Translations under genes and position numbers: made by a program
The notes under the pieces: generated by a model
Told to the model about the DNA's origin: nothing
Seen by the model: only the letters and a program-made list of their open reading frames with translations
The model's database searches: none
Shown here: positions 1 to 57,624 of the stretch, piece by piece
Layout: each line of letters begins with the position of its first letter
Position numbering within the stretch: position 1 is the stretch's first letter
Source: Solirubrobacteraceae bacterium
GTDB lineage: Bacteria; Actinomycetota; Thermoleophilia; Solirubrobacterales; Solirubrobacteraceae
DNA length: 57,624 nucleotides
Assembly (NCBI GenBank): GCA_024711025.1
Contig: JANJTP010000044.1
Coordinates: forward strand, 1-57,624
Reading direction: 5' to 3'

Positions 1-1026
1 ACCGAGAGCTTCCAGATCAACTACCACAAGGCGAAGGAGATCTTCGACTTCCTCAAGAGCAAGGACCAGACCATGCTGTCCAAGCGTGGCAGCGTGGTGG
101 TGGACGAGCGCAGCAACAAGGTCTTCGTGACCGACGTCGCCGCCCGCCTGCAGGCGCTGCGCCGGCTGGTGCAGGAGATCGACGTGGCGCCGCGCCAGGT
201 GCTGATCGAGGCGCGCATCGTCGAGGCGAGCAAGACTTTCGCTCGCGACCTCGGGGTGCGGCTCGGCTTCGGCAGCAGGGGTTATGCCTCGCTCGGCAAC
301 GGCGCCAAGATCGGTTTCGGCAACTCGGAGTTCGTCTCGATGGTGCCGGACACCGAAACCGGGCTGCCCAAGTTCGACCGGACGGGGGACTTTCCGATCA
401 ACAACCTGGTGCAGAACGTGGGCGAGTCGGTGCGTTCCGGGGGTGGGAACTTCATGCCCGAGGGCTACGGCGCGCTGAATCTGACCCTCTTCGACAAGAG
501 TCTGACCCGTTTCCTGAACCTCGAACTGCAGGCGCTCGAATCCGACGGCCGTGGTCGGCTGGTGTCCAGTCCGCGGGTCATGACCGCCAACCAGGTTGAG
601 GCCTCGATCGAGCAGGGTACGGAGATTCCCTATCAGGAGGCGAGCAGCTCCGGTGCGACCAGCGTCTCCTTCAAGAAGGCGGTGCTGTCCTTGAAGGTCA
701 AGCCGCAGATCACGCCGGATGGGCGCCTGCAGCTGTCGATCGAGGTGAACAAGGACCGGCCGCTGTTCGAGAGCGCCATCCTCAACGTGCCGCCGATCGA
801 AACCAAGAATGTCAAGAGCGAGGTGCTGGTCGAGAACGGCGGCACGGTGGTGATCGGCGGCATCTACGAGGAGGAGGAGTCGAATGCGGTGGACCAGGTG
901 CCGCTGCTCGGCGACATCCCGGTGCTGGGCCATTTGTTCAAGACCCGCAGCACGGTGTCGAACCGCAAGGAGCTGCTCGTCTTCATCACGCCGCGCATCA
1001 TGTCCGACGCGCTCACCCTGCGATAA
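1..1026 (+). CDS. pilQ: Type IV pilus secretin PilQ, C-terminal part (5' end outside window)
   Basis: The open frame runs from base 1 without a start, so this is the last 341 residues of a larger protein. PilQ forms the outer-membrane ring through which type IV pili pass. The segment ends a secretin N-domain (VLIEARIVEASKTFARDLGV) and carries the complete secretin core: LVSSPRVMTANQVEASIEQG, then VLSLKVKPQITPDGRLQLSI, and the C-terminal signature VPLLGDIPVLGHLFKTR followed by ELLVFITPRIM. Followed by a T-tract terminator, then aroK. The order pilQ-aroK-aroB-dgt-gltB is one I know from Azoarcus/Thauera relatives. Family assignment is firm; the N-terminal AMIN and N0 domains cannot be checked. 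Confidence 0.95.
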   Translation, partial: TESFQINYHKAKEIFDFLKSKDQTMLSKRGSVVVDERSNKVFVTDVAARLQALRRLVQEIDVAPRQVLIEARIVEASKTFARDLGVRLGFGSRGYASLGNGAKIGFGNSEFVSMVPDTETGLPKFDRTGDFPINNLVQNVGESVRSGGGNFMPEGYGALNLTLFDKSLTRFLNLELQALESDGRGRLVSSPRVMTANQVEASIEQGTEIPYQEASSSGATSVSFKKAVLSLKVKPQITPDGRLQLSIEVNKDRPLFESAILNVPPIETKNVKSEVLVENGGTVVIGGIYEEEESNAVDQVPLLGDIPVLGHLFKTRSTVSNRKELLVFITPRIMSDALTLR

Positions 1027-1056
1027 GCCTTCCGCTTCTGCTGATACAATGCCGGC

Positions 1057-1088
1057 GCGGGCACCCCCGAGTGGGTGCCCGCCTTTTT
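1057..1088 (+). terminator. Rho-independent terminator after pilQ
   Basis: A perfect 10-bp stem (GCGGGCACCC, 1057-1066, pairing with 1073-1082) closes a 6-base loop and is followed by CCTTTTT. It ends pilQ transcription just upstream of aroK. T-tract terminators like this occur only in the first 7 kb of the window. Confidence 0.85.
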
Positions 1089-1114
1089 CCATAGGGACAT
1101 CCGGCGATTCGCGC

Positions 1115-1629
1115 GTGAGCTGCTTGATACTGATCGGCATGATGGGGGCCGGCAAGACCACGGTCGGCAAGGAACTGGCGCGCCGGCGCAAGGTGCGCTT
1201 CGCCGACTGCGACCACGAGATCATCGCCCGCACCGGCGTCAGCATCCCGACGATCTTTGAGATCGAGGGCGAAGCCGGCTTCCGCAAGCGCGAAACGCAG
1301 ATGATGGACGAGCTCACGCACGAGGCCGACATCGTCATCGCCACCGGCGGCGGGGTGGTGACCAACCCGGTCAATCGCGAACTGATGATGCGGCGCGGCA
1401 TCGTGATCTACCTCAACGTGCCGCCCCAGATCCTGTTCGAGCGCACCCGTCACGACCGCAATCGCCCCCTGCTGCAGGTGGAAAACCCCCGCCAGCGCAT
1501 CGAGGAGCTGCACCAGCAGCGCGACCCGCTGTACCGCGAGACGGCCGATATCATCGTCGACGGCGGCCGCGGCAACCCCGGCGCGATGGTGCGCATGATC
1601 GAAAACACCTTGCAGAAATTCAGAAAGCC

Positions 1630-1642
<13 letters not shown>
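1115..1642 (+). CDS. aroK: Shikimate kinase I
   Basis: Phosphorylates shikimate at the 3-hydroxyl with ATP, the fifth step of chorismate synthesis, in the cytoplasm. 175 residues, normal for the family. Visible: Walker [10 protein letters not shown] (residues 8-16), shikimate-binding [25 protein letters not shown] and the lid [11 protein letters not shown]. The GTG at 1115 gives [16 protein letters not shown], the usual spacing of the P-loop from the N-terminus; no good ribosome binding site is visible, so an in-frame ATG at 1139 is a weaker alternative. It lies after the pilQ terminator and overlaps aroB by 13 bases, so the two are co-translated. Confidence 0.93.
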
Positions 1643-2712
<1,070 letters not shown>

Positions 2713-2773
2713 GGGGCGTCCGGCGCCCGCCGCGGCGGCAGCTGCGCTGCATCCGTCGATTCGAGGAGCGCTC

Positions 2774-3907
2774 ATGAACGAACCGCTGCAACTCGCGCCT
2801 TATGCAGTCACCGAGGCGAATTCCCGTGGCCGCGTGCACGACGAGCCGGCGCCGGTGGCGCGCGGGCAGTTCCAGCGCGACCGCGACCGCATCGTCCATT
2901 CCACCGCCTTTCGCCGGCTGGAGTACAAGACGCAGGTCTTCGTCAATCACGAGGGCGACCTGTTCCGCACCCGGCTCACGCACAGCATCGAGGTCGCCCA
3001 GATCACGCGCGGCATTGCCCGCCAGCTGGCGCTGAACGAGGATCTGGCCGAATCCATCGCGCTCGCCCACGACCTCGGCCACACGCCCTTCGGGCACGCC
3101 GGGCAGGAGGCGCTCAATGCCTGCATGAAGGCGCACGGCGGCTTCGAGCACAACCTGCAGTCGCTGCGCACGGTCGACCTGCTCGAGGATCGCTACGCCG
3201 CCTTCGACGGCCTGAACCTGATGTTCGAGACGCGCGAGGGCATTCTCAAGCACTGCGCGCGCGCCAACGCCGCCGGCCTGGGCGAGCTCGGCCAGCGCTT
3301 CCTCGACGGTACCCAGCCCTCGCTCGAGGCCCAGCTCGCCAACCTCGCCGACGAGATCGCCTACAACAACCACGACGTCGACGACGGCCTGCGCGCCGGC
3401 CTGATCACGCTCGAGCAACTCGAGGCGGTGCCGATCTTCGCCGCCCAGCGGCGCGAAGTGGAGGTGCGCTGGCCGGGGCTCGGCGGGCGCAAGCTGATCA
3501 ACGAAACGGTGCGGCGCATGATTCACCTGATGGTCATCGACCTCATCGAGCAGACGCGCGCCAACATCGCCGCGGCCGGCGTGCGCTCGCTCGCCGACGT
3601 GCGTGCCGCCGGCCGCCTCGTTGCCTATTCCGATGCGCTGCTGCCGCGGCTGCACGAGCTGAAGAGCTTCCTGCACCGCGAGCTGTATCGCCACTATCAG
3701 GTGCTGCGCATGACCAACAAGGCGCGCCGCATCGTCACCGAGCTGTTCGATGCCTTCATGGCCGACCCGCACATCCTGCCGCCGCAATACCAGGCGAAGG
3801 CGCGCGAGGACAAGGCGCGCGCGATTGCCGACTACATCGCCGGCATGACCGACCGCTATGCGATGAAGGAACATCGGCGCCTGTTCGCGGTGGGCGAGAT
3901 CCACTGA
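2774..3907 (+). CDS. dgt: dGTPase-like HD-domain phosphohydrolase
   Basis: Deoxyguanosinetriphosphate triphosphohydrolase-like protein that would split dNTPs to deoxynucleoside and triphosphate. 377 residues. The HD metal site is complete: His in [11 protein letters not shown] (about residue 70), HD in [13 protein letters not shown] (about 97-109), and the distal Asp in [14 protein letters not shown]. Start ATG 2774 is preceded by GAGGAG at a good distance; 61 bases separate it from aroB. The shorter length matches the bacterial subgroup annotated as dGTPase-like rather than E. coli Dgt (about 505 residues), so the exact substrate is uncertain. Confidence 0.9.
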
Positions 3908-3953
3908 CGCGGAATCGTTTGCCGCTGCGGGTTGCCGCAACGCAAAAAAATTC

Positions 3954-3982
3954 TTGAACCTCGCGGTTGTCGGGCGTATAGT
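3954..3982 (+). promoter_or_regulatory. Sigma-70 promoter upstream of gltB
   Basis: TTGAAC (3954-3959) and TATAGT (3977-3982) are separated by exactly 17 bases, close to the sigma-70 consensus. Transcription should start near 3989, leaving a leader of about 190 bases before gltB. Confidence 0.75.
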
Positions 3983-4038
3983 TTTTTTTGTTAACAGGTT
4001 GCAAGGCGATCGGGATCACCCGCAATAGTCGCCGACAA

Positions 4039-4068
4039 TTGCACCTGTTTTTGCACCAGGTTGGTGCA
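4039..4068. promoter_or_regulatory. NtrC-type binding palindrome plus extra half-site in the gltB leader
   Basis: TGCACC-N5-GGTGCA at 4052-4068 is a perfect match to the classical NtrC site described upstream of enterobacterial glnA. A second TTGCACC half-site lies at 4039-4045. Glutamate synthase is a nitrogen-assimilation gene, so the regulator fits. The palindrome could also pair as an RNA hairpin (8-bp stem 4050-4057 with 4063-4070). Confidence 0.65.
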
Positions 4069-4074
4069 AACCAC

Positions 4075-4104
4075 AAAGCCGGTGCGCGCGCGCCCGGCTT
4101 TTTT
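4075..4104 (+). terminator. Intrinsic-terminator-like hairpin in the gltB leader
   Basis: AAGCCGG (4076-4082) pairs with CCGGCTT (4094-4100), with A4075/T4101 extending the stem, and T continues to 4104. It lies between the upstream sigma-70 promoter and gltB, so it could attenuate transcripts from that promoter. Confidence 0.6.
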
Positions 4105-4114
4105 GTGCGCGTTC

Positions 4115-4128
4115 GGTTTGTTTTCGGC
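4115..4128 (+). promoter_or_regulatory. Weak sigma-54-like -24/-12 element
   Basis: GG (4115-4116), ten bases, GC (4127-4128), with a run of T between. The invariant GG/GC spacing is right and the NtrC palindrome lies about 80 bases upstream of the implied start, but the surrounding bases match the consensus poorly. Confidence 0.25.
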
Positions 4129-4180
4129 CCGCCCCAGGCCCCATTCGCGTGATCTTGCATGTCGTTTGAGGAAGAAAGAG

Positions 4181-8805
<4,625 letters not shown>

Positions 8806-8806
<1 letters not shown>

Positions 8807-10359
8807 TGGGCGAGCTCGGCGGCTTCCTGCGGATCCACCGCGCCGGGATCACCCACAAGGACCCGGCGCAGCGCGTCCAGCTCGAGCCCTATCGCGAGTT
8901 CGTCGTACGCCGCACCGACGAGGAGCTCGCGGGGCAGGGCGCCCGCTGCATGGAGTGCGGCGTGCCGTTCTGCCACAACGGCTGCCCGCTGGGCAACCTG
9001 ATCCCCGACTGGAACGACCTCGTCTACCGCGGGCGCTGGCAGGAGGCGATCCGCCAGCTCCACGCGACCAACAACTTCCCCGACTTCACCGGTCGCCTGT
9101 GCCCGGCCCCGTGCGAGGCGGCCTGCGTGCTCGAGATCCGCGAGGGCGAGTCGGTGACGATCAAGCAGATCGAGCACGCGATCATCGAGCGCGCCTGGGA
9201 GGAAGGCTGGGTGGTCCCGCAGCCGCCGGCGGTCGAGACCGGGCGCTCGGTGGCGGTCGTGGGCTCCGGCCCGGCGGGGATGGCAGCCGCGCAGCAGCTC
9301 CGTCGCGCCGGCCACCGCGTCGTGCTGTTCGAGCGCGACGAGGCGATCGGCGGGCTGGTGCGCTTCGGCGTGCCGGACTTCAAGATCGAGAAGCGGATCG
9401 TCGAGCGCCGCGTCGGCCAGCTCGCGGCCGAGGGGATCGAGCTTCGCTGCGGTGTCGACGTGGGCGTCGACCTCGGGGTCGACGAGCTGCGGGGGCAGTT
9501 CGACGCGGTCGTTCTGGCGATCGGCTCGCGGGTGCCTCGCGACCTCCCGGTCCCCGGCCGCGAGCTCGAGGGGATCCACCCGGCGATGGACTACCTCTAC
9601 GTGCGCAACCGCCGGGTCGCGGCCGAGCACGGCCCCGCACCGCTCGTTCCGGCGCCGGAGCGCCCGCCGATCACGGCGGCCGGCAGGCACGTGGTCGTGA
9701 TCGGCGGCGGCGACACCGGAGCCGACTGCGTCGGCAACTCGATCCGTGAGGGCGCGTTGTCCGTCAGCCAGCTCGAGCTGCTGCCCGAGCCGCCCGCCAA
9801 GCGTCCGGACGACCGCACGCCGTGGCCTCTCTGGCCGGCGAAGCTGCGCGTGTCCTACGCGATGGAGGAGGCGCACCGGCTCGCCCTGGGAGAGCAGGAC
9901 TTCTCGGTCGTCACGACGGCGTTCTGCGGCGACGAGCGCGGCCGGGTGGTCGGCCAGCGCATCGCGCGCGCGTCCGACGATCCGCCGTTCGCCCCCGTCG
10001 ACGGCACCGAGCAGGAGCTGCGTGCCGACCTGGTGCTGCTCGCGATGGGCTTCCTGCATCCCGAGCACGAGGGCCTCGTCGCCGACCTCGGCTGCGAGCT
10101 CGACCAGCGCGGCAACATCCGTGCGCGCGCGTACGCGACGAGCGTCCCGGGCGTGTTCGTCGCCGGCGACGCGCGGCGCGGCCAGTCGCTGATCGTCTGG
10201 GCGATCAACGAGGGTCGTCAGTGCGCGCGGCTCGTCGACCGCCACCTCGCCGCGACCGAGCCCGGGTCGCGCACGATCGGCGTGCACGCCGACGCCGACG
10301 AGGGGCCGGGCGGCCCTCCGTCGCACGCGCAGGGCGCGGTCGTCGTCGACGAGGGCTGA
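8806..10359 (+). CDS. gltD: Glutamate synthase small subunit (NADPH-dependent)
   Basis: Passes electrons from NADPH through FAD and iron-sulfur clusters to GltB. 517 residues. The N-terminal cysteine cluster is visible as [17 protein letters not shown] and [12 protein letters not shown]. An FAD-binding Rossmann fold follows ([17 protein letters not shown]), then the NADPH fold ([20 protein letters not shown]) and the C-terminal FAD motif [18 protein letters not shown]. The ATG overlaps the gltB stop by one base (TGATG) with GGAGG ten bases upstream, so the pair is translationally coupled. It belongs to the actinobacterial side of the gltB join. Confidence 0.95.
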
Positions 10360-10386
10360 GCCGCCCGCGCAGTGCGCGCGCACGCG

Positions 10387-10419
10387 AAGCTGACGTGGGC
10401 GTCACCTTGTCGCTAGCCT
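10387..10419 (+). promoter_or_regulatory. Promoter overlapped by a 22-bp palindromic operator (FMO-TetR operon)
   Basis: Nine-base arms AAGCTGACG (10387-10395) and CGTCACCTT (10400-10408) match at eight of nine positions around TGGG. TGACGT (10391-10396) and TAGCCT (10414-10419), 17 bases apart, form a plausible promoter, so the operator covers the -35 box. The TetR protein encoded second in the operon is the obvious candidate ligand. Confidence 0.55.
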
Positions 10420-10463
10420 CAGTCCACTCCGTTGTCGAGAACGCGCGGGGAGGCGCGGCGACC

Positions 10464-11855
10464 ATGACCAGCTCGCTCCCGAGAGTCGCCATCATCGGCG
10501 CCGGCTCGTCCGGCATCACGGCCCTGAAGACGCTGGGCGAGCAGGGCTTCGACGTGACGTGCTTCGAGGCGTCGGACCGCGTCGGCGGCAACTGGGTCTA
10601 CGAGAACAAGAACGGCATGTCGGCGTGCTACCGCGACCTGCACATCAACACCTCGCGGCCGCGCATGGAGTACGCGGACCTGCCGATGCCGGAGAGCTAT
10701 CCGGACTATCCCCGCCATGACCAGATCGCCGCGTACTTCGACGGCTACGTCGACCGCTTCGCGATCCGCGATCGGATCCGCTTCGAGACACGGGTCGAGC
10801 GCGCCGCGCGCGCGGCCGACGGGACCTGGCGGCTCGAGCCGTCGGGCGGCGCGGCGGAGCGCTTCGACGCCCTCGTGGTCGCAAACGGCCATCACTGGGA
10901 TCCGCGCTGGCCCGAGCCCGCCTTTCCCGGCGCCGAGGGCTTTCGCGGTGTGCAGATGCACAGTCATGAGTACCGCGACCCGGACGACTTCGCCGACCGC
11001 GACGTCGTCGTCGTCGGCATGGGCAACAGTGCGATGGACATCGCGGTCGAGGCCTCCTACGTCGCTCGCAGCGTCCAGCTCGTCGCCCGGCGCGGCGCGT
11101 ACATCGTCCCCAAGCACATCTTCGGCCGCCCCACCGACCAGCTCGCCGGCGGACCGCTGGCGGCGCGGATCCCGTTCGCGATTCGCCGCAGGATCGCGGC
11201 GATCGTCGTGCGCCTCTACGTCGGGGACCTGACCAGCTTCGGCCTGCCGGAGCCCGACCACGCGCTCGGCCAGGCGCATCCGACGATCTCCGGCCGGATC
11301 ATCGACCGCATCACGCACGGCGCCGTGCGCGTGCGGCCGAACATCCGCCGGCTCGACGGCGAGGAGGTGGAGTTCGAGGACGGCGCGCGGGCGCACGCCG
11401 ACGTCGTCGTCTACTGCACGGGGTACAGGATCAGCTTCCCGTTCTTCGATCCCGACCTGATCTCGGCGCCCGACAACCGGATCGGGCTCTACCGCCGGGT
11501 CTTCCACCCGCAGATCCCGAACGTCTTCTTCATCGGGCTGCTCCAGCCGCTCGGCGCGGTGATGCCGCTCGCGGAGGCCCAGGGCCGCTGGGTCGCCGAG
11601 TATCTCAGGGGCGAGTACGCGCTGCCCGCCGCGTGCGAGATGCGGCGATGGATCGTCGAGGATCGCAAGGCGATGAGCAGGCGCTACGTCGCGTCCAAGC
11701 GGCACACGATCCAGGTCGACTTCGACGACTACCTGCTCGACCTGGCGCGCGAGCGTCGCATTGGGGCGGAGCGTGCCCGCGCCGCCGGCTTCGCGCCGCC
11801 GGTCGCACCGCTCGCGGCGCACGCGGCGCACGAGCGCGAGGAGGCCTCCGCATGA
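10464..11855 (+). CDS. Flavin-containing monooxygenase (FMO/Baeyer-Villiger type)
   Basis: NADPH- and oxygen-dependent oxygenation of a nucleophilic N or S atom, or of a ketone; substrate unknown. 463 residues. The FAD Rossmann motif GAGSSG is at residues 12-17. The family fingerprint FxGxxxHxxxY is exact (FRGVQMHSHEY, about residue 159). The NADPH motif VVVVGMGNSAMDIA is near 185 and the C-terminal CTGYRISFPF closes the fold. ATG 10464 is preceded by GGGGAGG. It overlaps the TetR gene by four bases, and a palindrome covers the shared promoter. Which monooxygenase subfamily it belongs to cannot be decided by eye. Confidence 0.88.
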   Translation: MTSSLPRVAIIGAGSSGITALKTLGEQGFDVTCFEASDRVGGNWVYENKNGMSACYRDLHINTSRPRMEYADLPMPESYPDYPRHDQIAAYFDGYVDRFAIRDRIRFETRVERAARAADGTWRLEPSGGAAERFDALVVANGHHWDPRWPEPAFPGAEGFRGVQMHSHEYRDPDDFADRDVVVVGMGNSAMDIAVEASYVARSVQLVARRGAYIVPKHIFGRPTDQLAGGPLAARIPFAIRRRIAAIVVRLYVGDLTSFGLPEPDHALGQAHPTISGRIIDRITHGAVRVRPNIRRLDGEEVEFEDGARAHADVVVYCTGYRISFPFFDPDLISAPDNRIGLYRRVFHPQIPNVFFIGLLQPLGAVMPLAEAQGRWVAEYLRGEYALPAACEMRRWIVEDRKAMSRRYVASKRHTIQVDFDDYLLDLARERRIGAERARAAGFAPPVAPLAAHAAHEREEASA

Positions 11856-12472
11856 GCGATCTGGCGAGCCTCGGGCCGGGCGCCGGACGGCGCGAGCTGA
11901 CCAAGGCCGCCAATCGCGCCGCGATCCTGCGCGCCGCCGGCGAGGTCTTCGCCGAGATCGGCTTCGGCGCCGCGAGCGTCCGTGACGTGATCCGCCGCAC
12001 CGACCTCGCGAGCGGCACCTTCTACAACTACTTCCCCGACAAGGAGTCGGTGCTCCACGCGCTGATCGACGAGATCGCGGTCGAGGCGCGCACGCGCGTG
12101 CGCGCGGCGCGTCGCGGCGCCGGGACGGCCGAGAGCTTCATCGCGGCCGGGTTCCGCGCCTACTTCGCCTACCTGGCAGAGGACCCGCTGCGACTCGAGC
12201 TGCTGCGCCGGAACGCCGGCACGATTCGCGCGATGTTCGAGGACCCCTCGGTCGGCGCCGGCGTCGACGAGCTGCGCGACGACCTCGCCGCGGCGGTCTC
12301 CGTGGGGCTGATGCCGGCCCACGACACGGCGCTGATGGCCACCGCGATGATGGGCGCGGCGCTCGAGGTCGGCTTCCGCATGCTCGACGAGCCGGAGCCC
12401 CGGATCGAGCGGGCCGTCGCGCTGCTGACGACGGTCTTCGCGGCCGGCCTCGAGCGGATGGGGGAGCTGTGA
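11852..12472 (+). CDS. TetR-family transcriptional regulator
   Basis: 206 residues with an N-terminal TetR helix-turn-helix (AILRAAGEVFAEIGFGAASV followed by RDVIRRTDLASGTFYNYFPD, about residues 23-63) and a variable ligand-binding helical C-terminus. The ATG overlaps the monooxygenase stop (ATGA), so the two are co-translated. It probably represses its own operon through the 22-bp palindrome upstream of the monooxygenase gene. The inducer is unknown and is probably related to the monooxygenase substrate. Confidence 0.9.
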   Translation: MSDLASLGPGAGRRELTKAANRAAILRAAGEVFAEIGFGAASVRDVIRRTDLASGTFYNYFPDKESVLHALIDEIAVEARTRVRAARRGAGTAESFIAAGFRAYFAYLAEDPLRLELLRRNAGTIRAMFEDPSVGAGVDELRDDLAAAVSVGLMPAHDTALMATAMMGAALEVGFRMLDEPEPRIERAVALLTTVFAAGLERMGEL

Positions 12473-12526
12473 CGCGGTGCACGGGAGCATCGCCGCGGGG
12501 CGGCGCGAGCCCCGTCGCCGGGCTCC

Positions 12527-12532
12527 TACACT
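12527..12532 (+). promoter_or_regulatory. Leaderless -10 element (TACACT), gene at 12542
   Basis: TACACT ends nine bases before the GTG at 12542, which places the transcription start on or next to the start codon. Confidence 0.5.
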
Positions 12533-12541
12533 GATCCGCCC

Positions 12542-13591
12542 GTGTCGTCCTTCTGCCGCCACCGCCGCCTCGAGGCCACCTGCCCGATCTGCTCGAAGCG
12601 TCGGGCACGCGACGAGCGCGAGGCACGCGAGGTGGCCCGTCCCGCGCGGCCCGCGTCGGTTCGCCGGGCGGCACCGGCCTCGTCCTCGACGGCGCGCTCG
12701 GCGGCGCGCCGCGGGCGCCGGTCGCCGGATGCCGGCGGCGTCGTGGTCCGCAGGCTCGCGCGCGCGGCCGACGACGGCTATCGCAACGAGCTGGCACCGG
12801 GGCTCCACGCCGTCCCCGACGCCGAGCGGCTCGCGCTGGAGCTCGGTCGCTCGGCGGCGCGGCTCGACGCGCTCGCCGCGCCGGGCGGCGCCCCGGGCGC
12901 ATATGGCGTGGCTGCCCGCCTGGGTGCCGACGGGCGGTTCGAGGACGGCCTCTGGCTGGCGTTCCAGATCGCGGTGCTGGGCCCGCTCGACGAGCCCGAC
13001 CCGTTCGCCGAGATCGAGCGCGTCGCGGTCGGCTGGGCCTCCGGCGAGCCGCCGCAGCTCGAGGGGGCGCGCTTCGGACGGCGCGGGGTGGGCGATCCGG
13101 CCCGCGCGCTGTCGGCCTTCGGCGCGTACCGCGCCTGGGCGGCCCGCTCCGGGGGTCAGGCGGCGGCGCTCGCCGGGCAGCCGACGTGGACGGCGGAGCG
13201 GCGCTTCGATCGCGCCTTCGAGCGGCTCGCGCTGCCGGGGCTCGGCCGCGGGCCCCGCTTCGAGTTCCTGCTCAGCGCCGGCCTGCTCGGGCTCGCCTCG
13301 CTGCGTCCCGCGAGCCTGCATCTGCTCGCCGATCCGCGCGACGCGACCGCGCTTGCCGCCAAGCGCGTCTTCGGGATCGGCGACCCGCTGCTCTGCGAGC
13401 GCCGCGCGGCGGCGCTCGCAGACGCCTGCGCGCTGCCCGTCGCGGCGCTGGACGTCGCGCTCGTCGAGTGGACGCGGCCGGACGGCCCGCGCGCGAGCGG
13501 CGGCGTGAGCGCACAGCCCGACCCCGAGCAGCTCGAGCTCGCGCGCTCGGCGCTCGGCCTGGGGCCCGTGAGCGGGAGCGACGCGGCCTGA
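12542..13591 (+). CDS. Uncharacterised protein with N-terminal cysteine cluster
   Basis: 349 residues, no function recognised. The N-terminus FCRHRRLEATCPICSKRR (Cys5, His7, Cys14, Cys17) looks like a small zinc-binding knuckle. A basic, low-complexity linker runs to about residue 65. The C-terminal two thirds is helical, and the stretch AAKRVFGIGDPLLCERR near residue 280 loosely resembles a helix-hairpin-helix segment, as in DNA-glycosylase-like proteins. I cannot confirm that relation. GTG 12542 is chosen because a TACACT -10 box stands nine bases upstream and the knuckle begins directly after it. Downstream is an intergenic region with a short 21-base repeat. Confidence 0.6.
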   Translation: MSSFCRHRRLEATCPICSKRRARDEREAREVARPARPASVRRAAPASSSTARSAARRGRRSPDAGGVVVRRLARAADDGYRNELAPGLHAVPDAERLALELGRSAARLDALAAPGGAPGAYGVAARLGADGRFEDGLWLAFQIAVLGPLDEPDPFAEIERVAVGWASGEPPQLEGARFGRRGVGDPARALSAFGAYRAWAARSGGQAAALAGQPTWTAERRFDRAFERLALPGLGRGPRFEFLLSAGLLGLASLRPASLHLLADPRDATALAAKRVFGIGDPLLCERRAAALADACALPVAALDVALVEWTRPDGPRASGGVSAQPDPEQLELARSALGLGPVSGSDAA

Positions 13592-13639
13592 CGCCGTTGA
13601 CCCGGCGGCCCCGGCGCTCCGGCGCGCGCGTGGTTGCCC

Positions 13640-13677
13640 GGCGCCGCTGAGACGCCACCCGGCGCCGCTGAGACGCC
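13640..13677. repeat. 21-base direct repeat, two copies
   Basis: GGCGCCGCTGAGACGCC starts at 13640 and again at 13661. It lies in the 239-base gap between the Cys-cluster protein and the ECF sigma gene. Nothing else was recognised in that gap. Confidence 0.6.
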
Positions 13678-13830
13678 GCCCACGGCTCCGAACGACCCGC
13701 TAGGCGCATCGAACAAGCGCTTAGACGGTCGCAAATTGCGCACTTCCCGGCGTGGCGGGGCGGGGACGGATCGACGACGCTCGCCCTAGGTCACGTGGAT
13801 GCACAAGACCGGCGAGAGGGACGGAGGGTC

Positions 13831-15090
13831 ATGGACGACGACACGCCTGCCGAGGCTCCGACGGGGCGGCTGCTGAGCAGGGACGAGCGCGACGCACTCG
13901 TCATCGAGCTCGTGCGGTCACATGCCCCAGGGCTGCTGCGCCTCGCGCGGCGCCACAGCCTGTGCGCCGACGACGCGCAAGACGCCTACCAGCGCGGCAT
14001 GGAGATCCTGCTGCGCCACGCCGGACGGCTCGATCCGGAGCGGGCTCCGTCGTGGCTGCGAACGGTGGTCAAGCACGAGGCGATGGCCGTCCGCCGCATG
14101 CGCCAGCGCGACCTGGCCGCGACCGAGATCGACTTCGACCACCTCGAGGCGCGAACCTCCGCCTCGCCCGAGGAGCGGGTCGCGTCGATCGAGCATGTCG
14201 CCCGCTCCGCCGAGGCGCTGCAGCGGCTCAAGCCGCAGGAGGTCCAGGCACTCTGGCTGCGAGCGCAGGGCAACTCCTACGAGGAGATCGAGTGCCTGAC
14301 CGGCTGGAGTCGCACGAAGGTCAACCGCTGCCTCTACGAGGGGCGCCGCAGCTTCCTCGAGCGGTACGCGGGGATCGAGGCCGGTATGGAGTGCGAGCGA
14401 TGGGCGCCGTTGCTGTCGGCGCTGGTCGACGGCGAGGCGAGCCCGCAGCAGCTCGTCGAGATCCGCCCGCACCTGCGGAGCTGTGCGGCCTGTCGCGCGA
14501 CCGTGCGCGAGCTCCACCGCGCCGCGGCGCCCCTGCGGGCGATCTTCCCGGGGGTCGGGCTCGCGCTCGCCGCGGTGGAGCCGGAGGCGACGGTCGGAAT
14601 CGCGGCACGAGTCCACGACTCGGTCGCGGCCTGGCTGGCGGAGCGCGCCGCGACGGCGACGCTCCGGCTCCAAGCCGCGGTCGACGGCCTGCAGGGCTCG
14701 GCGGGCAAGGCGACGGCCGTCGTCGCCGCGTCCGCCGCCGTCGCCGCGGGGGGCGGCGTGGCGCTCCAGCAGCAGGGCGCCGCGTCCGGCCGCACGGCGG
14801 CTCCGGCGTCGCTGGGGCGGGCGACCAGCCCGTCCGAGGCGCGTGGCAGTCAGCGGGAGCTGACGGTGAGCCAGGAGGTCGCGCGTCGGCTGGCGGCGAT
14901 CCGCCGTCGGACCGAGCGGCGCCGGCCCGACGCGGCGGCGCCCGCGTCAGGGGTGCCGCACGTCGCGGCGGGTCGGGCGGTCGCCGCGACCGCACCGATG
15001 CCGGAGCAGGTCCCGCCGGCCGCCACGGAGCCGGCCGCCCGGCGCGCGCCGCGCGGCGCCGGCGCTCATGCGGTCCGCGGCATCGAGTGA
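13831..15090 (+). CDS. ECF sigma factor fused to a zinc-finger anti-sigma-like domain
   Basis: 419 residues. Residues about 28-90 form sigma region 2 (LLRLARRHSLCADDAQDAYQ, AVRRMRQRDL) and about 125-175 form region 4 (LKPQEVQALWLRAQGNSYEE, then a helix-turn-helix with WSRTKVNRCLYEGRRSFLE). A zf-HC2-type anti-sigma motif follows: Cys in ECERWAPLLSALVDGEAS and HLRSCAACRATVREL (HxxxCxxC). An Ala/Gly-rich hydrophobic stretch near residue 300 (VVAASAAVAAGGGVAL) may cross the membrane, and a basic disordered tail completes it. ATG 13831 has GGAGGG seven bases upstream. Such a fusion would keep the sigma factor inhibited in cis, possibly at the membrane, until released; that is inference. Confidence 0.8.
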   Translation: MDDDTPAEAPTGRLLSRDERDALVIELVRSHAPGLLRLARRHSLCADDAQDAYQRGMEILLRHAGRLDPERAPSWLRTVVKHEAMAVRRMRQRDLAATEIDFDHLEARTSASPEERVASIEHVARSAEALQRLKPQEVQALWLRAQGNSYEEIECLTGWSRTKVNRCLYEGRRSFLERYAGIEAGMECERWAPLLSALVDGEASPQQLVEIRPHLRSCAACRATVRELHRAAAPLRAIFPGVGLALAAVEPEATVGIAARVHDSVAAWLAERAATATLRLQAAVDGLQGSAGKATAVVAASAAVAAGGGVALQQQGAASGRTAAPASLGRATSPSEARGSQRELTVSQEVARRLAAIRRRTERRRPDAAAPASGVPHVAAGRAVAATAPMPEQVPPAATEPAARRAPRGAGAHAVRGIE

Positions 15091-15207
15091 GCACGGCGCC
15101 CGGCGCTCGGCGCTCGGCGCCGAGTGAGCAGGGCGCCCGGCGCCCGCATCGAGTGAGCAGGGCGCCCGGCGCTCGCACCGAGTGAGCACGGCGCCCGGCG
15201 CCCGCGA
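15084..15207. repeat. GC-rich tandem repeat, period 29, starting in the sigma-gene stop codon
   Basis: CGAGTGAGCA begins at 15084, 15121, 15150 and 15179. The last three copies are exactly 29 bases apart, each followed by SGGCGCCCGGCGC-like sequence. The first copy contains the TGA stop of the sigma gene. The remaining bases to 15302 hold no recognised element. Confidence 0.7.
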
Positions 15208-15302
15208 CCACGCCCGCGCGGTGCGGGTGGGTGGGTGGGCGGGCGTGCTGTCCGGCGCGGGGCGTAGCGTGCTCCTCGCTATCAGTCCAAGGCTGCTGCG
15301 CG

Positions 15303-15758
15303 ATGCCACTCTGCTTCATCGAACCCCACGACGCGATCCGCGTCATTGCCGAGTCGGTTGGCCGCGAGGCCCGGCGCCAGCTCCTCGGTGAGCTGGTGCG
15401 CGCCTGGGTCGACGACATCCCCGACGAACAGCTCCAGGCGCACTACGTCAAGGCCGTCGCCGACCTCGACGAGCACGATCTGTCGATGCTCGCGGCCTGG
15501 CACGCCTCGCTCGAGGTCGGCTCGCCGATCGCCAACCGCGAGTTCCTGCTCGGCGTCTTCCCGTCGCTCGGGGAGAATCGTCGCGAAGCGCTGCGGATCG
15601 CCGCCGGCTTTCGCGGCGAGGAGGCGTTCGACGCGGGCATCTCCGAGGAGCAGGCGCTCGAGACGGTGCTTCCGCACCTGAGCCGGGAACGCTGCATGGA
15701 GCTCGCGAACGAGTGCCTGGAGCTCTACCTCTGGGACCGGCTCGGCTCGGACAACTGA
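15303..15758 (+). CDS. Conserved-looking hypothetical protein
   Basis: 151 residues, acidic and mostly helical, no family recognised. It starts MPLCFIEPHDAIRVIAESVG and ends ELANECLELYLWDRLGSDN; no signal peptide, membrane segment or metal cluster is visible. Codon use is like its neighbours, with strong third-position G/C. It stands alone between the repeat array and a convergent gene. Upstream starts in the same frame would run into the repeat region, so ATG 15303 is preferred, though no clear ribosome binding site precedes it. Confidence 0.6.
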   Translation: MPLCFIEPHDAIRVIAESVGREARRQLLGELVRAWVDDIPDEQLQAHYVKAVADLDEHDLSMLAAWHASLEVGSPIANREFLLGVFPSLGENRREALRIAAGFRGEEAFDAGISEEQALETVLPHLSRERCMELANECLELYLWDRLGSDN

Positions 15759-15804
15759 CGAGGCCCACGTCCCGCTCGGCGGGGCGGTAGGCACTCGACT
15801 CGAG

Positions 15805-16704
15805 TCACTCGGCGCCGTCGACCGCCGGCTCGCGCCGCAGCACGTCGTAGCGTCCGACGCACCGCTGGCCGTCCACGCGCCAGGAGACGAACGCGCAGTC
15901 GAGGCGCAGCCGTCCGAGGTCGAGCGTCGTTCCGCAGAGCACCTCGCCCTCGGCGCGGATCGGCGGCTTCTCGTCGTCCGGCCACAGCTCGAGCGCGGCG
16001 CGGCGCTGACGGCCGTCGGCGTCGAAGGTGGTCGAGATGCGCGGGTCGGCGATCTCGGCGCAGCCGTCGGCGCCGAGGATCGCCGCGCTGATCGCCTCGC
16101 GTCCGTGACCCTCGTCACCTGTGCGCGCGATCGCGCTCAGGGTCAGCGTGTGGTCCGCGAGCCACACGCCGGCCACGCGAGTCCGCGTGATCCGCGACCA
16201 GTCGGGGTCGCCCCACGAGCGCCCGCGCTGCCCAAGGGCGCTGACCTTCAGCCGCTGGCCGTTCACGTCGGCGACGCCCTGCGCCAGCAGCGGCTGCTCG
16301 AAGCCGAGCATCCCGCCGGCGCGGGCCACCGGGTCGCGCGCCTCGAGCGCGCAGGCCGGGCCGGTCGCCTCGAGCTCGAGGTCCAGGCCGATCTCCTCGC
16401 CGGCGAAGTGGAGTCGCCAGGCGCGCAGGGGCTCGATCGTCTCGGCGTCGATGCCCGCGGCGCTGATGCCCTCCCAGCGCGATGGGTCGACAGCTTCGAT
16501 CCCGCCCTCGGCGCTCACCGTCAGGACCTCTCCGCGATGGAACAGGATCGCCATTCCGCTCGCGGTGTCGCCGCCGGCGAGCCCGAGGCGAATCGTGCCG
16601 AACAGGGACGCGGCGGCGTCGCCGAACGTGACCGTCAGCGCGTCGCTGAAGCGCTCGCCATTCGCCGGCCGGGGGGCGTCGAGGTCGGGAGCCACCGCGC
16701 TCAC
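15805..16704 (-). CDS. Uncharacterised lipocalin/CrtC-like beta-barrel protein
   Basis: 299 residues, rich in beta strands. The segment LGQRGRSWGDPDWSRITRTR resembles the conserved H/RxxSWG-RDW stretch of AttH/CrtC-like and DUF7064-type proteins, which have two lipocalin-like halves; the match is by eye and moderate. No signal peptide. The GTG start at 16704 overlaps the stop of the fxsA gene (GTGA), so the two form an operon with fxsA first. Its function, possibly handling a hydrophobic ligand, is unknown. Confidence 0.6.
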   Translation of the reverse strand: MSAVAPDLDAPRPANGERFSDALTVTFGDAAASLFGTIRLGLAGGDTASGMAILFHRGEVLTVSAEGGIEAVDPSRWEGISAAGIDAETIEPLRAWRLHFAGEEIGLDLELEATGPACALEARDPVARAGGMLGFEQPLLAQGVADVNGQRLKVSALGQRGRSWGDPDWSRITRTRVAGVWLADHTLTLSAIARTGDEGHGREAISAAILGADGCAEIADPRISTTFDADGRQRRAALELWPDDEKPPIRAEGEVLCGTTLDLGRLRLDCAFVSWRVDGQRCVGRYDVLRREPAVDGAE

Positions 16705-17231
16705 GAGGCGCTCCCGCCGAGCTCGCGCCGATCTGCCTCGACGGCCGTTCCCTCGACGTCGTGCTCGCGCACCGGCCGTCGACGCTGCCGACCGCCGCGC
16801 CGGGTGTGGGCTCCCCGCGCGCTCCAGCGCACGCCCTGGACCGTCCATGCCGCGGGGCCGCCCACCGTTCGTGCGCCGACGGCCGCGGCTCGCCGCAGCA
16901 CCCGCCGACGGACGAGCGCTCTCGTCGGTGGGAAGAGCAGCAGGAAGCCGAGCACGTCCGTGATGAAGCCGGGCGTCAGCAGCAGCGCGCCGCCGAGGAT
17001 CACGAGCGCGCCATCGGCCGTCTCGCTCGCCGGCAGGCGGCCGGCCGCGAGCGACTCCCGCACGCGCCGCCACGCCATCCGCCCCTGGCTGCGCAGCAGC
17101 CAGGCGCCGAGCAGCGAGTCGGCGAGCAGCAGGCCGATGGTCGCCGGCAGGCCCACGAGCTGGCCGACCTGGATGATCGCCCACAGCTCGGCGATCGGCA
17201 CGACGATGAGCAGGAGGACGAGCAGCGGCAT
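16701..17231 (-). CDS. fxsA: FxsA family membrane protein
   Basis: 176 residues. Begins MPLLVLLLIVVPIAELWAII and contains the family signature of membrane helices: VGLPATIGLLLADSLLGAWL, a basic cytoplasmic loop (SQGRMAWRRVRESLAAGRLP), then DGALVILGGALLLTPGFITD. In E. coli, overproduced FxsA relieves exclusion of phage T7 by the F plasmid; its normal role is unknown. The C-terminal 60 residues are basic and disordered. It overlaps the downstream barrel-protein gene by four bases. Confidence 0.85.
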   Translation of the reverse strand: MPLLVLLLIVVPIAELWAIIQVGQLVGLPATIGLLLADSLLGAWLLRSQGRMAWRRVRESLAAGRLPASETADGALVILGGALLLTPGFITDVLGFLLLFPPTRALVRRRVLRRAAAVGARTVGGPAAWTVQGVRWSARGAHTRRGGRQRRRPVREHDVEGTAVEADRRELGGSAS

Positions 17232-17287
17232 CGCGACTTCGCCCCAGAGGGTAGGGCAGGGCCAGCGCCGACGGCGCTGGAGGACCC

Positions 17288-17653
17288 TCAGACGGCGCCG
17301 GTGACGACGACCTCGGCGCGCGACTCGACGAGGACGCCGGGCAGCCGGTGGAGGCCGGCGTGCCCGATCAGCGTGGCGATGTGCGGCGGGGCGTCGCAGA
17401 GGCGCAGCACACGGCCCGTTCGCCGCAGGCGGCGCGCGACGATCGCGAGGTCGAGCATCAGCGAGGAGTCGGCGAACGTGAGACGCGAGAGGTCCACGAC
17501 GAGGTCGGACTGGAGGGACAGCGCGCGGGACAGCGCGGGTCGCCTCAGGCTCTGCGACCCCCGGCTCTCGTCCCCGCTGCAGACCAGCACCGGGGGGCTT
17601 TCGTTCAGCGAGACGATACGCGCACCGTACTCGACGTCGCGGGGCACCGTCAA
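17288..17653 (-). CDS. STAS-domain anti-sigma-factor antagonist-like protein
   Basis: 121 residues forming one STAS domain. The strand SDLVVDLSRLTFADSSLMLD contains the Asp-Ser-Ser where SpoIIAA-type antagonists are phosphorylated, followed by the helix LAIVARRLRRTGRVLRLCDA and a terminal VLVESRAEVVVTG strand. Such proteins release sigma factors or other partners from a kinase-type anti-sigma protein; no partner gene is next to it. The apparent start is a TTG at 17653, which lies within one of three 20-base-spaced TCAATnT direct repeats. A GTG at 17647 is an alternative. Confidence 0.75.
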   Translation of the reverse strand: MTVPRDVEYGARIVSLNESPPVLVCSGDESRGSQSLRRPALSRALSLQSDLVVDLSRLTFADSSLMLDLAIVARRLRRTGRVLRLCDAPPHIATLIGHAGLHRLPGVLVESRAEVVVTGAV

Positions 17654-17699
17654 TATCGTGGGGTGGTCATCAATATGGTGTCGGCGCCGTCAATCTGCG
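17650..17699. promoter_or_regulatory. Three TCAATnT direct repeats spaced 20 bases
   Basis: TCAATATCGTG (17650), TCAATATGGTG (17670) and TCAATCTGCG (17690) recur every 20 bases, two helical turns, across the start of the STAS gene. This spacing suits cooperative binding of a regulator to one face of the DNA. The bound protein is unknown. Confidence 0.45.
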
Positions 17700-17800
17700 A
17701 CTGCTGCTGGGCGGCTTCCTCGCCGTCTACGGCTCGGGGACGACCGTCTGACGTGGCGAAGCCGCCGCTCGGCCCCCGCAAAGCCGTGACGTCCCGCGAT

Positions 17801-17947
17801 CGTCGCCTGGCGCCGCCACGGCATCGCCACGGCGCCGCCACGGCATCGCCACGGCGCCGCCACGGCATCGCCACGGAGCCGCCACGGCATCGCCACGGAG
17901 CCGCCACGGAGCCGCCACGGCGCCGCCACGGCGTCGCCTGGCGCCGC
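17801..17947. repeat. Eleven copies of an 11-base repeat between 16-base direct repeats
   Basis: CGCCACGG followed by three variable bases (CAT, CGC, AGC or CGT) repeats eleven times without gaps from 17814 to 17934. The array is bounded by identical copies of CGTCGCCTGGCGCCGC at 17801-17816 and 17932-17947. It fills much of the 431-base gap between the STAS gene and the SufT-like gene. The antisense reading frames through it are low-complexity artefacts. Confidence 0.85.
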
Positions 17948-18071
17948 AGCATGCGGTCCGGCGGTCGTCGGTGGACCCGCACGGCGATCTCCGACCGAGC
18001 GTGACCGGTGTCGACCGCCCAGGCTGCCGACACCCGTGCCGCTCGCGCGGAGGTGGGCGCAGGCCGCTGTC

Positions 18072-18077
18072 TAGACT
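18072..18077 (+). promoter_or_regulatory. Leaderless -10 element (TAGACT), gene at 18085
   Basis: TAGACT ends seven bases before the ATG at 18085, so the mRNA should begin at the start codon. No Shine-Dalgarno sequence is present. Confidence 0.6.
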
Positions 18078-18084
18078 CTCGCCC

Positions 18085-18381
18085 ATGGCCACTGTCGAAG
18101 ATGTCGAAGCCGCCCTCACGAACGTCATCGATCCCGAGCTGGGGCTCGACTTCGTCGAGCTGGGCCTGATCTACGGGATCGAGGTCGACGCTGGATCGGT
18201 CCACGTCACGTACACGCTGACGACGCCCGCCTGCCCGATCGGCCCGATGGTCGCCCAGCAGATCCAGGAGTTCGTCGGCGAGCTCGACGGCGTCGAGTCG
18301 GTCGACTCCTCGATGATCTTCACCCCGCCCTGGACGCCCGACAAGATGAGCGAGGACGCGAAGTTCGCCCTCGGCTACTGA
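18085..18381 (+). CDS. MIP18/SufT-like (DUF59) iron-sulfur assembly factor
   Basis: 98 residues, one DUF59 domain. The N-terminal pattern DVEAALTNVIDPELGLDFVE, then LGLIYGIEV, and the conserved cysteine in LTTPACPIGPMV are diagnostic. Members help mature iron-sulfur proteins (SufT, MIP18); PaaD-like members belong to ring-oxidation complexes, but no paa genes are near. It stands alone behind a leaderless promoter. Confidence 0.88.
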   Translation: MATVEDVEAALTNVIDPELGLDFVELGLIYGIEVDAGSVHVTYTLTTPACPIGPMVAQQIQEFVGELDGVESVDSSMIFTPPWTPDKMSEDAKFALGY

Positions 18382-18474
18382 TCGGCCCCGGGCCGGGCGC
18401 CTGAGCCGGCGCGGGAGCGCGGTAACGCTCGCGGCGTGGCGGTCGAGAGGGTCGGTGCCGTCGCGGGGCCGTGG

Positions 18475-19932
18475 TCATGCCGTCTGCGTCGGCGTCTTCG
18501 CGCGCCGTCGCGCGCGTCCCGGCTTGCCCGCCGCCCGGCCCCGGGCGAGCTCGACCAGCTCGTCGATCGAAGCGGCTAGCGCGTCGGCCAGCTCTTCGAT
18601 GTCGGGAACCGCCTCGTAGTCGCCCAGCAGGCCGAAGCTCAGCCGGCCGTCGTAGCTCATGATCGCGATCGCCAGCGCATGGTTGCGCGGCAGGAACGCG
18701 ATCGGGTGGACCTCCAGCAGCCTGCGGCCCGTGACGTAGAGCGGGAACTGGGGCCCGGGCACGTTGGTGACGATCAGGTTGAAGAGCCGCGTCGAGAAGT
18801 TCAGCCGCGACGCCTGCGCGAGCACCGTCGGGGGCGCGAACCCCTGTGCGCGGGTCAGGACCGCGGCTCCGACCGCCTGCTTGCTCTCCTTCAGCCCGTC
18901 CATCGACCGACGCACGAGCTGCAGGCGCGCGACAGGGTCCTCGACGTACACCGGCAGCGGGCCGCGCATCGCGACGATGCGGTTGCCGAGCGATCCCTGG
19001 TCCTCGCGCGCGCGCACCGAGACCGGCACCAGCGCTCGCAGCTCGAGGCCCTCGGTCCGCACCCCCCGTGAGCGCAGCCAGGTACGCAGCGCTCCGCTGA
19101 CGACCGCCAGGACGGCGTCGTTGACGGTGCCGCCGAAGCTGTCCTTGACGAGCTTGAGGTCGGCGAGGTCGCGATCGACGACGCAGTACCGGCGGTGGGG
19201 GCCGATCTCGACGTTGAGCGGCGTGTCGGGCGCCGGGTTGAGGCCCGCCCAGACGACCTCCCCGATGCCCTCGACGCCCTCGCGGACCTCCGCGAGGGCG
19301 GTGCCCGGGCTCAGCGCGAGGCGGGTCAGCCTTCGCAGGCCGTCGACCGCCGTGTGTGCGGCGCCGACGAGCCCGGAGGCGAGCAGCTCGGCCTGGGTCG
19401 GCTCGGGCGCGGGCTGCCACGCCTCGTCGGGATGCTCGACCTCGCGGCGCTCGGGCGTGAGGTCGAACAGGACCGTCGCGAGGTCGACGCCGGCGATCCC
19501 GTCGATCACCGCGTGATGGGTCTTGGAGATCAGCGCCCAGCGGCCGTCCTCGAACCCCTCGATCAGCCACATCTCCCAGAGCGGCTTGGAGCGGTCGAGC
19601 TGCTGCGAGAAGATCCTCGAGACCAGGCGGAAGAGCTGCGCCTGGCTGCCGGGGCGCGGCAGCGCGGTCTGACGCACGTGGTACTCGACGTTGAAGCTCG
19701 GGTCGTCGACCCAGACGGGGCGTCCGCTCTCGAGCGGTGGGAAGCTCAGCCGCTGGCGGTAGCGCGGGACCAGGTGGAGTCGCTCGCGGATCGTGTCGAG
19801 GAACTCGCCGAACGGAGGCGGCGGGCCCTCGAGCACCGTCAGGGCGCCGATGTGCATGTGCGAGGCAGGCCCCTCCTGCGCGAGGAACGAGGCGTCGATC
19901 GCGGTCAGCCGGTCGAAGTGCTCCTGGGCCAT
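18475..19932 (-). CDS. Wax ester synthase/diacylglycerol acyltransferase (WS/DGAT)
   Basis: 485 residues. Transfers acyl groups from acyl-CoA to diacylglycerol or fatty alcohol, making triacylglycerol or wax esters for storage at the inner membrane. The catalytic HHxxxDG motif is KTHHAVIDGIAGVDL near residue 135. The N-terminus LTAIDASFLAQEGPASHMHI and the later NDAVLAVVSGALR and IVTNVPGPQFPLYV stretches are typical of the actinobacterial family. ATG 19932 follows GGGAGAG at about seven bases. The C-terminus ends in a short basic tail. Strand opposite to the M28 peptidase, with a 228-base gap between them in which I see no further element. Confidence 0.92.
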   Translation of the reverse strand: MAQEHFDRLTAIDASFLAQEGPASHMHIGALTVLEGPPPPFGEFLDTIRERLHLVPRYRQRLSFPPLESGRPVWVDDPSFNVEYHVRQTALPRPGSQAQLFRLVSRIFSQQLDRSKPLWEMWLIEGFEDGRWALISKTHHAVIDGIAGVDLATVLFDLTPERREVEHPDEAWQPAPEPTQAELLASGLVGAAHTAVDGLRRLTRLALSPGTALAEVREGVEGIGEVVWAGLNPAPDTPLNVEIGPHRRYCVVDRDLADLKLVKDSFGGTVNDAVLAVVSGALRTWLRSRGVRTEGLELRALVPVSVRAREDQGSLGNRIVAMRGPLPVYVEDPVARLQLVRRSMDGLKESKQAVGAAVLTRAQGFAPPTVLAQASRLNFSTRLFNLIVTNVPGPQFPLYVTGRRLLEVHPIAFLPRNHALAIAIMSYDGRLSFGLLGDYEAVPDIEELADALAASIDELVELARGRAAGKPGRARRRAKTPTQTA

Positions 19933-20160
19933 CGCTGTGCTCTCCCGGACCCGGCGGCGCCTGGTCCGCAGCCCAACCCTAGCGGGCGGCGGAGCGGCCC
20001 CTACGATGATCGGGCACCCGACCCGAACGAGCGCCGACCGCCTGGGAGCCCCCAGCCGATCGGCGACGCGGACCCGTGCCCGAGGCGGTGACGACCTACG
20101 ACTGAGCAGGATCCGGCGGCGGCACGCCGCCCAGAGGAGCGCGATGCGCCGAGGCTCTCG

Positions 20161-21150
20161 GTGCGGGTGCTCGTCGTCGCGCTGATCGTCCAGCTGCTCG
20201 TCGCCGGTGCGGCGATCTGGTTCGCCGTCGAGGGCTGGCCGTTCGTCGGCGGCGGGCGCAACGCCGAGCCGGTCCGGACGTCGGCCGACGCCGCCGCCGC
20301 CCGCCTCGACGTGCCGCCGCGCTTCGAGGCGGGCTCGCCGACCGACGGCGTGCCGACGCCGACCGCCGATCGCTTCGACGAGCGCGCGGCATTCGCGCTG
20401 CTGCGCCGTCAGGTCGAGCGCCACGGCTGGCGCCCGGCGGGCTCGGGCGCGCTGCGCGAGCTGGCGGTCGACCTTCGAGGGCGGCTGCCGCGCGGGCGGC
20501 TCGAGGCGGTGCCGGGCCATACGGGGCTGCGGAACGTCGTCGGGCGGATCCCGGGACGCCTGCCGGCGCTCGTCATCGCAGCTCACTACGACGTCGAGGC
20601 CCGCCCGCGCGGGTTCGTCGGCGCCAACGACGGCGCCGCGGGCACCGCGGCGGTCGTGACGATCGCGCGCGCGCTGGCCCGTCGCCCGATCCCGCGCGGA
20701 GCGCGCGAGGTGCGCTTCGTCCTGTTCGACGGCGAGGAGGAGCCGGCGGGTTCGACCGACTTCCTGCGCGACGGGCTGCGGGGCTCGCGGGCCTACGCTC
20801 GTCGCCACGGCGCGCAGGTCGGCGAGCTCGTCCTGCTCGACTACGTCGCTGGTCGCGGCCTGCGGCTGGCGCGGGAGCGCAGCTCGGACGCGGAGCTCTG
20901 GGCGCGGCTGCGCGTCGCGGCACGGTCGGTCGGGACGCTGCGCAGCTTCCCGCCTGCGGTCCAGGGCGCGATCTACGACGACCACACGCCGTTCCTGGCG
21001 GCCGGGATCCCGGCGATCGACCTCATCGACTTCGCCTACCCGTGGCGCGACACGCTCGAGGACACGCTCGACAAGGTCAGCGCGCGCAGCCTCGACGTCG
21101 TCGGCGAGACGGTGCTCGCGCTCGCGCTCGAGCTGCGTCGGGGCGCCTGA
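20161..21150 (+). CDS. M28-family zinc metallopeptidase, membrane-anchored
   Basis: 329 residues. The N-terminal hydrophobic segment ([20 protein letters not shown], residues 3-22) is a signal anchor, placing the catalytic domain outside. Zinc-site motifs of clan MH: His-Asp in AAHYDVE, bridging Asp in [12 protein letters not shown], catalytic Glu pair in [10 protein letters not shown], Asp in LLDYVAG, and final His in [16 protein letters not shown]. Aminopeptidases and glutaminyl cyclases share this fold, so the activity is open. GTG 20161 is favoured by GAGG at 20151-20154. Confidence 0.82.
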
Positions 21151-21162
21151 GCGGCGCCGCGG

Positions 21163-21480
21163 GGGCGAGGCTACGGCGCTGGGCGAGGCTACGGCGCTGG
21201 GCGAGGCTCAGCCACCTGGGCGAGGCTACGGCGCCCGGACGACACCAAGCGCCCAAGCGATACGGCTGCAGAAACACCTTCCATACCTGAGCTACTGCAG
21301 CCACGTTCGGCGCTGGCTGCGCCCGGCCCGCCGCCCGGCCCGGCCCGGCCCGGCCCGGCTCGTCTCGCCCCGCCCGGCCTCGCACGCGCCAGCCACGCTC
21401 GACCCGGCCTCGCACGCGCCGCCCGGCCCGGCCTCGCACGGGCCGGCTCGTCGCGGCCCGCCTCGCCCGGCGGCGCCCGC
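21163..21480. repeat. Low-complexity intergenic repeats before ispH
   Basis: GGGCGAGGCTACGGCGCT occurs at 21163, 21181 and 21218, with a diverged copy at 21199. After a short ordinary-composition stretch (21240-21300), CCGGCCCGGC runs and three copies of CCCGGCCTCGCACG (21373, 21403, 21427) continue to about 21,480. No gene is supported in the 358-base gap. Confidence 0.75.
21264..21302. other. 39-base hairpin with low-GC loop inside the repeat region
   Basis: GGCTGCAG (21264-21271) and CTGCAGCC (21295-21302) are perfect inverted copies around a 23-base loop that is much less GC-rich than its surroundings. On the minus strand the loop begins TAGCTCAGGTATGG. It could be a small structured RNA, a mobile-element end or a protein site. 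Confidence 0.4.
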
Positions 21481-21492
21481 CCGGCGGGTCCG

Positions 21493-21498
21493 TACACT
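21493..21498 (+). promoter_or_regulatory. Leaderless -10 element (TACACT), ispH
   Basis: TACACT ends ten bases before the ispH ATG at 21509; no ribosome binding site intervenes. Confidence 0.6.
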
Positions 21499-21508
21499 CG
21501 GGCCGAGC

Positions 21509-22471
21509 ATGAACGTCCCGCAGAAGATCCTGCTCGCCGCGCCGCGCGGCTACTGCGCCGGCGTCGACCGAGCCGTGCAGGCCGTCGAGCGCGCGCTCGA
21601 GCTGTACGGCGCGCCGGTCTACGTCCGCAAGGAGATCGTCCACAACAAGCACGTCGTGGAGCAGCTCCGCGGGCGCGGCGCGATCTTCGTCGACGAGCTC
21701 GACGGGACCATCCCCGAGGGAGCGATCACCGTGTTCTCGGCGCACGGCGTCTCGCCGGCGGTCCACGCCGACGCCGAGCGGCGCGGGCTTCGCACGATCG
21801 ATGCGACCTGCCCGCTCGTCACCAAGGTCCATCGCGAGGCGGTGAAGTTCGCCTCCGAGGGCTACACGATCATCCTCATCGGCCACGACGGGCACGAGGA
21901 GGTCGAGGGCACGATGGGGGAGGCCCCCGAGTCGATCGTGCTCGTCGAGACCGTCGAGGACGTCGAGCAGCTCGAGGTCGCCGACCCCGAGCGGCTCGCG
22001 TACGTCTCGCAGACGACTCTCTCGGTCGACGAGACGCGCGAGATCATCGGCCGCCTGCGCGAGCGCTTCCCGGCGATCGTGGGCCCTCGGACCGACGACA
22101 TCTGCTACGCGACGACCAACCGCCAGGCGGCGGTCAAGCAGATGGCGCCGCACTGCGATCTCGTGCTCGTGATCGGCTCGCGCAACTCCTCGAACTCCAA
22201 CCGGCTCGTCGAGGTCGCCCGCGACCACGGCGCGGACTCGCACCTGATCGACAACGAGGAGCAGGTTCGCGACGAGTGGCTCGAGGGCGTGAAGGTGCTC
22301 GGCATCACCTCGGGTGCGAGCGCGCCCGAGGAGCTCGTCGAGCGGCTGGTCGCGCTGTTCCGCTCGCGGGGCACGACCGAGGTCGAGGAGTTCGAGGTCG
22401 TGCAGGAGGACGTGCGCTTCATGCTGCCGAAGACGATCCGCCAGGCGATGGCGGCCACGCCCGGCGCCTGA
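21509..22471 (+). CDS. ispH: 4-hydroxy-3-methylbut-2-enyl diphosphate reductase
   Basis: Last enzyme of the MEP isoprenoid pathway, reducing HMBPP to IPP and DMAPP with an oxygen-sensitive iron-sulfur cluster. 320 residues. The three cluster cysteines are in [10 protein letters not shown] (Cys16), [11 protein letters not shown] and [11 protein letters not shown]. The substrate site shows [17 protein letters not shown] and [11 protein letters not shown]. It is transcribed from a leaderless promoter, and its stop codon forms half of a palindrome shared with the convergent CoA-transferase stop. Confidence 0.97.
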
Positions 22472-22490
22472 GCGGCACAGGCCCGCTCAG
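22468..22490. terminator. Bidirectional hairpin made of two convergent stop codons
   Basis: CTGAGCGG (22468-22475) pairs with CCGCTCAG (22483-22490) across a 7-base loop. The TGA of ispH and the TGA of the CoA-transferase on the other strand are symmetric parts of the stem. No T-tract. Confidence 0.5.
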
Positions 22491-23620
22491 CTGCGCAGCC
22501 AGGCGCGCAGCTCGTCGTCGTGCTCGCCCAGTCGGGGCGGGCGGTGCTCGGCGACGACCGGCGTGCCTTCGAGGCGCAGGGGCGAGCGCACGCTGCGCAC
22601 GCCCTCGAGGTCGAGCAGCGGCTCGAGCCCCAGCCGCTCGGCCAGCGCGAACGCCTCGCCGACGTCGTTGACCGGCCCGGCCGGCACGCCGGCGGCGTTG
22701 AGCTTCTCGGCCCAGGACGCGGCGCTGTCGCGGACGAAGGTCGCCTCCAGCTCGGCGGTCAGGGCCGCACGGTGCGCGACGCGGTCGGCGTTCGTCGCGA
22801 AGCGCTCGTCGGCGGCCAGGTCCGGCCGCTCGATCGCCTCGCACAGCCTGCTCCAGATCGCGTCGTTGCCGCCGGCGATCGCCAGGTCGTGGTCGGCGGC
22901 GGCGAACGTCTCGTATGGCGCGATCGAGGGATGGCGGTTGCCGCGGCGGCGCGGCACCTCACCGGTGTTCGCGAACGACGAGCCCAGGTTGAGCAGGGCG
23001 GCGAGCCCGCTGTCCATCAGCGAGACCTCCACCCGCTGGCCCTCGCCGGTGTGCTCACGCGCACGGAGCGCCGCAAGGGTGCCGACGGTCGCGTAGAGGC
23101 CGGTGATCATGTCCACCAGCGCGGTGCCCGGCTTGATCGGATGGGAGTCGGCCTCGCCGGTGATCGACATGTAGCCGCACATCGCCTGCACGAGCAGGTC
23201 GTATCCCGGCATCGAGCGCGTCAGCTCGCCGGAGCCGAACGCGCTGATCGAGGTGTATACGAGTCGCGGGTTGCGCTCGCGCAGCGCGTCGTAGCCGAGG
23301 CCGAGCCGGTCCATCGTCCCCGGGCGGAACGACTCGAGGACCACGTCGGCCCGCGAGCACAGCTCGAGCGCCAGCTCGTGGTCTGCGCCGTCCCGCAGGT
23401 CGAGCGTCAGCGATCGCTTGTTGCGGTTGAGTCCGAGGTAGTACGTCGAGCCCTCTTCGACGAACGGCGGGCCCCACTCGCGCGTGTCGTCGCCGGTGCC
23501 CGGCCGCTCGACCTTGATCACGTCGGCACCGAGGTCGCCGAGCGTCTGCGAGCAGAGCGGGCCGGCGAGCACGCGGCTGAAGTCGGCGACGACGAGGCCA
23601 TCTAGCGCTGTGGCGGCCAT
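22487..23620 (-). CDS. CoA-transferase family III (CaiB/BaiF) protein
   Basis: 377 residues, one family III domain. Moves CoA between carboxylic acids; the substrate is not predictable. Signature features: N-terminal GLVVADFSRVLAGPLCSQTL, GDLGADVIKVERPGTGDDTR, LNRNKRSLTLDLRD, and the active-site Asp in VDMITGLYATVGTLAAL. Length is slightly short of the usual 390-410 but no domain is missing. Its ATG at 23620 lies only 27 bases from the divergent phosphoesterase start, and both appear to be leaderless genes using overlapping -10 boxes. Confidence 0.92.
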   Translation of the reverse strand: MAATALDGLVVADFSRVLAGPLCSQTLGDLGADVIKVERPGTGDDTREWGPPFVEEGSTYYLGLNRNKRSLTLDLRDGADHELALELCSRADVVLESFRPGTMDRLGLGYDALRERNPRLVYTSISAFGSGELTRSMPGYDLLVQAMCGYMSITGEADSHPIKPGTALVDMITGLYATVGTLAALRAREHTGEGQRVEVSLMDSGLAALLNLGSSFANTGEVPRRRGNRHPSIAPYETFAAADHDLAIAGGNDAIWSRLCEAIERPDLAADERFATNADRVAHRAALTAELEATFVRDSAASWAEKLNAAGVPAGPVNDVGEAFALAERLGLEPLLDLEGVRSVRSPLRLEGTPVVAEHRPPRLGEHDDELRAWLRS

Positions 23621-23628
23621 GGCGCCGC

Positions 23629-23638
23629 AGGCTACCCT
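23629..23638. promoter_or_regulatory. Overlapping divergent leaderless -10 boxes
   Basis: On the plus strand TACCCT (23633-23638) ends nine bases before ATG 23648. On the minus strand TAGCCT (23634 down to 23629) ends eight bases before ATG 23620. The two hexamers share the same TA step, so one melted site would serve both genes. Confidence 0.55.
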
Positions 23639-23647
23639 TCCCGCGCC

Positions 23648-24745
23648 ATGTCGCGGACGCTCGTGATCAGCGACCTGCATCTCGGCGCGCGCCGGCCGGT
23701 CGACGTCCTGCGCCGTCCCGAGCCGCTGCGGGCGCTGTGCGCGGGGCTCGCCGGGATCGACCGGCTCGTGCTGCTCGGCGACGTGGTCGAGCTGCGCCAG
23801 GGACCGCTGGGCGAGGCGCTCGCCGCCGCCCGGCCGGTGCTCGAGGCGATCGGCGCGGCGCTGCCGGCGGGCGCCGAGGTCGTCCTGACCGCCGGCAACC
23901 ACGACTACGCGCTGGTCGCCCCGTGGCTGGCCGCTCGGCGGCTGGAGGACGCGTCGAGCCCGCTCGGGCTCGAGGCGCGCGCCGACGCGAGCATCTCCGC
24001 CGGCACCCGGGCGATCGCCGCGTGGCTCGGCGACCGGCCGCTGAGCGTCGCCTACCCGGGCGTCTGGCTGCGCGATGACGTCTGGGCCACCCATGGCCAC
24101 TACCTGGACCGCCTGATCACGATCCCGACGTTCGAGCGGCTGGCGGCCGGCGCGATGGCGCGCGTCGTCGGGCGGCTGCCCGACGACCACGCGGAGGCCG
24201 AGGACTTCGAGGCGGCATTGGCGCCGATGTACGCATGGCTCGACCAGATCGCCAACGGCCGCGCCGCGGGCGGTCGCTGGGTCAGCGGTGGCGCGACGGC
24301 CCGGGCCTGGAGGCTGCTCTCCGCCGACGGTCGTGCGCCCCTGCGCGGCAAGGCGCTGGCCGCGCTGCTGCCGCTCGGCATCGCCGGCCTCAACCTCGCG
24401 GGGATCGGCCCGGTCAAGGGCAAGCTGTCGAGCGAGGAGCTGCGTCGCGCCGGCCTGCTGGCGATGGGCGCGACGATCCGGCTACTGGGCGTCGAGGCGC
24501 CGTGGGTCGTCTTCGGCCATACGCACTGCGCCGGCCCGCTCGCGTGGATGGACGGCGCAGAGTGGCGTGTCAACGGGACCACGCAGCTCGTGAACTGCGG
24601 CTGCTGGACGCAGGAGCCGGCGATCGACACGAGCGAGCAGAGCCCCTACCGGCCGGGCCGCGCCGTGCTCCTCGAGGACGACGGTCCGCCGCGACTCGTC
24701 CCGGTCGCCGAGGACTTCGGCGAGCGGCCCGAGGCGATCCTCTGA
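23648..24745 (+). CDS. Calcineurin-like metallophosphoesterase
   Basis: 365 residues. The dinuclear-metal motifs are all present and ordered: SDLHLG (residues 8-13), LLGDVVEL, TAGNHDY, WATHGHYLD and FGHTHCAG. The family hydrolyses phosphomonoesters or diesters, so the substrate is not set; the long helical insert between the GNHD and GHTH motifs recalls UDP-diacylglucosamine-hydrolase-like and YbbF-like members but is not decisive. No membrane segment or signal peptide. The start is fixed by the leaderless promoter. Confidence 0.87.
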   Translation: MSRTLVISDLHLGARRPVDVLRRPEPLRALCAGLAGIDRLVLLGDVVELRQGPLGEALAAARPVLEAIGAALPAGAEVVLTAGNHDYALVAPWLAARRLEDASSPLGLEARADASISAGTRAIAAWLGDRPLSVAYPGVWLRDDVWATHGHYLDRLITIPTFERLAAGAMARVVGRLPDDHAEAEDFEAALAPMYAWLDQIANGRAAGGRWVSGGATARAWRLLSADGRAPLRGKALAALLPLGIAGLNLAGIGPVKGKLSSEELRRAGLLAMGATIRLLGVEAPWVVFGHTHCAGPLAWMDGAEWRVNGTTQLVNCGCWTQEPAIDTSEQSPYRPGRAVLLEDDGPPRLVPVAEDFGERPEAIL

Positions 24746-24813
24746 GGCATCGCGGACCGGCCCGACGCGCGCTGCCGGCCGCCGAGTGAGCGGTGTGGGC
24801 GATCCTCCGACGG

Positions 24814-25563
24814 TCAGCCGGTCGGAGCCAGGCCCGGCGCGAAGGCGGTGAGCAGCACCTCGAGGTCGCCGAGCGGCCGCAGGTCGAGCACGCCCTCGGT
24901 GTGGCGATCGTGCGCGATCAGCAGGTGCGCCCCGGCGTGCTCGATCGAGCGGCGCTCGCCATCGACGGCGAGCTCGCCGGCGCCACCGGTCACGACCCAG
25001 ACCTCGCCGGCGGCGTACGGCCCGCTCCAGGCACCGGGCCTGTCGGCGCTCGGGACGACGACCAGCGCATCGCCGGCGTCGGCGGCCCGCAGCGGCCGCA
25101 GCACGTCGCGCTCGACGTCGAGCAGCTCCTGGATCGCCCGCTCGGTCTCGTCGTAGGCGCCCTCTCCGTGGTGGACGTCGACGAGCCGCAGCCCCGGCGC
25201 GAACAGGTAGCGCGCCGGCCAGCCGGCGTTCTCGTAGGCCCGCCACAGCTCAAAGTGGGTGTCGAGCACCACCGGGTGCGCGATCCCGAGCCGCTCGACG
25301 GCCGCGCGTACGGCGTCCTCGTCCTCGCCGGGCGGGAAGCCCGGGGCGTGAGCGGAGACCACGCGCAGCCCGGCATCGGCATAGCGCTCGTGCCATGCCA
25401 TGACGTAGGGCAGCGTCCGCAGCGATTCTGGGCGGCAGAAGTCCCAGAACTCCACGAGGACCGGGCGGCTGGCCTGCTGCTCCATCCGCAGCGGGGCGAC
25501 GTTCACCCAGCTGAGGCCCTTGGGGAAAGGCGGCGCCACGATGGTGTCCACCGGGGGGCGCAT
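24814..25563 (-). CDS. Thioredoxin-like (DipZ/TlpA-type) protein lacking the CxxC pair
   Basis: 249 residues. The thioredoxin-like fold is visible as PVLVEFWDFCRPESLRTLPY, then VMAWHERYADAGLRVVSAHA and GWPARYLFAPGLRLVDVHHG. In the DipZ-type relatives I know, the corresponding segment reads WxxxCxxCLRTLPY. Here both positions are Arg and Ser, leaving only one Cys one place earlier. The C-terminal 80 residues form a beta-rich domain like that of DipZ-type proteins. Disulfide chemistry is therefore unlikely. Cytoplasmic, as no signal is seen. It is divergent from a GNAT gene, and no leaderless box fits. Confidence 0.72.
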   Translation of the reverse strand: MRPPVDTIVAPPFPKGLSWVNVAPLRMEQQASRPVLVEFWDFCRPESLRTLPYVMAWHERYADAGLRVVSAHAPGFPPGEDEDAVRAAVERLGIAHPVVLDTHFELWRAYENAGWPARYLFAPGLRLVDVHHGEGAYDETERAIQELLDVERDVLRPLRAADAGDALVVVPSADRPGAWSGPYAAGEVWVVTGGAGELAVDGERRSIEHAGAHLLIAHDRHTEGVLDLRPLGDLEVLLTAFAPGLAPTG

Positions 25564-25659
25564 CGAAATCGGGGGCGGACGGTACCATCGCGGCCGCCGC
25601 GCCGGTCCGACGGCGCGCGCCGAACACGGGACCGCGGAAAAATCGCTGGAGCGCCTCGT

Positions 25660-26211
25660 CTGCCGATCGACCTGCCCGAGCCGCCGCTGCGCGACGAGAT
25701 GCTGGCACTGCGCCCGTGGACGTCGGACGACGTGCCCGCGCTCGTCCGCGCCTGCTCGGACCCGCTGACGGCGCGCTACACATCGGTGCCGGTGCCCTAT
25801 ACGCCGCAGGACGCCCGGCAGTTCGTCGAGGCGGGGCGCAGCAGGACGACGCTGCCGCTCGCGGTCGTCGACGCCGAGGATCCGGCGCGGATGCTGGGCG
25901 CATGCGGGCTGCACGCGGTCGACCGCGCGCGCGGCCGCGCGGAGATCGGCTATTGGACGGCCCCCTGGGCGCGTCGGCGCGCCGTGGCGACGCGGGCGCT
26001 GCGCCTGCTCTCCGGCTGGGCGCTGGCGCCCGCTCCGGATGGCCTCGGCCTCGCTCGTCTCGAGCTGTACGTCGAGCCGGACAACGAGCTCTCGCAGCGC
26101 GTGGCCGGCGCCGCGGGCTTCGTGCGAGGCGATCTGGTGCGCGGCGGCATCGTCCTGCGCGGGCGCCGCCACGACGTGCTGCGGTACAGCCGCTCGGCGA
26201 CCCGCGGGTGA
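25660..26211 (+). CDS. GNAT-family N-acetyltransferase, probable CTG start
   Basis: 183 residues from a CTG at 25660, or 170 from the first ATG at 25699. Acetyl-CoA-dependent acetylation, RimJ-like subgroup. Seen: LALRPWTSDDVPALVRACSD at the start, EIGYWTAPWARRRAVATRAL (acetyl-CoA loop) and RLELYVEPDNELSQRVAGAA (motif B). The CTG is favoured because GGAG stands eight bases upstream and the PIDLPEPPL leader it adds is typical of relatives. No ATG, GTG or TTG lies in between. The acceptor is unknown. Confidence 0.75.
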   Translation: MPIDLPEPPLRDEMLALRPWTSDDVPALVRACSDPLTARYTSVPVPYTPQDARQFVEAGRSRTTLPLAVVDAEDPARMLGACGLHAVDRARGRAEIGYWTAPWARRRAVATRALRLLSGWALAPAPDGLGLARLELYVEPDNELSQRVAGAAGFVRGDLVRGGIVLRGRRHDVLRYSRSATRG

Positions 26212-26301
26212 GGGCTTGGCGAGCGCGCCGGCCCGACGGCGCAACTTGCACGCCGGTCGAGGTATAGATATGCACTTGGGAGACCCTACGCAGGAGGATC
26301 G

Positions 26302-27102
26302 ATGAGGAAGCCACTGCTAACCGTGGCGCTGTCCGCGGTGGCGATCGGCGTTGCCGCGGCTCCGGCGCTCGCGGTACAGACCCCGGACCCGGCCGCCGGC
26401 CAGAAGTTCGAGGCGTCGATGTCGCCGTCGAAGGCGGGCACCAAGAAGAAGCCGCGCGCGGTCAAGCTCCACGTGCGGCCGTTCCACGACACGGCGTTCG
26501 CGCTGTCGGTCACGCCGCCGTTCGCGACGCTCAACGCGAACGTCTGGTTCCCGAAGGAGATCGTCTTCAACCAGAGCAAGTTCCCGAAGTGCAGCAAGAC
26601 GACGGTGCTCAACCGACCCGACCTCTGCCCGAAGAACTCGCTCGTGGGCAGCGGCACCGCGCTCGGCTTCGGCCGCGGGGCAGGAACGCCCGCCGGCCAG
26701 GGGATTCGCGAGAACCTCACGGTGCAGGTCTTCAACGGCGGCGGGACGCAGCTCTACCTGCGCACGAAGGGGTCGATCACCCAGAACCAGATCCTCGACG
26801 GCAAGCTGACGAAGGTCAGGGGCAAGTTCGGGACGAAGCTCGTCGTGACGATCCCGAAGGGCCTCGTCACGCCGGCCGAGGGGCTTGTCGCGACGCTGAC
26901 CGACTTCGACGTCACGCTCCCCGCGAAGACGATCAAGAAGGGCTCCAAGCGCTACCCGTTCGCCGGGCTCACCGGCTGCCCGAAGAGCAAGCGCCTGACG
27001 GTCGGCTACACGAGCCAGTACACAGACGGCACGCCCGAGGGGCTCGGCTTCAAGGTCACCAGCTCCTCGAACGCCAGCGTGAAGGTGAAGTGCCGGCGCT
27101 AG
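26302..27102 (+). CDS. Secreted protein of unknown function
   Basis: 266 residues with a clear Sec signal peptide: MRKPLL, a hydrophobic core, and cleavage after APALA at residue 24. The mature part is basic and beta-rich, with two cysteine pairs (KCSKTTVLNRPDLCPK and GCPK...VKC) that could form disulfides outside the cell. No catalytic motif is recognised. ATG 26302 has a textbook AGGAGG seven bases upstream, unlike most genes here, and TATAGAT at 26263 may be its -10. An unusually strong hairpin ends the gene. Confidence 0.75.
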   Translation: MRKPLLTVALSAVAIGVAAAPALAVQTPDPAAGQKFEASMSPSKAGTKKKPRAVKLHVRPFHDTAFALSVTPPFATLNANVWFPKEIVFNQSKFPKCSKTTVLNRPDLCPKNSLVGSGTALGFGRGAGTPAGQGIRENLTVQVFNGGGTQLYLRTKGSITQNQILDGKLTKVRGKFGTKLVVTIPKGLVTPAEGLVATLTDFDVTLPAKTIKKGSKRYPFAGLTGCPKSKRLTVGYTSQYTDGTPEGLGFKVTSSSNASVKVKCRR

Positions 27103-27132
27103 GGGGAGCGTCGCGACACGTCGCCTGAAGGG

Positions 27133-27160
27133 ACGAGGCGGGCCTCCGGGCCCGCCTCGT
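27133..27160 (+). terminator. 12-bp GC hairpin ending the secreted-protein gene
   Basis: ACGAGGCGGGCC (27133-27144) pairs perfectly with 27149-27160 around a TCCG loop. There is no T-tract. The last base is also the first base of the -10 box of the next gene. Confidence 0.7.
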
Positions 27161-27165
27161 ATCGT
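27160..27165 (+). promoter_or_regulatory. Leaderless -10 element (TATCGT), gene at 27174
   Basis: TATCGT ends eight bases before ATG 27174 and abuts the preceding terminator stem, so termination and initiation occupy adjoining bases. Confidence 0.5.
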
Positions 27166-27173
27166 TAGACGGG

Positions 27174-28607
27174 ATGGCCCGGGCCGCTCGCCTGTCCCTC
27201 GCGGCCCTTGCCGCCGCGCTTGCGCCGCCGCTTGCGCTGCCGGCATCCGCGCTCGCGCACGGCATCTCGCAGCGGGCGGACCTGCCGATCCCGGAGTGGC
27301 TGTTCGCGTGGGCGGCGGCGCTGGTGCTGATCGCGTCGTTCGCGGCGCTTGCGGTTCTCTGGACGAGCCCGCTGCTCGAGCGCGTCCGCGAGCGCCCGCT
27401 GCTGCGCGTCCCGCCCACGCTGGAGACGCTGGCGGGGGCGGTCGGGGTCGCGGCGTTCGCGGCCGTCGTCTACGCCGGCCTCGCCGGCTCGCAGACGGCG
27501 ACGGCGAACCTCGCGCCGACGACGATCTACGTCCTCTTCTGGGTCGGGGTCCCGTGCCTATCGCTGCTGCTCGGCGACGTCTTCCGCGCGTTCAGCCCGT
27601 GGCGGGCCGTCGGTCGCGCCTGCGGCGCGACGGCCCGGCGTCTGGCCGGGGGCTCGCTGCCCGAGCCGATCGCCTACCCGCGGAAGCTGGGGCGCTGGCC
27701 GGCGGCCGTCGGGATCCTCGCGTTCGCCTGGGTGGAGCTCGTCTACGCCGGCCGCGAGGACCCGAGCACGCTTGCGCTGCTCGCGCTCGCCTACCTCGTC
27801 GTGATGCTGACCGGCATGAGCCTCTTCGGGGTCGAGGCGTGGACGCGCAACGCCGACCCGTTCGGCGTCGCGTTCGGCCTCGTCGCCCTGCTCGCGCCGC
27901 TGCGCTGGAGCGGCGGGCGGGCATACCTGCGCCCGCCGCTGGTGGGAGCCCCGCGGATGGCGGAGATCCCTGGGTCGGTGGCGCTGGTCGTCGTGCTGAT
28001 CGGCTCGACGACCTTCGACGGCTTCTCGCAGGGCGGCGTCTGGACGGGCGCCGACGGGCTGGCGGCACGGCTGGCCGACGCGTTCGGCTCGCTGGGGCTG
28101 GGCCGCGAGTCGGCGGTGCAGGCCGGCTACACGGCCGGTCTGCTGGCGATAGTGCTCCTGGTGGCGGCCCTCTTCCGGCTGGGCGTCTGGGGGATGCGCA
28201 GCGTCGGCGGCTCGTCGCTCGGCTCGACCGAGCTCGCGCGCCGCTTCGCGCACACGCTCGTCCCGATCGCGCTCGCCTACCTCGTCGCGCACTACTTCTC
28301 GCTGCTGGCGATCCAGGGGCAGGCGATCGGCTATCTCGCCTCCGACCCACTCGGCGATGGCTCGAACCTGCTCGGCACCGCGGCCTGGACGGTCGACTAC
28401 GGCCTGGTCGGCGCGGGCGCGATCTGGTACGTGCAGGTCGGCGCGCTGGTGCTCGGCCACGTGGCCGGGCTCACGCTAGCGCACGATCGCGCGCTGGCGA
28501 CGTGGAGCGATCGTCGCCGGGCGACGCGCTCCCAGTACTGGATGCTGCTGGTGATGGTCGCCTTCACCTGCCTGGGTCTCTGGCTGCTGTCGGCGGCCTC
28601 GCAGTGA
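27174..28607 (+). CDS. Polytopic membrane protein of unknown function
   Basis: 477 residues with about ten predicted membrane helices, for example FAWAAALVLIASFAALAVLW, SVALVVVLIGSTTFDGFSQG and WMLLVMVAFTCLGLWLLSAA. The N-terminus resembles a signal sequence ending ALAHG. Relatives in actinobacteria are often labelled fenitrothion hydrolase, a name I would not trust for function. Histidines such as VAHYFSLLAIQGQ and GHVAG lie within helices and could bind metal or heme; a copper or oxidase link is suggested only by the SCO1 gene next door. The next gene overlaps its stop (GTGA). Confidence 0.75.
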   Translation: MARAARLSLAALAAALAPPLALPASALAHGISQRADLPIPEWLFAWAAALVLIASFAALAVLWTSPLLERVRERPLLRVPPTLETLAGAVGVAAFAAVVYAGLAGSQTATANLAPTTIYVLFWVGVPCLSLLLGDVFRAFSPWRAVGRACGATARRLAGGSLPEPIAYPRKLGRWPAAVGILAFAWVELVYAGREDPSTLALLALAYLVVMLTGMSLFGVEAWTRNADPFGVAFGLVALLAPLRWSGGRAYLRPPLVGAPRMAEIPGSVALVVVLIGSTTFDGFSQGGVWTGADGLAARLADAFGSLGLGRESAVQAGYTAGLLAIVLLVAALFRLGVWGMRSVGGSSLGSTELARRFAHTLVPIALAYLVAHYFSLLAIQGQAIGYLASDPLGDGSNLLGTAAWTVDYGLVGAGAIWYVQVGALVLGHVAGLTLAHDRALATWSDRRRATRSQYWMLLVMVAFTCLGLWLLSAASQ

Positions 28608-28852
28608 CGACGCTCGCCCACATCGGCCACTGGACGAACATCTTCGTCTACCTGGCGCCGGTGATCGTGGTCGCGCTTGTGCTGTGGTGGAGCGGGCGGC
28701 GCGAGGCCCGCCGCGAGCGCGGAGACGGCTCGAGCAGGGCCGCCTCCCCGCCTTGCGGGACCGTCGCACCCGGCCCGGGCGAGCTCGCCGATCCCGGCGA
28801 CGGGGCGGCCGAAGCCGAAGCCGACGGCGACGTCGCGCCGCGGGAGCGCTGA
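28604..28852 (+). CDS. Small single-span membrane protein
   Basis: 82 residues. One membrane helix (NIFVYLAPVIVVALVLWWSG, about residues 11-30) is followed by a charged, disordered tail. The GTG at 28604 overlaps the stop of the polytopic membrane protein by four bases, so it is co-translated with it and may be an accessory subunit. No family recognised. Confidence 0.65.
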   Translation: MTTLAHIGHWTNIFVYLAPVIVVALVLWWSGRREARRERGDGSSRAASPPCGTVAPGPGELADPGDGAAEAEADGDVAPRER

Positions 28853-28858
28853 CTGCGG

Positions 28859-28874
28859 GCGGTCGAGCGACCGC
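28859..28874. terminator. Short hairpin between convergent genes
   Basis: GCGGTC (28859-28864) and GACCGC (28869-28874) flank GAGC between the small membrane protein and SCO1. It may act on both strands; no T-tract. Confidence 0.4.
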
Positions 28875-28883
28875 TTGCTCGGC

Positions 28884-29492
28884 TCACCCGCGCTCGGCGA
28901 GCAGGATCCGCAGGTCGTGCTCCAGGCCTTCCGGGGTGAGCTGGCCGATCGGGAACGAGACCCGTGCGACGCCGCGGCGGTCGAGCAGCAGCACCGAGGC
29001 GCTGTGCTCGAGCCCCCGCTCCTGCGGCTGCACGCCGTAGGCGCGCCAGACCCGCTGGAGCGTCGCCTCGTCGCCGAGCAGGAAGCGCATCCGCCCGGTC
29101 ATCCGCTGGCGCGTCAGGAAGCGCTGCGCGCGCCGCGGCGTGTCGTTGGCGGGGTCGACGCTGACCGCGAGGGCCGGCACGTCGCGGCCGAGGCCGTCGA
29201 GCGCGCCGCGGATCTGCTGGGTCATCGTGGGGCAGTCGTCCTGGCAGGTCGTGTACATGAACGACAACACGACCGGCGTCCCGCGCAGGGCCGTAAGGGC
29301 CACCGTCCGGCCCTCCTCGTCGCGCAGCGTGAAGTCTTGTGGCGGGCCCGCGGGACGGATCGAGCCCGCGAAGCCGCCGCCCGCGGCGGGTGCGGCGGGC
29401 TTGGGGCTCCAGACGAGGACGAAGACGAGGATCGCGACGAGCGCGAGCAGGCTGAGCGCCATCAGCGTCAGGCGCAGACGCGGGTGCAGCAC
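28884..29492 (-). CDS. SCO1/SenC copper chaperone
   Basis: 202 residues. An N-terminal membrane anchor (LTLMALSLLALVAILVFVLV) is followed by an extracytoplasmic thioredoxin-like domain with the copper ligands CxxxCP (YTTCQDDCP) and a distal His (RGLEHSASVLLLD). SCO proteins deliver copper to, or reduce, the CuA site of cytochrome oxidase. I place the start at GTG 29492 because the -10 box TACGCT (minus strand, 29504-29499) then lies six bases upstream; GTG 29498 would be too close to it. Convergent with the membrane-protein pair. Confidence 0.9.
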   Translation of the reverse strand: MLHPRLRLTLMALSLLALVAILVFVLVWSPKPAAPAAGGGFAGSIRPAGPPQDFTLRDEEGRTVALTALRGTPVVLSFMYTTCQDDCPTMTQQIRGALDGLGRDVPALAVSVDPANDTPRRAQRFLTRQRMTGRMRFLLGDEATLQRVWRAYGVQPQERGLEHSASVLLLDRRGVARVSFPIGQLTPEGLEHDLRILLAERG

Positions 29493-29552
29493 CCCCACAG
29501 CGTAGGACGCGCCGCGGGGCGGCGGGCGCCCCGCGGTGTCCGCGACCGCGAC

Positions 29553-30191
29553 CTACGGCTCGACGAGCCCGCGCCTGATCGCGTAACGCACGAGCTCGAC
29601 CCGGTCGCGCATCCCGAGCTTGCGCAGGATGCTCGCGCGGTGGGACTCGACGGTCTTCTCGCTGAGGTGCAGCAGCTCGCCGATCTCGCGGCTGGTGTGA
29701 GCCTCGGCGATCAGCTTGAGGACGTCCTGCTCGCGGGGGCTCAGGGGCTCGGCGGGGCCGGGCGCGTCGTCGCTCGCCCAGTCGCGGACGAGCGCCTGGG
29801 TCGCGGCGTTGGTCAGGAACGGCTCGCCGCGCAGCACGGCGCGGAGCGCCGCGACGAGGTCCCGGTCGGCCTCGCGCTTGAGGACGTAGCCCGAGGCGCC
29901 GGCCTTCAGGGCCTCGAAGACGTAGCGCTCGTCGTCGTGCATCGAGAGCACCAGCACCGCGACCTCGGGGGCCTGCGCGCGGATCTCGCGCGCCGCCTGC
30001 AGCCCCGTGCGCAGCGGCATCGCGACGTCGAGGATCGCGACGTCGGGGCGCAGCGCGAGGGCCAGCTCGACGGCCTCGGCCCCGTCCGCCGCCTCGCCGA
30101 CGACTTCGAGCCCATCCTGGCGCTCGAGCAGCAGCCTCAGCCCGGCGCGCACGACTCCGTGGTCGTCGGCGATCAGCACGCGTGCGCTCAC
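29553..30191 (-). CDS. NarL-type response regulator
   Basis: 212 residues. Receiver domain with the acidic pair in VLIADDHGVVRAG, phospho-acceptor Asp in VAILDVAMPLRTG, Ser in VLVLSMHDD and Lys in GYVLKREAD. The C-terminal LuxR-type helix-turn-helix reads LSPREQDVLKLIAEAHTSRE followed by IGELLHLSEKTVESHRASIL. The GTG start overlaps the kinase stop by four bases, so they form one operon with the kinase first. Confidence 0.94.
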   Translation of the reverse strand: MSARVLIADDHGVVRAGLRLLLERQDGLEVVGEAADGAEAVELALALRPDVAILDVAMPLRTGLQAAREIRAQAPEVAVLVLSMHDDERYVFEALKAGASGYVLKREADRDLVAALRAVLRGEPFLTNAATQALVRDWASDDAPGPAEPLSPREQDVLKLIAEAHTSREIGELLHLSEKTVESHRASILRKLGMRDRVELVRYAIRRGLVEP

Positions 30192-31213
30192 GAACGGTCC
30201 TCCGGGGCCAGTCGCAGCTCGATCGTGGTCCCCGCGCCGGGGGTCGAGCGCACGTCGAGCCGGCCGCCGGCTAGCGCCGCGCGCTCGCGCATGCCGGGCA
30301 GGCCGTGGCCGCCGTCGGCGCGCGTGACGGGTCGGGCGAAGCCGCGGCCGTCGTCGCGCACGCGGGCGAGCGTCGCCGCACCGTCGCGCTCGAGCGCGAC
30401 GCTCACGCGCCGCGCTCCGGCGTGGCGCTCGACGTTCGACAGGCTCTCCTGCACGACTCGATAGATGACGACCTGCTGCTCGGGCGCGAGCGCGTCGACC
30501 AGCGCGGCGTCGGCGAGGCGCAGCTCGGCGCTCACCCCGGTGCGGCGCTGGAACTCGGCCAGCTTCGCGCGCAGCGCCGCCGCCAGCCCGTGGTCGTCGA
30601 GCGCGGCCGGCCGCAGCTCGCGCGCGAGCCGCAGCAGCTCGTCGATCGTCTGCGCGGCCGCGCGCTGCGTCTCGGCCAGCTCCTCGCGCAGGCGCGGCGG
30701 TGCGTCGTGCGAGCTGGCCTGCAGGCGCAGGAGCACGCCGGTCAGCGCCTGGCCGGCCTCGTCGTGCAGGTCGCGGGCGATCCTCGCCCGCTCGTGCTCC
30801 TGCGCGCGCAGCACGGCGCCGGCCGCACCGGTCCGCTCGGCCTCGAGTCGGTCGAGCATGCGGTCGAACGCGCCGTGCAGTCGCGCGACCTCGTCGGTGT
30901 CGGCGGGCGGCAGATCGGGGCGGGTGCGCGGATCGGCGGCGTCGACGCGCTCCATGGTCTCGATCAGTCGCTCGAGCGGGGCAAAGCGCCGCCTGAGCAC
31001 GGCGGCGTTGACAAGGATCGTCGCGAGGATCGCCGCGGTCAGCACGAGGAAGCTGCGCAGGTCCGAGTCGGTGCGGATCTCGAGGTTCGCGGCGACGCTC
31101 GCCGCGAGCACCGCAGAGGCGATCAGCGCTGTGTTCACGGCGAGCACCTGGGCCAGCAGCGAGGGGCGGGTCAGCCGGGCGGACCGGCGGCGGGGGAGGC
31201 TGGGCACGGGCAT
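30188..31213 (-). CDS. NarL/DesK-type sensor histidine kinase
   Basis: 341 residues. Two membrane helices (about 21-45 and 55-75) enclose a very short extracytoplasmic loop, followed by a HAMP-like linker. The HisKA_3 box ERARIARDLHDEAGQALTGV carries the phosphorylated His, and the HATPase domain has NVERHAGARRV and the G-box VRDDGRGFARPV. With so small an external loop it probably senses the membrane or an internal signal. Partner of the adjacent response regulator. Confidence 0.92.
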   Translation of the reverse strand: MPVPSLPRRRSARLTRPSLLAQVLAVNTALIASAVLAASVAANLEIRTDSDLRSFLVLTAAILATILVNAAVLRRRFAPLERLIETMERVDAADPRTRPDLPPADTDEVARLHGAFDRMLDRLEAERTGAAGAVLRAQEHERARIARDLHDEAGQALTGVLLRLQASSHDAPPRLREELAETQRAAAQTIDELLRLARELRPAALDDHGLAAALRAKLAEFQRRTGVSAELRLADAALVDALAPEQQVVIYRVVQESLSNVERHAGARRVSVALERDGAATLARVRDDGRGFARPVTRADGGHGLPGMRERAALAGGRLDVRSTPGAGTTIELRLAPEDRS

Positions 31214-31279
31214 CGCTCAGCTCGTCTATCGGCGGCTCGGCGGCCGAGCGAGAGCCCCATCGCGGAGTCGCCGGGTCGC

Positions 31280-31293
31280 TACACTTCATGAAG
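31280..31293 (+). promoter_or_regulatory. Leaderless -10 with CTTCATGAAG palindrome (sulfur-carrier operon)
   Basis: TACACT (31280-31285) lies ten bases before ATG 31296. A perfect ten-base palindrome, CTTCATGAAG (31284-31293), overlaps its end. The cysM promoter has the same layout with CTTTGTGAAG. Confidence 0.55.
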
Positions 31294-31295
31294 CA

Positions 31296-31325
31296 ATGAA
31301 TCTCGACCGGGAACAGGTGGTTTAG
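31296..31325 (+). CDS. Nine-residue upstream mini-gene (MNLDREQVV)
   Basis: The leaderless promoter points at this ATG, not at the next gene: TACACT ends ten bases upstream. The frame closes with TAG two bases before the GTG of the rhodanese-E1 gene, so ribosomes loaded on the mini-gene could pass on to it. No run of regulatory codons is obvious. It may instead be an out-of-frame accident. Confidence 0.4.
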   Translation: MNLDREQVV

Positions 31326-31327
31326 CC

Positions 31328-32509
31328 GTGAGCGTCACCGGAGCCGAGCTCCTGCGCCGCGTCAGGGAGCAGATCCGCGAGGTCGACCCCTCGGAGGTCG
31401 CACAGCTCCTCGGCGAGGGCGTGACGATCATCGACGTGCGCGAGTCGGAGGAGCTCGAGTCCGGCAAGCTGCCGGGCGCGCTCCACGTGCCGCGCAGCTA
31501 TCTCGAGACGCGGATCGAGGGGCTCGTCCCCGACCGCTCGCATCGGGTCATCCTCTACTGCGCCTCCGGGGTGCGCTCCGCGTTCGGCGCGCACACGCTG
31601 ATGGAGGAGCTCGGCTACGAGGACGTCGAGTCGATGGCGGGCGGCATCACGCTGTGGAAGGACCGTGGCTACGGCGTCGAGATCCCGCGCTCCTTGACGC
31701 CCGAGCAGCGCCAACGCTACGGGCGCCATCTCCTGCTTCCCGAGGTCGGCCTCGAGGGCCAGCAGAAGCTGCTCGACGCCCGCGTGCTGCTGCTCGGCGC
31801 CGGCGGGCTGGGCGCCCCGACCGCCCTGTATCTCGCCGCGGCCGGCGTCGGCGCGATCGGCATCGTCGACGACGACGTCGTCGACCTCTCCAACCTGCAG
31901 CGCCAAGTGATCCACGCGACCTCGCGGATCGGCGTGCCGAAGGTCGACTCGGCCGAGCAGGCGATCCACGATCTGAACCCGGACGTCGAGGTGGTCAAGT
32001 ACCGCCGGCGCCTCGATGCCTCGAACGTCATGGAGATCCTCGAGGGCTGGGACGTGGTCGTCGACGGCGTCGACAACTTCCCGACGCGCTACCTGCTCAA
32101 CGACGCGACGGTACGGCTCGGCATCCCGGTCGTCTCGGCGGCGATCCTCGGCTTCGAGGGACAGCTCAGCGTCTTCGCGCCGCGTCAGGGGCCGTGCTAC
32201 CGCTGCCTCTTCCGCCAGCCGCCGCCGGCGGAGCTCGCGCCGTCGTGCGGCGCCAACGGCGTGCTGGGCGTGCTGCCCGGGACGATGGGGATGCTGCAGG
32301 CGACGGAGGTCGTCAAGCTCGTCATCGGGATCGGCGAGCCGCTGATCGGCCGCCTGCTGATCTACGACGCGCTGGGCACGACGTTCACCGAGCTCAAGGT
32401 CCGCCGCGACCCCGAGTGCCCGATCTGCTCGCGCGAGCCGTCGGAGATCGGCGACGACGAGCTGGGCGCCTTCCCCGACTACGAGGCGTTCTGCGCCGCT
32501 GCCGGATAG
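31328..32509 (+). CDS. Rhodanese-E1 fusion (MoeZ-like sulfur-carrier adenylyltransferase/sulfurtransferase)
   Basis: 393 residues. An N-terminal rhodanese domain (about 15-115) has active-site Cys78 in LYCASGVRSAF. The ThiF/MoeB E1 domain follows: nucleotide loop VLLLGAGGLGAPTALYLAAA, DDDVVDLSNLQRQVIH, and zinc cysteines CYRC and CPIC. It would adenylate the C-terminal glycine of the carrier protein encoded next and convert it to a thiocarboxylate. In MoeZ the rhodanese is C-terminal; here the order is reversed. Followed 11 bases later by cysO. Confidence 0.9.
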   Translation: MSVTGAELLRRVREQIREVDPSEVAQLLGEGVTIIDVRESEELESGKLPGALHVPRSYLETRIEGLVPDRSHRVILYCASGVRSAFGAHTLMEELGYEDVESMAGGITLWKDRGYGVEIPRSLTPEQRQRYGRHLLLPEVGLEGQQKLLDARVLLLGAGGLGAPTALYLAAAGVGAIGIVDDDVVDLSNLQRQVIHATSRIGVPKVDSAEQAIHDLNPDVEVVKYRRRLDASNVMEILEGWDVVVDGVDNFPTRYLLNDATVRLGIPVVSAAILGFEGQLSVFAPRQGPCYRCLFRQPPPAELAPSCGANGVLGVLPGTMGMLQATEVVKLVIGIGEPLIGRLLIYDALGTTFTELKVRRDPECPICSREPSEIGDDELGAFPDYEAFCAAAG

Positions 32510-32520
32510 GGTCCTGCGCG

Positions 32521-32796
32521 ATGGCGACGATCCGGATTCCCCCGGTGCTGCGCCCCTCTGTCGGGGGTCAGCGCGAGGTCCAGGCCGACGGCGGCACCGT
32601 CGGCGAGGTGCTGCGCAGCCTGACGAGCTCCCACCCCGAGACCGAGGGCCAGATCTTCGGCTCCGAGGGCGAGCTGAACCGCTACGTCAACGTCTACCTC
32701 AACGACGAGGACGTGCGGGTCCTCGGCGGGCTCGAGACGGCCGTGGGCGAGGGCGACTCGCTCGTGATCCTGCCCGCGATGGCGGGCGGCGCCTGA
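32521..32796 (+). CDS. cysO: Sulfur-carrier protein CysO with residue beyond the GG terminus
   Basis: 91 residues, ubiquitin-like fold. IRIPPVLRPSVGGQREV and NRYVNVYLNDEDVRVLGGLE match mycobacterial CysO. The protein ends LPAMAGGA, one alanine past the di-glycine that must be free for thiocarboxylation, so trimming is needed before use. The JAB/Mec protease gene 1.4 kb downstream could do this. As CysO-COSH it would donate sulfide to CysM. Co-transcribed with the rhodanese-E1 gene. Confidence 0.88.
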   Translation: MATIRIPPVLRPSVGGQREVQADGGTVGEVLRSLTSSHPETEGQIFGSEGELNRYVNVYLNDEDVRVLGGLETAVGEGDSLVILPAMAGGA

Positions 32797-32912
32797 CGCG
32801 CGCCGAGGCCGCGGTCGGGTGCCGGACGACGCCCACAGCGCCCTGGCCGGACCCGACCGGGCGGCGGCGCCGATCCACCCACGGACGGCGTCGTGGAGCC
32901 GCAAACCGACGC

Positions 32913-32926
32913 TATCCTTTGTGAAG
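32913..32926 (+). promoter_or_regulatory. Leaderless -10 with CTTTGTGAAG motif (cysM)
   Basis: TATCCT (32913-32918) ends ten bases before ATG 32929. CTTTGTGAAG (32917-32926) overlaps it, the same position and nearly the same sequence as in the rhodanese-E1 promoter; 17 of 22 bases up to the ATG are identical. Confidence 0.55.
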
Positions 32927-32928
32927 CG

Positions 32929-33903
32929 ATGACGATCCCGCCGCTCGAGTCTCGTCCGTGCCGGGGGCGCTACACCGATCTGGTCGAGTCGATCGGGAAC
33001 ACGCCGCTCGTCGAGCTGCGCCGCATCTCGCCGAAGCCCGGCGTACGCGTCTGGGCCAAGCTCGAGTCGCGCAACCCGACCGGGTCCGTCAAGGACCGCG
33101 TCGCGAAGGCGATGATCGAGGACGCCGAGGCGAAGGGACTGATCCGGCCGGGCCAGACGATCCTCGAGCCGACGTCGGGCAACACCGGGATCGCGCTGGC
33201 GATGATCTGCTCGCGCAAGGGCTACCGGCTCAACGTCGTGATGCCGGACAACGTGACGCCCGAGCGCACGGAGCTGCTGCGGATGTACGGCGCCGAGATC
33301 GTCTACTCGCCGGGCGACCAGGGCTCGAACGGGGCGGTCGCGATGGCGCTCGACATGGCGGCCTCCGACTCGTCGTTCTACATGCCCTACCAGTACGGCA
33401 ACGAGGCCAACCCCCGTGCCCACTACGAGGGCACGTCGGTCGAGATCCTCGAGGAGCTCGACGGCCACGTCGACGCGTTCGTCGCCGGCCTGGGAACGGG
33501 CGGCACGCTCATGGGCCACGCGCGGCGGTTCAAGGAGGAGCTGGGCGATCGCGTGACGATCGTCGCGGCGGAGCCGATGCAGGGCGAGCCGGTCCAGGGG
33601 CTGCGCTCGCTCGACGACGGCTTCATCCCGCCGATCATCGATCTCTCGCTGCTCGACCGGAAGATCTTCGTGACCAACCGCGACGCGATCCTCTGGACGC
33701 GCAGGCTGCTCGACGAGGAGGGTCTGTTCGCCGGCGTCTCGTCCGGCGCGATCGCGCGCGTCGCCCATCGGATCGCCGGCGAGATGGACGAGGGAAACGT
33801 CGTGTTCATCGTCTGCGACGACGGCTGGAAGTACCTCTCGAGCGGCATCTACACGCGGCCGGTCGACGAGATCGCGTCGGTCGAGTCGATGCTCTGGTGG
33901 TAG
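32929..33903 (+). CDS. cysM: CysO-dependent cysteine synthase
   Basis: 324 residues, fold-type II PLP enzyme. PLP Lys55 is in NPTGSVKDRVAK; PTSGNTGIALAM binds substrate, and GLGTGGTLMG binds the phosphate. The C-terminus CDDGWKYLSSGIY...LWW matches mycobacterial CysM (about 323 residues), which uses O-phosphoserine and the CysO thiocarboxylate rather than free sulfide. The neighbouring cysO, E1 and mec genes support this reading over CysK. The start is set by the leaderless promoter. Confidence 0.88.
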   Translation: MTIPPLESRPCRGRYTDLVESIGNTPLVELRRISPKPGVRVWAKLESRNPTGSVKDRVAKAMIEDAEAKGLIRPGQTILEPTSGNTGIALAMICSRKGYRLNVVMPDNVTPERTELLRMYGAEIVYSPGDQGSNGAVAMALDMAASDSSFYMPYQYGNEANPRAHYEGTSVEILEELDGHVDAFVAGLGTGGTLMGHARRFKEELGDRVTIVAAEPMQGEPVQGLRSLDDGFIPPIIDLSLLDRKIFVTNRDAILWTRRLLDEEGLFAGVSSGAIARVAHRIAGEMDEGNVVFIVCDDGWKYLSSGIYTRPVDEIASVESMLWW

Positions 33904-33941
33904 CCGCGCGACGAGGGTCCGCACGCGCGGCCGATGCGCGC

Positions 33942-33947
33942 TACTCT
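33942..33947 (+). promoter_or_regulatory. Leaderless -10 element (TACTCT), tatA
   Basis: TACTCT ends seven bases before ATG 33955, with no ribosome binding site. Confidence 0.55.
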
Positions 33948-33954
33948 TGCCGAT

Positions 33955-34146
33955 ATGCCCAGCATCGGCCCCATGGAGCTAGTCATCGTCCTCGCGATCG
34001 CGCTGATCGTGCTCGGCCCGAAGAAGCTCCCGGAGGTCGGGCGCTCGGTGGGCAAGGGCATGCGCGAGTTCAAGGGCGCTCTCACCGGCGAGGACAAGGG
34101 CGAGGTCGTCGAGGAGAAGCCCGTCCTGCGCGCGAGCGCCGACTAG
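33955..34146 (+). CDS. tatA: Twin-arginine translocase subunit TatA
   Basis: 63 residues. One N-terminal helix (PMELVIVLAIALIVLGPKKL), the Gly-Pro hinge, and the amphipathic helix PEVGRSVGKGMREFKGAL are the classic TatA/E layout. TatA multimers form the pore for folded Tat substrates; the binding protein at 42,860 has a Tat-type signal. It sits between cysM and mec without obvious functional link to them. Confidence 0.92.
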   Translation: MPSIGPMELVIVLAIALIVLGPKKLPEVGRSVGKGMREFKGALTGEDKGEVVEEKPVLRASAD

Positions 34147-34171
34147 CGGCCCTTCGCGGGCTCGGGCGGCG

Positions 34172-34579
34172 ATGAGGATCTCCGCCGGCCTGCTCGAGCA
34201 GGTCGTCGCTCACGCGACGCGGGATGCGCCCAACGAGTGCTGCGGTGTGCTCGCGGTGCGCGACGGGGTCGCCGTCGCGGTCCACGAGATGGAGAACCTC
34301 GCGGCGAGCCCGCTGCGCTTCGAGGTCGACGGGCTCGAGCTGAACAGGCTGCTGAGCGAGATCGAGGATCGCGGCGAGGAGCTTGGCGCGATCTACCACT
34401 CGCACACTCGCTCCTCGCCCGAGCCCTCGCAGACCGACGTCAACTTCGCCGCCTACTGGCCGAGCGTCGAGTGGCTGATCATCGGCCTGTCGGGCTCCGA
34501 GCCCGAGGTGCGCAGCTTCATGATCTCCGCGTTCGGCGAGATCGAAGAGGCGCCGCTCGTCGTCCTGTCGGCTGACTGA
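34172..34579 (+). CDS. mec: JAB/JAMM (M67) metalloprotease, Mec-like
   Basis: 135 residues. The zinc site is complete: Glu in NECCGVLAV, and HSHTRSSPEPSQTD (HxHx7SxxD). In Mycobacterium the orthologue Mec cleaves cysteine from CysO-Cys. Here it may also trim the extra alanine of the CysO encoded upstream, as the JAB protease QbsD does for the carrier QbsE. ATG 34172 lies 25 bases after tatA. Confidence 0.88.
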   Translation: MRISAGLLEQVVAHATRDAPNECCGVLAVRDGVAVAVHEMENLAASPLRFEVDGLELNRLLSEIEDRGEELGAIYHSHTRSSPEPSQTDVNFAAYWPSVEWLIIGLSGSEPEVRSFMISAFGEIEEAPLVVLSAD

Positions 34580-34585
34580 GGCGTC

Positions 34586-35065
34586 GTGCGACGCCCGGCG
34601 GCCGATCCCGACCCCGACCCCGAGCCGCCCGAGCCGGGCCCCGGGCGGGAGCCGCCCGAGCCGGGCCCCGAGCGGGAGCCGCCCGTCGAGCCCGGCTCGC
34701 GTCGCGACCTGGCGCGCAGGATCGATCGTCGCTACGTGCAGGGCGAGCTCGTCGTCGTGGCACGCGGCCGCAATCAGGCCGAGGCTGACCTGATCGCGAA
34801 CCTGCTGCTCGAGCAGGGCGTGCCGAGCCTCGTTCGCCGCTCGTCGGCGTTCGACGTGCCGGAGATGCTCGCTGCGGGTCAGCGGGACGTCCTCGTGCCG
34901 CGCTCGGGCGAACGGGTGGCTCGCGAGATGCTGCTGCAGTCCGGGATCGGCGGCCGCGAGACGGTCCCCTCGGGCCCGCCGCCGGGCAGGCTGCTCGCGG
35001 GCCTGCTCGCCGGGACGGCGGTGGTCGCCCTGGTCGTCTGGCTCGGCTCGCTGCTCGCCGGGTAG
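34586..35065 (+). CDS. DUF2007-like protein with C-terminal membrane helix
   Basis: 159 residues from GTG 34586. A Pro/Glu/Gly-rich N-terminus of about 35 residues repeats EPPEPGPxRE. A DUF2007-type domain follows (LVVVARGRNQAEADLIANLL, LEQGVPSLVRRSSAFDVPEM, RDVLVPRSGERVAREML). The last 25 residues form a membrane anchor (LLAGLLAGTAVVALVVWLGS). Proteins of this family are called putative signal-transducing but have no proven role. Six bases after mec. The next open frame (35066-35290) looks spurious. Confidence 0.7.
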   Translation: MRRPAADPDPDPEPPEPGPGREPPEPGPEREPPVEPGSRRDLARRIDRRYVQGELVVVARGRNQAEADLIANLLLEQGVPSLVRRSSAFDVPEMLAAGQRDVLVPRSGERVAREMLLQSGIGGRETVPSGPPPGRLLAGLLAGTAVVALVVWLGSLLAG

Positions 35066-35219
35066 ATGAGTGATTCCACGCGATCGACAGCCTGGCTCAC
35101 CGCACCCATCTCGTCAACCGGCCCTCGCACCGGAAGGGCCGAGACTCGAGCGAGCTCTGGTACGCTCGCGTTTCGACCGGCGGCGGTGACCGCTGCTGAT
35201 CGCCCTGGAGGAGGGCTCG

Positions 35220-37640
35220 ATGTCCAAGGCGTTGCAGCAGCTCGAGCGACGGGTGTTTCGGCCGGCGACACCGTCGATTCGCGCCTGTGAGCGCCAGTTG
35301 CAGCGCTCGCTGAGCCTCGACATACGCGAGCATTGCACGCCGGTCGAGCTGCTGCGCATGTTCTCCGACGAGCTGTCGCGCTGGCTACCCCATCACCACG
35401 TCGATGTGGAGATCTTGACGCCGGACAAGCGTAGCTTCCTCTACCTCGGCGCCGCCTTCCGCGACCCGCCGTATCTCGGCGGCCAGGGCGCCACGCTGTG
35501 GAACGGCTTCGAGACCGGCACCTGTTACTCGCTTGACGCGTTCACCATTCGCCACACTGTGTCGGAGGCGACCGCGCTGCGCTTTGACGATTACGTGTCC
35601 GACGCGCGGGTCGCCGGCACCAACAACCCGAGCGAGCGCGACACCTTCCAGGGCGGGCTCGCCCACGGGCTGATGTTGCCGCTGGCCGACGACGACGAGG
35701 TCGTCGGCGTGATGTGCTGCGGTCGTGGCCGGTCACATGGACCGTTCAGCGATCGCGAATTCGCCTTCGTGAGCGAGATCGCAGAGCGCATAGCGCCGTT
35801 CGTGCGGGTCTTCCGCGAGTACCGATTCGAGCGCGAGCGGCGAGAGGAGCTGGAGCGTCGGCGCGATTTCGTCGAACGGGTCAACGCCTTCACGCGCTCG
35901 GTAGCCGGCGCCGCCGACGCCCACGAGATCCTGACCGTCTTCGCCTGCGAGGTGCTCGAGCCGCAGCAGGGCACGCCCTGGGACCAGGTGGCCGTGAGGC
36001 TGCTGGACGACGAGCTCGCACCGGTCGTACGCACCTTCGTGACCGCCGGCGACGGCGGGTGGCAGCACGCCGGCGAGCAGCCGGTGTCCGCCGCCCCCCA
36101 CCGTGCGGTGCTGCTCGGCGAGCACACACGGCTGGTCGACCACGCGTCGACGGGCAAGCGCGCGGTGGTGACCGTCGCTTTGCGCGGCCCACGCGGGATC
36201 GTCGGCTCGCTGAGCCTCACCGGAGCGGAGGCGCTGACCACGGCGGCCGGCATCGACGTCGCCCAGACGCTGGCCGACAATCTCGCTCCGTTTCTCGACG
36301 CCGCGCGCCTGGCGCGCACGATCGGTCGACGGCCGGCGCGCTCCGCGGCGGCGGGCCGGCATCTGGCGCAGGAGCTCCACGACGCGATCGTGCGCGACCT
36401 GCTCGTCGCGCAGCAGTCCCTGCGCGACGAGGCACCCGTTGCCGGCCGCTCGATGCTGCACGCGCGCGACCTCCTGTACGGCCTGCACGCACACGACCTG
36501 TCCGCGACCGAGCTCGCCACTACGCTCGAGGCGGACGCACGCGCCACGGCGACGGCGCTCGGTGCCACCGTCACCGTCACCGTCGACACGGGCGACGAGC
36601 AGATCGACGGGGCGCAGGCCGCCGCGCTACTGGAAGTCGGCAAGCAGCTGCTGGCTAACGCCCGTCGCCACAGCCGTGCTGGCGCAGTCGAGTTCAAGCT
36701 GGTGCTGGCTGAGGAGCGCTGCTTGTTGACCGTCGCGGATGACGGGATCGGCATGGCATCCGGCCTGCGTGAGTACCGCGAGGCGGTCGATGACGGGGCG
36801 GTCGGCCTCTTCCTCGTACGAGAGCGGGTGCGTATGGCCGGCGGCGAGAGCCGCATATGCAGCGCCCTGCACGAGGGCACCGAGATCGAGGTCACGGTGC
36901 CCACCCGCGTGCCGCTACAGACGGCGCTCGGCGCGCCGACTATGTTCGTGGCCGCTGAGCCAGTGATGGTGCACCCGCGGAGCCTGGACCAGGTCTCGGT
37001 GCTGATCGTCGACCACCACCAGGTGATGCGCGACGGGCTCCGACGGCTGCTGGGTCGGACCAGCGACTTCACAGTCGTCGGCGAGGCGACTGACGGCGCC
37101 ACCGGCGTGCGCATCGCGCGGGCGGCCAAACCGGCTGTCATCATCGTCGACCTGGCCGTGCCGCAGCGTACCGGGTCGAGCGCGATCCGCGAGATCCTCG
37201 AGCACGCCCCGGATACCCGTGTGCTGGCGACTAGCGCGCTCGACGACGCTGCGCTCGCGCAGGAGGCACTCAGCGCCGGGGCAGACGCCTTCGTCCCCAA
37301 GTCGGCGTCGGCCGACGACCTACTGCGCGCGCTGCGCATCATCTGCGCGCCGCTCGCCGACAGCCGGACAGCGGCCGCTCCCCGGATCTACCTGCGCCCG
37401 CGCACTCCAGACCACGAGCAGCGCCCGAAGCTGACTAGCCGCGAGCTGGAGATCCTGCGGTTGATCACGACCGACCTCACCTACCGGGAGATCGGCGGCC
37501 GACTGTTCATTAGCGAGAAGACGGTGCAGTACCACGTCAGCCACCTCTTCACCAAGCTTGCCGTCAGAAGCCGCGCGGCAGCCGTCTCGCGCGCCTCCCA
37601 GCTCGGATTTCTACACCCAGGCGCGACGTCCGACGCATAA
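35220..37640 (+). CDS. Single-chain GAF-GAF-histidine kinase-receiver-LuxR protein
   Basis: 806 residues with a whole two-component system on one chain. GAF 1 is about 40-200 (LPLADDDEVVGVMCCGRG), a charged coiled coil runs to 225 and GAF 2 to about 365. A HisKA_3-like box follows (GRHLAQELHDAIVRDLLVAQ, His near 387), then a HATPase (ANARRHS, VADDGIGMASG). The receiver has phospho-Asp near 644 (IIVDLAVPQRTG) and Lys in FVPKSASADD, but one residue of the usual acidic pair is His (VLIVDHHQVMRDG). The C-terminal helix-turn-helix is LTSRELEILRLITTDLTYRE, SEKTVQYHVSHLF. No membrane segment. ATG 35220 follows GGAGGAGG. Target genes are unknown; the catabolic island begins just downstream. Confidence 0.9.
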   Translation: MSKALQQLERRVFRPATPSIRACERQLQRSLSLDIREHCTPVELLRMFSDELSRWLPHHHVDVEILTPDKRSFLYLGAAFRDPPYLGGQGATLWNGFETGTCYSLDAFTIRHTVSEATALRFDDYVSDARVAGTNNPSERDTFQGGLAHGLMLPLADDDEVVGVMCCGRGRSHGPFSDREFAFVSEIAERIAPFVRVFREYRFERERREELERRRDFVERVNAFTRSVAGAADAHEILTVFACEVLEPQQGTPWDQVAVRLLDDELAPVVRTFVTAGDGGWQHAGEQPVSAAPHRAVLLGEHTRLVDHASTGKRAVVTVALRGPRGIVGSLSLTGAEALTTAAGIDVAQTLADNLAPFLDAARLARTIGRRPARSAAAGRHLAQELHDAIVRDLLVAQQSLRDEAPVAGRSMLHARDLLYGLHAHDLSATELATTLEADARATATALGATVTVTVDTGDEQIDGAQAAALLEVGKQLLANARRHSRAGAVEFKLVLAEERCLLTVADDGIGMASGLREYREAVDDGAVGLFLVRERVRMAGGESRICSALHEGTEIEVTVPTRVPLQTALGAPTMFVAAEPVMVHPRSLDQVSVLIVDHHQVMRDGLRRLLGRTSDFTVVGEATDGATGVRIARAAKPAVIIVDLAVPQRTGSSAIREILEHAPDTRVLATSALDDAALAQEALSAGADAFVPKSASADDLLRALRIICAPLADSRTAAAPRIYLRPRTPDHEQRPKLTSRELEILRLITTDLTYREIGGRLFISEKTVQYHVSHLFTKLAVRSRAAAVSRASQLGFLHPGATSDA

Positions 37641-37942
37641 CTGACCACCGCGCGGCGAGCCGACCGACACACGCACCGGCCGCGGGGCCCATCGCGATCG
37701 TCGTCGCGCGCGGCGGCACGACTCCCTCCACGAACGAGGGCGCCCGGATGCGATCCCGGAGGGCGCCGGACTGGGGAAAGGCCCAGGGCGTGACTGGGGG
37801 GTTACCCGATCCCGCCGGCACCGAGCGCTCGTAACGTTCCCAGCCTGAGGAGCACGCCGCGATGGCGGCGGAAGAGACGCAGCGGGCATCACGCGAGGCC
37901 GGCTGCGAGGCCGGTCTTAGTCGAGCAGACGAAGGAGATGTG
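37641..37942 (+). other. 302-base leader of the M24 gene with a structured segment
   Basis: No gene seen. CTGGG (37794-37798) pairs with CCCAG (37839-37843), and inside it GTTAC (37801-37805) pairs with GTAAC (37831-37835). The inner part contains the ten-base palindrome CGAGCGCTCG (37822-37831). A preceding CTGGG/CCCAG pair (37771-37775 with 37782-37786) could compete. It may be a cis-acting RNA or an operator; I cannot match it to a known riboswitch. Confidence 0.35.
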
Positions 37943-39190
37943 ATGTTGACACGGCTCGAGAGCCGGGCGTGGGAGACGCCGCTGTACGCGGACTTCCCCC
38001 GAGCGGAGTTCGCGGGAAGGGTCCAGAAGATGCAGGCCCTCATGGCCGAGAGCGGGATCGACGTCCTTGTCCTGTGGGACGAGAAGAACATCCGCTATTT
38101 CACGGGCTATCACAACAACCTGTCCCAGGCCGGCTCGTTCCAGACCGCGACGGTCGTGATTCCGGTTGAGCGGGACCCGATCATCATCGTCCCCGACTTC
38201 TTCTGTGGCGTCGCCGAGGGCTACACGTATATCGAGGACATTCGCCTCATCGTGGAGCCCCATGTGACGGCCAACGTCCGGAACATCCCCGCCATGGTGG
38301 CCGATGTTGTCAAGGAGCTCGGTCAGGGGCAGGGCAGGGTCGGCATGGAGGCCGGCTCGCTGGGGGGCATGATGATCCCTCGACCGCTCAACGACATCGA
38401 TCGCTTCCGCGCCGAGTTGGACGGGGCGCAGTTCGTCGAGGCCGGGGACGTCATCTGGAAGCTCCGGGCGATCAAGTCTAGCGCCGAGGTCGAGGCCCTC
38501 AAGCAAGCGACACGCGCGTCGATCGATACTTACGCCGAGCTGGCGGGAGCGTTCCGCCCTGGAATGACCGAGAAGGACGTCGGTCTCTTCATCCGCCAGC
38601 GCCTGCTCGAGAAGGTGCACGACTGCGAGCCGCCGCTGGTGACCGCGTCGAGCCGACGGATCCCTATGTATGACGTCCCCGCGTGGGACGACGGCATTCC
38701 GTTGAACCCGGGCGATCGGATCATCTTCGAGCCGCTGCCGTCGCACAAGGGCTACTACGGCAGCTGCTGCCGGATCTTCAACATCGGCCCGTTGAGCGAC
38801 GAGGTGCAAGAGCGCGCCGAGCTCGTCGACCGGGTCCAGGAGCGAGCGATCGCTGCGGTGAAGCCCGGCATCACCACCGGTCGGCTCTGGGATGTGATGA
38901 ACGAGGGCTTCCAGGAGTGGTCGAACGAGCCGTACGTCTTCGATCAGGGCGGTCACAGCGTCGGCCTCCGCATCCATGAGCCCCCGATGATCGCGAAGGG
39001 CGAGGACCTCCTGGTCGAAGAGGGCATGGTGCTTGCGGTCGAGACGTGGACGATTGGCAAGGGGGAAGGGCGCGACATGGGTCCCGTGTTCGGTGTTGAG
39101 GACTATGTCGTCGTCACCAGTGACGGAGCAGACGTCTTTCCCGGATTCCCCAAGGAGCAGCGCAGCCTCGGCAGCGATTGGCGTCGCTGA
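37943..39190 (+). CDS. M24-family protein, creatinase-like, metal ligands altered
   Basis: 415 residues with creatinase N-terminal and M24 'pita-bread' domains (IDVLVLWDEKNIRYFTGYHN; GHSVGLRIHEPP; EDYVVV). Xaa-Pro and methionine aminopeptidases need two Asp ligands. Here the first region reads IIFEPLPSHKGYYG and the second GSCCRIFNIG, so both Asp are replaced while the His remains. That matches non-metal members such as creatinase, which splits creatine into sarcosine and urea, more than peptidases. ATG 37943 has GAAGGAG upstream. First gene of the putative amine-catabolic island. Confidence 0.75.
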   Translation: MLTRLESRAWETPLYADFPRAEFAGRVQKMQALMAESGIDVLVLWDEKNIRYFTGYHNNLSQAGSFQTATVVIPVERDPIIIVPDFFCGVAEGYTYIEDIRLIVEPHVTANVRNIPAMVADVVKELGQGQGRVGMEAGSLGGMMIPRPLNDIDRFRAELDGAQFVEAGDVIWKLRAIKSSAEVEALKQATRASIDTYAELAGAFRPGMTEKDVGLFIRQRLLEKVHDCEPPLVTASSRRIPMYDVPAWDDGIPLNPGDRIIFEPLPSHKGYYGSCCRIFNIGPLSDEVQERAELVDRVQERAIAAVKPGITTGRLWDVMNEGFQEWSNEPYVFDQGGHSVGLRIHEPPMIAKGEDLLVEEGMVLAVETWTIGKGEGRDMGPVFGVEDYVVVTSDGADVFPGFPKEQRSLGSDWRR

Positions 39191-39504
39191 GCGACGTGGT
39201 GCCGACACCGGGGCGGGGCTGCGCTCCCCGCGTGAGGGCGGAGAGCGCCCTCTCTGGCGGTCGGTGAGCCGGCAAGGCACTCAGGGCGCAGTTGCTCGGC
39301 GTGTGCCGCTGATCGTGCCGGCCACGTTCCTGCTCGACGGCGCGCTCGACGTTGTCGAGGACCCATGCGTCCGCCTGACGGTGCTGGTCCACAGATTTCC
39401 TGCGCGGTGGGTGCCGCGGGGCCGAGCCTACAGGCGGAGGCGGAGCGGCACCCACCGCGTTCGAGTCGTGGGCCGGGGGCGGAACTGTTTCGGGCTGCCC
39501 GATC

Positions 39505-39760
39505 ATGATGGAGGTACGCGGCGCGCTCGACCGCAAGCGGGTGCAGCGCGTGATGCGCACGCACGGTCTGCTGGTCCCACAATGCCGGATCCCGTGTGGC
39601 AGGCATGCCGGGCGGATCCAGACCGCGCGCTCGGATGAGGTGTGGGTGATCGAGCGCACCAAGATCCCGATGCGGGAGGGTGGCTGTGAACGGTCTCGGT
39701 GATCGACTGTTACGACCGCGATCTGATCGGCCGCCGCGAGGCACCTCAGTCGACACGAGG
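39505..39760 (+). pseudogene. Frameshifted IS3-type transposase relic in a 1-kb gene-poor stretch
   Basis: LDRKRVQRVMRTHGLLVPQC and TARSDEVWVIERTKI resemble the middle of IS3-family OrfB; after a frame change, VIDCYDRDLIGRRE (from 39699) matches the following catalytic-core segment with its Asp. Both ends of the element are missing. The rest of 39,191-40,095 carries no supported gene, and 39,900-40,080 is clearly richer in A/T than its surroundings. Confidence 0.5.
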
Positions 39761-40095
39761 CCGTGTCTGGGCACGCTCACCGACGCGGTCTGAAAGCGCT
39801 TCCCCGGGCGTCTCGACCAGCTGTGCGAACCCGCGTCGCTGGATTCCGACGTGGTGAGCGATATGGGCGAGCGGCCGCTCGCCCACCAGCGCGAGACGAA
39901 TGGCTCGCTGGATCGCAACTCATGGGGTACTTCTTCGGACGACCCATGACGACGGAGCGTCTCTTCCCGCGAGGACGGAAGCCTTCGAATCCTCTGTCAA
40001 ACCGAGCCTGGCTCAATATTGGACACAAGCATGCGCTCACGACCACCAGACCATAAATCACACCGACCGCCTAACCGCCAGCAGTCGACCGTCCC

Positions 40096-40166
40096 GCGAC
40101 GATTAACGATCGTCGCCGGACAATCGTCGCTGCGAAGGAGGACGTGACGAGGTGCGGGGCGACGAT
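40096..40166. promoter_or_regulatory. Four GCGACGAT half-sites upstream of the ABC operon
   Basis: GCGACGAT (40096) and its complement ATCGTCGC (40109) form a 21-bp palindrome around TAACG. ATCGTCGC recurs at 40123 and GCGACGAT at 40159. This is the layout of a repressor operator with auxiliary half-sites. The regulator is not known. Confidence 0.45.
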
Positions 40167-40249
40167 GACGCGACCCTTTAGGTGATGCCCCAGGGAGGAC
40201 TGGGTGATCATCGGAGGCGCCGGGCGGGCGCCGGCGGTTTGATCGGTCC

Positions 40250-41767
40250 GTGTCCGACGAGGAGAGGCGCAACAGGGGGGAAGTACCTGCGCTGGAACTG
40301 CAGGGCGTATCCAAGCGCTATGGGCCTACACTCGCGCTCGACGACCTGAGGTTGACGCTCGCCGCGGGCGAGATCCGTGGGCTGGTAGGGGAGAACGGCG
40401 CCGGCAAGTCGTCGTTGATCAAGGCGGTGGCGGGCGCGATGGTGCCCGACGTGGGAACGGTGACTATCGGCGGTCATCGGTTGACCCCTCCGACCCCGAC
40501 CGTGGCGCGGCGACTCGGAGTCAGCGTGCTCTTTCAGGAGCGGCAGATTGCGCCCGATCTCAGTGTCGCCGAGAACGTCCTGCTGGGCGCGCTCCCCCGC
40601 CGGCAGTGGGGCGGGGTCGACTGGCCCAACGCCTACCGACGTGCCGCGACCGAGCTGGAGCGAGTGGGGATCGAGCTCGATCCGCGTCTGTCGGCCGGGC
40701 GGCTGACGCCGGCGGAGCAGCAGAGCATTGAGATCGCGCGTGCCATCTCGCGCGACGCGCGCGTGCTGATCATGGACGAGCCGACGGCCGCGCTCAGTGG
40801 CACCGAGAGCGAGCGGCTGTTCTCGCTTCTGCGCAATGCCCGGGAGCGGGGCGTCGCCGTGCTCTACGTCTCGCATCACCTTCCTGAGATCTTCGAGCTC
40901 GTCGACAGTGTCACCGTGATGCGCGACGGGCGCGTCGTGGCGACGCAGCCGATCGAGACGGTCGAGCTCGACCGTCTCGTTGAGCTGATGTTCGGCCGCA
41001 GCCTCGAAGGCGAGGTGGCCGAGCTCGACGAGGCGCCGGTCGACGGCGAGGTGCTGGTCCAGGCGGATCACCTGGTGGTGGGCGACGTGCTGCGCGACGT
41101 GTCGCTCGACGTGCGTGCCGGCGAGATCGTCGCCGTCACCGGTGGCGTCGGCTCCGGTCGGCGTGAGCTGGCCCGCTGCCTCGCCGGAGCGCAGCGGCCC
41201 GATCGCGGCGTGGTGCGCGTTGGTCGCGGGCTGCGCCGCGTTCGCAGCCCCCACGGAGCCGCGCGCGCCGGCGTCGCCTTCGTGCCCGAGGACCGCAAGC
41301 GCGAGGGTGTCTTCCTCGAGCTCGACCTCACCGAGAACATCAACGTCGCCACGGAGGCGCTACACCGCGTGCCGGTCGTCCGGCCGCGCCGCCGGCGTGG
41401 GATAAGCGACCGGTGGATCACGCGGCTCGGCGTACGTGCGCCCGGCTCGGCGATTCCCGCCGGCGCGCTCTCAGGGGGCAACCAGCAGAAGGTGATCCTC
41501 GGGCGCTGGCTGGAGGCGGGCGCGCGGGTGTTTGTCCTCGACGAGCCCACAGCCGGGATCGATATCAACGCAAAGTTGGACATCTACGAGTTGCTCAAGG
41601 ACCTCGCGGCCGCCGGGGCCGCCCTCGTGGTGTTCAGCTCGGACTTCGAGGAGATCAGATTGCTCGCACATCGCGTGCTGGTGCTGCGTCGTGACAAAGG
41701 ACCCACCTGGCTGGGACGCAAGGCACTATCGGAGAGATCGCTGTTCGAAATCGGAGTAGCGCCGTGA
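40250..41767 (+). CDS. Ribose/sugar-type ABC transporter ATPase (RbsA-like, two domains)
   Basis: 505 residues, two fused ATP-binding domains. Domain 1 has Walker A GENGAGKSS, Walker B VLIMDEPTAAL and a weak signature (LTPAEQQS). Domain 2 has the degenerate loop GGVGSGRRE usual in RbsA-type proteins, an intact LSGGNQQK signature and FVLDEPTAGID. It powers uptake through the permease encoded next, whose GTG overlaps its stop. CUT2-type transporters move sugars, autoinducer-2 and similar polar solutes; given the neighbours, an amino-sugar or amine-bearing substrate is possible but unproven. Confidence 0.93.
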   Translation: MSDEERRNRGEVPALELQGVSKRYGPTLALDDLRLTLAAGEIRGLVGENGAGKSSLIKAVAGAMVPDVGTVTIGGHRLTPPTPTVARRLGVSVLFQERQIAPDLSVAENVLLGALPRRQWGGVDWPNAYRRAATELERVGIELDPRLSAGRLTPAEQQSIEIARAISRDARVLIMDEPTAALSGTESERLFSLLRNARERGVAVLYVSHHLPEIFELVDSVTVMRDGRVVATQPIETVELDRLVELMFGRSLEGEVAELDEAPVDGEVLVQADHLVVGDVLRDVSLDVRAGEIVAVTGGVGSGRRELARCLAGAQRPDRGVVRVGRGLRRVRSPHGAARAGVAFVPEDRKREGVFLELDLTENINVATEALHRVPVVRPRRRRGISDRWITRLGVRAPGSAIPAGALSGGNQQKVILGRWLEAGARVFVLDEPTAGIDINAKLDIYELLKDLAAAGAALVVFSSDFEEIRLLAHRVLVLRRDKGPTWLGRKALSERSLFEIGVAP

Positions 41768-42810
41768 GCGCATTGGCCGGAGGCGAGGCGGCGAAGGCGA
41801 AGGCGACGTCCGCGGGTCGGCGGCGGCTTCCGAAGGCGTTGACATCGCTGCTGCCGTTGGCGCTTGCGTTGATCGCCGTGGGTGCATATGCCACCAGCCA
41901 GACCGATCTCTTCCTCACCTCCCAGAATCTTTCGACGCTGGTCCAGCAGATCGCCGTACTCGGCGTGCTGGCCGCCGGGACTACGCTGCTGCTGGCCGCC
42001 GGCATGTTCGACCTGTCGATCGGAGCGCTCGCTGCGCTGCTGTCGGTGATCGGCGCCAAGCTGGCTGAGGGCGGCTCGGGCGAGCTGACCATCCTCATCG
42101 TCTGCTTGGCTTGCGCGCTACTGGCCGGCGCGTTGACGGGCTCGATCGTTGCGCTGCTACGCGTGGGTCCGTTTATCCTCACCCTGGGCGCGGCAAGTGT
42201 CTACGCGTCGCTGGCGCTGGTGGTGGCCGGTGGTCGCCCTGTCCCGGCAAGCGACGTGTTCGCCACGCTTGGGCTCGGCGAGTGGTTCGGGCTGCCGAGC
42301 GCGGGCATCGTGTTGGCCGTCGTCCTGCTCCTGGCCGCGCTGCTGCTGCGCTACGCGCGCCTCGGCCGCAACGCGTACGCGGTCGGCTCCAGTGAGGACA
42401 CCGCCTTCCTGGCCGGGATCCCGGTCGCGCGGGTCAAGATCGCGCTGTTCTCGCTTTCGAGCCTGCTGGTCGGCATCGGTGGCGTGATCCTGCTCGGGCG
42501 GCTGGGCGCCGGCGACCCAGTGGGCGGAGCCGGGCTCGAGCTGCAGGCGATCGCCGCCGCCGTCCTGGGCGGTGCCTCGCTCGGCGGGGGGCGCGGCTCG
42601 ATCCTGGGCACAATGCTTGGCGTCGCCCTGCTGGGGACGATCGCCAATGCGCTCACTCTGCTCGGCGTCCAGGCTTTCTGGCAACAGTTCGCCTACGGCA
42701 TGGTCTTGATCATCGCGGTGATTCTCACCGCACTGCGGGAGCACGGGCTGCTCGCACACGCGCGTCGCACTCTGGACACCAGACTCGGGCGCCTGCGACC
42801 CGCCAGGTGA
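41764..42810 (+). CDS. RbsC-like ABC transporter permease
   Basis: 348 residues with eight to ten membrane helices and the CUT2 permease signature [20 protein letters not shown] near residue 80. The [20 protein letters not shown] and [20 protein letters not shown] stretches are the coupling region. It overlaps the ATPase gene by four bases (GTGA) and is followed 49 bases later by the binding-protein gene, so the order is ATPase-permease-binding protein. The polar N-terminal 30 residues are cytoplasmic. Confidence 0.93.
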
Positions 42811-42859
42811 CCGCGGCGCCGGTCCCATCATCCGACGTTACACCCAAGGAGAAATGACC

Positions 42860-43948
42860 ATGAAGCAATCCCGGGGGATCGACCACGCGATGCGGGGCGG
42901 CAGTATCAGCCGCCGTGATCTGCTCGCGTCGGGCGCCGGCATCGTGCTCGGCGGCGGCCTGCTTGCCGCCTGCGGCGGCAGCAGCAAGTCGGCGACCGGT
43001 GGGACTACGGCGGCGGGCGCCGGATCCGCGGGCGCCAAGCGCATCGGCGCCAGCCTGAGCGGCATCAACGAGTACAACCTGCAGCTCGCCACCGGCATGT
43101 ACAAGGGCCTGGGTAGCGCCGGCCACGAGCTCATCCCGCTGCAGGCGAACTACAACGCCTCAGATGAGCTGAGGAATATCCAGAGCCTGATCGCACAGCA
43201 GGTCGACGGCTTGGTCATAGGTCCGATCAACGTCGAGTCCGGCGCACGCGGCGCTGCGCTGGCGGCCAAGGCGGGAATCCCGGTGATCAACTACCTGTGG
43301 GAGTCCGAGAGTCCGGCCGACAAGAACTATATAGGGGTCGTTCATATCGACAACGTCGGCAATGGCGGACCGGAGATCGCCAACTACGTCATGAGCGCGA
43401 ATCCGGACGGCGGGAAGGTGCTGCTGATTCCGGGGGTGCAGGGCGACGGCTTCAACGAGGCGATCACCACCGGTATCAAGAACACGCTCACTGATAAGTA
43501 CCCGATCGCCGGCGAGCAGCCGGGCAACTACGTCCGCTCGGACGCCATCACCGCGGCGCAGAACCTGCTCTCCGCACACCCGGACGCGAAGGCGATCGTC
43601 ACCTACGCCTCGGAGATGGGCAACGGCGTCGCATCTTTCCTCAAGCAGAAGAAGATCGAGCTCACCCACGTCACCTCTGACGCCAATCCGGAGCTGCTGA
43701 AGTGGCTCGGCAAGCCGTGGATGGCCGCCTGTCGCTACTACTCCTCTGCGCAGCAAGGACAGATGGCGGTGAGCATGATGCTCGACTACCTCACCAAGGG
43801 GGCCAAGCCCGAGAGCTTCGTGACCCAGCTGCCGATGTGGCTCATCACCGGTGACGACCTCGAGCCCAACGCGGGCGAGGGCAAGATCAACGACAAGCTG
43901 CCACCGTTCTCGTATCCCGAGTTCAACGCAAAGGTGGCCAAGATCTAG
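42860..43948 (+). CDS. Periplasmic-binding-protein-like lipoprotein of the ABC system
   Basis: 362 residues, sugar-binding fold of the Peripla_BP_4 type (QQVDGLVIGPINVES, AGIPVINYLWESES). The leader carries SRRDLLASG, a Tat-like twin arginine, followed by the lipobox LLAACGG, so it is probably exported folded and lipid-anchored at the Cys. AAGGAG at 42846-42851 favours ATG 42860 over ATG 42854, which would be only two bases away. The sequence does not identify the ligand; binding assays would be the direct route to the transporter's substrate. Confidence 0.9.
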   Translation: MKQSRGIDHAMRGGSISRRDLLASGAGIVLGGGLLAACGGSSKSATGGTTAAGAGSAGAKRIGASLSGINEYNLQLATGMYKGLGSAGHELIPLQANYNASDELRNIQSLIAQQVDGLVIGPINVESGARGAALAAKAGIPVINYLWESESPADKNYIGVVHIDNVGNGGPEIANYVMSANPDGGKVLLIPGVQGDGFNEAITTGIKNTLTDKYPIAGEQPGNYVRSDAITAAQNLLSAHPDAKAIVTYASEMGNGVASFLKQKKIELTHVTSDANPELLKWLGKPWMAACRYYSSAQQGQMAVSMMLDYLTKGAKPESFVTQLPMWLITGDDLEPNAGEGKINDKLPPFSYPEFNAKVAKI

Positions 43949-43968
43949 ATGAGGCTCGGAATCGACGG

Positions 43969-43993
43969 GGAGGGCGGCACGGCGCCGCCCTCC
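43969..43993 (+). terminator. 10-bp hairpin after the ABC operon
   Basis: GGAGGGCGGC (43969-43978) pairs perfectly with GCCGCCCTCC (43984-43993) around ACGGC, 20 bases after the binding-protein stop. There is no T-tract, as for other terminators in this half of the window. Confidence 0.65.
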
Positions 43994-44064
43994 TCACGAA
44001 CGACCGACTGCGCTCGTCACGTTGACGAGCAGGCGGCCGATACGGTGGGGACGGAGGCGAGGGC

Positions 44065-45081
44065 ATGAGAGTCGGCTTGATGGTGACCCGCGTCGATGCG
44101 GTCACGACGGTCGCGGCGGCGCGGGCCGCCGAAGCCAACGGCCACGATGCACTGTGGCTGGTGGAGGATCTCTGGCATCGCGGCGCTGTGCCTCTGGCCA
44201 CCGCGTGCGCGCTGGCGACCGAGCGGATTCGTATCGGCGTGGGGGTGCTCAACCCCTACACCCTCCATCCGACCCTGTTCGCCATGAACTACGGCTCGCT
44301 GGCCGAGGTGACGGGAGGGCGCGCCGTGCTTGGCATGGGCTCCTCGGTCAAGAGCTGGGTGGAGCAGATGGGCCTCGAGCACAGGCTTCCCCGCACCATG
44401 GTCAAGGAGTCGATCGAGATCGCTCGCGAGCTGCTGGCCGGGAAGCGCAGCTCCTACCAGGGCAAGGCGTTCCAGCTCAACGGGATCGAGCTCGGCTTCC
44501 AGGTCGACCAGCCGACGCCGATGTTCGTCGGCGCGATGGGCGAGCGCACGGTGCGCACCACCGGCGAGATCGCAGACGGCTGGATCGTCTCGATCCTCGA
44601 GCCGGCCGGCTACGTGCGAGCGGCCAAGCAGTGGCTACGCGAGGGCGCAGAGCAGGCGGGGCGCGACCCCTCAGAGATCGAGGTCGTGCAGTACTTCCCG
44701 TTCAGCTGCTCGTCCGACTCAGCGGCGGCGAAGGCTGCGGCCAAGAGGATGATCGCCGTCTTCATCGAAGGCGAGATCGAGCTCTACCGCCAGCAGCGAT
44801 CGGTCATGGAGGCGCTCTCGGGCTACCTGGAGACGGTCTCCCCTGAGGAGTACCTGCAGGTGCTCGAGCGGCTCAACGACGGCATCGACCCGGTCGAGGC
44901 GATCACCGATGCGCTGGCCGACGAGCTGTCGATCTCCGGCACGCCCGAGGAGTGTGCGGCGCAGTTGCGTCGCTACTGCGACGCGGGCGTCACCGAGGCG
45001 GCGCTGATTCCTGCCGGGATGGAGATCGAGGATGCGGCCGTCGTCCTGGGCCGCGATATCCGCCCGCTGCTGGCGGGCTGA
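44065..45081 (+). CDS. LLM-class (luciferase-like) flavin-dependent oxidoreductase
   Basis: 338 residues, TIM barrel of the bacterial luciferase/F420 superfamily: MRVGLMVTRVDAVTTVAAAR, ATERIRIGVGVLNPYTLHPT, GRAVLGMGSS, PTPMFVGAMGERTVRTTGEI and ADGWIV. Members use F420 or FMN for dehydrogenation or monooxygenation. In this cluster it could supply the oxidation step that PuuB performs in the E. coli Puu pathway, which is inference only. ATG 44065 has GGAGG about nine bases upstream. Convergent with the aldehyde dehydrogenase. Confidence 0.88.
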   Translation: MRVGLMVTRVDAVTTVAAARAAEANGHDALWLVEDLWHRGAVPLATACALATERIRIGVGVLNPYTLHPTLFAMNYGSLAEVTGGRAVLGMGSSVKSWVEQMGLEHRLPRTMVKESIEIARELLAGKRSSYQGKAFQLNGIELGFQVDQPTPMFVGAMGERTVRTTGEIADGWIVSILEPAGYVRAAKQWLREGAEQAGRDPSEIEVVQYFPFSCSSDSAAAKAAAKRMIAVFIEGEIELYRQQRSVMEALSGYLETVSPEEYLQVLERLNDGIDPVEAITDALADELSISGTPEECAAQLRRYCDAGVTEAALIPAGMEIEDAAVVLGRDIRPLLAG

Positions 45082-45085
45082 GCGT

Positions 45086-45126
45086 CCGATGGCCCGGCTA
45101 CGTGGGCGGGGCGGCCGGGCCATCGG
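45086..45126 (+). terminator. 13-bp hairpin after the LLM gene
   Basis: CCGATGGCCCGGC (45086-45098) pairs perfectly with 45114-45126 across a 15-base loop, five bases after the stop codon. Confidence 0.65.
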
Positions 45127-45190
45127 CGCCGTGCGCGCGTGTCACCGGCGGAGGCCGAAGCATCGCCTGGAAGCCCGCGCGGGCAGGCGT

Positions 45191-45226
45191 GCCCGGCCGG
45201 CGGACGGGGCGGCCCGCCGGCCGGGC
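45191..45226 (-). terminator. 13-bp hairpin after the aldehyde dehydrogenase gene
   Basis: GCCCGGCCGGCGG (45191-45203) pairs perfectly with 45214-45226. On the minus strand it lies directly after the dehydrogenase stop at 45233. Confidence 0.65.
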
Positions 45227-45232
45227 GACGAC

Positions 45233-46609
45233 TCAGGTCGCCATGAACACGTTCTTGAGCTCGGTGTAATGGTTGAGTGCGTCAGGACCGAGCTCTCGGC
45301 CGATGCCCGATTGCTTGAAGCCGCCGAACGGGGTGGTGACGCGCACCGAGGTGTTCGAGTTGATCGACAGGGTCCCCGATTCGATTGCCCGTGCCATGCG
45401 CAGGGCGCGCGCGCCGTCCCGCGTCCAGATCGACCCCGACAGGCCGTAGATGGTGTCGTTGGCCATGGCGATCGCCTCGGCCTCGCCCTCGAACGGGATC
45501 ACGCAGGCGATCGGCCCGAATATCTCGTCGCGGGCGGCGCGGGCGTCCGGCGTGACCGGCGCGAGCACCGTCGGCGGGAACCAGTAGCCGGGACCGTCGG
45601 GAGTGCGGCCCTGGGCCGCGATCGGCACCTCGTCCAGGAAGGATCTGACCTCGCTCAGCTGGTCGGCGGAGATCAGCGGCCCCATCTGCGTCGCCTCGTC
45701 GAGCGGGTCGCCCACCCGCAGCGCCTTGGTGTGCGCCACGAACAGCTCCAGGAAGCGATCGACGGCGGAGCGCTGCACGAGGATGCGCGCGCGGGCGCAG
45801 CAATCCTGGCCGGCGTTGCCGAAGACTGCGCCGGGGGCGGCGGCCGCCGCCGCCTCGAGGTCGGCGTCGGCGAAGATGACGTTTGCCGACTTGCCGCCGA
45901 GCTCGAGCGTGACGCGCGTGATCGACTCGGCGGCCAGCGCACCGATCCGGCGACCGACCGCAGTCGAGCCGGTGAAGGCGATCTTGGCTACGTCCGGATC
46001 GGCGACGAGCGCCTCGCCGACGACGCGGCCCGACCCCACCAGCACGGTGAAGACGTCCTCGGGCAGCCCGGCCTCGCGGGCGATCCGCTCGAGCTCGATC
46101 GCGGTCAGCGGCGTCAGCGCGGCGGGCTTGAGCACCACCGTGTTGCCGGCGGCGAGCGCCGGGGCGATCTTCCACGAGGCGATCGCGAGCGGGAAGTTCC
46201 AGGGCGTGATCAGCCCGACCACGCCGAGCGGCTCGCGGAAGGTCATGTTGACGCCGCCGGCAACCGGGATCGTCTGGCCGATCAGGCGCTCCGGCGCCGC
46301 CGCGAAGTAGCGGAACGTGTCGGCGACGAGGGCGATCTCACCGCGGGCGTCGCCGATCGGCTTTCCTGCGTTGCGCGCCTCCAGCCGGGCGAGTGCTTCA
46401 AGCTCGGCCTCGACGCCGGCGCCGATACGGGCGAGCAGCAGCGCGCGGTCACGCGGCGCCACGGCGCGCCAGGCGGGCAGCGCCGCCTTCGCCCGTGCCA
46501 CCGCGGCGCGTGTGGCTTCCACGTCGGCCGCCGGCACGCGCGCCATCACGGCCTCGGTTGCGGGCTCGATCACGTCGACGACGGCGTCAGGGACTGGATT
46601 GCTGGGCAT
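45233..46609 (-). CDS. NAD(P)-dependent aldehyde dehydrogenase
   Basis: 458 residues, normal for the superfamily if slightly short at the N-terminus. Catalytic Cys in GNAGQDCCARARIL, general-base Glu in VTLELGGKSANVIF, cofactor loop IAFTGSTAVGRRIG, oxyanion Asn in TPWNFPLAIASWKIAPALAA, and C-terminal NSNTSVRVTTPFGGFKQSGI. It would oxidise an aldehyde to an acid, plausibly a gamma-glutamyl-aminoaldehyde as PuuC does. ATG 46609 follows GAGGAGGAG at eight bases. Divergent from the aminotransferase operon through a symmetric promoter. Confidence 0.93.
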   Translation of the reverse strand: MPSNPVPDAVVDVIEPATEAVMARVPAADVEATRAAVARAKAALPAWRAVAPRDRALLLARIGAGVEAELEALARLEARNAGKPIGDARGEIALVADTFRYFAAAPERLIGQTIPVAGGVNMTFREPLGVVGLITPWNFPLAIASWKIAPALAAGNTVVLKPAALTPLTAIELERIAREAGLPEDVFTVLVGSGRVVGEALVADPDVAKIAFTGSTAVGRRIGALAAESITRVTLELGGKSANVIFADADLEAAAAAAPGAVFGNAGQDCCARARILVQRSAVDRFLELFVAHTKALRVGDPLDEATQMGPLISADQLSEVRSFLDEVPIAAQGRTPDGPGYWFPPTVLAPVTPDARAARDEIFGPIACVIPFEGEAEAIAMANDTIYGLSGSIWTRDGARALRMARAIESGTLSINSNTSVRVTTPFGGFKQSGIGRELGPDALNHYTELKNVFMAT

Positions 46610-46642
46610 CGATTGGCTCCTCCTCATGCAGGGATGGCAGGG

Positions 46643-46675
46643 CTTATACCAGTTCGGGAGTCGATTTGGTATAAA
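46643..46675. promoter_or_regulatory. Symmetric divergent extended -10 promoters in an inverted repeat
   Basis: TTATACCA (46644-46651) and TGGTATAA (46667-46674) are perfect inverted copies 15 bases apart. Each reads outward as TG-G-TATAA, an extended -10, giving TATAAA toward the aminotransferase operon and TATAAG toward the dehydrogenase. A GntR repressor bound here would shut both. Confidence 0.6.
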
Positions 46676-46684
46676 GGACCAGAC

Positions 46685-46720
46685 ATGAAATCTTTTAGCC
46701 TCGAGGTGTCGCGCTCATGA
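46685..46720 (+). CDS. Eleven-residue upstream mini-gene (MKSFSLEVSRS)
   Basis: TATAAA ends nine bases before this ATG, so it would be the leaderless first frame of the mRNA. Its TGA overlaps the ATG of the aminotransferase (ATGA), the same coupling used throughout the operon. It may recruit ribosomes or regulate; it could also be chance. Confidence 0.4.
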   Translation: MKSFSLEVSRS

Positions 46721-48090
46721 GCCATGCCGTATCTCCGGGGGCGTCGCACGTCCTCGCGCCGGAGCTGCACGCGAGCTACCCCCTGATCGCCCGCGGTGAG
46801 GGCGTTTGGTTGGAGGAGGCGGACGGAACGCGCTACCTCGACGCCATGAGCGGCGGCTCGATGGTCGCCACGCTCGGCTTGGGTCGTCGCGACGTGGTCG
46901 AGGCGGCACGCGTCCAGGCGCGCCGCGTCAGCTTCGCCCATAACGAGTGGCTCACCAATCCGCAGCAGGAGCGGCTCGCTAGGCGGCTGGTCGAGCGCGC
47001 TCCGGCCGACGGCGACTATGCGCGGGTGAGCTTCGTCACCGGCGGCGCCGAGGCCAACGAGGCGGCGCTGCGCTTGGCGCGCAGCTACCAGGTCGAGCGC
47101 GGACATCCGGAACGCTGGCGGATCATCTCGCCTGCGCAGGCGTACCACGGCCCGACCTTCGCGACGCTCGCGCTCACCGGACGTCCCGGGCTGCACGGCC
47201 CGCTGGCGCCGTATCTCTTCGAGGTGCTGCACATCCCACCGAGCACGAAACGCTTCGACCCGACCGGCGAGCGGGCGCTAGCCGCGCTCGACGCGATCCT
47301 CGCCGACGTGGGTGACGAGGTCTGCGCCTACTACTGCGAGGGCGTCAGCGCCGCCTCGCTGCCCGCCTACACCCCGCCGAACACCTTCTGGGAGGGGCTG
47401 GCGGAGCGCGCGCAGCGACACGGCTTCCTGATCTGCTTCGACGAGATCGTCACGGGGCTCGGGCGTACCGGCAGCTGGTTCGCGGCGGAGCAGCTGCCGG
47501 TCACGCCCGACCTCATCGCCACCGCGAAGGGGCTCGGCGGCGGCTACACGGCGATCGGTGCGGTGCTTGCGCGCCGACACGTCTACGAGACGATCGCCGC
47601 CGGCAGCGGCCGCGTGCCGCTCGGGCACACCTGGAGCGGCGCGCCTGTCGCCTGCGCGGTCGCCAATGAGGTGCTCGACATCCTCGAGCGCGAGGAGCTG
47701 GTCGCGCGGGTCGCGGAGCGTGGGCCGGTGCTTCGCCGGCGGCTCGCCGACGCGCTCACCGATGTCAGCCTCGTCAGCGAGGTCCGTGGGCGCGGGTTCC
47801 TGCTAGGCGTGGAGTACGCCGACCCACGCGACGATCGCTGCTTCCTTGCGCCGGAGCTGCGGGTCGCAGCCCGTGTCGACCAGGCGGCGATCGCGCGCAA
47901 GCTGGTCACGCTCTCGGTGCAGCCGACACGCGACGGCTACGCCGGCGACCAGAGCCTGTTCGCCCCGGCCTTCACGGCGACCGAGTCCGAGCTGGACGAG
48001 ATGGTCGAGCGCTTCGCCGCCGCGGTCCACGCCGTCGAGGCCCAGGTGCTCCCGGTGCTGGAGGCGACGCCCCTGAGGCCGACGGCATGA
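46717..48090 (+). CDS. Class-III aminotransferase (first copy)
   Basis: 457 residues, PLP-dependent, omega-amino acid/diamine type. FVTGGAEANEAALRLARSYQ binds the cofactor phosphate, ICFDEIVTGLGRTGSWFAAE holds the Asp that binds the pyridine nitrogen, and TAKGLGGGYTAIGAVL has the PLP lysine. Similar to the second copy at 49,567 over its whole length, so the two are paralogues. It could deaminate a terminal amine, such as putrescine or GABA. Overlaps both the upstream mini-gene and the downstream amidotransferase gene (ATGA). Confidence 0.92.
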   Translation: MSHAVSPGASHVLAPELHASYPLIARGEGVWLEEADGTRYLDAMSGGSMVATLGLGRRDVVEAARVQARRVSFAHNEWLTNPQQERLARRLVERAPADGDYARVSFVTGGAEANEAALRLARSYQVERGHPERWRIISPAQAYHGPTFATLALTGRPGLHGPLAPYLFEVLHIPPSTKRFDPTGERALAALDAILADVGDEVCAYYCEGVSAASLPAYTPPNTFWEGLAERAQRHGFLICFDEIVTGLGRTGSWFAAEQLPVTPDLIATAKGLGGGYTAIGAVLARRHVYETIAAGSGRVPLGHTWSGAPVACAVANEVLDILEREELVARVAERGPVLRRRLADALTDVSLVSEVRGRGFLLGVEYADPRDDRCFLAPELRVAARVDQAAIARKLVTLSVQPTRDGYAGDQSLFAPAFTATESELDEMVERFAAAVHAVEAQVLPVLEATPLRPTA

Positions 48091-48782
48091 GCGGGCCACG
48101 CGTGATGCTGATCGAGCACGAGCGGGCGACGCCGGCCGGGCTCGTGGCCGAGTGGCTTGACCGCCACGATGCCGACGTCGACGTCGTGCCGATCGATCTC
48201 GGCGCCGGGCACGACCCCGCGCGCGCCTACGACCTGATCGTCTCGCTCGGGTCCGAGTTCTCCGCCTACGACGATCACCTGCCGTGGATCGGTCGTGAGC
48301 TGGAGCTGCTGGGCGATGCGCTCGCTGACGACGTGCCGGTGTTGGGCATCTGCTTCGGCGGGCAGCTGCTGGCTCGCGCGATGGGGTCAGAGGTGTTCAA
48401 GGCGGCACTGGCGGAGATCGGCTGGTTCTCGGTGGAGAGCGCCGCCCCCGGGCTGGTCGCGCCGGGCCCCTGGTTCCAGTGGCACTTCGACAGCTTCTCC
48501 CCGCCGCCCGGGGCGGAGCTGCTCGCCCACAACCACGTCGGCCCGCAGGCGTTCCGCCGGGGACGCAGCCTCGGCCTGCAGTTCCATCCCGAGGTCAACC
48601 TGGGGATCATGGAGACCTGGGCCGAGGTCTACCTCCACGAGCTCGACGAGCACGGTGTCGGCGCCCGCGAGCTGCTGGAGGAGACGCGCACGATCGCCGA
48701 CGAGGCGCGGACGGTGAGCGAGGCGCTGCTCGAGGGCTTCTACCGCGACGTCGCCGGCCTTGCGGACGGAGCTGCCCGATGA
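48087..48782 (+). CDS. Class-I glutamine amidotransferase-type hydrolase
   Basis: 231 residues, GuaA-like amidotransferase domain standing alone. Nucleophile Cys in VLGICFGGQLLARAM, catalytic His-Glu in LGLQFHPEVNLGI. Without a synthetase partner it probably hydrolyses a gamma-glutamyl amide, as PuuD does, though from a different branch of the fold than the C26 protein at 52,277. The ATG overlaps the preceding stop by four bases, and its own stop overlaps the regulator gene. Confidence 0.85.
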   Translation: MSGPRVMLIEHERATPAGLVAEWLDRHDADVDVVPIDLGAGHDPARAYDLIVSLGSEFSAYDDHLPWIGRELELLGDALADDVPVLGICFGGQLLARAMGSEVFKAALAEIGWFSVESAAPGLVAPGPWFQWHFDSFSPPPGAELLAHNHVGPQAFRRGRSLGLQFHPEVNLGIMETWAEVYLHELDEHGVGARELLEETRTIADEARTVSEALLEGFYRDVAGLADGAAR

Positions 48783-49567
48783 GCGGACGCCCGAAGCTCG
48801 TCCCGCCGTCGCCTGTCGGGGGCGACGATGCCGAGGGGGCGAGGCGCTTCGCGCCGGTCACCCCGCTGCGGGCGTTCGAGTACGTGGCCGAGCAGATCCA
48901 GCGCCACATCAAGCTGCACCTCGTGGTGCCTGGCCAGTCGCTGCCCACTGAGCGCGAGCTGGTCGAGCAGTTCGAGGTGGGGCGGCCCACGATCCAGATG
49001 GCACTGCGCCTGCTCGAGGCCGAGGGGCTGGTCGAGACCCGTCGCGGCCGCAACGGCGGCACGTTCGTGCTCGGCCTCGGCGACGGCGACGACGCGCGCC
49101 TCGAGCTGATCGGTCGGATACTGCGGCGCCGCGCGGAGATCGAAGACCTGCTCGTCTTCCGCCACGCGGTCGAGCCGCAGATCGCGGCGGTCGCCGCGCG
49201 TCGGCGTACCGAAGCCGACCTGGCGCGTCTGCGGACCGCCGTCGAGGAGCTCGACCGGGCCGAGGGCGAAGTCGCCCGCATGCGCTTCGACACCGAGCTG
49301 CACCTGGCGCTCGGTGCCGCCACCGGCAACCGCTTCCTGGCGCACGACGCGGAGCAGATCCGGCGCGGCCTCAACGACGTGATCGCGCTGCTGCCGGAGT
49401 CCGGTGTCTGGCACGGACGGGTGGCCGTCGAGCACCACGCGCTGCTCGTCGCCGTCGTGGCCGGCGACGGACCTGTCGCCGCGGACGTGATGGAGACCCA
49501 CACCGAGCATTCCCGGCAGGCGATACGCGCGGTCCTGACCGCGATCGGCCGACGGGGGGATATCTGA
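48779..49567 (+). CDS. GntR-family regulator, FadR/FCD subgroup
   Basis: 262 residues. Winged helix about 30-95 (HIKLHLVVPGQSLPTERELV, QFEVGRPTIQMALRLLEAEG), then an all-helical FCD ligand domain with metal-binding residues (RHAVEPQIAAVAARRR, FDTELHLALGAATGN, EHHALLVAVVAGD, HTEHSRQAI). Embedded in the operon with four-base overlap upstream and one-base overlap downstream. It is the likely controller of the divergent promoter region at 46,643-46,675, sensing a pathway acid or amine. Confidence 0.92.
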   Translation: MSGRPKLVPPSPVGGDDAEGARRFAPVTPLRAFEYVAEQIQRHIKLHLVVPGQSLPTERELVEQFEVGRPTIQMALRLLEAEGLVETRRGRNGGTFVLGLGDGDDARLELIGRILRRRAEIEDLLVFRHAVEPQIAAVAARRRTEADLARLRTAVEELDRAEGEVARMRFDTELHLALGAATGNRFLAHDAEQIRRGLNDVIALLPESGVWHGRVAVEHHALLVAVVAGDGPVAADVMETHTEHSRQAIRAVLTAIGRRGDI

Positions 49568-50946
49568 TGAAGGAGACGATGAGCGTGCGATCCGCGACGG
49601 TTCCGGTCGACGAGAGCTGTGTCCTGCCGCGGGCCGCAGGCTTCGACTACCCCAGCGTCGAGTCGGCCGACGGCGTCTGGCTGACGCTCGCCGGCGGCGA
49701 GCGGCGCATCCTCGACGCCTGCTCCGGCGGAGCGATGACCACCTGCCTCGGCCACGGCGACGAGGCGGTGATCGCGGCCGCCGCGGAGCAGTCGCTCGCG
49801 CTCCCGTACGCCTACCAGCATCACTTCACCAACGCGCCCCAGGAGCGGCTCGCGGAGCGATTGACCACGCAGCTGATGCCGGAGATGGCGCGCGTGCGCT
49901 TCACCTCGGGCGGATCGGAGGCCAACGAGACGGCGCTGCGGTTGATCCGCTCGTACCACGTCGAGCGGGGCGACGCGGATCGCTGGCGGATTGTCGCCCC
50001 CGGCCAGGCCTACCACGGGTCGCTGACCGGCGCCCTGGCGTTGAGCGGGCGTGCCTCGCTTCGGGCCCGGTGGGCGCCGTACCTGGCCGGTCACCTGCAC
50101 CTGGCCGCGCGCTGGCGCGAGGACTCGGACGGCAGTCGCGCGCTGGCCGAGCTCGACCGCCTACTGGCCGAGGCCGGGCCGGGCACGGTGGCCGCCTACG
50201 TCTGCGAGCCGGTGAGCGCGGCCGCGGCGCCCGCGCTGCGACCGCCGGACGCCTTCTGGCGAGGGCTTGATGAGCGGCGTCGGGAGCACGGCTTCCTCGT
50301 CGCGTTCGACGAGATCGTCAGCGGCATGGGCCGTACCGGCAGTTGGCTCGCCTCGCAGCAGCTGCCGATCACACCGGACATCGTCACGATCGGCAAGGGC
50401 CTGGGCGCCGGCTACGCGGCGATCGCCGGCGTGCTCTGCACCGAGGCGGTCTACGACGCCCTCGACGCCGGCTCCGGCGAGTTCGACCACGGTCACACCT
50501 GGGACGGGGCGCCGCTGCCCTGCGCCGTCGGCAACGCGGTGATCGACCGCCTGCTCGAGATCGACGCGCCGGCCCGGGCACGCGAGGCCGGTGCGCGCAT
50601 GCTCGCCGCGCTCGACAAGCGGCTGTGCGACCTGGCCCTGGTGCGCGAGGTGCGCGGCAGCGGCCTGCTGCTCGGCATCGAGCTCGTCGATCCGCGCGAT
50701 GGGCGCTCGCCGCTGCCCGACGTGCTCGACGTGGAGCAGCTGGTGGTTGAGCGGGCGCTCTCCCACGACCTGCTGCTGACAGTCACCGCGACCGCGACCG
50801 ACGGCATCGTGGGCGACCAAGTGCTGCTGGCGCCGGCCTTCACGGCGACCGACGCGGAGCTCGACGAGATGGTGGCGCGCACCGCCGCCCTGCTGGAGGA
50901 GCTCGAGCCGGGGATCGCCGCGGCGCTGGCGGAGGCCGCGGCGTGA
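49567..50946 (+). CDS. Class-III aminotransferase (second copy)
   Basis: 459 residues. Same motifs as the first copy: FTSGGSEANETALRLIRSYH, VAFDEIVSGMGRTGSWLASQ, and PLP lysine in TIGKGLGAGYAAIAGVL. The glycine-rich start LDACSGGAMTTCLGHGDE differs clearly, suggesting another substrate. ATG 49567 shares one base with the regulator stop (TGATG), and the next gene begins inside its stop (GTGA). Confidence 0.92.
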   Translation: MKETMSVRSATVPVDESCVLPRAAGFDYPSVESADGVWLTLAGGERRILDACSGGAMTTCLGHGDEAVIAAAAEQSLALPYAYQHHFTNAPQERLAERLTTQLMPEMARVRFTSGGSEANETALRLIRSYHVERGDADRWRIVAPGQAYHGSLTGALALSGRASLRARWAPYLAGHLHLAARWREDSDGSRALAELDRLLAEAGPGTVAAYVCEPVSAAAAPALRPPDAFWRGLDERRREHGFLVAFDEIVSGMGRTGSWLASQQLPITPDIVTIGKGLGAGYAAIAGVLCTEAVYDALDAGSGEFDHGHTWDGAPLPCAVGNAVIDRLLEIDAPARAREAGARMLAALDKRLCDLALVREVRGSGLLLGIELVDPRDGRSPLPDVLDVEQLVVERALSHDLLLTVTATATDGIVGDQVLLAPAFTATDAELDEMVARTAALLEELEPGIAAALAEAAA

Positions 50947-52277
50947 CCATGTACGCGACGGAGGCCCTGGAGGCGGCCGGTGCCGCGGCGTCGGCCGAGG
51001 AGCGCTACGTGCTGCTCGGCCTGCCGGACCTACAGGGCACCATCCGCGGCAAGGCGCTGCGACCGGACGCGTTTGCAGCGGCCCAGCGCGACGGCGCCAC
51101 GATGACCGAGCTGATCCTGGCGCTCGACCCGGTCGACGAGCCGATCACCACGTACGAGACGCTCGGGATCCGCTCGGGCGCCGGCGACCTGCTGATCAGC
51201 CCGGACCTCGACACGCTGCGCCCGGTCACCTGGCGGCCGGGGTGGGAGATCTGCCTGGTTACGCCGACCTGGCGTGACGGCCGCCCCTGCACGATCACGG
51301 CGCGCGAGGTGCTGCGCGCCGTGGTCGACGATCTCGGGCGACTAGGGCTGACGGTCAAAGCGGCGTTCGAGTACGAAGTGCGGATCACCGATGTCGACGG
51401 CGTGCCGGTCTCCAGCGGGATCAGCTACAGCATCGGCGAGATCTCCCGTCTTGACCGCTTCCTGGCCACCCTGCGTCCCGCTCTCGCCGGGCTCGGCGTC
51501 GAGCTCACCGCGGCGCACACCGAGGCCGCGCCCGGGCTGCTGGAGCTCAACCTTGCGCCGGCGGACGGGCTGCGTGCCGCCGACGACGCCGCCTACTGCA
51601 AGCTGGCGGTCAAGGAGGTGGCGGAGGCGGTCGGGCTGCGGGCCAGCTTCATGGCGAAGCCCGCGTCCGGCGAGGAGGGGTCGAGCGGGCACATCCACCT
51701 CTCCTGCTGGCGCGACGGCGTCAACGCCTTCGCCGGGGAGGGCGGCCCCCACGGGCTCGCGCCCGACGCGGCGGCTGCGGTGGCCGGGCTGCTCGAGCAC
51801 CTGCCGGCCGCGTCGCTGACGCTCAACCCGACCGTCAACTCCTACAAGCGCCTGGTGCCGGGCTGGTTCGCGCCGGTCAACGCCAGCTGGGCGGTCGAGA
51901 ACCGCTCGGCGGCGCTGCGCGTGATCGTCTCGCGCGAGCATCCCGGCCGCTGCCGGATCGAGTGCCGGCGCCCGGGCGCCGACGCCAACCCCGATCTGGC
52001 GCTTGCCGCGCTGGTGGCCGCCGCCACCGACGGCATCCGCCGAGGTGCGGCGCCGCCCGACCCGGTCGACGGTGACGCGACGGCGCGCGCCGACCTGGCG
52101 CCGCTGCCGGGGTCGCTCGACGCGGCGCTCAGTGCCTGGCGGATCGACACGACTCTGCGAGCGGCGCTCGGCGACGAGTTCAGCGAGTACTACGCCGCCT
52201 CCCGGGCGTGGGAGCTGCACGCCTGGCAGCAGGCGGTCAGCGAGTGGGAGCGCGAGCGCTACGCGCGGGCAGTGTGA
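50943..52277 (+). CDS. Glutamine synthetase-like gamma-glutamyl ligase (first copy)
   Basis: 444 residues. Metal and substrate residues of the GS fold: AAFEYEVRIT, EAAPGLLELNLAPADG, SSGHIHLSCW (His), ENRSAALRVI and ECRRPGADANPDLALAALVA. It lacks the adenylylation-site segment of true GlnA and resembles PuuA-type enzymes, which attach gamma-glutamate to an amine with ATP. The start is GTG 50943 inside the preceding stop; ATG 50949 is an alternative. Amine specificity unknown. Confidence 0.9.
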   Translation: MTMYATEALEAAGAAASAEERYVLLGLPDLQGTIRGKALRPDAFAAAQRDGATMTELILALDPVDEPITTYETLGIRSGAGDLLISPDLDTLRPVTWRPGWEICLVTPTWRDGRPCTITAREVLRAVVDDLGRLGLTVKAAFEYEVRITDVDGVPVSSGISYSIGEISRLDRFLATLRPALAGLGVELTAAHTEAAPGLLELNLAPADGLRAADDAAYCKLAVKEVAEAVGLRASFMAKPASGEEGSSGHIHLSCWRDGVNAFAGEGGPHGLAPDAAAAVAGLLEHLPAASLTLNPTVNSYKRLVPGWFAPVNASWAVENRSAALRVIVSREHPGRCRIECRRPGADANPDLALAALVAAATDGIRRGAAPPDPVDGDATARADLAPLPGSLDAALSAWRIDTTLRAALGDEFSEYYAASRAWELHAWQQAVSEWERERYARAV

Positions 52278-53059
52278 TGGCCACCGGCAACGGACCCATC
52301 GACGGGACGCCCATCGCCCGCCGTCCGCTGGTCGGCGTCTGCGCGGCGCTCGAGGTCGCCGCCTGGAGCGTGTGGAAGCAGGCGGCCCACCTCGTGCCCG
52401 ACTCGTACGTGGGCGACGTCTATCGCGCTGGCGGGGCGCCGGTGCTACTACCGGTCCAGCCGGACCCGGAGGTGCTGCTCGACAACGTCGACGGGCTGTT
52501 GCTAGTGGGTGGGGCCGACGTCGATCCGGCCGTCTACGGCGCGGCGCGCGACCCGCGGACCGAGACCACGGTGCCGGAGCGCGACGCCTTCGAGGTCGCC
52601 TTGGTGCGCGCCGCCGTCGTGCGCGAGATCCCGGTGCTCGGCATCTGCCGCGGCATGCAGATCATCAACGTCGCCTTCGGCGGGACGCTGCTCCAGCACG
52701 TGACCGACGCGGAGGGGCAGACGACACACCGCCGGCGGATGGGCGGGTTCGACGGCGCCGATCACGTCGTCGCCCTCGACGACGGGTCGCGGGCCGCGGA
52801 TGCGGCCCGTGAGGGCGCGCACCGTGTCCACTGCCACCACCACCAGGCGATCGGCGCGCTCGGCGCGGGGCTGGTGATCAGCGGGCGTGCCGAGGACGGG
52901 CTGCCGGAGGCGCTGGAGGCGGCCGACGGCCGCTGGCTACTCGGGGTGCAGTGGCATCCGGAGGCGGTCAACGGCGGTCCCGTGCTGCGCGCGTTCGTCG
53001 CAGCGTGCGCGAGGTTCTTGGAGGAGCGGAGTGGTGCGTCCACGAGCCGTTCGGAGTAG
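52277..53059 (+). CDS. Gamma-glutamyl-amine hydrolase (peptidase C26, PuuD-like)
   Basis: 260 residues. Begins RRPLVGVCAALEVA and contains VDGLLLVGGADVDPAVYG, nucleophile Cys in VLGICRGMQIINVAFGGTLL and His-Glu in GVQWHPEAVNGG, the full C26 pattern. In the Puu pathway this enzyme frees GABA from gamma-glutamyl-GABA. Its ATG overlaps the ligase stop by one base (TGATG), and a second ligase follows 42 bases later. Confidence 0.92.
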   Translation: MATGNGPIDGTPIARRPLVGVCAALEVAAWSVWKQAAHLVPDSYVGDVYRAGGAPVLLPVQPDPEVLLDNVDGLLLVGGADVDPAVYGAARDPRTETTVPERDAFEVALVRAAVVREIPVLGICRGMQIINVAFGGTLLQHVTDAEGQTTHRRRMGGFDGADHVVALDDGSRAADAAREGAHRVHCHHHQAIGALGAGLVISGRAEDGLPEALEAADGRWLLGVQWHPEAVNGGPVLRAFVAACARFLEERSGASTSRSE

Positions 53060-53101
53060 CAACGAGCGGTGTCGTCGCGACACCGGTACGGAGGAGAATC
53101 G

Positions 53102-54445
53102 ATGTCTGTCGATCAGGTTGTGGCCCCGGAGATCGCCGCTGTGGTGGAGGACTGGCGCGCGAAAGGCGTCCGGACCGTCCGCTTCGAGCTGCCCGACATG
53201 CACGGCGGGAGCCGCTCGAAGCTGATTCCCATCGACCACGTCGCCTCCTACGGCGAGGGCGGGCTGAACATGTACGGCGGGGCCGCGGTGCTCGACACGC
53301 GCTCCGACGTGGTGCCGGGCACTCTCTACAACGAGGAGGTCGCGTATGGCGACCAGCTGCTGCGGCCCGACCCGGCTACCGCCGCGATCGTGCCCTGGGT
53401 GTCGGAGACCGCCCGCCTCATCTGCGATGCCTACTGGGGCGACGGCCGACCGCTAGCCGCCTCGCCGCGCCAGGTGTTTGGCCGCGTACTGGAGCGCTGC
53501 CATGCTCACGGCTTCGAGCCGCTCGTGGGGATCGAGCCGGAGTTCTACCTGCTCGACGGCGAGACACGGCAGCCGCTGTTCGACGGCCACCACATCTTCA
53601 ACACGGTCCGGAACGGCTGGGTCCCGCTGATCGACCGCATCATTCGCGAGGCGGCGGCCTTCGGCATCGACATCATCACCGCCAACTGCGAATACGCCGG
53701 CTCGCAGTGGGAGATCAACTTCACGCCGGGCGCCGGCATGGTCGGGCCCGACCAGGTGTTCACCTTCCGCAACGCGGTCAAGGAGCTGGCCCACCTCGAG
53801 GGCTACGTGGCCACCTTCATGTCCAAGCCGTTCAGCGACGCGGCAGGCAGCGGTGCGCACAACCACATCGGCCTGATCGACCGCGAGACCGGCGCCAACG
53901 CGATGGCGGGTGACGACCCGGTCACCGGCCTCTCGGATATCGGCCGCCACTTCGTTGCCGGGCAGCTCCACTATGCCCGCAGCGTCTACGCGATCCTGGC
54001 ACCGACGCTCAACTGCATGAAGCGCCGGCGCACGCACACGTTCAGCCCGACCAACATCGCCTGGGGCACCGAGGACCGCTCGGCGCTGGTGCGCATCAAG
54101 GGCGGCTCGGCGGCCAGCCGCCACGTCGAGAACCGCGCTCCCACTGGCATGTCGAACCCCTACCTGGTCAGCGCAGCGCTGCTCGGCGCTGGCCTGCTGG
54201 GGATCGAGCGCGAGCTCAAGCTGCCCGCGGCCGCCACTCCGCCGGCGGAAGACGACCCTACGCTGGTGCAGCTGCCGAGAACGGTCGACGAGTCGCTGGA
54301 GCTGCTCGAGGCCGATGCCGACATCGTCGAGCTGCTCGGCCAGGAGTTCGTCACTGCCTACACCGTGATGCGCCGCTACGAGCTCAGCCGCTTCGCCGAC
54401 CACGTCACCGACTGGGAGCGCACCGAGTACCTCGAGATCCACTGA
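53102..54445 (+). CDS. Glutamine synthetase-like gamma-glutamyl ligase (second copy)
   Basis: 447 residues. GS-fold residues: VGIEPEFYLLDG, ITANCEYAGSQWEINFTPGA, SGAHNHIGLIDR, WGTEDRSALVRIKGGSAASR and HVENRAPTGMSNPYLVSAAL. It is quite distant from the first copy, suggesting that the two ligases accept different amines or different pathway intermediates. ATG 53102 has GAGGAG six bases upstream, the only gene in this operon with its own strong binding site and a gap before it. Confidence 0.9.
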   Translation: MSVDQVVAPEIAAVVEDWRAKGVRTVRFELPDMHGGSRSKLIPIDHVASYGEGGLNMYGGAAVLDTRSDVVPGTLYNEEVAYGDQLLRPDPATAAIVPWVSETARLICDAYWGDGRPLAASPRQVFGRVLERCHAHGFEPLVGIEPEFYLLDGETRQPLFDGHHIFNTVRNGWVPLIDRIIREAAAFGIDIITANCEYAGSQWEINFTPGAGMVGPDQVFTFRNAVKELAHLEGYVATFMSKPFSDAAGSGAHNHIGLIDRETGANAMAGDDPVTGLSDIGRHFVAGQLHYARSVYAILAPTLNCMKRRRTHTFSPTNIAWGTEDRSALVRIKGGSAASRHVENRAPTGMSNPYLVSAALLGAGLLGIERELKLPAAATPPAEDDPTLVQLPRTVDESLELLEADADIVELLGQEFVTAYTVMRRYELSRFADHVTDWERTEYLEIH

Positions 54446-54631
54446 GCCGGGCCGAGTCTTGACGGAGGCATCGATCCCAGGGCTCTGGCTCTGGGGAGAG
54501 AGGGCGTTCGCGTCATGTTCCGCCCACCGCAGACGCTGCCCACCGGTGGGGAGCGAAAGGAGATGAGGGCGTTGCGCAAGGAGGCCTACGAGCAGCTCCG
54601 CCTGACGAGGCGAGCCCGACCGACCGCCCCG
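54446..54631. other. Right edge of the catabolic island
   Basis: Intergenic. AAAGGAG directly precedes ATG 54563, which opens a frame (MRALRKEAYEQLRLTRRAR) that then runs antisense into the next gene and loses coding character. This could be the truncated 5' end of a further island gene. Nothing else was recognised. Confidence 0.3.
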
Positions 54632-55381
54632 CTATGCGCCCGCCAAGCGGGCCAGGTGGGCGCGCCACGCGCCCTCCGTGTGGACCAGCGCCCTGCCGCG
54701 GAAGGCTCGCTCGAGGAATCGGCGCGGATCGTCGGGGCGCTCGGTCAGCAGACGGGTCACGGCTCGCTCGCCCTCCTCGCGCGCGAGCAGGTCGAGTACG
54801 CTGCCCCCGAGGAGCTGGGCGTCGCGCAGCCCCGGCGGGAAGGCCGGCTCGTCGCCCTCACGTAGGCGCCGCGCGATCGCCGGTCGCGCGAAGGCCGTCT
54901 GCCCCGAGAGCCACTGCCCGGCACCGGCACCGAGCCAGGCCCATCGGGCATGGCTTCGCAGGCTGGCCACGCGATACGGCGGCGGCAGCACCGGGTTGGC
55001 CAGGCCGGCGGCGAGCTGGGCGAGGAGCGCCGCCGGCGCAAGCTCGAGCAGCTCGCGCGACCCGGGCACGTTCGAGGCGCGTGCGCGGAGCAGGCGCGGC
55101 GCGAGGATGTGGATCTCCCGCGCCGTGAACCAGCCGGCCACGTAGCGGCGGGCGGCGGGCGCGGTCATCCGGCGAAGCAGCGCCGCCGCCGGCTGTGCGA
55201 AGGCGAGCTGGGTGGTGCTCGAGTGCACGACGATCGCCAGCCCCTCGTCGGGCGGGGGGAGGGTGCGCGAGAGCTGCTCGCGCATCCCCTCGAGGAGCTC
55301 GAGCACGCCGACCACGTCCGCGGTGTCGCGGTCCGCATGGCGCGCGACGAAGCTCGGCGAGCTGGTCTCGACCCAGGTCAC
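54632..55381 (-). CDS. Hypothetical protein
   Basis: 249 residues, no family recognised with confidence. Features: EGLAIVVHSSTTQLAFAQPA near residue 45 and ARRYVAGWFTAREIHILAPR near 80, a layout reminiscent of peptidase-MA-like proteins but without a visible HExxH. The rest is Arg/Leu-rich and helical, with no signal or membrane segment. The GTG at 55381 overlaps the stop of the DUF1152 gene (GTGA), making it the last gene of a three-gene operon. Confidence 0.65.
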   Translation of the reverse strand: MTWVETSSPSFVARHADRDTADVVGVLELLEGMREQLSRTLPPPDEGLAIVVHSSTTQLAFAQPAAALLRRMTAPAARRYVAGWFTAREIHILAPRLLRARASNVPGSRELLELAPAALLAQLAAGLANPVLPPPYRVASLRSHARWAWLGAGAGQWLSGQTAFARPAIARRLREGDEPAFPPGLRDAQLLGGSVLDLLAREEGERAVTRLLTERPDDPRRFLERAFRGRALVHTEGAWRAHLARLAGA

Positions 55382-56403
55382 GCGCCGGAGCCGTCGCCGT
55401 CCCCGCGGTGAGGGTCGCCGACCCGGGCGCCTGCGCGGCTCTCGTCGGCGGCCGCCTCGCGCTCGAGGTCGAGCTCGGTGCGTACCCCGAGCGCGGAGAG
55501 CGCCGCCTGCGCCGCGGCCAGGTCCGCCGCGCCGTCGAGCGCGGCGGCCAGCCGGGCCGCCGAGCGCAGCGCGCTAGCCGGCTCGAACCAGAGCAGCTGG
55601 CCGCCGATCGCAGTCAGCTCGACGGTGCGGCGTCCATCGCGGATGGTGGTGCGCCCGGTCTCTCCGAGCGCGCAGCGCACCGCCATCGCGCTGGCCTCGG
55701 TTGGGACGTGGGGGAGGGCGGCGACGAGCCGAGCTCGCACGGCCGGCGGCAGGGCGCTGCGGCCGAGGTCGCCTCCCGCGGCGGCCACCTCGTCGTAGCG
55801 GTCGACCACCTCGGCCGGTGTCAGCTCGCCGTCGCAGCCCGTGCCGAACACGGCACCGAGGACCGATCGCCCGGCGGCCGCGAGGTGCGGGGCCGCGGCG
55901 AGCAGCACGGCATCGGCCAGCGGGCTGGCCAGCCCGGGCTCGTCGCCGTGGGCGAGCACGTCGCCGCCCACGTCGAGCAGGACGACGAGGTCACAGCCCA
56001 GCCGCTCGGCCGCGGCGAGGATGCCGTCCGCGACCCCGCGTGGGCCGCCGCCGGGGTCGAGCAGCGCGACCGGGCGGCCCAGCACGCCCGCGATCCCGCT
56101 CTCGGCGAAGCGAAATCCGCCGGGACCGCTGGTCCGCGGGCCGGCGAGTGCCGCGAACCGGTGCAGCGGCTCGGCGTGGTCGAGCTCGTCGATTCGGCGC
56201 GGGCCGGGGAGCGGGTCGACGGGGCGACGCTCCCACGTCAGCCCGCCGAGCTCGAACTGCGTGCCGAGCGTCTCGGCGAGCGCTCCGGCGGCGAGCGCTC
56301 CGACGACGTCGCCACCGCCGCCGATGCCGACGCAGAGGACGCGGGAGGCGTCCGCGAGCAGCCGTTCGGCGGTCGCGGCGACGGGCGTCGGCTCCTGCCT
56401 CAG
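55378..56403 (-). CDS. DUF1152 family protein, probable CTG start
   Basis: 341 residues. The family pattern is clear: SRVLCVGIGGGGDVVGALAA, GGLTWERRPVDPLPGPRRID, SGIAGVLGRPVALLDPGGG and LVVLLDVGGDVLAHGDEPGL. Function unknown; the glycine-rich loop and Asp suggest a nucleotide or metal site. No ATG, GTG or TTG occurs in frame before residue 100, where the domain is already under way. The CTG at 56403 overlaps the upstream stop as CTGA, exactly where neighbouring genes use ATGA or GTGA, so I take it as the start. Confidence 0.75.
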   Translation of the reverse strand: MRQEPTPVAATAERLLADASRVLCVGIGGGGDVVGALAAGALAETLGTQFELGGLTWERRPVDPLPGPRRIDELDHAEPLHRFAALAGPRTSGPGGFRFAESGIAGVLGRPVALLDPGGGPRGVADGILAAAERLGCDLVVLLDVGGDVLAHGDEPGLASPLADAVLLAAAPHLAAAGRSVLGAVFGTGCDGELTPAEVVDRYDEVAAAGGDLGRSALPPAVRARLVAALPHVPTEASAMAVRCALGETGRTTIRDGRRTVELTAIGGQLLWFEPASALRSAARLAAALDGAADLAAAQAALSALGVRTELDLEREAAADESRAGARVGDPHRGDGDGSGA

Positions 56404-57029
56404 ACCAGCGCGGGGACGCGACCGGTGCAGATCGACTCGATCTCCTCCTGGACGCGCTCGAACTCGTCGTCCGAGAGAACCGGCGTGCCCTCGAACGGCA
56501 GGTCGCGGGCGATCTCCAGCCAGGAGCGACAGCCACCGTAGTCGCCGCGCACGCGCACGGTCACCGGACGCGGGATCCGGTACGTGCGCAGCAGCACGAC
56601 GTGCAGCGGATGGCGCGGCTTCCAGGCAAGGCGCTTGCGCGCGTAGTCGGTCGTCCAGACGTAGAACGGCGAGAGGTCGTTGACGACGCGCGGGTCGGTG
56701 ATCGTGTAGTGGCCGGCGACCTCGGCCCAGGCGCGTACGCGGACGCGCTCGGGCTGTACGATGCCGCCGTCGCGCGTGAGCGCCTGGACCGGCGGGTCGC
56801 CGTCGGGCCAGACGCCCTCTTCGAGCGCGCGCTGAAGCTCCGGTGCGTGCGCCTCGCGGACGACGTCGTTACGCTGGTGGTCGAACGTGGGGTACAGGAA
56901 GAAGCGGTCGTACTCGAGCTCGAAGTGCTTGCTCTGCTCGTGGATACCACCCTTACGCAGGGTGATGAGCTGCTCGCCTTCGGCGAGTGCACGTACCGTG
57001 ACCGCCCATTCCTTCAGGGCAATTGGCAT
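56400..57029 (-). CDS. DUF1802 family protein
   Basis: 209 residues matching DUF1802 along its length: ALKEWAVTVRALAEGEQLIT, LRKGGIHEQSKHFELEYDRF, FLYPTFDHQRND, and later WKPRHPLHVVLLRTYRIPRP. Function unknown; the family is scattered in cyanobacteria and actinobacteria. First gene of the operon DUF1802-DUF1152-hypothetical, transcribed leftward. Confidence 0.85.
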   Translation of the reverse strand: MPIALKEWAVTVRALAEGEQLITLRKGGIHEQSKHFELEYDRFFLYPTFDHQRNDVVREAHAPELQRALEEGVWPDGDPPVQALTRDGGIVQPERVRVRAWAEVAGHYTITDPRVVNDLSPFYVWTTDYARKRLAWKPRHPLHVVLLRTYRIPRPVTVRVRGDYGGCRSWLEIARDLPFEGTPVLSDDEFERVQEEIESICTGRVPALV

Positions 57030-57337
57030 AGGAATCGGGGACTGCTAAGGGAGAGTGCGACAGAGAAATGACCGGCACCTTCGTGCGCTCCTGCGCACGG
57101 GGCGTCGGGATGCGCCTATTCTGTCAGAGGTTGCGGTATTTGCCAAAACATCCCTGCAAATCGGCATGTTTTGCGGTGTATCACGGACGGTGAGCAGCAC
57201 CAAATTGGCCAAAAAGCGGCGATTTGGGGCGTTCAGGCCGTCGATCGGCCCGAAATAGGTCCTCCAAAGGCCCGTCGGACGCACGGTATGTGCGCGATCA
57301 CACACAGCGGACGGGGTGTCCCGTGGCTCGCCGGTGG
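57030..57337. other. 308-base intergenic region with an inverted repeat
   Basis: No gene supported. CAAAACAT (57144-57151) and ATGTTTTG (57166-57173) form an 8-bp inverted repeat 14 bases apart, flanked by TTGCGGTAT (57131) and TTGCGGTGTAT (57171). The block 57,110-57,260 is markedly richer in A/T than the genes around it and is a likely control region for the DUF1802 operon. Confidence 0.4.
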
Positions 57338-57624
57338 TCAGCCGTGGACTACCAGCGGGGCGCGGCGCTCGACCGGCTCGGTCTCGAGCTCGACGATGAT
57401 GCCCGAGTCGAGCTGACCGAAGGAGCCGCCGGCCATCCGGTGATCGGTCAGCAGGTCCTCGATCCTGAACCGGCCGATCAGCGCGTCGCAATGCGGGCAT
57501 CCGTTGGCGACGTAGCCGCCCTCGACGCCTGGGCTCTCGCGATGGCGCAGCTCGCCGATGCCGCGGCGCGCGAGCGTCCGCGGGTCGAGCTGGCGAAGCA
57601 GCGCCTCGTCGATCTGCTCGAGCG
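57338..57624 (-). CDS. C-terminal part of a protein with a CxxC motif (5' end outside window)
   Basis: The last 94 residues of a leftward gene entering from the right edge. The frame reads DPRTLARRGIGELRHRES, then GYVANGCPHCDALIGRFRIE and ends ERRAPLVVHG before TGA. The CPHC pair with the preceding glycine could be half of a zinc ribbon. Codon use and length of open frame support real coding. The family cannot be named from this fragment. Confidence 0.6.
   Translation of the reverse strand, partial: LEQIDEALLRQLDPRTLARRGIGELRHRESPGVEGGYVANGCPHCDALIGRFRIEDLLTDHRMAGGSFGQLDSGIIVELETEPVERRAPLVVHG

Follow-up and report, generated by a model that had tools for sequence, protein, structure and literature searches.

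The window, by which we mean the whole stretch of DNA analyzed here (57,624 nucleotides), contains two divergently arranged genes separated by a very short spacer. The minus-strand gene, encoding a CoA-transferase of family III (CaiB/BaiF type), spans 22487–23620 and matched CoA_transf_3 (E = 2e-123), and the plus-strand gene, encoding a calcineurin-like metallophosphoesterase, spans 23648–24745 and matched Metallophos (E = 7e-6). The ispH/lytB gene (plus strand, 21509–22471) neighbors the CoA-transferase gene. As shown by the Pfam matches and by the pair being kept divergent in relatives, both ORFs are real genes. The phosphoesterase start, ATG at 23648, is the earliest one available in frame once the last in-frame stop has been passed, and beginning instead at GTG 23663, the next candidate in frame, would trim the first conserved strand. 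Meanwhile, the CoA-transferase start, ATG at 23620, is consistent with the N-termini of the orthologous proteins. A reassignment of either start codon downstream, which the sequence-only reading had named as damaging to its case, was checked, and both 23648 and 23620 were upheld, the former by the position of GTG 23663 and the latter by the orthologue N-termini. In four relatives (L018, L034, L037, and L042), ispH is followed directly by the phosphoesterase gene on the same strand, with no CoA-transferase gene in this place and with the shared −10 motif described below missing; the stretch between ispH and the phosphoesterase gene has thus seen either gain or loss of the CoA-transferase gene.

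The plus-strand ATG occupies 23648–23650 and the minus-strand ATG 23620–23618, which leaves 27 bases (23621–23647) between the start codons. On the plus strand, the order runs gcggcCAT, ggcgccgc, AGGCTACCCT, tcccgcgcc, and ATG. Direct reading of the window gave AGGCTACCCT at 23629–23638, conforming to the pattern ANNNTANNNT. Within it, the predicted −10 of the phosphoesterase gene, TACCCT (plus strand, 23633–23638), stands 9 bases 5′ of its ATG, and the predicted −10 of the CoA-transferase gene, TAGCCT (minus strand, 23634–23629), stands 8 bases 5′ of its own, both distances falling into the TAnnnT peak of 6–12 bases described below. The two hexamers overlap by exactly two base pairs, T23633/A23634, i.e., one TA step; the A four bases before this TA supplies the −7 T of the minus-strand element, and the T five bases after the first base of TA supplies the −7 T of the plus-strand element. 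The opposite TACCCT and TAGCCT on a common TA, at 8–9 bases from their ATGs across a 27-base gap, were hence found as the sequence-only reading had described them.

The genome sample consisted of 846 kb of the window's genome (a 3.14-Mb, 72-contig assembly), in which 764 genes were called, together with 0.4 Mb apiece from five relatives, the start codons being assigned by a simple purpose-made gene caller in which competing starts were weighed. In the window's genome, TAnnnT was located 6–12 bases before the start in 129 of 738 genes (17.5%), with a peak at 7–9 bases, versus only 9 of the same genes (1.2%) at a control distance of 26–32 bases, and the same start-proximal peak was seen in the five relatives (13.9–25.3% of genes). 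As about 17% of the genes carry a start-proximal TAnnnT over a background of about 1%, leaderless transcription appeared to be routine here, and both starts of the divergent pair fit it, since both −10 elements at 23629–23638 sit inside the leaderless distance peak. In Actinobacteria, TANNNT about 10 bases upstream of the start marks leaderless genes, which make up more than one-fifth of genes (PMC3160421), and promoters of M. tuberculosis carry TANNNT without a conserved −35 (PMC3898074). No Shine-Dalgarno sequence at a working distance was found within 14 bases of either ATG (23620 and 23648). Each gene of the pair thus combines a TANNNT near its start, in a genome where this signal is widespread, with the lack of a Shine-Dalgarno sequence. 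The distance peak, this lack, and the conservation of both elements support, as far as sequence can, the earlier claim that the starts on both sides are leaderless. In addition, no sigma-70 −35/−10 pair was found within 250 bases of the site; no −35 hexamer lies 16–18 bases upstream as in classical sigma-70 promoters, and the corresponding columns vary among species.

The divergent layout was present in 15 species, namely 14 of the window's genus (window included) and one of another genus; the relatives compared are mostly metagenome assemblies, the nearest being labeled Solirubrobacteraceae or Solirubrobacterales, which places the window in a very GC-rich actinobacterium of this order. Two records titled Bifidobacterium breve (L012 and L016) also carry this Solirubrobacterales locus, with 66–70% protein identity, and their species labels look wrong. 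The A, T, A, and T of ANNNTANNNT were unchanged in all 15 species, the core reading AGGCTACCCT, AGGATACCCT, AGGCTATCTT, AGGCTACTCT, or AGGGTACCCT, whereas at 4-fold silent sites of both genes the between-species agreement was only 0.50 on average. Invariant columns numbered 7 of 10 in the motif versus 3 of 51 around it (Fisher p = 3e-5). The distance from the minus-strand −10 to its start was 8 in 13 of the 14 other species and 7 in the remaining one, and that from the plus-strand −10 ranged from 7 to 11 among the species with the layout. The position serving as −7 of the minus-strand promoter is free for the plus-strand promoter, and A occurs there in just 25 of 482 ordinary leaderless promoters (5%), although it is fixed here, which argues that both directions are under selection. 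The −11 A and the −7 T are therefore present and selected for in both directions in 15 of 15 species. The AGG/CC bases were conserved beyond what TANNNT requires, and they could reflect an extra constraint on the core. Two further genera (L040 and L041) have this gene order but lack the shared motif, and the motif is thus not indispensable for the arrangement.

Taken together, the 27-base spacer very probably acts as a 23-bp-class bidirectional promoter, its core at 23629–23638 being read from both strands; it would serve two leaderless mRNAs, with a single polymerase bound at any moment, facing either way. It would thereby join leaderless starts to a promoter class that is already known, of which it is a conserved example.

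We considered whether the near-palindrome AGGCTACCCT might instead be the operator of a regulator of both genes, with the promoters lying elsewhere or merely coinciding with it. Such a role would accord with the conservation of AGG and most spacer bases in addition to A...TA...T, as well as with the perfect palindrome AGGGTACCCT in one other genus. However, AGGNTACCCT occurred start-proximally just once in 846 kb of the window's genome, giving no sign of a regulon, and the motif lies at the leaderless −10 distance from both starts. Furthermore, the shared-TA layout recurred with other words. Among 32 divergent pairs 10–40 bases apart in the six genomes, five shared a TA (the window's pair included), where shuffling expects 0.025 (p ≤ 3e-4), and in all 5 cases in the six genomes where two start-proximal −10s came within less than 11 bases of each other, they showed an offset of exactly 0. 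The other four shared-TA pairs, which come from two related genomes, comprise the genes of a heavy-metal-binding protein and a polyketide-cyclase-like protein, a short-chain dehydrogenase and a sortase, a metallo-beta-lactamase-fold protein and a small protein, and a small protein and trigger factor. In another family, two genomes (L046 and L049) have the orthologous phosphoesterase gene next to a different partner, with the shared TA appearing as AGGGTAGCCT and ATCCTAGGAT; these partner genes start VSLFCRHNRFTADCPIC / VNSLFCRHNRFTADCPIC and encode a Cys/His-rich N-terminus with no Pfam match. The cores of other gene pairs (AGGCTACGCT, ACCCTACACT, ACCATACAAT, ACGCTATCGT, and ATCCTAGGAT) have the same A...TA...T in different words, and that A...TA...T alone is kept across pairs reflects, on sequence grounds, the need of a two-way −10 rather than of one regulator's operator. 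With no second start-proximal copy of the palindrome in the sample and only A...TA...T retained in other pairs, we set the operator aside as quite improbable. The recurrence also bears on the earlier remark about how striking such a tight leaderless pair is, which is fair for a single case, yet the layout recurs in this bacterial order. The annotation of Deinococcus deserti plasmid 2, used as an outside control for leaderless divergent pairs, lists zero divergent pairs less than 40 bases apart and thus speaks neither for nor against. Elsewhere in the window, an aldehyde dehydrogenase gene (minus strand) and a class III aminotransferase gene (plus strand) are 107 bases apart, and the spacer contains an inverted repeat, TTATACCA / TGGTATAA, at 46644–46674, which is possibly the operator of a regulator.

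A promoter working in one direction only was also weighed, in which symmetry would account for the other −10 and the gene on that side would have a leader, its transcription beginning further upstream. Bacterial −10 sequences are indeed inherently near-symmetric, and much divergent transcription is non-coding (PMC10268837). A second conserved ANNNTANNNT site, ACGGTACCAT at 25579–25588, two kilobases downstream of the shared core, offers a comparison. It is located 15 bases upstream of a thioredoxin-like gene (minus strand, 24814–25563), and it conformed to ANNNTANNNT in all 14 readable members of the genus (window included), reading ACGCTAGCAT or AAGGTAGCAT, and in one more genus. In four other genera, its counterpart lacked the plus-strand T with the minus-strand set retained, showing that the two directions can come apart where only one is required. 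As this second site mostly stands 14–15 bases from the minus-strand start codon, the thioredoxin-like gene would have a short leader. The core at 23629–23638 has both key sets invariant in 15 of 15 species. Both of its distances lie in the leaderless peak, neither side has a Shine-Dalgarno-like sequence at the right distance, and no sigma-70 −35/−10 pair for transcription from further upstream was found within 250 bases. A one-sided promoter is accordingly very hard to credit. As for a functionless chance overlap, in which a TA happens to be flanked by A and T between two genes, the pattern is expected about 10 times per 57 kb, but the layout arose in just 0.019% of shuffles of the 27-base spacer at the same composition and is invariant where silent sites have turned over, so that this explanation has practically no likelihood left. 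The word ANNNTANNNT itself was not enriched within the window (5 found versus 10.7 expected); it is thus the position and the conservation that carry weight, not the word.

In the bidirectional promoter that we favor, the single TA step would constitute −12/−11 of two opposite −10 hexamers. A housekeeping-type RNA polymerase holoenzyme would bind the core facing either way but never both ways at once, and a conserved −35 element would not be required. The predicted products are leaderless or nearly leaderless (0–3 nt) mRNAs of the CoA-transferase gene (minus strand) and the phosphoesterase gene (plus strand), with a start-to-start spacing of 23 bp if the starts lie 7 bases past each −7 T, or 28 bp if they lie at the A of each ATG; the bidirectional type calls for opposite-strand 5′ ends separated by 7–25 bp. 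In the contacts with sigma region 2, T−12 remains paired, A−11 is the first base to be flipped, and T−7 is also flipped out. The two bubbles would hence open outward, each beginning at one of the two neighboring pairs of the TA, with only the duplex/bubble junction in common, and the single melted site imagined in the sequence-only reading does not fit these contacts, which leave no melted stretch shared by the two directions. The sequence, its geometry and conservation, and the genome-wide TAnnnT near starts are direct observations, from which we infer the use of both directions by the polymerase, the exact start sites, and the mutual exclusion. Two polymerases cannot occupy one bidirectional promoter together for steric reasons (PMC12825309), but the further suggestion that the two genes should compete or be fired alternately does not follow from this: at five E. 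coli bidirectional promoters, competition could not be measured at the low basal activity, and the partner was repressed only upon strong activation of one direction (PMC12825309). Competition between the CoA-transferase and phosphoesterase genes is accordingly no more than possible.

If this reading holds, one TA step and 27 bases would carry all that two genes need in a natural, conserved promoter, with no −35, leader, or Shine-Dalgarno sequence, and leaderless genomes could pack divergent genes some 24–28 bases apart with both promoters retained. Each direction leaves the −7 base of the other free, so that point changes would separate the two promoters cleanly, and the site would for this reason make a clean test bed for polymerase competition at bidirectional promoters in GC-rich bacteria.

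Bidirectional promoters of bacteria were reportedly treated by Warman et al. 2021 in Nat Microbiol. In E. coli, these promoters show three recurrent start-to-start spacings of 18, 10, and 23 bp, the 18-bp one being the commonest (PMC12825309, PMC10268837). The present core resembles them (Warman et al. 2026 NAR, PMC12825309) in that the opposite −10s share base pairs, and its offset of 0 gives the 23-bp geometry; the earlier statement that divergent transcription from symmetric −10 sequences is known in bacteria thus corresponds to a published class. The commonest E. coli layout of 18 bp, in which the −7 T must be followed directly by A, was used by none of the sampled divergent pairs. This base was A in just 4% of leaderless promoters of the window's genome (G000) and 1% of those of one relative (G008), being mostly C or G, and its rarity may explain, on few cases, why the 23-bp layout alone was seen. 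A rather unlikely extension, in our view, is that in these leaderless, very GC-rich bacteria the shared TA has been selected for more than its economy of space: the orientation of the polymerase on it would tie together the outputs of the two neighboring genes, and the 23-bp overlap would be the sole one permitted, A being avoided behind the −7 T. The core also differs from the E. coli bidirectional promoters in that it would yield leaderless mRNAs from conserved genes in both directions, with the start codons at or beside the start sites.

Meanwhile, closely juxtaposed divergent promoters of M. tuberculosis such as Rv1129c/prpD (PMC3898074) are similar in serving divergent genes that are both leaderless; the part of that account considered here describes no shared −10 base pairs. 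In the portion of the literature covered by our search, no paper on one −10 core common to two leaderless mRNAs was found. The core is also akin to the TANNNT promoters of leaderless genes in Actinobacteria and Deinococcus (PMC3160421, PMC3898074, PMC12340547), which likewise stand about 6–12 bases from the start, with no conserved −35 and a variable middle. Unlike those promoters, which have been described gene by gene, the element at 23629–23638 would provide one core for two genes.
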